Shown here: in pieces, positions 1 through 25,673 of the stretch | Layout: every line of letters begins with the position of its first letter | How positions within the stretch are numbered: position 1 is the first letter of the stretch | From: a virus | IMG/VR virus record: IMGVR_UViG_3300005664_000074 | Span: 1 to 25,673 of that record | Length of the DNA stretch: 25,673 bases | Reading direction: 5' to 3' (one strand) | The notes under the pieces: generated by a model | The model's database searches: none | Told to the model about the DNA's origin: nothing | What the model saw: the letters and a program-made list of their open reading frames with translations, nothing else | Translations under genes and position numbers: made by a program

Positions 1-115
1 GAAGCCATTTATAAATTGGTTTCATAAAATAATAGCCAGAAAATGACATATCAGCACTGAACATTTCTTTGCATTCTTCTTCGTGCAAAAGTGGAAATCC
101 TTTAATGTTTACCAT
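1..115 (-). CDS. Partial CDS, N-terminal 38 residues, unknown function
   Basis: An open frame begins with ATG at position 115 and runs without a stop off the left edge, giving 38 residues that start MVNIKGFPLL. I do not recognise the protein from this fragment. It has an A-rich leader (ending AAAAACA before the ATG) like other genes here. It follows the attC-like element at 155-258, and the sequence just after that element's terminal GTTA box leads into this gene, so it may be the first part of another integron-like cassette that continues outside the window. The aromatic-rich stretch near residues 24-37 is ordinary protein-like sequence. I am fairly sure it is a real gene and have no view on its role. 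Confidence 0.6.
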   Translation of the reverse strand, partial: MVNIKGFPLLHEEECKEMFSADMSFSGYYFMKPIYKWL

Positions 116-154
116 TGTTTTTAAATTAAATTGTTAAGCCAAACCAAGAAAAAA

Positions 155-258
155 CGGCTTATAACAGTGGTTTGGCAAAATACCGCCACAAGCCTTTGTA
201 CTATAATTCAACATTTGTGCAAGGCGGTACTTCGCCAGGCCACCAACCGTTATAAACC
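155..258 (-). repeat. attC-like palindrome A
   Basis: On the plus strand this reads as a left box ending TTATAAC (155-165), a single A, an arm GTGGTTTGGC (167-176), a second arm TACCGCC (181-187), a loop, GGCGGTA (223-229), GCCAGGCCAC (234-243), five unpaired bases (244-248) and a right box GTTATAAACC (249-258). The outer boxes TTATAAC/GTTATAA pair perfectly. The 1-nt versus 5-nt spacing is the same as in elements B, C and E. The stop codon of the upstream gene (250-252) lies inside the right box. The matching cassette-start repeat for the right box was not found in the window, so this is an isolated site. Confidence 0.65.
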
Positions 259-477
259 TTCCCACTCCTCCACCAACTCCATTACTCTCACAAATTCACT
301 TGCTTTCATTTCTAAGTGTTCACCTACTATGTAAGCAAAAGAACTATCTAATACTGGCTTTCCGTTGCGTTTGTCGTGCTTGTAATAGTTATTGCAAATG
401 AAATGTAATTTGTCTCTTTTTTCTTCCTTTACTTCTAACCTTGTTACAAAAAAAGTTCCTAAGCTGCATTTATGCAT
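250..477 (-). CDS. Small hypothetical protein, 75 aa
   Basis: This 75-residue basic protein has no motif I recognise. It starts at ATG 477 behind a strong example of the leader found before several genes here (AATAACCAAAAACTAA at plus 483-498, then AAATT and ATG). Its TAA stop lies within the GTTATAA box of the attC-like element A. Two cysteines and a cluster of aromatic residues (around residues 25-36) are visible, but there is no membrane segment. The leader is of phage type, so the gene may belong to the phage backbone with a cassette inserted directly behind it. The leader is also a perfect 16-nt complement to the linker of the candidate small RNA at 784-882. Confidence 0.65.
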   Translation of the reverse strand: MHKCSLGTFFVTRLEVKEEKRDKLHFICNNYYKHDKRNGKPVLDSSFAYIVGEHLEMKASEFVRVMELVEEWEGL

Positions 478-506
478 AATTTTTAGTTTTTGGTTATTGT
501 TAGTTA

Positions 507-689
507 TTAATCGTTGTATTCAAAATCTTTAATACCATTAGGCAAAGTACTAAAAATTTCTATATTAAATTTTTTAGCATAGTTTTTAGCTTTTCTTTCA
601 GTATCAAATCCCTTAACGCTAAATATTTCTTTAGAATTAAAAAAGTTTAAAAAACTCATATTTTGTATTGTTGTTATAGTTGCTTTCAT
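507..689 (-). CDS. Small hypothetical protein, 60 aa
   Basis: This is a 60-residue protein of unknown function. Residues 1-25 are hydrophobic and aromatic, and the middle is basic with spacing suggestive of one helix (TERKAKNYAKKF). It starts at ATG 689 after a leader with the local A-rich motif, here slightly altered by an inserted base (ACCAATAAACTAAAA). A TATCTTTG box at 722-729 could be the -7 element for it. It ends 30 bases before the next gene's start, suggesting the two are co-transcribed. Nothing visible points to a specific job. Confidence 0.6.
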   Translation of the reverse strand: MKATITTIQNMSFLNFFNSKEIFSVKGFDTERKAKNYAKKFNIEIFSTLPNGIKDFEYND

Positions 690-721
690 TGTGTTTTAGT
701 TTATTGGTTATAATGATAGAA

Positions 722-729
722 CAAAGATA
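722..729 (-). promoter_or_regulatory. Candidate -7 box TATCTTTG
   Basis: On the minus strand this is TATCTTTG, an exact match to the Bacteroidota -7 consensus TAnnTTTG, 32 bases upstream of the ATG at 689. A TTTG lies upstream but about 30 bases away, too far for a normal -33 element, so support is from one box only. Confidence 0.35.
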
Positions 730-781
730 AACAAAGTTTTTAATTAATTTTACTTTTTGCAAAGTTTTTTTTAATTGGCAT

Positions 782-806
782 AAAAAAAGGGGCTTTACAC
801 CCCTTT
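782..806 (-). terminator. Intrinsic terminator ending the candidate small RNA
   Basis: On the minus strand, AAAGGGG and CCCCTTT form a 7-bp stem around a 7-nt loop, followed directly by a T run (plus-strand A run 782-788). It closes the transcript expected from the promoter at 889-918. Confidence 0.75.
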
Positions 807-882
807 CCTTTCATTCGGCTAACTACTTCCGAATAATAACCAAAAACTAACAGATGCCAGCATTGCACTGACAATATGAAAA
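784..882 (-). ncRNA. Candidate small RNA with antisense linker
   Basis: This interval has no plausible minus-strand gene, yet a two-box promoter sits just upstream (889-918) and an intrinsic terminator just downstream, predicting a transcript of about 100 nt. It would fold into a hairpin at 855-873 (TGTCAG/CTGGCA), a linker, a hairpin at 813-834 (ATTCGG/CCGAAT) and the terminator stem. The linker's 16 bases (complement of plus 835-850) are a perfect antisense match to the leader of the gene at 250-477, and match other phage leaders with one or two differences that form G-U pairs. Target pairing is an inference. The motif could instead be the leader of a decayed plus-strand gene. Confidence 0.5.
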
Positions 883-888
883 TCTTAA

Positions 889-918
889 CAAAGATAGTTT
901 TATTTTTGTTATTTCAAA
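889..918 (-). promoter_or_regulatory. Bacteroidota-type promoter, both boxes present
   Basis: The minus strand shows TTTG (915-918), an 18-base spacer and TATCTTTG (889-896), matching the known Bacteroidota -33 TTTG / -7 TAnnTTTG pattern with normal spacing. Transcription would start near 882. The only thing before the terminator at 782-806 is the structured non-coding segment. Confidence 0.6.
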
Positions 919-948
919 TAAAAAAGCCTTAAAATTAATTAAGGCTTT
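919..948 (-). terminator. Intrinsic terminator after the tRNA-like element
   Basis: AAAGCCTTAA (923-932) pairs with TTAAGGCTTT (939-948) around a 6-nt loop. On the minus strand the stem is followed by a T run (plus-strand A run 920-925). The flanking 20 bases at 909-928 are identical to those of the terminator at 4212-4240. Confidence 0.75.
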
Positions 949-953
949 AAAAA

Positions 954-1026
954 TACTTGTGTTGGACTCGAACCAACGCCAAAAGGAATAAACCTCACAC
1001 GCTCCAACCTACAAAGCTAACAAGTA
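954..1026 (-). tRNA. tRNA-like element with poor anticodon stem
   Basis: The 73-nt minus-strand sequence has the exact length of a tRNA. The acceptor stem TACTTGT/ACAAGTA is a perfect 7 bp. The D stem GCTT/GAGC encloses a 9-nt loop with the GG pair at the usual place. The T arm GTTGG-TTCGAGT-CCAAC is perfect and typical. No CCA is encoded. The anticodon arm is weak: read in register the stem is TGTGA/TCCTT with two clear mismatches, and the loop GGTTTAT has TTT at the anticodon position but G instead of T before it. It may be a decayed tRNA-Lys-like gene or an unusual phage tRNA. It abuts the stop codon of the 161-aa gene and is followed by a terminator. Confidence 0.5.
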
Positions 1027-1512
1027 TTAATTTTTAATAAATCCTAACTTAGAAAAAATCTTTAACTTTTCACCTAAAAACATTCCGCTGCCGAACAAAC
1101 CAACTAAGCCACCGCCACCCGTTAATGCTTGCGATAAAGTCATATTCCATAAAAAAGTCTTAATAGTTGAAAAGAACTGAAAAACAAAATTTGTTTTAAT
1201 TTCTTTTCGATTATCACTCTTATTCTCTTTAGCTTCAAATTTTGCCACTTTTACCGCCTTTTTTGCCTCATTTTTGATTGTTTCGGCTTCTTGGCGTGTA
1301 TCTGCTTCATTTAGCTTTATTTCTGCTTTAGCTTCGATTTTTGCAAGTTTTATATCTTGTTTCGTTTTCGGCTGCTCGATTATAATAGAACCATCTTTTT
1401 TAGCTTCGATTAAAGTAGTTAATCGTATTACTTCTTTTTCACATTCGCTTAGTTTCTTTTTTGGAGTTGCAAATAAGGATAGTGGGATTAGTATTAGGAT
1501 AAGTTTTTTCAT
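1027..1512 (-). CDS. Exported coiled-coil protein with C-terminal hydrophobic segment, 161 aa
   Basis: Residues 1-15 look like a signal peptide (MKKLILILIPLSLFA). They are followed by a long charged helix of about 80 residues, very rich in Lys, Glu and Ala (roughly 25-105), and a hydrophobic glycine-rich end (about 107-150, with GGGGLVGLFGSG) that may span a membrane. This topology, exported N terminus, coiled coil, C-terminal membrane segment, resembles unimolecular spanins, which fuse inner and outer membranes at lysis. No convincing lipobox is present, so the spanin idea is only a suggestion. The start overlaps the stop of the 56-aa gene (ATGA), implying translational coupling. Its TAA directly abuts the tRNA-like element. 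Confidence 0.7.
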   Translation of the reverse strand: MKKLILILIPLSLFATPKKKLSECEKEVIRLTTLIEAKKDGSIIIEQPKTKQDIKLAKIEAKAEIKLNEADTRQEAETIKNEAKKAVKVAKFEAKENKSDNRKEIKTNFVFQFFSTIKTFLWNMTLSQALTGGGGLVGLFGSGMFLGEKLKIFSKLGFIKN

Positions 1513-1679
1513 TTAATAGGCTCTTTAATTTCTAAATTTATTTTATAAGCACCTATTGAATTATCCCAATAACGAACCCCTATAAATTTATAATTTGTAT
1601 CAAAAATATTTCCAATTTCGTCAATATGTCCAATTAACGGCATATTTTTTATTCCTTCGCAAATTCTATCTTTACTCAT
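1509..1679 (-). CDS. Small hypothetical protein, 56 aa
   Basis: A 56-codon frame begins at ATG 1679 (MSKDRICEGI) and ends with TGA overlapping the ATG of the 161-aa gene (ATGA, 1509-1512), a strong sign of a real coupled gene. The leader contains the local motif (AATAACTAAAAACTAA, complement of plus 1686-1701), one base different from the leader of the gene at 250-477. The protein is mixed alpha/beta in composition with no recognisable motif. A second in-frame ATG at residue 13 could also serve. I do not know its function. The tight coupling suggests it acts with the exported coiled-coil protein. Confidence 0.7.
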   Translation of the reverse strand: MSKDRICEGIKNMPLIGHIDEIGNIFDTNYKFIGVRYWDNSIGAYKINLEIKEPIK

Positions 1680-1701
1680 AACATTTTAGTTTTTAGTTAT
1701 T

Positions 1702-1959
1702 TTATAATGCAATATTTAACAATTCTTTCATTTTAATTAATAATTCTTTATTTTTATTTTCAAAATATTTGTTTAAAAAATCTATTAAATCTTGCTTTTC
1801 TTTTATGTTTAATTTTATTGCATAGTTTTCTCCACGAGCATTATATAAAGATAAATCAACAAAAGGTAAACTACCATGAGTTTTTAATGTTTTTAATTTT
1901 ACTTCATTTAAACTAATTTCATTAGATATTAATAAAATATTTTTTTGTAAGTCTTCCAT
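1702..1959 (-). CDS. Small hypothetical protein, 85 aa
   Basis: I choose ATG at 1959 (MEDLQKNILL) rather than an upstream TTG because the ATG directly follows the local leader motif (AAACTAAAAACT) and lies 15 bases below a promoter box. The protein is helical and lysine-rich at both ends, with a central segment (about residues 28-46, LPFVDLSLYNARGENYAIK) that looks like beta strands. No family is recognised. It ends 22 bases before the start of the 56-aa gene, so the two, plus the 161-aa gene, probably form one transcript ending at the tRNA-like element and terminator. Confidence 0.65.
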   Translation of the reverse strand: MEDLQKNILLISNEISLNEVKLKTLKTHGSLPFVDLSLYNARGENYAIKLNIKEKQDLIDFLNKYFENKNKELLIKMKELLNIAL

Positions 1960-1974
1960 AGTTTTTAGTTTACT

Positions 1975-2005
1975 CAAAGATACTAAAAAGGAACGTCATT
2001 ATCAA
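1975..2005 (-). promoter_or_regulatory. Bacteroidota-type promoter before the 85-aa gene
   Basis: The minus strand shows TTG (2003-2005), a 20-base spacer and TATCTTTG (1975-1982), 15 bases upstream of ATG 1959. The boxes fit the TTTG / TAnnTTTG pattern, with only three of four bases in the -33 box. Confidence 0.45.
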
Positions 2006-2012
2006 TAATAAC

Positions 2013-2228
2013 TTATACTTTTTTGTTAATAGTAGTCGTCATTGCTACACATTGCGCAATAGTTTTCTTGTCATTCGCTATTCTATACCCCTCATTATTG
2101 CCTACTTTTATAATACTCAACTTTTTTAAAGTAGTGCAATAGTTGTTATTAGTTGGTAATTTATACAACTCTTTTTTATACCAACCAAAGAAAAACTTTT
2201 TATAATAAAAACCTTTTTTAAAAATCAT
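2013..2228 (-). CDS. Small basic hypothetical protein, 71 aa
   Basis: This 71-residue protein is strongly basic and aromatic at its N terminus (MIFKKGFYYKKFFFGWYKK). No family is recognised. It begins 30 bases past the right end of the cassette array, just after the half palindrome at 2241-2267. It may therefore be the first ordinary phage gene after the array, or a remnant of a further cassette whose second boundary has been lost. The unusual run of Phe, Tyr and Lys could in part reflect AT-rich sequence drift, so the coding status is only moderately secure. Confidence 0.45.
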   Translation of the reverse strand: MIFKKGFYYKKFFFGWYKKELYKLPTNNNYCTTLKKLSIIKVGNNEGYRIANDKKTIAQCVAMTTTINKKV

Positions 2229-2240
2229 TTTACCGAATTT

Positions 2241-2267
2241 ATAAGACTTAGCGACAAGTTAGCGGAG
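2241..2267 (-). repeat. attC half-site F (truncated end of cassette array)
   Basis: The right box GTTAGCGGAG (2258-2267) is preceded by five bases and an arm-like stretch (2241-2252), as in the full elements. I found no partner arm or left box further left. The box matches the start of the cassette ending at 2580 (14 of 15 bases over 2258-2272 versus 2566-2580), so it marks the end of that cassette. Confidence 0.55.
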
Positions 2268-2270
2268 ATT

Positions 2271-2582
2271 TTAGACGAACTGCCCATTTCTCCTGCGTTC
2301 CTCTCTTAATTCACTAAAATGCTCTTTCAATTCATTTTCTGACTTAAAAATGAATGTGCCTATATTGACAGGAAAGAATGAATAATTATTACCATCAAAG
2401 TCACTGTGGTATTGCTGAATTTTAGTTTTGTCTTTAGTCACATTTAATACCAATCCTGTGACAACCCCTTTCATAATCTTGTCTTCTTTTGGGTAAAGAA
2501 TGTAGTCTATACCAGCATTACCCCATGACAAAGCAAATATTTCATCACCGATTGACAAATCAGTAAAAACCTCCGCTAACAT
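2271..2582 (-). CDS. Cassette 4 protein, unknown function, 103 aa
   Basis: The gene fills the cassette at 2258-2580. The most economical start is ATG at 2582, which straddles the recombination point (AT from the preceding attC-like element, G^TTA from the cassette), giving 103 residues that start MLAEVFTDLS. An in-frame ATG at 2633 within the loop of element B, preceded by an A-rich leader, would add 17 residues encoded by the attC arm. A TTG at 2723 is rejected. The protein is mixed alpha/beta with a charged helical C terminus (residues about 82-98) and no recognised motif. Its TAA stop lies 4 bases before the half-site box. Cassette genes are often orphans, so lack of recognition is expected. 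Confidence 0.65.
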   Translation of the reverse strand: MLAEVFTDLSIGDEIFALSWGNAGIDYILYPKEDKIMKGVVTGLVLNVTKDKTKIQQYHSDFDGNNYSFFPVNIGTFIFKSENELKEHFSELREERRRNGQFV

Positions 2583-2712
2583 CCGTTTTGCGTCAGGCGG
2601 GGCTTCGTGGTTAATTGTAGTTTCGTTTTCCATATCAATTTTTGTTGTTAAGTGAATGTTTTGTGCTTCGATTTCCCGCCCGAACGCAAAGCGGAGTGCC
2701 GTTATACGCAAG
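2571..2712 (-). repeat. attC-like palindrome B
   Basis: Left box CTCCGCTAAC (2571-2580), single A, a 21-nt arm (2582-2602), a loop of about 72 nt, a second 21-nt arm (2675-2695) that pairs with the first at nearly every position, five unpaired bases (2696-2700), and right box GTTATACGCAAG (2701-2712). The 1/5 spacing matches elements A, C and E. The loop contains a leader-like sequence and an ATG (2631-2633) in frame with the next gene. Confidence 0.75.
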
Positions 2713-2713
2713 T

Positions 2714-3013
2714 TTAAAACCAAAAACGGTCAACCAACTTAACGTATTTAATTTCAGGTTTATCAATATTTCCCCAATATGATTTAATTTTCCATTTAGT
2801 TTTTGGTTTGGGAAGTGGGAATTTTAACGTGTCCCAATTCTTACTATCGTTTGTGTCTGCAATGAAATGATTAAAATTTGTTACACCGCAATTCATAAAA
2901 TTACGTGGTATTTGAACGTCAATATAACGCTCACGTTTATTAAAATTCACACTAAAAAACCTGCGTATAACAGCAAGTATATTTAATTGCGGGGTTCGTG
3001 CTTCTTGTTCCAT
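2714..3013 (-). CDS. Cassette 3 protein, unknown function, up to 99 aa
   Basis: The open frame has an ATG at 3013 inside the loop of element C, preceded by an A-rich leader (ATAAAAAGCACAA), and reads through the palindrome arm into the cassette. If translation starts there, the first 14 or so residues are encoded by the preceding attC-like site. An in-frame GTG at 2950 lies wholly within the cassette (2701-2971) and would give 78 residues. The protein is rich in Asn, Lys and Trp, ending KLVDRFWF, with no recognised family. The stop is 2 bases from the right box of element B, typical cassette packing. The gene is likely real, and its start is unsettled. Confidence 0.55.
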   Translation of the reverse strand: MEQEARTPQLNILAVIRRFFSVNFNKRERYIDVQIPRNFMNCGVTNFNHFIADTNDSKNWDTLKFPLPKPKTKWKIKSYWGNIDKPEIKYVKLVDRFWF

Positions 3014-3100
3014 TTGTGCTTTTTATTTAAGTTATTACTAATTTGAAAATTTTGTGCTTTTAAGTCCGCAACTAAATATACTTGCGAAACGTTACCAGCA
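2961..3100 (-). repeat. attC-like palindrome C
   Basis: Left box ending GCGTATAAC (2961-2971), single A, 20-nt arm (2973-2992), a 73-nt loop, 20-nt arm (3066-3085) pairing with only one G-T mismatch, five bases GAAAC (3086-3090) and right box GTTACCAGCA (3091-3100). It is the cleanest long stem of the set. The loop carries the start of the frame at 3013. Confidence 0.8.
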
Positions 3101-3151
3101 ATAGCCGTGCTTCGTAGCATAGTTCCTGCTAATATTGAGGAAAAATAAAGC

Positions 3152-3643
3152 TTAAATTTTTTTCCTGCGCTCATTTTTGAATTTCTTATAAGTTGTCCAT
3201 TCGTTTGATAAAGAAACATTCAGTTTTGTAAATGGCAGATACGCTCCACCTTTCATTCCTTTCCCATACCTGAAATAGATATGTATTCCAAAAATTATTA
3301 GCCACTTACCGCCCGTATGTTTCCAATCACCTTTCCTAAATGGCACAAACCTTTGATAGTTCAATCGGCACTCTTCCGAATAATCGTGAGCCATTCTAAT
3401 CAGCATAAACATTTTGTTAATGGCTTCCTCTTTGGTTTTCCCTTGAGCGCATCCGTGCAATCTATCGCCTAATAATTTTTTAGTTTCGTCATTACAGGTA
3501 ACCACCCACCATTCACCATCATTCACAACGGAAATAGGAAAACTGAATGTTTCTTTATTCTTTTCGTGACTCCACCAACTTATGCGTTCAACTTCCTCTT
3601 TGTTTTGGGGGTCGTCCCACCAGTTGTAATTTTCTTTTGCCAT
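3152..3643 (-). CDS. Cassette 2 protein, weakly HicB-like, 163 aa
   Basis: The largest cassette gene starts at ATG 3643 (MAKENYNWWD) behind an A-rich leader that shares the AAGCACAAAA module with the loops of elements B and C. Residues about 32-80 (FSFPISVVNDGEWWVV, then HGCAQGKTKEEAINKM) have the strand-Gly-x-Thr-x-Glu-Glu-Ala-helix pattern of HicB-type and similar small dsRNA-fold domains. No partner toxin is visible next to it, so I do not call it an antitoxin. The C-terminal half is very rich in Trp, Tyr, Gly and Lys, with one short hydrophobic stretch (KWLIIFGIHIYF, residues about 113-124). It occupies most of the 619-bp cassette at 3091-3709. The gene is secure and the function unknown. 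Confidence 0.65.
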   Translation of the reverse strand: MAKENYNWWDDPQNKEEVERISWWSHEKNKETFSFPISVVNDGEWWVVTCNDETKKLLGDRLHGCAQGKTKEEAINKMFMLIRMAHDYSEECRLNYQRFVPFRKGDWKHTGGKWLIIFGIHIYFRYGKGMKGGAYLPFTKLNVSLSNEWTTYKKFKNERRKKI

Positions 3644-3699
3644 CGCTAAAAATTTAAGTTTTATTTTTTGTGCTTCTAATTAAGTTCATCGTATGCTAC

Positions 3700-3763
3700 T
3701 GCTGGTAACACCGTATTGTATGCCATGCGAAAAGCACGGCAACAATACTTTTTCGTTAGTGGC
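3700..3763 (-). repeat. attC-like palindrome D (short, 64 bp)
   Basis: Left box TGCTGGTAAC (3700-3709), single A, arm 3711-3728, 5-nt loop, arm 3734-3748 pairing with one bulged base (GTATTGTATGCC versus GTATTGTTGCC), six bases (3749-3754) and right box GTTAGTGGC (3755-3763). Its size is close to the shortest class of known attC sites. The base of the stem is less well paired than in the other elements. Confidence 0.7.
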
Positions 3764-3773
3764 AAGTGCTACG

Positions 3774-4028
3774 TTACTCAATAACACCAGCCTTTTTTAA
3801 ATTACTGACTATTTGTTGTTCTACTTTGTAAGGTGCTTCTGTTCCAACCTCATACCTAACACCAAGTGATTTTATAAACGTTTCTACTTTATCCCAATTC
3901 TGTTCTGAAACTTGCATAGAAACACCACCAGTAGTTATGTTGGCATAATCATTCTTATTATTGGTGTTTATAAAATCAATCACCTTACAAGCATTTTCGT
4001 AATTTAATAATCTCAAATATTTTTGCAT
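3774..4028 (-). CDS. Cassette 1 protein, unknown function, 84 aa
   Basis: This 84-residue protein starts at ATG 4028 (MQKYLRLLNY) after a short A-rich leader (AAATTAAACGAA) and ends with TAA 10 bases before the right box of element D. It fills the 304-bp cassette at 3755-4058. The sequence suggests a compact alpha/beta protein: helix (about 9-22), strand (residues 28-41, YANITTGGVSMQVS), helix (42-55) and a C-terminal helix. I do not recognise the family. It is the first gene of the array in the direction of transcription, the position best expressed in integrons. Confidence 0.65.
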   Translation of the reverse strand: MQKYLRLLNYENACKVIDFINTNNKNDYANITTGGVSMQVSEQNWDKVETFIKSLGVRYEVGTEAPYKVEQQIVSNLKKAGVIE

Positions 4029-4049
4029 TTCGTTTAATTTACCGCACCA

Positions 4050-4156
4050 GCCACTAACAGCGGTTTGGTGCTATTATTTTGCCTATAAATTTTATCTAAG
4101 GCTTGAAGTATCCGCAAGGCAAAATAACAGACACCAAGCCGCAAATCGTTACCTAC
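4050..4156 (-). repeat. attC-like palindrome E (first site of the array)
   Basis: Left box GCCACTAAC (4050-4058), single A, arm GCGGTTTGGTG continuing to 4083, loop, arm 4118-4142 ending ACACCAAGCCGC, five bases AAATC (4143-4147) and right box GTTACCTAC (4148-4156). The stem is about 24 bp with a few mismatches. No gene-bearing cassette is seen upstream of it; a terminator at 4212-4240 lies there instead. Confidence 0.75.
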
Positions 4157-4157
4157 A

Positions 4158-4165
4158 CAAAGGTA
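4158..4165 (-). promoter_or_regulatory. Candidate -7 box TACCTTTG ahead of the cassette array
   Basis: The minus strand has TACCTTTG, matching TAnnTTTG, directly before element E, so a transcript would run through all four cassettes. No TTTG is present at the expected -33 distance, so support is weak. Confidence 0.3.
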
Positions 4166-4211
4166 AACTAAATTTTATATTTTCGGTAATTTTAGGTAAT
4201 TTATTTCAAAT

Positions 4212-4240
4212 AAAAAAGCCCTACATTGCTGCAAGGCTTT
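4212..4240 (-). terminator. Intrinsic terminator upstream of the cassette array
   Basis: AAAGCC (4215-4220) pairs with GGCTTT (4235-4240) around a 14-nt loop, followed on the minus strand by a T run (plus A run 4212-4217). It lies downstream of the 78-aa gene and separates phage transcription from the array. It shares an exact 20-base flank (4201-4220) with the terminator at 919-948. Confidence 0.65.
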
Positions 4241-4296
4241 AAAAAAAGTAAACAAACATGAAATAGAAATACAAATATAGTAAAGTTTTTGGATTG

Positions 4297-4533
4297 TTAT
4301 AATTTTTCTAATTCAATTTTTACTTGTTCCCAATAAGAATTGTCAATATTCCATTCTTTTTTATAGATGCTTAATATTTCATTAACTGCAATTAAAGCGC
4401 ATCTTATTGCCGAATTTTTAAACATATTATTAGTTATTATGCACGGATTACTATCTTGACTGCATCCACTCATTGTGATATATGTTGATTCAAACATAGT
4501 GCATAAATCAATTGCCTTTTCTTTCGGTGTCAT
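4297..4533 (-). CDS. Small Bacteroidota phage protein, 78 aa
   Basis: The protein begins MTPKEKAIDLCTMFE and has a central IRCALIAVNEIL and a C-terminal YWEQVKIELEKL. This pattern, an N-terminal helix, a helix with Ala-Leu-Ile-Ala-Val-(Asp/Asn)-Glu-Ile, then Tyr-Trp-x-x-Val-Lys, is one I associate with a very common family of small uncharacterised proteins in Bacteroidota phages and prophages. Its role is not known. It starts at ATG 4533 behind a clear copy of the local leader motif (CAAAAACTAAAATT) and is followed by the terminator at 4212-4240. A TATATTTG box at 4556-4563 could be its -7 element. Confidence 0.75.
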   Translation of the reverse strand: MTPKEKAIDLCTMFESTYITMSGCSQDSNPCIITNNMFKNSAIRCALIAVNEILSIYKKEWNIDNSYWEQVKIELEKL

Positions 4534-4580
4534 AATTTTAGTTTTTGATTAGATGCAAATATAAGCAAAGTATTTTAAAT

Positions 4581-4603
4581 AAAAAATGTGTCGAATTCGA
4601 CAC
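4581..4603 (-). terminator. Intrinsic terminator closing the lysis-like cluster
   Basis: A perfect 16-base palindrome GTGTCGAATTCGACAC (4588-4603) is followed on the minus strand by a T-rich tail (plus 4581-4587). It lies 8 bases past the stop of the DUF5675 gene. A palindrome this perfect could also be a protein-binding site. Confidence 0.65.
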
Positions 4604-4611
4604 CTTTAAAA

Positions 4612-5016
4612 TTATTCAATAGTTAATGTAAATTCATTTGGTAAAAGTGCCAAAAGTTCTTTCATTTTATCTTTTGAAGCCGTTACATCTTTATATCCAT
4701 CTTTGTTTATATCTAAGTGAGCTTTACCTACTAACACACAACCAAGTATTTGTGTATGGTAGTTCCCGTTGTGAATTAAAATAAAACTTCTATTAGGTAC
4801 ATCGGTAATATGAAAGTGGTTTCCATATTTTTGTGAAAATCTGCGAACTACTTTATAACTTCCTTTAGGTATGCAGCTTATTTTAGGTGCGTTGTTTTTA
4901 TCGGCTAATTCAAGTGTTTTAGCAACTTCTTTGCCGTTGTAATACATTAAGCCCAATGTTTGCTTATCGGTGTGTTCAATTCGTTTTATCGTTACCATAT
5001 TTACTAATTCTAACAT
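4612..5016 (-). CDS. DUF5675 family protein, possible cell-wall-active lysis protein, 134 aa
   Basis: The sequence carries the pattern I know from DUF5675 proteins of phages: an N-terminal strand (VTIKRIEHT), a TLE-type strand (TLELADK), IPKGSYKVV (residues about 49-57), a conserved VPNRSFILIHNGN (about 74-86) and ILGCVLVG (about 90-97). The His followed downstream by Gly-Cys recalls the catalytic layout of L,D-transpeptidase folds. Any cell-wall activity is inference. The start ATG overlaps the stop of the preceding membrane protein gene (TAATG), so the two are probably coupled. A second possible start is Met7. It is the last gene of a cluster with two membrane proteins and is followed by a terminator, a position fitting lysis. 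Confidence 0.75.
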   Translation of the reverse strand: MLELVNMVTIKRIEHTDKQTLGLMYYNGKEVAKTLELADKNNAPKISCIPKGSYKVVRRFSQKYGNHFHITDVPNRSFILIHNGNYHTQILGCVLVGKAHLDINKDGYKDVTASKDKMKELLALLPNEFTLTIE

Positions 5017-5573
5017 TATTTCATTAAAGTTCTTATTTCGTTAATTGCTTTACGCATTTCGTCTTTAGCATAAGCATCAATTTCATTTTCTTCAATTTCA
5101 AAATCAAAGGCAACAAAAAAGAATTTTTCAGGCATTTGCTTAACCAAATAGCATACGCTTGTTTTAATCCCTTGAAGTTCAAAAATAGCTTTTAAATGTC
5201 TTTCTAAATCTTCTGTTTTGATAATTACCTTTTTTTCTTGTATCAAAGGTTGTATTACTTTTTCTTGATACTCAATGCCTAACACTTGATTATTGAAACT
5301 TGAACGCCATGATGTAGGGTAAATTATAGTTCCATAGATGCTATCGCCTGCCATTATACGCATTCCAGAATTGTGTACTTTTATTAAAACGGCTTTTTTA
5401 ATATCCTTAATAGTTGCCATTCTTTCTAATATTTCACTAATCTTAGGGTTTGTATCAACTGCCCATTTAACATTGTCAGTCTTAAATAGTTCCTTTATTT
5501 CGTTTCTATAATTGTTGATTATTGCAGCTAATACAATAAAAATTCCGCTTATAATTGCAGTTAATGGTGTCAT
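5016..5573 (-). CDS. Membrane-anchored protein of the lysis-like cluster, 185 aa
   Basis: Residues about 4-20 form one hydrophobic segment (LTAIISGIFIVLAAI), followed by a soluble domain of about 160 residues. Within it, KKAVLIKVHNSG (about 59-70), a central charged helix region and KFFFVAFDFE (about 150-159) give an alternating alpha/beta order reminiscent of small sensor domains such as GAF. That resemblance is weak. The gene overlaps the upstream membrane protein gene by ATGA and the downstream DUF5675 gene by TAATG, so all three are likely made together. It may be an accessory holin or membrane-associated lysis factor. I cannot assign it firmly. Confidence 0.65.
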   Translation of the reverse strand: MTPLTAIISGIFIVLAAIINNYRNEIKELFKTDNVKWAVDTNPKISEILERMATIKDIKKAVLIKVHNSGMRIMAGDSIYGTIIYPTSWRSSFNNQVLGIEYQEKVIQPLIQEKKVIIKTEDLERHLKAIFELQGIKTSVCYLVKQMPEKFFFVAFDFEIEENEIDAYAKDEMRKAINEIRTLMK

Positions 5574-5911
5574 CTAAATATTTTTTTTAATCCCTCAAAT
5601 AATAAACCTTGCGAAGTTACACCTAAAATGAAATATTTAAAATAAATACTTACTTCTGCAGTAATAGGTAGTAAAGTTTCAATCGTTAAAAAGAAATCAT
5701 TTGTAAAAGCTATTGAAATAAAAGCCGTTAAAAAATGTAGTGAAACATCGTACCAATTATCAGTAATCCAAAACTTTAAATTAAACTTTTTAGGGCCTCT
5801 AATAACGCCTTTATCTTTCCTATCATATTTCAAGTACTTAATAAACAACACCCCAAGCCCCATACAAAATAAGGCTTGTGTTATAAATGATATTGTAAGT
5901 CCTTCAAACAT
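5570..5911 (-). CDS. Small membrane protein, holin candidate, 113 aa
   Basis: Three hydrophobic segments are visible at about residues 7-26 (FITQALFCMGLGVLFIKYL), 56-76 (SLHFLTAFISIAFTNDFF) and 80-102. The basic loop between the first two and the basic C terminus (GLKKIFR) suggest an N-out or hairpin arrangement. The size and two to three membrane segments fit a holin, and the gene is coupled by a start-stop overlap to genes on both sides (TAATG upstream, ATGA downstream), in a cluster ending with a possible wall-active protein. Holins share no sequence signature, so this is a context-based call. Confidence 0.6.
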   Translation of the reverse strand: MFEGLTISFITQALFCMGLGVLFIKYLKYDRKDKGVIRGPKKFNLKFWITDNWYDVSLHFLTAFISIAFTNDFFLTIETLLPITAEVSIYFKYFILGVTSQGLLFEGLKKIFR

Positions 5912-6165
5912 TAAAAACTAACCTCGCATGGTAAGTATCTATTGCCGTTGTCGTCTGCAATAGCATCAGTTTCTAACAACGTAACTGGGATTTCAATTTC
6001 TGTTACGCCCTCAAAATAAACGCTTACATCGTAGCCGTTATTTAATGCAGTTGTAAAATCATCAGTAATAACGCCTTTTGTTAATCCTAAAATGTACAAT
6101 TTGTCATCCTCATTTTCTTTTGAAAGTTGAACAACTCTAATCGGTGTGCTAATTGGAATATTCAT
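5911..6165 (-). CDS. Small hypothetical protein, 84 aa
   Basis: This is an acidic, beta-rich protein starting MNIPISTPIR with strands such as DKLYILGL and VSVYFEGV, and no membrane segment. The acidic composition (many Asp and Glu) and position just after the receptor-binding-like gene suggest a small virion or tail-associated protein, though it could also be the first gene of the lysis-like cluster, since its stop overlaps the start of the putative holin gene. The upstream leader is A-rich. I do not recognise the family. Confidence 0.6.
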   Translation of the reverse strand: MNIPISTPIRVVQLSKENEDDKLYILGLTKGVITDDFTTALNNGYDVSVYFEGVTEIEIPVTLLETDAIADDNGNRYLPCEVSF

Positions 6166-6176
6166 AATTTTATTTT

Positions 6177-6416
6177 TTAATTTGTTAAGTAATCTTGTAA
6201 TTTAATTAAAGCCCAATTTAAAGCTTCTTGATTTGTCCAAGTTTCAGAATATTTAAAACCATAAAGAACAACATTATATCTAGATGTTCCATAAGTTAGT
6301 ATTACTTCAACATCTGCAATCTCATCTATAATATTATCATTGACGCGAAGAACTTCTATTGAGTTCGGTTCTATTTCAAGTGTTCCAAATTGCTCGGGGA
6401 ATGTGTATTTTTCCAT
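6177..6416 (-). CDS. Small hypothetical protein, 79 aa
   Basis: I prefer ATG 6416 (MEKYTFPEQF), which lies 5 bases after the stop of the preceding gene and behind an A-rich leader (TTAAAAGAT). An upstream in-frame ATG at 6446 would overlap the previous gene by 25 bases and add 10 residues. The protein shows a beta-rich body and a C-terminal helix (QEALNWALIKLQDYL). No family is recognised. As a neighbour of the terminator/receptor-binding-like gene, it may be an accessory tail protein or fibre chaperone, but nothing in the sequence proves this. Confidence 0.6.
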   Translation of the reverse strand: MEKYTFPEQFGTLEIEPNSIEVLRVNDNIIDEIADVEVILTYGTSRYNVVLYGFKYSETWTNQEALNWALIKLQDYLTN

Positions 6417-6421
6417 ATCTT

Positions 6422-7807
6422 TTAAGTTAATGAACTTCCGTTCCATGTGAATACTCTGTATAGCATCGCTCTTGCTGCCGTTGTTGGCGATAGTTGTACA
6501 CTTAAAGGATCTCCGTGTGATTGAAAAATTGCATTACCACCTGAGATTGTAGATGAAGTATAAAACCTATTCGTAAATCCACTTACGGCAATGTTAAAAG
6601 GCGCACCATTAAAACCACTTGATAAACTTAGATTGCTAATTGTGTTTCGCATATTCTCATTAATCAAATAAAACCCACTAAATCCCGAACAAGTATAAGG
6701 CGCATTTAAACACCAATCCGTTCTATTTCTTGTACCAGTAAAGTTAGAAAAAGGACTATAACAATAGCCAATCACTTGATTACTTCCGCACGCCCACGTA
6801 CTCCAATCAATTACAATATTGTTAGCGTATGTTTGCCCCCCTAAAGTATCGGTAAATCGGTTAGTGTTACCAAATCCATTATTATACGGCAAAGTAGTAA
6901 AGTTTACTAACCTACCAAATCTAATGCTCCCATCGTCATTCAAAGCATAACTACTTGTTTGCCCTGTTTGCGTTGGCATTGCTCCCATCATTGTAGGTGG
7001 GTTGGGAACTACTATTATTTTACTTGCATTTGATTTTATTACTCCGCTTTCAATTTCGCTATCATTTTCATACTTTACTAAATAACTTGCGTTTGGTGCT
7101 ACTATATTAGAACTTGCACCGCTTGCAATTGTGCCACTTGATAAAGTTGTTCCACTTGTATCTTTTAAAGTATAACTTGCATCTTCACAATTTCCACCGC
7201 CAACATTAACTATTATGTTATTGCCTGCAAAAGTAGCGTCAATATCGTTACCATCTTGGTCTTTTAAAGTTAATTCTAAATCAACGTTTGCAGCTTGAGT
7301 ATAACGCAAAACATCATTAAAATAAACTTTTACTTGGTTTAGGTATTCAACGCTTTCCGTATCTAAACAAAAACCCCTATTGACCTGTATATTTAATCTA
7401 TATTCAATGGATAATAAGCCGTTGATTGTTAGCTTTTCAGCAATCGGGATTTCTTCATAGCTAATTACTTCTAAATAAGTAACCCCACTTTCAAAGTTTA
7501 GTTCTTTTATCCACTCAATAAAATAATCACGTAACTCATTTTGTTGCGTAACTATCCAATCACGTTGGTATGCTTCACTTTCTACCTTGATTTCATCGTA
7601 GTAATTAGTCATTAAGTAAACCTGCAAAGATAATTCATTATGAGGATCTGAAATCGTGCCACGTTCGCCTGTATATTGCCAAGCTAAGCATGGCATGGTT
7701 TGATTAACTAACTCGTTTGTGTCCGCTAAAGTTTCAATCTCAGTATAAGTCAGCCCTGCATCAATAGCTTTATCTCTTATCCTGTCTCTAATATCAAGTA
7801 AATTCAT
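6422..7807 (-). CDS. Tail-terminator-like domain fused to receptor-binding-like C-terminal domain, 461 aa
   Basis: Three parts are visible. Residues 1-150 are an alpha/beta domain (start MNLLDIRDRI, helix at about 78-102, strands at 109-143) with the layout of a neck or tail terminator protein. Residues about 158-270 are beta-rich linker sequence with repeated Thr/Ser/Gly strands (SYTLKDTSGTTLSSG). Residues about 285-461 match the pattern I associate with DUF1566-like, C-type-lectin-like domains of Bacteroidota phages: RFTDTLGGQTYANN, then IDWSTW, DWCLNAP, an NENMRNTI helix and a final YRVFTWN strand. Such folds bind host receptors in some phages. The gene directly follows the connector gene with a start-stop overlap. 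Domain roles are inferred from pattern and context. Confidence 0.7.
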   Translation of the reverse strand: MNLLDIRDRIRDKAIDAGLTYTEIETLADTNELVNQTMPCLAWQYTGERGTISDPHNELSLQVYLMTNYYDEIKVESEAYQRDWIVTQQNELRDYFIEWIKELNFESGVTYLEVISYEEIPIAEKLTINGLLSIEYRLNIQVNRGFCLDTESVEYLNQVKVYFNDVLRYTQAANVDLELTLKDQDGNDIDATFAGNNIIVNVGGGNCEDASYTLKDTSGTTLSSGTIASGASSNIVAPNASYLVKYENDSEIESGVIKSNASKIIVVPNPPTMMGAMPTQTGQTSSYALNDDGSIRFGRLVNFTTLPYNNGFGNTNRFTDTLGGQTYANNIVIDWSTWACGSNQVIGYCYSPFSNFTGTRNRTDWCLNAPYTCSGFSGFYLINENMRNTISNLSLSSGFNGAPFNIAVSGFTNRFYTSSTISGGNAIFQSHGDPLSVQLSPTTAARAMLYRVFTWNGSSLT

Positions 7808-8244
7808 TACATTACGATTATCTTGTTAATGATATTAAGATATTCTACTTCGCCTTTCCATAAAGCGGGTTTATTTTCATTTAGCCATTTAATAGCTTGT
7901 TTTCTGTAACTTTCAACTAATTGCATAGCTTCGCGTTTAACTTGGTTTGGGTCTGCAATAGTTTCATTGCTTCCGTTTGCAGTTTGTGCGCCTTTATTGC
8001 CTGTTTTAACGTGAACGCCCATGATTACTTGCGCCCTAACTGCGTGTGCAATCAAAGGTTTAATAAATGTTAATAGGTTTGTATAATCGCCAGGAGTTGA
8101 AACAACATCATCGTATAATTCAGTACCTAAAAAAGACATTACTTGTTCCCATTCAACTATCTGAATAACATTATCTTTAACGCTATTTATATCGAAATTA
8201 GCATTAAATGCAAGGCTCTTAATTTCTGCTTTCGTTGCTATCAT
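7807..8244 (-). CDS. Head-tail connector / neck protein, 145 aa
   Basis: The protein starts MIATKAEIKSLAF and is mostly helical. An opening helix, VEWEQVMSFLGTELYDDVV (residues about 30-48), a long helix LIAHAVRAQVIMGV (about 64-77) and a final helix pair (about 102-124) resemble the four- to five-helix head-tail adaptor family (gp6/gp15-like) that sits under the portal ring. Length (about 145 aa) and the position right after the portal gene support this. It overlaps the portal gene by 26 bases and the next gene by TAATG. I am fairly confident of the structural class and less so of the exact ring. Confidence 0.65.
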   Translation of the reverse strand: MIATKAEIKSLAFNANFDINSVKDNVIQIVEWEQVMSFLGTELYDDVVSTPGDYTNLLTFIKPLIAHAVRAQVIMGVHVKTGNKGAQTANGSNETIADPNQVKREAMQLVESYRKQAIKWLNENKPALWKGEVEYLNIINKIIVM

Positions 8245-9505
8245 AAACCATAATTTTTGCTTGGTCTTTACTTATACCCATTAATACCAAAATTGCTTCC
8301 GTTGCTACTAATCCTATTGTAGTTTTATTTTTAAGTAAATCCGCAATAGTGCCTACTTCATTTATGGCATTTAAAGGACTTGCATTGTTGAAAGTTACAT
8401 CAACATCTTTAAACTCGGGATATGCTTTTAGCCATGCTTCATAAATCAAATATTGCTCATTTCTTATCATTCTTTCGGCAAGTTCCCATTCGTTTCTCAA
8501 CTGTTGATTGTTCCCTAAAGTTCCTGCACTTTCCAACCCTGCTAAACTTCTAAACCAATTACAAGCCTTAACAATATTGTTTTCTACAAGTTTTTGAAGG
8601 TCTAAATAAGAACCCTCTTTGTCAATTGGATAAATTGTGTATTCGGGTGGTGTTATTTCGCCACTCTTAGGAACTATTAAAGCCTTACCACTTCTACCAT
8701 TAGAAGTGCCTTTGATTTTATTTTCTAACTTTCTTCTTTGTTCTTCTAATTTTTCAACGTCGTTAATGTCCCCAAAATCAAACAATAATATAGAAGACAA
8801 TGTAACGCCATTTTCAAATTGATTAGCATTGTATTGACCTATTAAACTTTCTACTTGTGCATCGTAAAAAGCACCGCTCCAAATTGGAAAAGGGTAATCT
8901 TGTGAACCACTTTCATATTCCATAATAGGAATAATGCGTTGTTGCGCTTCAAATTCTTTATCTCCTATCATTACTTTAACACTAGTGTATTGAGGGAATA
9001 AAGCAACTACTTCAACTTCTTTTTTTGTATCGTTCCAATCTTGACAAATTGCAACTTCACTTGGCTTGTCGCCTACATAATCAACAAAACGCACTTGAGA
9101 TGCGTCTACGTGAAAACATTGTACTAAATCATTGAATTTCATTTCACGAATAAAGCCATATCCAAATGTTTTTCTATCTTTTGAAACTCTTTTTACAAAC
9201 TCGTACCAATCGTATTGAGTGTTAAAATCCTTAGTAAGTTTATTTTGTAGGTCGTCGTTTTCGGTTTCAATTTCTCCATAACTTACATATCCTGCAAAAC
9301 TATTAATAACACTTTTCAACGTGCTACTTTCTTTGGCTAATTTAGCCACTAATTGAGGAAAAAGGTTGTTAGCAGTAGTACTAACAACCTTAACCCCTTT
9401 TTTACTTGTAGTGCGTTTTACTTCGGTAAAAGATGGCAATTGTAGCACATCATTTTTAACCTCAATAAAATTACCTACACTATTATTTTGTTTTTTCTTT
9501 TGCAT
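8219..9505 (-). CDS. Phage portal protein, 428 aa
   Basis: The length and layout fit portal proteins, the dodecameric ring through which DNA enters and leaves the capsid. Visible features are an N-terminal region with TANNLFPQLVAKLAKES (about 44-60), a wing region with FGYGFIREMKF (about 113-123), strands around HVDASQVRFVDYVGDKPS, an acidic LFDFGDINDVEKLEEQRRK stretch leading to a basic helix KLENKIKG (about 262-269), a clip/stem section with IVKACNWFRSLAGL (about 312-325) and the LRNEWELAERMIRN helix. It lies upstream of the connector gene. Unlike in HK97 or lambda, it lies downstream of the capsid gene rather than directly after the terminase. Confidence 0.85.
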   Translation of the reverse strand: MQKKKQNNSVGNFIEVKNDVLQLPSFTEVKRTTSKKGVKVVSTTANNLFPQLVAKLAKESSTLKSVINSFAGYVSYGEIETENDDLQNKLTKDFNTQYDWYEFVKRVSKDRKTFGYGFIREMKFNDLVQCFHVDASQVRFVDYVGDKPSEVAICQDWNDTKKEVEVVALFPQYTSVKVMIGDKEFEAQQRIIPIMEYESGSQDYPFPIWSGAFYDAQVESLIGQYNANQFENGVTLSSILLFDFGDINDVEKLEEQRRKLENKIKGTSNGRSGKALIVPKSGEITPPEYTIYPIDKEGSYLDLQKLVENNIVKACNWFRSLAGLESAGTLGNNQQLRNEWELAERMIRNEQYLIYEAWLKAYPEFKDVDVTFNNASPLNAINEVGTIADLLKNKTTIGLVATEAILVLMGISKDQAKIMVYDSNESRN

Positions 9506-9680
9506 CGGTTTTCGCCTCTACTTTAACTTCAATTTTTTCTACAAACTTAATCATTTTAGGCAAGTTTAAGGCAAGGCTTAAAGCTGCAATAGTGTTCGCA
9601 CTAATTTTCTTAGTGTTAATTACTCCATATCCTTTTATGTGTAGGATTTGGTTTTCATATTCTGCCTTATACTTCCACAT
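9483..9680 (-). CDS. Small hypothetical virion-region protein, 65 aa
   Basis: I place the start at ATG 9680 (MWKYKAEYEN), one base past the TAA of the tail-tube-like gene, rather than at an in-frame TTG upstream inside that gene. The protein has a beta-like N terminus (QILHIKGYGV), a central helix (SANTIAALSLALNL) and a strongly lysine-rich end (KVEAKTDAKEKTK). Such small basic-tailed proteins often follow tail-tube genes in Bacteroidota phages. I know no function. It overlaps the portal start by 23 bases, so the genes are probably co-translated. Confidence 0.6.
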   Translation of the reverse strand: MWKYKAEYENQILHIKGYGVINTKKISANTIAALSLALNLPKMIKFVEKIEVKVEAKTDAKEKTK

Positions 9681-9681
9681 A

Positions 9682-10248
9682 TTAAACGCTTGTAGCTGCA
9701 ATTAATTCCGCTGCAATTGCTGCTGGAGTTGTTGCTGTTGCTCCCGAAATACCTGTCAAAATTCTGCAAAGTTCGCTTTGTTCTGCCATCATTGAGAATG
9801 ATGTAAGATTAGCGTCAGTTTTTGCTCTACCTGTTGTAGTTTCTGCCGTTTGGAATCGTGCAAAAGCTTCATCTCCACTTATTGCATCCCAACCTACAAA
9901 GATAAATTTATCATCGTATGTACGTGCTACCATGTATTGTTCACATGATTTGCGGATTGCTTCTAATTGAAATAATTGTTCAGCTGTTGGATTTGGAACT
10001 GCAAAGTTTACTACTACTTCATTTTGTTGTTCCATTTTTTGCGTTAATTCACACTCACCACGTTTGAACTCAATTTTACCAAATCCATTGCCTGCCGTAG
10101 CAAATACAATGTTAGTAAGTGAGTGTACAGAGTTTGAAGCTGTTAAACTATCGACGTCCGCAATTGGGATAGTGTATAATTCTTTAACGCCTGCCGTTTG
10201 TGGGCAATTTAAATTCGCGCCTTTTGCTAATGCTAATGATGCTGCCAT
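9682..10248 (-). CDS. Probable major tail (tube) protein, 188 aa
   Basis: The N-terminal segment LNCPQTAGVKELYTIPIADVDS (around residues 13-34) has the Cys-x-x-x-x-Gly-Val then Ile-x-x-Ile-x-Asp pattern I associate with tail-tube-like proteins of Bacteroidota phages. It continues with charge-alternating strands (GKIEFKRGECEL), a helix (AEQLFQLEAIRKSC, about 89-102), a strand pair (VARTYDDKFIFVGW) and a Gly/Ala-rich C terminus. The fold implied is the two-sheet tube fold with one helix. It starts 57 bases after the capsid gene, beyond a strong terminator, so it must have its own promoter or depend on readthrough. An alternative is a head decoration protein. Confidence 0.55.
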   Translation of the reverse strand: MAASLALAKGANLNCPQTAGVKELYTIPIADVDSLTASNSVHSLTNIVFATAGNGFGKIEFKRGECELTQKMEQQNEVVVNFAVPNPTAEQLFQLEAIRKSCEQYMVARTYDDKFIFVGWDAISGDEAFARFQTAETTTGRAKTDANLTSFSMMAEQSELCRILTGISGATATTPAAIAAELIAATSV

Positions 10249-10272
10249 TTTATTTATATTTTTATTGTGTTT

Positions 10273-10297
10273 AAAAAAGGGGCGCTATTAACGCCCC
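10273..10297 (-). terminator. Intrinsic terminator after the major capsid gene
   Basis: GGGGCG (10279-10284) pairs with CGCCCC (10292-10297) around a 7-nt loop, followed on the minus strand by six Ts. It lies between the capsid stop (10305) and the next gene start (10248). A partial terminator here would lower expression of the downstream portal and tail genes relative to capsid. Confidence 0.8.
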
Positions 10298-10304
10298 GTT
10301 AAAT

Positions 10305-11495
10305 TTATGCAGGTCTGTAAACTAAGATGTCTTTATCGTTAGTGATATTTACGTCAAACGCATAATCAACTCTATAACGAGTAACATAATCTAAATTTTT
10401 ATCTGCCATTGGCAAAATAGCTGCTTTGTTCCATTCGGCATTTAAAGCCGTTCCAAAGTGTAAATCACTTGTTTTAGCACCCATTAAGAAATTAGACTTA
10501 ATGTAAGGTAATTCAATTAATCTACGACCTAAGAAGTCCATTTCTTTTGCTCCAATAAAGTAAGAACCTGAACCTGTTGCAATGTTTGCTTGTGCAAATC
10601 TATAAGCATCACCAAACAATGAGTCAGCAAACAACATAAATGTAGGGTCTTTTTTCATAATCTTGTTAATGCCTCTGTAAACTCTTGTTAATACTGAAAT
10701 TGCATTTGAGGCATTTACAAAACAAGCTTTCGCTGAATTGGCAGTATATGTCCCTGTGTATCCAGAAGTGTCCAATCCTACTGTAAAAGTAGTTGAACTT
10801 ACAATCGTAATAGCATATTCTCCGTTTACACCTGTAAAACTTCCACCTGCACCACCTACAATTGTAATAATATCTCCATCATTTAAATTTGCGGTGCTTG
10901 AAACGGTAAATACTGCATCACTTGCAACAGAAATAGCAGATATTGATAATTTATCAACGCCTACTTGTGGAGCTAATTTATTAACTGATGAACTCGCTTC
11001 TGCTTTAGCAAATAAACCAGTTACTACTGCCGTTGATGCAGAGTTTGTAACGCCTGATAATGTTGCAGCATCAACCGAACCATGCCAAATTGAAGCATCA
11101 ATAAAAGCACCATTTCTTAATGCATTTTGTTGTACGATTGCTTCTTCAATAGTTTCAGGTAATTCAAAATCACCCATTCTTCCTCTTGGTTGTTGCGATG
11201 CAAACCAAGTAGCATTTAAATTAGACGAGTCATACTCTTCCATAATAGCAAATGCTTGAGGGTCTAAGTATTTTTCGCCAATAGATGTACCATGTGCAGA
11301 AGCAGTAAAAGCAGCAACGCTATCTTTTACAATTAAAGATTTTGACAAAGTAGGTACTACCATTCTTTTGTCAATATTAGTGTGAACGGTGATTAAATTG
11401 TTGTCAATTGTTTCGCCCGCTAAAACGGTTTGAGCAATTACCTCTTGTAACGCTTCGCCCGCATAAGTATTTGGTGATACGGTAATTTGTGCCAT
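10305..11495 (-). CDS. Major capsid protein with inserted beta domain, 396 aa
   Basis: Position after a protease-scaffold gene, length and composition fit an HK97-fold major capsid protein. Residues 1-180 and 257-396 read as capsid sequence (for example RGINKIMKKDPTFMLFADS, then GRRLIELPYI and the terminal NDKDILVYRPA). Between them, residues about 184-256 form a separate beta-rich, Gly/Thr-rich domain: FTVSSTANLNDGDIITIVGG, SFTGVNGEYAITIVSSTTF and SGYTGTY. Its pattern resembles the FCCH-like domain seen as an insertion in other phage virion proteins. The insertion probably projects from the capsid surface. The ATG overlaps the TAA of the scaffold gene (TAATG), fitting coordinated high expression. 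Confidence 0.8.
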   Translation of the reverse strand: MAQITVSPNTYAGEALQEVIAQTVLAGETIDNNLITVHTNIDKRMVVPTLSKSLIVKDSVAAFTASAHGTSIGEKYLDPQAFAIMEEYDSSNLNATWFASQQPRGRMGDFELPETIEEAIVQQNALRNGAFIDASIWHGSVDAATLSGVTNSASTAVVTGLFAKAEASSSVNKLAPQVGVDKLSISAISVASDAVFTVSSTANLNDGDIITIVGGAGGSFTGVNGEYAITIVSSTTFTVGLDTSGYTGTYTANSAKACFVNASNAISVLTRVYRGINKIMKKDPTFMLFADSLFGDAYRFAQANIATGSGSYFIGAKEMDFLGRRLIELPYIKSNFLMGAKTSDLHFGTALNAEWNKAAILPMADKNLDYVTRYRVDYAFDVNITNDKDILVYRPA

Positions 11496-11887
11496 TATTT
11501 ATTTAATTTTTGAGTGTTATCTAAATGTTTTTTCCAAGTTGGTGTTTTAATATCATTCTTTGGAGTTTCTTTTTTTACATTGTCTGGATTCAAAGCGTTT
11601 TTAATTACTTCCGTAACTTCTGCTTTTACCAAATTAGCAATGATTGTTTCTTGAGTTTCTGCAACTTCTTCTACTTCCGTAGTTTCCGTTACTTCTTCTA
11701 CTTCTTCAACATCTTTCGCTGCTTCCAACTCATCAACTTTATTTTTGAAAGTTGCTAAGTCATTTTTTAATTGCTCATTTTCTGTTTTTAAATTTTGGAT
11801 AGTCGTTTCAGCATCTTGTTTTTTTTGCTTTCCCTCCCACCAATTTTCAATCACATCTAAGAAGCCTTTTTTTTCTGTTTCTTGCAT
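11495..11887 (-). CDS. Candidate nested scaffold protein (internal start), 130 aa
   Basis: An in-frame ATG at 11887 lies exactly at the junction between the protease part and the coiled-coil part of the protease-scaffold gene, behind an A-rich stretch (AAAATTCAAAAATT) like the leaders of other genes here. Initiation there would make a free 130-residue scaffold, as lambda does with Nu3 inside C. This is an inference from position and leader only; the long gene may also work without it. Confidence 0.4.
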   Translation of the reverse strand: MQETEKKGFLDVIENWWEGKQKKQDAETTIQNLKTENEQLKNDLATFKNKVDELEAAKDVEEVEEVTETTEVEEVAETQETIIANLVKAEVTEVIKNALNPDNVKKETPKNDIKTPTWKKHLDNTQKLNK

Positions 11888-12550
11888 AATTTTTGAATTT
11901 TGATTAATAATATTTTTAGGGGCTAATAAGCCCTTATTTGTGAAATCTTCGGGTTTGTAGTTTGATACTTTTTTAGGCGTCCACTCATTACCCACAAAAC
12001 CAAATTCTTTGGTTTCGTTAAATGTTAGCCATTCGCCATGCCCGCCGTTACGCTCCATTAAATCGTTTAAAGTTTCTTGAGTAACTCCCAAATTTAAATA
12101 TGCTTGCTCTGCTGCTTTTTGCCATTTACCCAAATTTTCAATAGCATTTTTAAGGTCGTTTTCGTTTCCATAAACTCCTAACATTGGCTTATGTACTAAA
12201 AATAAGCCCGTATTATCCATGTAGATATTTTCGGGTTTTGCTGCACTTGAAATAATGGTGGAACTACTTGCGTTAGCACCTCTTAAATATACATTTATTT
12301 GTGCATCTGCTTTTTGTAATTGGCTATAAATAGATAATGCTGTTGCTAAATCTCCACCCAAACTTTCTAATGTTACGTTAATAACATCTACTTTTAAAGC
12401 TGAAATATCATTAAGTAGTTTAGCTATATTTTTAGATGTATTGGCTTTATACTCTTCGTAAGTATCAGCCCACCAATTATACCCAATATCGCCAACAATT
12501 TCTATATCAGCTTCTTTGCCTTTGTTTATAACGTTAAATACTTGTGCCAT
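11495..12550 (-). CDS. ClpP-like prohead protease with C-terminal scaffold, 351 aa
   Basis: The N-terminal 200 residues are ClpP-like: SLGGDLATAL (about residues 63-72), a nucleophile region GANASSST with Ser95 in the ClpP position, and LVHKP with His120. A typical closing segment LTFNETKEFGFV follows (about 175-186). The rest is a charged coiled coil (about 222-300, rich in Glu, Lys and Gln), an acidic Glu/Val/Thr run and a basic tail, typical of scaffold. I start at ATG 12550 (MAQVFNVINK); an in-frame TTG at 12559 is part of the promoter box. The protein would cleave scaffold and itself during capsid maturation. It overlaps the capsid gene by TAATG. Confidence 0.85.
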   Translation of the reverse strand: MAQVFNVINKGKEADIEIVGDIGYNWWADTYEEYKANTSKNIAKLLNDISALKVDVINVTLESLGGDLATALSIYSQLQKADAQINVYLRGANASSSTIISSAAKPENIYMDNTGLFLVHKPMLGVYGNENDLKNAIENLGKWQKAAEQAYLNLGVTQETLNDLMERNGGHGEWLTFNETKEFGFVGNEWTPKKVSNYKPEDFTNKGLLAPKNIINQNSKIMQETEKKGFLDVIENWWEGKQKKQDAETTIQNLKTENEQLKNDLATFKNKVDELEAAKDVEEVEEVTETTEVEEVAETQETIIANLVKAEVTEVIKNALNPDNVKKETPKNDIKTPTWKKHLDNTQKLNK

Positions 12551-12556
12551 ATAGCA

Positions 12557-12564
12557 CAAAAGTA
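12557..12564 (-). promoter_or_regulatory. -7 box TACTTTTG directly before the protease gene
   Basis: The minus strand reads TACTTTTG, matching TAnnTTTG, with only six bases between it and ATG 12550. The expected transcription start would be at or within the ATG, predicting a leaderless mRNA. No clear -33 TTTG is present. Confidence 0.4.
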
Positions 12565-12591
12565 AATAGCACTATTTATAAAAATAATAAA

Positions 12592-12792
12592 TTAATTGCA
12601 TAGCTTCATTATATGGCTTGTACTTTTGCCATACTTCTTTGCAAGTTTATCGTATATCTTCATTAATGGTAAACCGCTAGATAATTGGTTTCTAAAATCT
12701 TGCTTTATAACATTTTTTATTGCTTCCTTAGTCAATCCACCTTGATTAGCTATTTCTAAGCATTTATCAATAAGTTCTTGCTGCTTCAACAT
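12592..12792 (-). CDS. Small helical protein, 66 aa
   Basis: This 66-residue protein starts at ATG 12792, overlapping the end of the tape measure gene by 26 bases, and ends shortly before the promoter of the protease gene. It is all-helical in appearance, and its C-terminal half (MKIYDKLAKKYGKSTSHIMKLC) has the spacing of a helix-turn-helix. It could be a small DNA-binding regulator of the downstream capsid operon or a tail accessory protein. The position between tail and head modules makes the regulator idea attractive, but that is inference. Confidence 0.55.
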   Translation of the reverse strand: MLKQQELIDKCLEIANQGGLTKEAIKNVIKQDFRNQLSSGLPLMKIYDKLAKKYGKSTSHIMKLCN

Positions 12793-15700
12793 TGTTTACT
12801 TTGTTTTGGGTTTTTCTTAAATCGGTTTCAACTAAAATAACTCTATTTTCTTGACTTGTAATTGATTCAGCCAAAGCCCCTACTCCTTGTCTAACTTGTG
12901 AAGACATTGAACCACTCGCAACGGGTGCAACAAATCCACCCTCTGCAAAAAGTTTAGGTATTTTCATTGTGTTTATAGCTTTCATAAAGTCTGTACCATA
13001 ATGTTTTACGGCTTTTTTGTTTTGAATAAACTCTCCTCCCTCTGCTTCAAAACCTCCACGACCCTTAACGGTAAAAGGTACGCCACCTTTTGAATGTGGT
13101 GCGCCTTGAATAAGTCCACCATCTTCAAACTTTTGCGATTCAATTTGTTTCATATTTGCAGCATAAACGCCCGTTAAAACTCCACTTGATAAAGCTCCTA
13201 TTACTAAGTTTGCAGGATACCCAAATTGCATTGCTTGCGCAATAGCATTAATTAATCCAGTAAGGTAGTTAACCGTTGCGCTTGCTTTTTGTAATTTCTT
13301 TTGCTTTTCAAATCCCTCTTTACGTATTTTTGTTTTTTCTGATTCTGCTTGTTGTTCGCTAATCGTTCCTTGTTTTAACGCTGCGTCAATTTTTGCAACT
13401 CTCTCTTCTGTTTGTTGTGCTACTCTTTGATTAGCATTTGATAAAATAGTTTGTATTGCATCAACTGCTGCTTGATAACCTGCTTTTATTGCTTCTACTT
13501 TTTCGGGGTCTATTCCTAAGCGGTCTGCTAAACTTTTTGGTGCGTTAGGGTCTGCTACTACTGAAACTTTTGGCGTTGTGCCATCTGTTGCAGCCTTAAA
13601 ATCTTCTATTGCTAATTCAGCTTCTTTTAAATTATCTAATAATTTTTGTTTATCTGTATCATTTAGGACATTATCTAATATACCAAACTTTTCATTTTCT
13701 GCGCTTAAATCTAAAATTCCTTTAATTTCAGCAATTGTAGATTCCATATTTTCTATGGTTAAATCGTTTTGCTCTTTTTGATATTGTGCCATTAAAGCCT
13801 TTTTCGCTTCCTCATTATTACCTAAAGCATTTAAATCTTCTAAGTATTTAATTTTTAAATTCATACTATCTTCAATCAAATAATCTTTATTTTCTTGAAG
13901 TTGCTTTTCAATAGTAGATAAATTTAATTTACTTACGTTGTCATTATATTCTTGTTGTATTTTAAACCTTGCTTTTAGTTCTAATTCAGTCATTTGGGTA
14001 AAGTCTTTTACAAGCCCAAATTCTTCTAATTGTGCTTGCATTTGATTAGCCAACTTTTCCTCATCTGTTGCAATAAATTCACGAATTTTGTCTAATCTTT
14101 CTAACTCACCTTGATTGATTGCCGTGTAATAATCTTGGGTCAATTTAATTTTTGCTGCTAATTCGTCTTTACTAAGTTTTGCATCATCTCTATTTAGTTT
14201 TAATAGCTTTAACTTTTCATCAAGTTCGAACTTCAATTGCTCATTTGTTGTACGATTAATTTCTGCAATACTTGCAAGCCTATCTTTTTCTAAGTTTATA
14301 GCTTCTTGAATAAGTGCGTTTTGTTCTTTTTTAAGACCGCTTAACGTATTTATATTTTCTATACGTTTATTTTCTGCCATGTCTTGAATATTATCTAATT
14401 CACTTTGCATTTCTGCCATTTTTTTATCATCGATTCTTTTTTGGTCTGTTCCTTTTTGTTGTAATTTTAATTGTTCAATTTTTAATAATAATATTTTTTC
14501 TTCTTCTTTAGAATATTCTTCTGTTAGTTTTATAATTTCTTTTGCTGCGTCTTCACGTTCTTTAAATGATTTTGAAGTATCTTTTGTTATCATCAATAAA
14601 GCACTTTCTTTATCTTCATATTCGTCTTTTAATTTAATTAGGTTTATCTCTCCTATCTCAATTTGCTTTTGCAATGATGCTATTTGCTGACCTTTTTTAA
14701 TAGCTTCATTAAAAAACTCTTTTGTTTCTTTCACGCCGCTTTTAATTTCATCATTAAAAGTAAAAGCACTTAAAAAGTTTTTACCTACTGATTTGAAGTC
14801 TAAATTAATAATAGACATAAATAAGTCTTTAACGGCTTGTATTCTTTTGCTTATTTGATTTTCTATTACATCGCCAACGGCACTTAGTGCTTTTTGAGGA
14901 TTAGTAAAAGCGTCAACCAATGCAGTTCCTAAATTTTGAACAACACCCCATAATGAAGACATTATAGCTTTTAAAGGTTCTAAAACTCGTGTAACTGCGT
15001 CTGCACCTCTTTGAGTAGATAAGAAACCTGCTACCAATAAACCCAAAGCAACCACAATAGCACCAATGCCTGTTTGAACTAATCCAATCTTTAGAAAATT
15101 TAAAGCTTTAGTAAGTAAACCGCTTGATGATGCAGCCCCCTTTTGTCCTGCGTCCATTGCTTGACTTCCTTTTGCTTGTGCTTGTGCTGCAATAGCTTGG
15201 TCTATCATTGTGTTAATTAGATTCTTTCCTGCTTCTACATTTTCTCGAATACTTGAAGTAAGTTCGCCTAAATTAACACCCATTACATTAACTTTTCCTA
15301 ATGCGCTTGTAATTGCAGCTTCATAGTTACCAACGTTCCTACGATTGTCGCCAACTGCTTTTTCATTTTCTTTTAGCTTGTTAGTAATGTTTAGAATTTC
15401 GGCTGCTTGTTCACGACCTGCGACTGTATTTTCCCTTTCTTCTTGGCTTAATTTATCATAATCATTTGTTAGTATTTTAAGTTGTGCCCTTAGTTGCTCG
15501 TTGCTTCCTATTTCAGCGTCCATAACTTTATTATGGGCTTGTAATAAAGTTGTTTGCTCTCTTTTTTGCTTATTCAAATCAGTTAAACTACTCTTTTGGT
15601 CATCTAATTGTATAACCGTTTCATTTATAGCCTTATTTAAATCGTTATATGAATTTCTTTGTTCTTGAGTTGCTTTACCTGTTTTGCCTACTTCTTCTTC

Positions 15701-15856
15701 AAGTTTTGCTAATTCTTTCTCATAAGCTTTTAATAATGTTGTTGTTTCCTTAATAGCATTTCTTTGCTCGTATTGAGCCTTAGTAATTTCTTCAAGGTTT
15801 TTCTTAGCATTTTCTAAGCCTTTCATTTCTATATCGTAAACTATTTTTTCAGCCAT
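12767..15856 (-). CDS. Tail tape measure protein, 1029 aa
   Basis: The longest gene in the window. Residues 1-170 are coiled coil (many Glu, Lys, Gln heptads). A hydrophobic segment at about 253-279 (IGLVQTGIGAIVVALGLLVA) fits the membrane-active part used in DNA injection. Residues 380-760 are again long charged helices, and the end has glycine-rich EDGGLIQGAPHSKGG and FAEGGFVAP motifs I associate with Bacteroidota tape measures. With the usual 1.5 angstrom per residue the tail would be near 150 nm. It follows the 633-aa tail gene by a start-stop overlap. Its distance from the tail-chaperone gene is unusual. Confidence 0.9.
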   Translation of the reverse strand: MAEKIVYDIEMKGLENAKKNLEEITKAQYEQRNAIKETTTLLKAYEKELAKLEEEVGKTGKATQEQRNSYNDLNKAINETVIQLDDQKSSLTDLNKQKREQTTLLQAHNKVMDAEIGSNEQLRAQLKILTNDYDKLSQEERENTVAGREQAAEILNITNKLKENEKAVGDNRRNVGNYEAAITSALGKVNVMGVNLGELTSSIRENVEAGKNLINTMIDQAIAAQAQAKGSQAMDAGQKGAASSSGLLTKALNFLKIGLVQTGIGAIVVALGLLVAGFLSTQRGADAVTRVLEPLKAIMSSLWGVVQNLGTALVDAFTNPQKALSAVGDVIENQISKRIQAVKDLFMSIINLDFKSVGKNFLSAFTFNDEIKSGVKETKEFFNEAIKKGQQIASLQKQIEIGEINLIKLKDEYEDKESALLMITKDTSKSFKEREDAAKEIIKLTEEYSKEEEKILLLKIEQLKLQQKGTDQKRIDDKKMAEMQSELDNIQDMAENKRIENINTLSGLKKEQNALIQEAINLEKDRLASIAEINRTTNEQLKFELDEKLKLLKLNRDDAKLSKDELAAKIKLTQDYYTAINQGELERLDKIREFIATDEEKLANQMQAQLEEFGLVKDFTQMTELELKARFKIQQEYNDNVSKLNLSTIEKQLQENKDYLIEDSMNLKIKYLEDLNALGNNEEAKKALMAQYQKEQNDLTIENMESTIAEIKGILDLSAENEKFGILDNVLNDTDKQKLLDNLKEAELAIEDFKAATDGTTPKVSVVADPNAPKSLADRLGIDPEKVEAIKAGYQAAVDAIQTILSNANQRVAQQTEERVAKIDAALKQGTISEQQAESEKTKIRKEGFEKQKKLQKASATVNYLTGLINAIAQAMQFGYPANLVIGALSSGVLTGVYAANMKQIESQKFEDGGLIQGAPHSKGGVPFTVKGRGGFEAEGGEFIQNKKAVKHYGTDFMKAINTMKIPKLFAEGGFVAPVASGSMSSQVRQGVGALAESITSQENRVILVETDLRKTQNKVNNVEAARTY

Positions 15857-17757
15857 TATAATAAGGTTAAGTTAGCTTGCGCTTGTTTGGTAATTAAATC
15901 ATAACTCCAATCAATCATTTTATACTTTTGATTGTTGATTATGTAAGTTGTTCTGTTGTTTATAATCGTTCCGTTTTGGTCCTTAAAACGTATTTCAATT
16001 ATTTTGTTATTCTTTTTTTGGTCGAATGTAGCTTTAAAAAATCCTTTCCACTTTTCAATAAAGAAATAATAGCGGCTCCATGTAATTAAAGCATCTATTG
16101 GCGTTGGGCTTGGGCTTGTTTGGTAGTTTACTGCATCTGTTTCTTGATAAATGCCCCCATAGTAACCATTTAAAACAACTATTATATTGTCCCAACTTTC
16201 TAATAAGCCACCATCAGTCGCAGGTAAAAGCGCATTATCCAAATAACTCCACGCAGCATTAAAATAACTTTCGTAAGTTTCTATATTTCTTTTTTGAAAA
16301 GTGTTTAATTCATAAAGATAACTACCAAATTCTTGTTTATCTAATATCTTAAATTTATCTAAGCTAACAGCCGTCAATAATTTTTGCTTTAAATAAATAG
16401 TTCCAGCTTGTAAATAGTCAAGTGTTACATCCGTTTCACGTTCAACCAATGCGCTTATATCTATTTCTTTATCTCTAATACTTGGGAGTGCTTCGTAAAT
16501 AAAAGGAGTGTAACCCTCATCTTGTAACTCCATTCGGGCTTCGTCGCCCTCAATATCAAGTACTAAATTATTATCTACTAAAAAGCCTCTTAAAAAGTCA
16601 AATTGTGAAATGTCGCTTACTTCATTGCCTAAATAAATAGCATCACTATCTTGTACGTTATCATGTGAAATCATAAGATAATCACAATACAAAGTACTTA
16701 TTGATGGTGCGCTAAATCCACTTTTAAAAGTTGGCTCAATAATTATTTCTAACCAATCATATAATTGTACTTGAATATCAATATCTAAATCAATGTAGTT
16801 ACTACCTTGTTGTAAATAGCCATTAATTGTATCTATCATTGGTCGTGAAGTATATAATAGCGTAGGTATATTAAAAGGTGGCGGGGTTATTAAATCTGGC
16901 CTCCAAATAGCTATCCATACTTGGCAATCTTCTAAATCTCCATTATTAGTAAATTCCAAATTAGCTTTAACATTTACCTTATCTGTATTACTATTTCTAA
17001 ATTCATAATTATTGCCAGTCACTTTAACTACTGACCCATTATTAGCTAAAGGAGTTGCAATATCTAACTTTGCATTATCAATTTGGTTTGATGTATCTGT
17101 CCATGTATTACTTGATAAATGAGCCTCTGTAAAACTTGAATATCGCAAATTTAAACCGTAGTCGCTATCCATAAATTCACTACTTAGGCTTATACCCTCA
17201 TCCCAAAGAATTTTATTTATAATGTGCCTTACTGAAAAAAAGAAACCTAACTTGTTAAATTCTACTTGATTGGCTGTGTTTAGTTCTATTAAGTTTGGAT
17301 GTCCTAAGTTGAAAGAAACCCCAGTATTTAATGATTGAGATATTCCCGATTCAAGTGCAACAATAGCGTTAGCGGGTGTAAATGTCCATTGATAATCATA
17401 ATTAAACAATTCACTTAACTTTTTTCTTGATAAGTTGTCCATTAAGTTATTAAACGCTCCTACAAATAAAACCTTAAAATTTTCATTGGCATAACCTCTA
17501 ACATATAAAGTACCTTTTTGATAGATGTTATTATCTATTTTTATGTAGCTATCTCCAAATGCTTCACTTTGTGCACCTTCTGTATTGATATTGCTAAAAG
17601 CTAATTGATTCTTTGCAGTAATCGGGATTGAAAACTCTACGGATTTTATACCTGTACGTGCTTGTAAACTCTCTACCTTAGTTAATCCACCACTTACAAT
17701 AAAGTTTTGTAAAACCTTATCGTTAATGTCTAAGTCTATTCCTTTGTAGTTAATCAT
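15856..17757 (-). CDS. Tail tip / baseplate-like protein, 633 aa
   Basis: Beta-rich protein starting MINYKGIDLD, with no coiled coil. A central section (about residues 235-375) resembles a jelly-roll module (VKVTGNNYEFRNSN, QVWIAIWRPD, DIDIQVQLYDWLEIIIEP), as found in carbohydrate-binding or structural domains of tail proteins. The N-terminal 150 residues (GIKSVEFSIPITAKNQLAF and later KLSELFNYDYQWTF) may form the part attached to the tail tube end. It sits between another tail protein and the tape measure, overlapping both by 1-4 bases. In many siphophages such genes form the tip complex. I am confident that it is a virion tail protein and less so of the exact role. Confidence 0.6.
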   Translation of the reverse strand: MINYKGIDLDINDKVLQNFIVSGGLTKVESLQARTGIKSVEFSIPITAKNQLAFSNINTEGAQSEAFGDSYIKIDNNIYQKGTLYVRGYANENFKVLFVGAFNNLMDNLSRKKLSELFNYDYQWTFTPANAIVALESGISQSLNTGVSFNLGHPNLIELNTANQVEFNKLGFFFSVRHIINKILWDEGISLSSEFMDSDYGLNLRYSSFTEAHLSSNTWTDTSNQIDNAKLDIATPLANNGSVVKVTGNNYEFRNSNTDKVNVKANLEFTNNGDLEDCQVWIAIWRPDLITPPPFNIPTLLYTSRPMIDTINGYLQQGSNYIDLDIDIQVQLYDWLEIIIEPTFKSGFSAPSISTLYCDYLMISHDNVQDSDAIYLGNEVSDISQFDFLRGFLVDNNLVLDIEGDEARMELQDEGYTPFIYEALPSIRDKEIDISALVERETDVTLDYLQAGTIYLKQKLLTAVSLDKFKILDKQEFGSYLYELNTFQKRNIETYESYFNAAWSYLDNALLPATDGGLLESWDNIIVVLNGYYGGIYQETDAVNYQTSPSPTPIDALITWSRYYFFIEKWKGFFKATFDQKKNNKIIEIRFKDQNGTIINNRTTYIINNQKYKMIDWSYDLITKQAQANLTLL

Positions 17758-18935
17758 ATAAAAGCTAATGGTTTTTGTGAGTTCTTATATTTAAAATTAA
17801 ATTTGATACCTCTTGAACCGTCCACTAAAGTATAAACACCATCAAATAAATTAACAAAGCATTGATTAGCTTCATTATTGTTTATTATTATGCATATATG
17901 CCATTGACTATTGATGAAATCACGCAACTCCTCCTTGTGTGCTTGGCTAAAATATTGACTTCTTACTTCAAATTCTTGTGAAAATTCTTGATTAATTTTT
18001 AAAGTGTTAGCACTCGTATTAAAGAAGCTTGGAAAAGTTAATTCAGGTACGTATCCACTCATAAATTCATCTGACTTTGTGCTTGCTTTTTCGTTTAAAT
18101 AAGTTTGGAAAATGATATTTTCAAGGCATCCGTATCTATTTTTAAATACAAATTCAATAGTGTTACATAGATTATTAACATGGTAGTATGTACAATTTGT
18201 ATTAGTGCCACTTTCACGAACTCTAAAACTTTCAAAAGTTGCTAAAGTTCCACCTCCAGACTTTACAAATTCAGATATAATAAAGTCTTTATTTAAAGGT
18301 ACTCTAATTAATTTATTTAAGTATGTAGTTAAATCGAGTACTCCTGTTTCAAATATTGTGCTCCCATTGTTTGGTTCGCTTACTTGGTAAGTGTCCACAA
18401 TTAAACTTTCCTTTGTTACAAATAAGCTAACCCCATCAACTATACCTTGAATTTTTTTACAAAAGTTTTTAGGATTTGTTATATTTAAATCACTTGCATA
18501 CAATAAGTTTTTATAGTCTATTGGATAGCGTGCGCTTTGTTCTTCATTTGTATCATTAACCCTATTATCTAAAAAAGAAAAAGCATAAAACTCATTACTT
18601 GTTAATGGGCTTAATGCGTTAATTGTATCACTTACAACAACTTCAAATTTTCCATATAAATCTGTTAATTCAGTTATTGCTGAACTATCAAGGCCTTGCA
18701 TACTTCTTACATCAAAAATACTTTTAAGATAATTTGAAGCGTCAAAAAAATACTCATTGTTTATGTTTGGTGCTTTATATGGTGGTACGTTTGGAATACT
18801 TGCGCCTGCACTTGTCTTAATTTCAAATGTTAAGTATGTAGGATTGTTGGTAGTTTCAGTCGCAACAAAATTTACTTGCAAGTAACCTGAGTAATATCCA
18901 TTGTTTGTTGGCTGTGTTGTTAGTGCTATTGCCAT
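17754..18935 (-). CDS. Tail-associated structural protein, 393 aa
   Basis: Beta-rich sequence with many Asn, Thr and Ser residues and no membrane or coiled-coil segments. It starts MAIALTTQPTNNGYY and contains a Cys cluster at about 226-250 (NTNCTYYHVNNLCNTIEF) that may form a disulfide or metal site. It overlaps the 633-aa gene by ATGA and the gp10-like gene by 10 bases, so it belongs to the same tail operon. Paired genes of about 400 and 600 residues upstream of the tape measure are plausible distal-tail and tip proteins, but I do not recognise a defined family. Confidence 0.55.
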   Translation of the reverse strand: MAIALTTQPTNNGYYSGYLQVNFVATETTNNPTYLTFEIKTSAGASIPNVPPYKAPNINNEYFFDASNYLKSIFDVRSMQGLDSSAITELTDLYGKFEVVVSDTINALSPLTSNEFYAFSFLDNRVNDTNEEQSARYPIDYKNLLYASDLNITNPKNFCKKIQGIVDGVSLFVTKESLIVDTYQVSEPNNGSTIFETGVLDLTTYLNKLIRVPLNKDFIISEFVKSGGGTLATFESFRVRESGTNTNCTYYHVNNLCNTIEFVFKNRYGCLENIIFQTYLNEKASTKSDEFMSGYVPELTFPSFFNTSANTLKINQEFSQEFEVRSQYFSQAHKEELRDFINSQWHICIIINNNEANQCFVNLFDGVYTLVDGSRGIKFNFKYKNSQKPLAFI

Positions 18936-19327
18936 GATTTTATATTTGTATCTACATAATTCTTTACCATTTCATCAATGGCGTTCTTGTTTTCATTTAA
19001 TACCTTTGGTGTAATATCTAATCCATTGCTATCTTTTGGTGCGCCATTCTCATATATCTTTCTTTGTATAACCGTTGCACTCGGAAAGCTGCCACCTATT
19101 CGGGCTTTCTTATCACTTATCCATTTTTCTAACTTAGTAAGGCTTACTAAAGTTCCTGCGGGTGTTCCTTTGTCTATATTCTCCCAATAATCAACACCTT
19201 TAACTATTATTCGGGTTATAGTGCTTTCTTCACGTAACGATAATACGGCTTCTCCACTTGCTTGACGCTTGTGAAAGTCCATTTTTTCTTTCGTTTTTCT
19301 AATTAAAAAGTCTGCTATCCTACCCAT
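18926..19327 (-). CDS. gp10-like neck / tail-completion protein, 133 aa
   Basis: N-terminal helix (MGRIADFLIRKTKEKMDF), strands ITRIIVKGVDYWENIDKGTPAG (about 36-57) and a helix LEKWISDKKARIGG (about 65-78) resemble HK97 gp10-type head-tail connector proteins, where a Tyr/Trp-x-x-x-x-x-Gly-Thr segment is followed by a Trp-containing helix. It begins at ATG 19327, five bases after a TACTTTTG promoter box. It ends with TAG, and one codon later a TAA is in frame. The gene overlaps the next by 10 bases. Assignment is by pattern, moderately supported. Confidence 0.55.
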   Translation of the reverse strand: MGRIADFLIRKTKEKMDFHKRQASGEAVLSLREESTITRIIVKGVDYWENIDKGTPAGTLVSLTKLEKWISDKKARIGGSFPSATVIQRKIYENGAPKDSNGLDITPKVLNENKNAIDEMVKNYVDTNIKSWQ

Positions 19328-19332
19328 AAACG

Positions 19333-19340
19333 CAAAAGTA
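19333..19340 (-). promoter_or_regulatory. -7 box TACTTTTG directly before the gp10-like gene
   Basis: The same TTTACTTTTG box as before the protease gene, with five bases to the ATG at 19327. An upstream TTG (overlapping the stop of the tail-chaperone frame near 19362) lies 21 bases away, a tolerable -33 position. A leaderless transcript is predicted. Confidence 0.45.
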
Positions 19341-19360
19341 AATAAAAATAATTATAATTT

Positions 19361-20169
19361 TCAAGTTTTTTCTTGTGCTTTTCGGCTTTCTATAAAACTC
19401 ATTACATCTTCTAAAGGAGTGTTTAACACTTGGTCGAATGCGTTTCTACTCATTTGGGGGTTCGTGAAAACACCTGTGGTCGCAACGTCTGCAAATAAAG
19501 GGTAGTAACCCATGCGTTCAAGGTACTCATTCCTTTTTCCAACTCCGCCACTACTGCTGAATGTCGCTGCATACTTTCCCCCCATTTCATCATAAAATTG
19601 AGCAAAAAAAAACTGCAAGCGTGTATAACATCCATTCGTGCGTGTTCTTTTAGCCATGCTATTCTGTCTTCAATAGCTTGCAAATCTTGATAATACTCGC
19701 CATCTCTAAGATAAACCGCTGCAATTAAGATACCTTTATCAATTTCGCTTGATTGCTCTATTTGTTTAAGTAGATCGGTGCAATCCATGAAGTCACCGGC
19801 CGTTCCTTTTTCAAAAGTTCTAATCGAAAACTTACGCCCTTTAATTTCAAATGTTTCTTTAGGTCGTTCACGTTCCAAGAATGCAAATTGAGTAACAAAA
19901 AGATTATTTATTTTATCCCATTCAACCATGATTAACTCCTCATAAGTAATCCCTTTGCTTAAAGCTGCAATTACCCTACAAATACTTTCAATGCTTTTTC
20001 TTTGTGCGTCTAATGTATTACCTGCTTCAAAATCTTTCATTGCTTCTGCTGCTAATTGAATGTATGGATACGCTTCATTCCATTGATTGTATGTAATGTC
20101 GTATCGTCCTGTAGGTATTAAAAACTCTTTTTGAGTTATGCCGTTTGCTTTAAAGCTAAATCTATTCAT
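19361..20169 (-). CDS. Tail assembly chaperone, predicted -1 frameshift product, about 269 aa
   Basis: The frame starting at 20169 meets nine Ts (minus strand, positions 19612 to 19604). The codons there are AGT TTT TTT TTG, so the run contains T_TTT_TTT, a classic -1 slippery heptamer. Slipping back one base continues in an open frame to TGA at 19361 and reads FFFAQFYDEMGGKYAATF and so on, with normal protein composition ending DVMSFIESRKAQEKT. This is the behaviour of tail assembly chaperones (lambda G and G-T), which coat the tape measure before tube polymerisation. A second run, GGGGGG about 25 bases on, would lead to the same frame. A homopolymer sequencing error is the main alternative. 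Confidence 0.5.
19450..20169 (-). CDS. Tail assembly chaperone-like protein, zero-frame product, 239 aa
   Basis: The start ATG 20169 overlaps the stop of terL (ATGA). Residues 1-100 include NRFSFKANGITQKEFLIPTG and a helical region (PYIQLAAEAMKDFEAGN). Residues about 125-190 (FEIKGRKFSIRTFEKGTAGD, then IDKGILIAAVYLRDGEYYQ) resemble the mostly helical chaperones of siphophage tails. The reading continues past the T9 run for about 50 residues to a TGA at 19450. Which of the two C termini is the main product cannot be told from sequence alone. I favour a chaperone over other packaging-linked roles because of the slippery site. Confidence 0.6.
   Translation of the reverse strand: MNRFSFKANGITQKEFLIPTGRYDITYNQWNEAYPYIQLAAEAMKDFEAGNTLDAQRKSIESICRVIAALSKGITYEELIMVEWDKINNLFVTQFAFLERERPKETFEIKGRKFSIRTFEKGTAGDFMDCTDLLKQIEQSSEIDKGILIAAVYLRDGEYYQDLQAIEDRIAWLKEHARMDVIHACSFFLLNFMMKWGESMQRHSAVVAELEKGMSTLNAWVTTLYLQTLRPQVFSRTPK
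19604..19612 (-). other. Slippery T9 run, candidate -1 frameshift site
   Basis: Nine consecutive Ts on the minus strand in the codon context AGT TTT TTT TTG provide T_TTT_TTT. Both frames stay open downstream for more than 150 bases. The nearby GGGGGGAAAG (minus strand, around 19574-19583) contains the lambda-type G_GGA_AAG string, but in the already shifted frame. Confidence 0.5.
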
Positions 20170-21362
20170 ATAAAAACTTGGTTTTTAGGTTTTCTATAAG
20201 TTACAATGTAATAACCTGCTGCATCGTTTAAATGGTCAAATCCACTTACCTTGTCTGGTATGCCGTTTTTATCGTACGCTTGTTGTTCTAATGATTGTGA
20301 ATATTCGGGACAAGTGTGTTTATTAACTTTATATCCTTTTCTAAACATCATATTCATTGTGTTTATTCTGTCTTTTATTGCTGGATTAGTCCTATCAACG
20401 TGCAATCCAAATCCAAACCTTTTAATTATATCGTGGTCGGTTTCGCTGCTGCTTGATTTTCTACTCTGTCCAGTTGCATCGGGATAAACTACTATTTTAT
20501 TGCTCGGATAACGCTCTTTTATCAAAGCACACATTTGCTCGGTATTATAAGCCTTTGTTATTTCGGCAACGGCTAAAGGTTCGTTATTATCTACAACGTG
20601 AACAACGGCAGCCATATTAGTGACATTAAAGTCCATACCTATAAAAAGTATGTCCTTATCATTTGCCGTTCGGTCCGTATGGTTTACATTCCTATCGTAA
20701 TCAATATAAACACTTCCGCTTGTTAAGTTCACAAACTCGCCATCTAAATACGCCCTTAATTGGTTTTCATTGTATTGCTCTGTTAAACTTGCAATGTAAT
20801 CTGTACTAATAAAAGGATTGTTTTTTGTTGTGGCTTGGATTAACTTTTTATTTTCGCTTGCATTAACTACAAAGAAATCATAAAGAAATCTAAATCCCTC
20901 TGGAGTGCTTACAAAGTCGGTAGCGTTATTGTTACCTTGAAATTTTACGGAGTTCCTTGCTAAAATCTTAATCATTACTTCCTGCATCTTTGCCTTAGGT
21001 AGCACATCCGCTTCATCTACTAAACTATACCCTACTTCATAGCCTATTATTAAATCGGGATTATCCATTGACCTTAAAATTATCCTACCATAAGGAGTGT
21101 GTATGTCTTTATCGCTCTTATTAATAATGAAAGGGATTTCTTGTTGTGTTAAAATGTCTGCAAACTTAGGAAAGGCAATATCTTTTATAAGTGGGTATGT
21201 AGGTAAGTAATAAGCTACATCAACTTTAGGCATGGCTAACTTCTTTGTGATTGTCTTAATTACGCCTGCTTGACTTTTGCCACTTCTAAAGCCACCTACT
21301 AAGCCTGTATGCCTTGATTGGCTTTTAATAAACTCTGCTTGATGCCTTAGTATTTCAATCAT
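20166..21362 (-). CDS. terL: Terminase large subunit, 398 aa
   Basis: Both enzymatic parts are visible. The ATPase has Walker A GGFRSGKS (residues 23-30), Walker B YSLVDEAD (112-119, with Asp116 and Glu117) and the coupling motif STPEG (152-156). The RNase H-fold nuclease has acidic residues in GMDFN (Asp244), YPDATG (Asp295) and FDHLNDAAGY (Asp376, Asp380). The enzyme packages DNA through the portal and cuts it at initiation and headful or site-specific ends. About 400 residues is on the short side but complete. Its start overlaps the terS stop by ATGA, and its own stop overlaps the next gene by ATGA. Confidence 0.95.
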   Translation of the reverse strand: MIEILRHQAEFIKSQSRHTGLVGGFRSGKSQAGVIKTITKKLAMPKVDVAYYLPTYPLIKDIAFPKFADILTQQEIPFIINKSDKDIHTPYGRIILRSMDNPDLIIGYEVGYSLVDEADVLPKAKMQEVMIKILARNSVKFQGNNNATDFVSTPEGFRFLYDFFVVNASENKKLIQATTKNNPFISTDYIASLTEQYNENQLRAYLDGEFVNLTSGSVYIDYDRNVNHTDRTANDKDILFIGMDFNVTNMAAVVHVVDNNEPLAVAEITKAYNTEQMCALIKERYPSNKIVVYPDATGQSRKSSSSETDHDIIKRFGFGLHVDRTNPAIKDRINTMNMMFRKGYKVNKHTCPEYSQSLEQQAYDKNGIPDKVSGFDHLNDAAGYYIVTYRKPKNQVFI

Positions 21363-21706
21363 TCAATAATTTTGAACTCTAAAGGTGTTATGTTAGTAGT
21401 TGTTTGTTCAACATAACTTTGGTTCAATTTTCTATGCTCTTCACTATCTGCAAGTAACCTCATTGCTGCAACTTGCAATGTAGGATTGTCTCCAGCAATC
21501 CACTTATTAAGCATATAATTTTTAGCCGTTACTCTATTTTGCTCAATAGCACCCTTTATAGTGTGCATTTCGTGCAAATCATATTCGTATGCCGTTCTTC
21601 TTGAAAAGCTTGTAAACCCAAAGCAATGGTCAAAGAAAGCTATTTTTTTTTCTTTAATTACTTTTAAAAGGTCTGCTTCGTATTGTGCTTGTTTTTTCGT
21701 GTCCAT
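21359..21706 (-). CDS. Terminase small subunit-like protein, 115 aa
   Basis: Placed directly upstream of terL with an ATGA overlap. The sequence has an N-terminal helix (KKQAQYEADLLKVIKEK), a segment SRRTAYEYDLHEMHTIKGAIEQNR (about 35-58) resembling a DNA-binding helix-turn-helix of TerS proteins, and a helix AAMRLLADSEEHRKLNQSYVEQ (about 80-101) like the oligomerisation/C-terminal region in Bacteroidota phage small terminases. Length is normal for the type. It would recognise the packaging site and recruit TerL. The start ATG 21706 follows a short A-rich leader. Confidence 0.75.
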   Translation of the reverse strand: MDTKKQAQYEADLLKVIKEKKIAFFDHCFGFTSFSRRTAYEYDLHEMHTIKGAIEQNRVTAKNYMLNKWIAGDNPTLQVAAMRLLADSEEHRKLNQSYVEQTTTNITPLEFKIIE

Positions 21707-21708
21707 TC

Positions 21709-21777
21709 TTATAAGTTTAATTGTATTGCAAAACTTGTACCTCTATGCTTTGCTTCTTTTATCATTCCTGGATACAT
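21709..21777 (-). CDS. Very short open frame, 22 aa, uncertain
   Basis: A 22-codon frame (MYPGMIKEAKHRGTSFAIQL and two more residues) fits exactly between the glycosyltransferase-like gene and terS: its ATG lies one base past the preceding stop codon and its TAA three bases before the terS start. Such tight packing is suggestive of a real leader peptide or mini-gene, but the length is too small to judge coding character. It may equally be spacer that keeps terS translation coupled. Confidence 0.3.
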   Translation of the reverse strand: MYPGMIKEAKHRGTSFAIQLNL

Positions 21778-21778
21778 T

Positions 21779-22429
21779 TTAATTAATTTTTTTCACTGCA
21801 TCTTTTTCTTTTGCAATTCTATTACTATCCCTGCACCCACCCCTTAATTGTGTATGCTCATGTTGCATAAAAATAATATTTGAACGCACTATTATTCCTC
21901 TTTCTGTAAAATGCCTTAAAGTTAATTCATAATCTTCTTTAACCTCAAAAGTTTCATCAAAATAATAAGAACCACTATTTATCATACCCATGCAACTACC
22001 TAAACAAACTCCATTGAATAAGAAAGGATTGTAAGCATAGTTTGTTAGGTTATTTCCTACTGTAAAAAGTCCAAATATTTTAGAATTGCTTTGCTCCGAT
22101 ATTTCAAAAAGTTTTTCTATTTCTCTAATATAAACACTTTCTTCTTTTACTCTCTTTACTTTGTATTTTTCGTCTGTTCTTTCTACAAAGCCACCATATT
22201 CAAAATCATCATCTAAAAAGAAAATATTGCAATCGTTATTTTTTAATATCCAATTTCTAGTTGCTGTAATACCTTTTAATTCAATAGGTATTCCTACTAT
22301 TTTATTTTTATAAATAGAATATTGTTTGACTTCGTTTTCAGGAACGTAAATAACCGCACTTTTAAATATTTCGTTTGAAGTAATTAAACCCGCCCGCCCC
22401 TTACTTGGTATTGCTATCTGAAAGTTCAT
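21779..22429 (-). CDS. Glycosyltransferase resembling TET-associated (DNA base) glycosyltransferases, 216 aa
   Basis: A GT-A-like layout: IPSKGRAG (residues 7-14) at the nucleotide-sugar site, TRNWIL (57-62), and FFLDDDF (70-76) carrying the Asp-x-Asp metal motif. A later FDETFEVKEDYELTLRHF (about 157-174) gives the acidic catalytic-base region, and RGGCRDSNR lies near the end. This order matches what I know of TAGT-type enzymes of phages, reported to glycosylate modified bases and to sit beside ParB-like and DNA methylase genes, as here. No TET/JBP oxygenase is in the window, so the acceptor is unknown. The gene overlaps the ParB-like gene by 29 bases. Glycosyl modification of a protein or cell surface is an alternative. 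Confidence 0.65.
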   Translation of the reverse strand: MNFQIAIPSKGRAGLITSNEIFKSAVIYVPENEVKQYSIYKNKIVGIPIELKGITATRNWILKNNDCNIFFLDDDFEYGGFVERTDEKYKVKRVKEESVYIREIEKLFEISEQSNSKIFGLFTVGNNLTNYAYNPFLFNGVCLGSCMGMINSGSYYFDETFEVKEDYELTLRHFTERGIIVRSNIIFMQHEHTQLRGGCRDSNRIAKEKDAVKKIN

Positions 22430-23033
22430 TTAGTACTCTTTCTTTAAATGTTTTTAAATCAAAAACTCTTTCTATTCCTGTTCCTACTTTGTCGCTTGAA
22501 CTACCTATTTTACAACCACCTTGACGGACTAATCCACACTTAAAAATACTTTGTAATTCTTGCCATTCCTCACTATCTTCATCTGCCATAATTAAAATAT
22601 ATTCTTTCTTTGGAATTACTTGAAGGGATTTAGGTATTTTTATTTCATCTCCCTCTTCAGAATTATCAATTTCTTTTTCAATAGGCAAATCTAAACCCCA
22701 ATCTTCTAATTCTTTAACATCCCATTCATTCTGCAATAAATCCCAATCCCACTCTCCCCCGCTTGTATTGTCTTTAATTAAAAATTCACGTTCTTGTTCC
22801 TCTGTTAGATTATCTGCTATAATTATAGGTACTTCTTTTATCCCTAATTCTTTGCAAGCCTTATATCTCATATTTCCGCCCAATATAATCATGTCTTTGT
22901 TTACAACAATAGGTCGTAAGTCTAACATCTCTGGAAAGTCCTTAATAGACTGAACCAACTTTTTAAACTTATCGTCTTTGATAAGTCTTGGGTTTTTTGG
23001 GTTTAGTTTAATATCTTTTAAATTCGCTTTCAT
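22401..23033 (-). CDS. ParB N-terminal domain protein, 210 aa
   Basis: Residues 1-90 match the ParB/sulfiredoxin fold: opening IKLNPKNPRLI (8-18), helix FKKLVQSIKDF, RPIVVNKDMIILGGNMRYKAC (40-60) with the conserved Gly-Gly-Asn-x-Arg box, then VPIIIADNLTEEQEREFLI. A phage-typical GEWDWDLLQNEWDVKELEDWGL follows (93-114). The C-terminal part (about 140-195) has YILIMADEDSEEWQELQ and a Gly-Gly-Cys region, seen in phage ParB-like proteins beside methylases and terminases. The domain can bind CTP or act as a nuclease; which applies here is unknown. It starts three bases after the lipoprotein stop. It probably works with the methyltransferase and glycosyltransferase. Confidence 0.8.
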   Translation of the reverse strand: MKANLKDIKLNPKNPRLIKDDKFKKLVQSIKDFPEMLDLRPIVVNKDMIILGGNMRYKACKELGIKEVPIIIADNLTEEQEREFLIKDNTSGGEWDWDLLQNEWDVKELEDWGLDLPIEKEIDNSEEGDEIKIPKSLQVIPKKEYILIMADEDSEEWQELQSIFKCGLVRQGGCKIGSSSDKVGTGIERVFDLKTFKERVLNELSDSNTK

Positions 23034-23035
23034 TG

Positions 23036-23317
23036 CTATCTAATTAAATCAAAGGTATTGAATTTTTTACCAATTTGCAAAGTATCAGCTATTTCAGTAG
23101 GCACAAAGTAAGTTTTTTCTTTGCCTTTACTTGTTAGAATAGTTACTTCATATTCGTTTGGTGTTGTGTAGTTTGTTACCTTTTGAATAGTTTGTCCGTT
23201 ATACTGCGTAAAACTCGGTACTTCAATAGTAGTAATTGGTTTTTGTGTTTTGCTTATTACTATTCCACTTGTGCATGAAGATAAAAATAGTAATGTTATA
23301 AGTGTTAATGTTTTCAT
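23036..23317 (-). CDS. Small lipoprotein, 93 aa
   Basis: A clear lipoprotein signal: basic start MKT, hydrophobic LTLITLLFL and lipobox LSSC with the lipidated Cys at residue 15, followed by TSG. The mature part (about 78 residues) is beta-rich, with repeated Thr/Tyr strands (TTIEVPSFTQYNGQTIQKV and EYEVTILTSKGKEKTYFV). It would be attached to the inner or outer membrane. Phage lipoproteins of this size act as superinfection exclusion factors or o-spanin-like proteins, but nothing here decides. It ends with TAG, with an in-frame TGA one codon later, and is followed closely by the ParB-like gene. Confidence 0.75.
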   Translation of the reverse strand: MKTLTLITLLFLSSCTSGIVISKTQKPITTIEVPSFTQYNGQTIQKVTNYTTPNEYEVTILTSKGKEKTYFVPTEIADTLQIGKKFNTFDLIR

Positions 23318-23333
23318 TGTTTTACAAATTTAG

Positions 23334-23567
23334 TTATTTTTTTTGAATTTTATCTCTTAATTCTGCTGCTCTTTTGTAGTCTTCGTTTTCGAGTGCTTGG
23401 TTAAGTTGTTCTTGTAATGGAATTTGACTATTTTTTATTCTATCTAAACTTTCACTTAACTTATTCATCCACTTATTAAATTCATCTTGGTTAAATTGGA
23501 TTCCTATGATATTACTATTAATTTCAAATGCTCTAACTTTCTTTCCTATTAATTCTTGATTGTTCAT
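23334..23567 (-). CDS. UVR-motif protein, 77 aa
   Basis: The C terminus LNQALENEDYKRAAELRDKI (residues about 56-75) is a textbook UVR motif, the helical hairpin by which UvrB and UvrC, and proteins such as McsA and ClpC, bind partners. The N-terminal 50 residues are helical and not recognised. I start at ATG 23567 (MNNQELIGKK), behind a leader AACCAAAAACAAAAGAAA. An upstream in-frame TTG is part of the TATCTTTG box and is rejected. A small free UVR protein could compete for or recruit host UvrA/UvrB or a Clp protease. Confidence 0.75.
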   Translation of the reverse strand: MNNQELIGKKVRAFEINSNIIGIQFNQDEFNKWMNKLSESLDRIKNSQIPLQEQLNQALENEDYKRAAELRDKIQKK

Positions 23568-23588
23568 TTTCTTTTGTTTTTGGTTTAT

Positions 23589-23596
23589 CAAAGATA
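23589..23596 (-). promoter_or_regulatory. -7 box TATCTTTG before the UVR-motif gene
   Basis: Minus-strand TATCTTTG, an exact TAnnTTTG match, 21 bases upstream of ATG 23567. No TTTG stands at the -33 distance. It could drive the UVR, lipoprotein, ParB-like and glycosyltransferase genes. Confidence 0.4.
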
Positions 23597-23644
23597 ATAT
23601 TTTTTGATTAGTTTTTTACTCTTTTATTGTTAATTCTTCGTTTG

Positions 23645-24133
23645 TTAAAGCAAAGTAAAGGTTTTGAAGTTGGTTAAAATGTGTTTTTTAATTGTTTTTC
23701 TTTTTCCAGTAGCGGCTCTACTAATACTTGTTATGTGACACCCAAGATAGATTGCTGCATCACTATAATTTGTAAATTCTTTTTTTAATTGCCCAAACTT
23801 ATCCCACAAATAAACTTTCTTTGTTAAATTTTTATTATGTGAATTTTTGTGATGCTTTTTACCATTTACACCCTTAATCATATTTTCGCCCCATGTTATT
23901 AATTGCATGTTACTAAACTCATAAATACCATAATCGTCTACTCTATCAATACTTGGTTTTTTATACTTATTGCATCCGCTATTTAAATATTTTTCCCACT
24001 TTTCTTTCAATCCATTTTTAAAAAGCCAATCAGCCAATTCTATTTTTGTGTATTTTGGTTCTTCATCACCTCTTCTTTTAGATTTATATCTTGTTGATGA
24101 ATATGCTTGTGTAATGTAATTATTTATGTTCAT
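23645..24133 (-). CDS. HNH endonuclease-like protein with NUMOD1 domain, 162 aa
   Basis: Residues about 57-88 (KPSIDRVDDYGIYEFSNMQL, then ITWGENMIKG) follow the pattern of phage HNH nucleases, where Ser-Ile-Asp-Arg precedes Tyr-x-x-x-Asn and a final Asn-x-x-Lys-Gly. The C terminus (about 107-153: VYLWDKFGQLKKEF, then SDAAIYLGCHITSISRAATG) matches NUMOD1, a DNA-binding helix-turn-helix module typical of homing endonucleases. A basic linker HHKNSHNKN lies between. Free-standing HNH genes move between phages and cut DNA lacking them. The gene starts at ATG 24133 behind an A/T-rich leader and a TATCTTAG box. Codon use looks like that of its neighbours. Confidence 0.75.
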   Translation of the reverse strand: MNINNYITQAYSSTRYKSKRRGDEEPKYTKIELADWLFKNGLKEKWEKYLNSGCNKYKKPSIDRVDDYGIYEFSNMQLITWGENMIKGVNGKKHHKNSHNKNLTKKVYLWDKFGQLKKEFTNYSDAAIYLGCHITSISRAATGKRKTIKKHILTNFKTFTLL

Positions 24134-24171
24134 AAAATATTAAATTTTAAAAACACTAAGATAGCCATTTT

Positions 24172-24447
24172 TTATTTAAATTCAATTTCTTTTTTAAATT
24201 TATTTTTGTAAAAATAGTAATTTTGTAATGTATGGACATGCTTCACCCATTTTGGTATTTTAAAGTCTTTAGGTGACTTTAAAAGCCATTCTTCGGTTAG
24301 CTCTATGGGTTCAAATTGGTAACTTGGTTCATATAAAAACTTTATCCCATTTCCAAAGCCTACGCTTGATTCAATAATATAATTTACTTCAATTATTGCA
24401 TTTTGATATTTTACAAAATTTCCAATTCTTAATTCAGTTACTTTCAT
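24172..24447 (-). CDS. Conserved Bacteroidota phage protein (RIGN / HxLQN type), 91 aa
   Basis: The N-terminal ELRIGNFVKYQN, central PIELTEEWLLKSP and C-terminal VKHVHTLQNYYF are the hallmarks I know from a widespread family of short proteins in Bacteroidota phages and genomes (Arg-Ile-Gly-Asn, Thr-Glu-Glu-Trp-Leu, Val-His-x-Leu-Gln-Asn). The function is not established. The gene starts at ATG 24447 after the local leader motif (ATTAAAAACTAAGAAA), and lies only 18 bases past the stop of the extended ssb frame, as if ssb really ends there. Confidence 0.8.
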   Translation of the reverse strand: MKVTELRIGNFVKYQNAIIEVNYIIESSVGFGNGIKFLYEPSYQFEPIELTEEWLLKSPKDFKIPKWVKHVHTLQNYYFYKNKFKKEIEFK

Positions 24448-24465
24448 TTTCTTAGTTTTTAATGG

Positions 24466-24546
24466 TTAAAATGGGTCGTCTTCAAATATGTCGCTTTTAG
24501 GTATGCTATTTTCTACTTGCTCACTACTTGGTGTGCTATCTTTAGC
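24466..24546 (-). other. In-frame ssb extension beyond the amber codon, ending in the SSB tip
   Basis: Directly after the TAG at 24547-24549 the same frame runs 26 codons to TAA at 24466-24468. It encodes a polar linker (AKDSTPSSEQVENSIPKS) and then DIFEDDPF, which matches the acidic Asp-Asp-x-Pro-Phe tip that SSB proteins use to bind partner enzymes. The chance of this tip occurring by accident in frame is very small. Confidence 0.8.
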
Positions 24547-24858
24547 CTAACTTAACAACTCAATCTTTTCAGCTTTAATAATTGTTTTGTATTGAGTAAC
24601 GCCATCTTTGTCCCATTTCTCGGTTTTAATTTGACCTTGAACAGATACCAAAGTTCCTTTTGTTAGATACTCTGCAATTTTAGTTGATTTTTGAAAGCGT
24701 TTAATAGTGTGCCATTCGGTTTGTTCTACTTTTTCGCCCGCTTTGTTTGTGAAGCTTTCACTTGTTGCAAGCGTGAACGTTATTACATTCATTTCTGCGC
24801 TTACGTTATTGTATTCGGCATCTTTGCCTACTCTTCCTACTAATTGTGCGTTATTCAT
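24547..24858 (-). CDS. ssb: Single-stranded DNA-binding protein, 103 aa to amber codon (130 aa if read through)
   Basis: An OB-fold SSB: MNNAQLVGRVGKDAEYN, VITFTLATSESF (about 25-36), TEWHTIKRF (about 47-55), KGTLVSVQGQIKTEKW (about 67-82) and YKTIIKAEKIELLS. These match the normal order of SSB core motifs. The core ends at a TAG codon, yet the conserved C-terminal tip follows in frame (24466-24546). The protein would coat ssDNA during phage replication or recombination. Without the tip it could bind DNA but not recruit partners. The TAG may be a recent nonsense mutation, a leaky stop giving two forms, or an amber codon suppressed in the host. Start ATG 24858 has an A-rich leader. Confidence 0.93.
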   Translation of the reverse strand: MNNAQLVGRVGKDAEYNNVSAEMNVITFTLATSESFTNKAGEKVEQTEWHTIKRFQKSTKIAEYLTKGTLVSVQGQIKTEKWDKDGVTQYKTIIKAEKIELLS

Positions 24859-24881
24859 TGTATAAAGTTAATGTTTTTTAG

Positions 24882-25412
24882 TTAAATTTTATAGTAATCT
24901 TCTAAGTATTTTAGCGTGCTTTCTTTGTTTGAACCTCGATAAATCCCCCCATTGTGCATACGTACAATGTCGCTTTCATTTGCTTCAACTCCGCATTTTT
25001 CTAAGTGCATTTCAGCACCTAACCTTAGTAAATTTTCAGTAATCAACTTTGCAATTTCGGGGTTAAAGCAATCCTGGTGCGTGTATGTTGTGTTAAATTG
25101 TTCATTGTGTTCACGTACTGCTATTGCGTGAATTTGAAGTATTCCAAAAGCTAACCCATTATCCCCTATTGTGTCGGGATTGTTTTGGCTTTCCTTAATG
25201 CAGAGTTTAGCTACTATATCTTTGTAATTGATAGTATCTTCAATTATTGGCGTTTTTGGCTCTTTTTTTGGCGTGTGCTGCTTCATTTCATCTCTTACCA
25301 TGTCTTTACATGTTATCATACCTAAATTAAACCCTAAGACAAATCCTAAGAATGTAAAAGCTATTGCAAAGAATATTCTTGATAGCAAGCTTGTTTTTTT
25401 AAATTTTCTCAT
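24882..25412 (-). CDS. Membrane-anchored lytic transglycosylase / lysozyme-like protein, 176 aa
   Basis: A basic start (MRKFKK) and hydrophobic segment (residues about 10-34) anchor the protein in the inner membrane. A spacer (about 40-62, Pro/Lys/Glu-rich) precedes a lysozyme-fold domain: CIKESQNNP with catalytic Glu74, GLAFGILQI (86-94) and MHNGGIYRG (152-160), all in the SLT order. It would cleave peptidoglycan glycan strands, either at cell entry or as a signal-anchored endolysin. It lies away from the lysis-like cluster, between ssb and a methyltransferase, which leaves both options open. It starts at ATG 25412. Confidence 0.8.
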   Translation of the reverse strand: MRKFKKTSLLSRIFFAIAFTFLGFVLGFNLGMITCKDMVRDEMKQHTPKKEPKTPIIEDTINYKDIVAKLCIKESQNNPDTIGDNGLAFGILQIHAIAVREHNEQFNTTYTHQDCFNPEIAKLITENLLRLGAEMHLEKCGVEANESDIVRMHNGGIYRGSNKESTLKYLEDYYKI

Positions 25413-25548
25413 TATTTTGTGTTTTTAATACATACACTACTTGTTTTGTTGTATATGTCGGATATATTGAGACATAGCGAATAGTTATAAGCAAGCACTA
25501 CATTTCGTTTCCAAATAGAGTTTGCGTTTCAAATTTTTTATTAAAATC

Positions 25549-25673
25549 TCACACCCTCTTTAAAATAATATCGTAATACTTTTGTTCTTTTTCCATTACT
25601 ATAAATTGGCGGTTTGTATTCAAACAAGCTATTGCGGTTGTTCCGCTTCCTGCTGTGTTATCCAATACTAAAT
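25549..25673 (-). CDS. DNA methyltransferase, C-terminal 40 residues only
   Basis: The frame enters from the right edge and ends with TGA at 25549-25551. It reads LVLDNTAGSGTTAIACLN, then FIVMEKEQKYYDIILKRV. This is motif I (the AdoMet loop, normally Asp-Pro-Phe-x-Gly-Ser-Gly-Thr-Thr, here Asp-Asn-Thr-Ala-Gly-Ser-Gly-Thr-Thr) and the following strand with its acidic residue (Glu) of beta-class N6-adenine or N4-cytosine methyltransferases, in which motif I lies near the C terminus. The Asn-Thr variant is common in phage enzymes. It would protect phage DNA or mark it for the ParB-like and glycosyltransferase genes nearby. The remainder is outside the window. Confidence 0.85.
   Translation of the reverse strand, partial: LVLDNTAGSGTTAIACLNTNRQFIVMEKEQKYYDIILKRV

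Follow-up and report, generated by a model that had tools for sequence, protein, structure and literature searches.

Among described systems, integrons and CALINs share with the type of phage array reported here single-gene cassettes with a hairpin site, a cut at G/TTA (the slash marks the exchange point), reshuffling, insertion at one attI-like end with the distal cassettes more conserved, and an ORFan-rich cargo that includes methyltransferases. Cassettes in phages are already known, since 17 phage CALINs were published in 2023; IntI1 was active on five of the six phage sites tested, among them a site from Polaribacter phage P12002L (Qi et al. 2023, PMC9892861). The Moomin phages of Flavobacterium (Nilsson et al. 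2020, PMC7077304) carry the same type of array as our stretch of DNA, and the paper mentions neither integrons nor cassettes. The XerA/simple YR recombinases (NF040815; Smyshlyaev et al. 2021, PMC8138268), which have only a core-binding and a catalytic domain, measure ~280 aa and lack the IntI insertion, resemble the enzymes found beside arrays of this type. We found no literature on sites with 1/5 spacers (one base on the left, five on the right) combined with insertion-less recombinases, on flipped phage cassettes or on cassette turnover in Moomin phages; preprints and most subscription papers lay outside the search, and priority is not established.

The window, the whole stretch of 25,673 nucleotides analysed here (IMG/VR record IMGVR_UViG_3300005664_000074), is a linear virus fragment of 25.7 kb. 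Its minus strand carries genes that, from general knowledge, we take to be terminase-like, portal-like and tape-measure-like. We read positions 2258-4147 as four mobile gene cassettes in a tailed phage infecting Bacteroidota, an array made by integron-like site-specific recombination, and put the probability of this reading at roughly 80%. An earlier note on this DNA had seen no integrase, and the 25.7-kb record indeed encodes no integrase or recombinase, an absence that is no proof in a linear fragment. The note had also placed the array inside the phage, and this placement has gained support: isolated, completely sequenced phages carry the same kind of array, which makes an assembly chimera unlikely. 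An Rfam search of the window returned only tRNA and no attC-like family at the gathering score; the single tRNA (953-1026, minus strand, 35.5 bits) lies among phage genes to the left of the array.

On the plus strand, 2258-4147 divides into four head-to-tail units without gaps: cassette 1 (2258-2700), cassette 2 (2701-3090), cassette 3 (3091-3754) and cassette 4 (3755-4147). Each unit starts with GTTA, carries one minus-strand gene and a TAAC box, and finishes in a terminal hairpin, immediately followed by the next GTTA. The TAAC box matches the start of its own unit at 13-14 of 15 bases in a repeat private to that segment (2258/2580, 2701/2971 and 3091/3709, 14 of 15; 3755/4058, 13 of 15), so that all four 15-bp GTTA repeats lie where the earlier note had reported them. 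Five GTT...AAC pairs with at least 13 of 15 matches occur in positions 1-4400, against 0.37 expected (100 dinucleotide shuffles, maximum 2); the fifth pair is a phage leader repeat and not a cassette. An inverted repeat at both ends of each segment would also suit four unrelated transposons or MITEs with terminal inverted repeats, a reading to which we give next to no chance. The repeats differ among segments and match within one, which bears out the earlier argument that they are not the terminal repeats of one transposon; no transposase was seen, the units share one type of hairpin and abut without gaps, and relatives show a shared attI-like insertion site and direct cassette-cassette junctions. 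The criterion for a TIR transposon or MITE, the same terminal repeat in every copy with a transposase or target duplication, is not met. Mobile cassettes agree with the way the sites fold. The palindromes pair internally with non-matching outer boxes, as had been proposed and as our folds confirm; the two boxes of a hairpin mismatch each other in the array and match once the cassette is closed as a circle. When a cassette is folded as an excised circle, its private arms pair with each other, so that the hairpin stem grows into one long stem.

Five sites of this kind lie in the window, all with hairpins and AAC/GTT cores, although their outer box bases fit the RYYYAAC/GTTRRRY consensus only partly. 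On the plus strand, hairpins A, B, C and E have a single A as left spacer and five bases as right spacer; this spacing had been described correctly for B, C and E and holds likewise for A, but the one and six bases given for D did not survive, the best fit there being three and six. A covariance model (R1) was built from 23 outside sites, with the window excluded and training hairpins of 80-90 nt. It recovered the attC-like plus-strand hairpins E (4059-4147; 84.2 bits, E 3e-14) and A (166-248; 69.1 bits, E 2.4e-11); hairpins C (2972-3090; 19.6 bits, E 0.067) and B (2581-2700; 19.0 bits, E 0.088), also attC-like and on the plus strand, are weak and rank third and fourth in the window among the 24 matches listed. 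Hairpin D (3710-3754, plus strand), a short variant with 3/6 spacers, did not reach significance (12.8 bits, E 1.3). Hairpin A is the same kind of site and closes one more cassette, which extends past the left end of the contig; an open frame at 1-115 (minus strand, 38 codons, truncated by the contig end) would, by inference, be the gene of that cassette.

Hairpin E is of one family with the commonest phage site. One 19-base arm of hairpin E occurs in 47 viral contigs and only five bacterial genome contigs, all of them MAGs. Four short contigs with array sites of this family, three titled as Bacteroidetes MAGs (L092-L094) and one as an archaeon MAG (L095, JAACWA010000018.1), are probably phage or Bacteroidota contigs binned into MAGs. 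In the loci sharing the arm, as in the Moomin phages, up to about a dozen hairpins are arrayed on one strand, hairpins that the search itself had not selected. Spacers of 5/1, which are 1/5 on the plus strand, were found in 108 of 163 site calls. Among the 105 non-redundant sites with exact 5/1 spacing, the single spacer base is A in 100; their five-base spacer is of the RAAAC kind, stem position 5 is a T.G pair, and outer position 11 has an A.C mismatch. Covariation in the inner stem is strong, with two-sided changes in 8 of 11 pairs, and the whole-structure covariation score is 0.388 against 0.095 after shuffling. In two Moomin genomes, one drawn on for training and the other not, the model also finds more than 20 sites.

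The genes of the four cassettes lie on the minus strand. The gene of cassette 1 (2271-2633) encodes 120 aa if it starts at the ATG inside hairpin B, which contains its leader and start codon, and that of cassette 2 (2714-3013, 99 aa) likewise starts inside its own hairpin, C, and crosses the GTTA box in frame; neither has a family match. For the genes of cassette 3 (3152-3643, 163 aa) and cassette 4 (3774-4028, 84 aa), no relative was found. Searches of Pfam, PHROGs and PADLOC returned no family for the cassette genes of the window; two of them had no relatives in phage and viral protein collections, and the 163-aa gene had none in bacterial collections either. The four genes have no known relatives and no assigned function. 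Cassette 3 also contains a perfect 20-nt inverted repeat (3208-3227/3539-3558) and a 21-nt one (95%; 3141-3161/3648-3668) with a different centre, both within or flanking the gene and both unexplained.

On its right, the array ends at a GTTACCT box (4148-4154, plus strand) that abuts phage genes, a boundary drawn from the sequence; on its left, an attI-like end at 2198-2258 (plus strand) is inferred by analogy with a fixed attI-like site in Moomin phages. No second copy of the window's own four cassettes was found elsewhere, and their mobility is therefore inferred from relatives. For the window's terminase and its DUF5675 gene, the loci of relatives (90 loci, 0.88 Mb) contained no covariance-model match at E<=0.05, so that no direct comparison with an empty site is available for this phage.

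The natural variation that we used comes from 18 Flavobacterium Moomin phage genomes (Lillamyvirus, Muminvirus and Hattifnattvirus), whose arrays hold about 10-14 cassettes. A left flank of 60 bp, ending in CATGTAATATTGTAG directly before TTA, is identical in all 18 and is followed by ten different first cassettes; rightward, the arrays grow more alike and finish in the same distal cassettes. The fixed flank acts like an attI, with the most variable cassettes adjoining it. Cassette G is mid-array in lillamy9-1, missing from sniff9-2 and first in lillamy9-7, and there are single-cassette insertions and deletions, and isolates one cassette apart, with the neighbours undisturbed. The earlier note had proposed checking whether, in related phages, single segments are present, absent or reordered with precise cuts at the G of GTTA, and this is what the Moomin phages display. 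In junction comparisons, where a neighbour is shared on one side and a different cassette lies beyond (identity falling from >=0.95 to <0.7, both sides scored), the switch falls exactly at G/TTA in 95 of 99 cases. Cassettes I and J figure in three of the four exceptions, which may be homologous or illegitimate recombination events or clustering artefacts; the fourth is a pair of related cassettes. The junction pattern is the trace expected of integron-type recombination, an inference from natural variation made without an assay. For cassette 1 of the window, the exchange point is predicted between G2258 and T2259, the G/TTA cut itself having been shown in the related phages.

Mosaicism offers another account of this variation, in which co-infecting phages recombine by homologous or illegitimate events and the hairpins are only terminators or leaders. 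The Moomin phages are indeed mosaic, and their hairpins hold leaders and could be terminators. We nevertheless regard this account as highly improbable, because switching is exact at G/TTA in those 95 of 99 comparisons while the bases matching on the switching side have a median of only 3-4, a homology beyond the cut too short for general homologous recombination to explain. The cassette-specific private inverted repeats and the relocation of a cassette to the attI-like end also count against it.

Integron-like exchange in these phages involves a unit made of the gene and the hairpin on its 5' side, as junction identities in the Moomin genomes indicate. Units cut at the gene-strand GTTA were considered and rejected, since junction identities keep the hairpin with the gene downstream of it. 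Because the hairpin moves with the gene 3' of it, the genes are antisense to the direction of the array. Phage cassettes are antisense in 113 of 120 cases (7 sense), and in 35 the hairpin contains the start codon; these cassettes fail the test of genes in array orientation with the hairpin 3' of the gene; bacterial arrays with the same type of site gave 4 antisense and 21 sense cassettes. Orientation was scored by the longest ORF, and the bacterial sample is small (25 cassettes). That the hairpin provides the leader of the cassette gene is an inference.

At E <= 1e-5, the covariance model matched in 17 of 396 Bacteroidota genomes, and many of the Bacteroidota arrays adjoin a tyrosine recombinase of ~280 aa or somewhat longer. 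In four loci (L197, L203, L208 and L225) the stop codon of this enzyme lies 88-99 nt ahead of the first GTTA; a similar enzyme in two phage lineages (L111 and L143) has its start codon 52-53 nt from the first GTTA. A recombinase about 17 kb from its array (L171, ORF of 482 aa) was left out of the count. As separate observations, near-identical phage arrays with a recombinase come from two different datasets (IMG/VR contigs L111 and L120), and on one Bacteroidota chromosome a long array of this type runs for >20 kb in the vicinity of a short recombinase (L206 and L221). Pattern searches with the two phage recombinases returned only their own contigs and one near-duplicate. No such enzyme was found in a complete Lillamyvirus genome, and most array-bearing phage contigs also lack one; at the curated cut-off, no IntI was detected in any array-bearing viral record. 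The array-adjacent recombinases match the integron integrase model below the cut-off and with a gap, and in the alignment they lack an insertion found in five of five true IntI from the same genomes. They have the IntI-like C-terminal motif SP(L/F)D. In a small tree, IntI and XerC/D are each monophyletic; the short enzymes fall outside both, on the IntI side.

Two further explanations hinge on the identity of the enzyme. The array could be a canonical CALIN, made of ordinary attC cassettes that an IntI carrying the additional domain took from a host integron. GTT/AAC cores, attC-like hairpins and the CALINs already known in phages speak for this, as does IntI1 recombining a site of Polaribacter phage P12002L, which carries similar cassettes (PMC9892861); a true IntI is moreover encoded in 5 of the 17 array-bearing Bacteroidota genomes. 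The arrays adjoining IntI in those same genomes, however, have 4/5 spacers and give no matches to the covariance model, whereas arrays of the window type adjoin recombinases without the IntI insertion, and we consider a canonical CALIN unlikely. Hairpin single-strand substrates of Xer are known. Host or phage XerC/XerD might thus recombine these hairpins without any dedicated recombinase, as in CTX phage integration, and the near-universal presence of Xer in hosts, a matter of general knowledge, would explain phage arrays that have no recombinase. This remains very unlikely, since the array-adjacent enzymes lie outside the XerC/D clade (100/100), have that IntI-like motif and sit at the attI-like end, a placement for which a model with Xer alone has no explanation.

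The cargo bears on what such exchange may be used for. Among 102 phage cassette proteins, 21 match N6/N4 methylase, and C5, D12 and Mom account for three each; DNA methyltransferases thus make up about a quarter, and most of the other proteins are orphans. Because DNA methyltransferases and Mom proteins are so prominent in this pool, it probably serves to exchange anti-restriction genes quickly, along with other accessory ones. In the Moomin study, every phage isolated on LMO6 plated with the same success on both hosts, passage on LMO6 brought lillamy9-1 and morran9-1 to equal efficiency, and the authors tied poor plating on LMO6 to the lack of one methyltransferase (Nilsson et al. 2020, PMC7077304). 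In our comparison, the methyltransferase cassette O (893 bp) is present in every LMO6-isolated genome examined except snusmum6-1, which has another methyltransferase cassette, X, and it is missing from lillamy9-1 and morran9-1. This distribution is compatible with an effect of cassette exchange on plating; that the published gene is cassette O is unconfirmed.

Each cassette consists of one gene and one hairpin site. In the mechanism that we propose, the folded single strand of the site would, in the window, be cut at G/TTA by a tyrosine recombinase, a step inferred without an assay. The acting enzyme would belong to the short family seen beside Bacteroidota arrays and in two phage lineages; for the window this, too, is inferred. 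It may be supplied in trans, by the host or by a co-infecting element, a source inferred because neither this contig nor the Lillamyvirus genome encodes the enzyme. Relative to bacterial cassettes, phage cassettes are flipped, with the hairpin upstream of the gene and able to hold its leader and start codon, a layout that would let each cassette be expressed wherever it landed. A broader claim, which we hold as probable but with appreciable doubt, is that this is a separate integron-like platform of Bacteroidota, in which a short IntI-related recombinase without the insertion works on asymmetric 1/5 sites, and that tailed phages have turned it into a cassette pool of their own, with the genes flipped, the hairpin serving as leader and start, and anti-restriction genes swapped site-specifically. 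If so, integron-like cassette shuffling would be possible without an insertion in IntI that has been considered indispensable for integrons to work, and isolated lytic phages would have a precise, built-in route for exchanging defence-evasion genes. The mechanism, the enzyme behind it and any influence on plating are open to direct testing, since a culture collection has isolates one cassette apart.

Set beside the known systems, the array type fulfils two criteria for an integron-like system in Moomin phages, namely single-cassette gain, loss and reordering at G/TTA and an attI-like receiving site. It fails two strict criteria for an integron, an IntI that has the additional domain near patch III and spacers of about 4-6 nt on both sides. 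The XerA/simple YR recombinases share the domain layout of the array enzymes, but the latter lie beside cassette arrays and an attI-like site, and in the small tree their grouping is with IntI, not with XerC/D. Polaribacter is a flavobacterium. One close parallel is phage P12002L (L144), which has a published CALIN and carries, at 38087-38932, what reads as an antisense methyltransferase cassette with matching GTTACCTA boxes (GTTAC type) and a short 3/6 hairpin like site D; its authors described attC sites with divergent directions, in few sites and without a link to a wider phage or host family. Compared with integrons and CALINs, the sites have 1/5 spacers where about 4/5 to 5/6 is usual, the private complementary stretch is ~15 bp long rather than ~7 bp and has a conserved A.C mismatch at position 11, the recombinase lacks the IntI insertion, and phage genes run antisense to the array. 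The integron reading of the earlier note therefore stands as integron-like but not as canonical, given spacers of 1/5 rather than 4/5 and the lack of the IntI-specific insertion. The best reading is an integron-like system distinct from canonical integrons in its spacers and its recombinase.

Follow-up and report, generated by a model that had tools for sequence, protein, structure and literature searches.

An in-frame amber codon between the core and the tip of a viral ssb gene, likely a recent nonsense change or a sequence error

The interrupted ssb gene

How should an ssb gene be read when its core ends at a TAG, and the same frame continues behind the TAG into an SSB-type tip? The question is raised by a locus in IMGVR_UViG_3300005664_000074, a virus record of 25,673 bases that is possibly a fragment and that was analyzed over its entire length, positions 1–25,673 (hereafter, the window). 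The GC content of the window is low (32%), and the terminase, portal, head protease, and tape-measure genes are all located on the minus strand. The ssb gene is also on the minus strand, near the right end of the window. A first-pass annotation had reported an amber codon in ssb shortly before the tip, followed by 26 further codons to DIFEDDPF, a TAA, and the next gene 18 bases on. Its coordinates are correct and the layout was confirmed by translation, although the strand had been omitted. The features of the locus, all on the minus strand, are listed below in the direction of transcription.

24882..25412, minus strand: upstream neighbor, SLT-type transglycosylase-like protein (PF01464, 21.3 bits, exactly at the cut-off of 21.3)
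24550..24858, minus strand: ssb core, OB fold, 103 codons from ATG at 24858 to AGT at 24550 (PF00436, PHROG 44, and PDB matches)
24547..24549, minus strand: in-frame TAG, read directly from the sequence, in the context AGT-TAG-GCT
24469..24546, minus strand: 26-codon linker and SSB-type tip with the end SDIFEDDPF (AKDSTPSSEQVENSIPKSDIFEDDPF), from translation; no second tip of this kind in the window, codon use like that of coding sequence
24466..24468, minus strand: TAA that would close the long form
24172..24447, minus strand: next gene downstream, of unknown function (PHROG 10066), with its ATG at 24447, 18 bases past the TAA

Three genes downstream of ssb, a small protein with a UvrB/UvrC motif (PF02151, 8.3e-08) is encoded at 23337–23591 on the minus strand.

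The ssb product of the window is a member of PF00436 and its core is complete. Residues 1–102 match profile positions 1–104 of 104 (E = 1.5e-25, 89.7 bits against a cut-off of 26). The core also matches PHROG 44, single strand DNA binding protein, at 1e-30, and 30 distinct PDB sequences match it at 1e-5 or better. A complete OB-fold core, a short linker, and an acidic P-F tip in frame are shared between the window and the tailed SSBs of bacteria and phages in this family. In the window, however, the tip is behind the TAG, which splits the core from the tail.

The sequence behind the stop and related loci

The tip pattern occurs once among the stop-to-stop frames of the window, in six reading frames, compared with a mean of 0.03 and a maximum of 1 in 200 dinucleotide shuffles, and a stricter version of the pattern occurs once in the window and in none of 200 dinucleotide shuffles. 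The open frame of 26 codons alone is unremarkable, because at least 26 open codons follow the stop in 2 of the 39 genes, ssb counted. Codon use scores 0.58 bits per codon in the tail and 0.51 in the core. The tail score is not exceeded by 84% of 287 coding pieces, and of 520 equally long stop-free segments from the opposite strand only one reaches it. The 26 codons contain no in-frame ATG, GTG, or TTG that could serve as a restart codon. The unique tip and the coding-like codon use thus mark the tail, which includes the peptide region AKDSTPSSEQVENSIPK, as undecayed coding sequence. As judged from its sequence, the tail appears to have been translated until recently, or to be translated still.

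The arrangement was then sought at other SSB loci. The final scan gave 201 loci with a tblastn match, 20 of which were removed as duplicate DNA, leaving 181 distinct SSB loci (92 viral, with the window included as a positive control, and 89 from genomes). A stop followed by a tip is present in the window only, and in none of the 180 other loci. Among the other viral loci, 85 of 91 carry the tip under a pattern that tolerates up to 20 residues behind it. The six SSBs without a pattern match have 125 to 166 amino acids, and some have near-tips, e.g., NDRIPF and EDDIQF. Core-only SSBs (112 amino acids or shorter) were found at none of the 91. With 85 of 91 tipped and none core-only, the tailed SSB is the usual phage state. 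The earlier assignment of the tail to ssb is therefore upheld by the tip motif, the codon use, the 18-base gap to the next gene, and the prevalence of the tip at viral loci.

The genome loci show a different composition: 28 are tipped, 4 end otherwise, and the remaining 57 are core-only, in a sample that the query skews and in which Flavobacterium is abundant. The core-only paralogs of Flavobacterium end at 104–107 amino acids, and the TAG-terminated product of the window (103 amino acids) ends at about the same place. A core-only gene, however, closes at the end of the core and lacks a downstream tip. No tip follows the stop at any of the 57 core-only genome loci, whereas in the window 26 codons and the tip follow in frame. 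Core-only SSBs of 104–107 amino acids were observed at locus L017 (7995–9152) and at 54 further loci of 87, mostly on Flavobacterium contigs. At L017, two of them stand in tandem and are followed by an HRDC-domain gene. A longer SSB is encoded alongside the core-only one in all five Flavobacterium-type genomes inspected, and the five longer proteins end in NDLPF (three), DDSPY (one), and EDFNV (one).

A tree was constructed from 108 SSB rows after removal of near-duplicates. The 28 core-only rows all cluster together. The window is placed in a wider group of 40 rows (support 98/99), together with core-only SSBs and tailed SSBs of phages and bacteria, but its position is unsure because its branch is very long (1.4). 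The closest SSB in the tree set, L234, has 49% identity to that of the window. In the codon comparison among related SSBs, which had been proposed as a check, the arrangement recurred at none of 180 loci, all of them distant from the window. These data also bear on a settled switch to a core-only SSB, in which truncation would be favored and the tail would be a fossil. Such a switch would agree with the completeness of the core and with the wider tree group shared with the Flavobacterium-dominated core-only SSBs. It is nevertheless very improbable, given an undecayed tail, the lack of core-only SSBs at 91 other viral loci, and the unsure position of a long branch.

Closer relatives of the window were searched for by several means. 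Megablast with 25,000 of the 25,673 bases returned no close relative among 50,697 phage records. None was returned by scans of IMG/VR for the SSB, the terminase, two neighbor genes, the gene at 10305–11495, and the gene after the terminase; these scans use short peptide patterns and miss relatives (one omitted L088 and L089, which encode relatives of the query), and the relative searches may omit records that lie very close to the window. A search with a degenerate DNA pattern of the tip was likewise without matches. The nearest terminases, 66–67% identical, are those of L088 (9,007 bases) and L089 (27,144 bases), and no SSB was found in either contig. Many genome relatives of the window SSB come from Bacteroidota. 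A terminase search of 395 genomes in the phylum of the L017 Flavobacterium genome gave matches in 14, at only 27–33%, and did not settle the host. A literature search listed no paper title on an amber codon within a phage ssb, which is not proof of absence.

Another reading-frame irregularity of the window was observed in the gene after the terminase. A minus-strand ORF at 20169–19450, directly after the terminase, overlaps an ORF in the −1 frame that ends at 19361, with a run of nine T at the frame switch (first T at 19612, minus strand). The frames were joined at this run prior to alignment with L088 and L089. L088 (about 8780) and L089 (about 9757), the two contigs with the nearest terminases, share this layout, down to a run of exactly nine T at the corresponding position. 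Downstream of the switch, the alignment between the −1 frames of L088 and the window extends as far as the L088 contig reaches, and the L089 sequence is similar until it stops about 30 residues past the switch. The first 186 residues of the gene have no match in the 50,697 phage records at 1e-5. Tail assembly chaperone genes are known for programmed −1 frameshift or slippage of this kind, and the T9 switch resembles such a programmed frameshift, or slippage of the polymerase, in a tail-chaperone-like gene. The conservation of the nine-T switch in both contigs suggests that the overlap is not an assembly indel.

TAG in the rest of the window

If TAG were read as sense throughout the genome, other genes would be expected to be interrupted as well. 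The 39 ORFs taken as genes end in 29 TAA, 7 TGA, and 3 TAG (ssb and two others). They comprise 7921 sense codons, and TAG interrupts a gene only once. The terminase, portal, head protease, and tape-measure genes are free of interrupting TAG. When TAG is taken as sense, the 3′ extension is at most two residues in every gene apart from ssb, and three genes lengthen upstream by 6 to 14 residues. The coding density rises from 91.5% to 91.8% (83 bases, 0.3%), a figure based on the 3′ extensions of the three genes that end in TAG, the upstream gains being excluded. ORFs of at least 60 amino acids number 68 with TAG as sense vs. 54 without. The extra TAG-holding ORFs overlie other genes or the opposite strand, except for one of 70 amino acids at 811–1023, beside a tRNA-like gene, which was taken for chance.

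Genome-wide recoding of TAG was ruled out by the lack of other interrupted genes, the small density gain, and the presence of TAG-ended genes. The use of genetic code 15, with TAG as glutamine, has been demonstrated for two crAss-like phages, and the criterion given in that study is a density rise of >10% for contigs of 5–100 kb (PMC9523058). The window, at 0.3%, falls far below this value. An in-frame TAG is common to the window and the code-15 phages described there, but the window has one TAG in one gene, no density gain, and no CTA tRNA found. Although crAss-like phages are stated to infect Bacteroidetes (PMC7886860), the source of many of the SSB relatives, the density figure and the uninterrupted structural genes leave code 15 with a negligible probability.

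A more restricted possibility, raised for the host in the first-pass annotation, is that the host, or a part of the phage genome outside the record, suppresses the amber, so that a 130-residue SSB would be made and the TAG would be near neutral. The two other TAG-ended genes are each backed by a further stop two codons later, so that neither of these TAGs is a lone terminator, and a record that is possibly a fragment could miss a tRNA. Double stops are weak evidence, however, because tails of no more than one residue follow 9 of the 38 other genes, both TAG-ended ones among them. The single TAG among 7921 sense codons also argues against suppression. The check for a suppressor tRNA with a CTA anticodon, proposed earlier, gave a negative result at the ARAGORN default setting over the 25,673 bases of this possible fragment: the only match, at 952–1027 on the minus strand, is Ile(TAT). 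At a very loose threshold, ARAGORN gave 108 matches, mostly noise among those listed. Taken with the evidence on both sides, suppression has only a small chance of being correct.

The tRNA-like gene at 952–1027 has an Rfam tRNA score of 35.5 bits, an acceptor of 8 pairs, and a strong T arm, with a poor anticodon stem. A hairpin-like stretch and a T run come after it. It may be a decayed or unusual tRNA.

Recent change, readthrough, and their consequences

The window likely encodes an ordinary tailed phage SSB with a recent in-frame amber at the border of core and linker, either in the genome or in the assembled sequence. It is from the state of the tail alone that we infer a recent stop or an error: the tip is intact, no second stop occurs across 26 codons, and codon use is coding-like. 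Behind a recent amber, the tail would not have had time to decay. A stray substitution easily yields an amber codon here, since 813 of the 7921 sense codons, about one in ten, are one change from TAG. Consistently, a survey of prokaryotic genes describes in-frame stops as widespread in bacterial genes, as tending to last no longer than population polymorphisms do, and as enriched in genes of the mobilome (PMC7918605). The window resembles these cases in having a single TAG in an otherwise intact mobile-element gene, but differs in that no known relative shares its stop. A fresh nonsense mutation had been listed among the early explanations, and such a mutation, or an error, is now the best fit to an undecayed tail, an arrangement absent from 180 other loci, and a genome free of general recoding.

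With such a change, translation would normally halt at residue 103, and the product would be a complete OB-fold core. This core should still bind ssDNA, but could not recruit partners via the tip. For E. coli SSB, the C-terminal 8 residues are described as serving to bind partners rather than DNA, and a protein lacking them as complementing only partly (PMC11372144).

Some considerations speak against a recent mutation. Functional readthrough would likewise preserve the tail, and the amber falls between core and linker, the position at which core-only bacterial SSBs terminate and at which truncation would spare a usable protein. In tolerated or programmed readthrough, a small share of ribosomes would insert a residue at the TAG. 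The resulting SSB oligomers would be mixed and carry few tips, and the phage would coat its ssDNA while drawing in few host partners. The tail is intact, in frame, and coding-like, the gap to the next gene suits the long form, and either product would make sense. SSBs without a tip also occur naturally in some bacteria, as seen at 57 of 89 genome loci (in the query-biased sample) and in the 28 grouped tree rows, and two OB-fold-only SSBs of Anabaena bind ssDNA according to PMC3976300. Furthermore, the authors of PMC7918605 propose that many genes with in-frame stops are not pseudogenes, that the stops may regulate expression, and that readthrough is frequent. Against it, the arrangement was not found at any of the 180 other SSB loci, no second gene of the window is interrupted by TAG, and no RNA structure was detected around the stop (for 161 bases, z = +0.65, with 151 of 200 shuffles folding at least as well). 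The early suggestion of two SSB forms by readthrough therefore gained no positive evidence from the RNA structure, the related loci, or the tRNA search, and we give readthrough a low probability. The chance is slim that the amber is a kept translational valve, i.e., that leaky termination yields mostly tipless SSB with a minority of full-length protein and so tunes the recruitment of host repair and replication proteins to the ssDNA of the phage.

Were the amber retained and read through, it would offer a natural means to titrate the number of SSB tips per oligomer, which is otherwise known only from engineering. The locus is also a clear case of an in-frame stop in a single virus contig that suggests recoding. 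The density gain, the search for other interrupted genes, the comparison with relatives, and the state of the tail are the checks by which the apparent recoding is reduced to a likely recent mutation or error.
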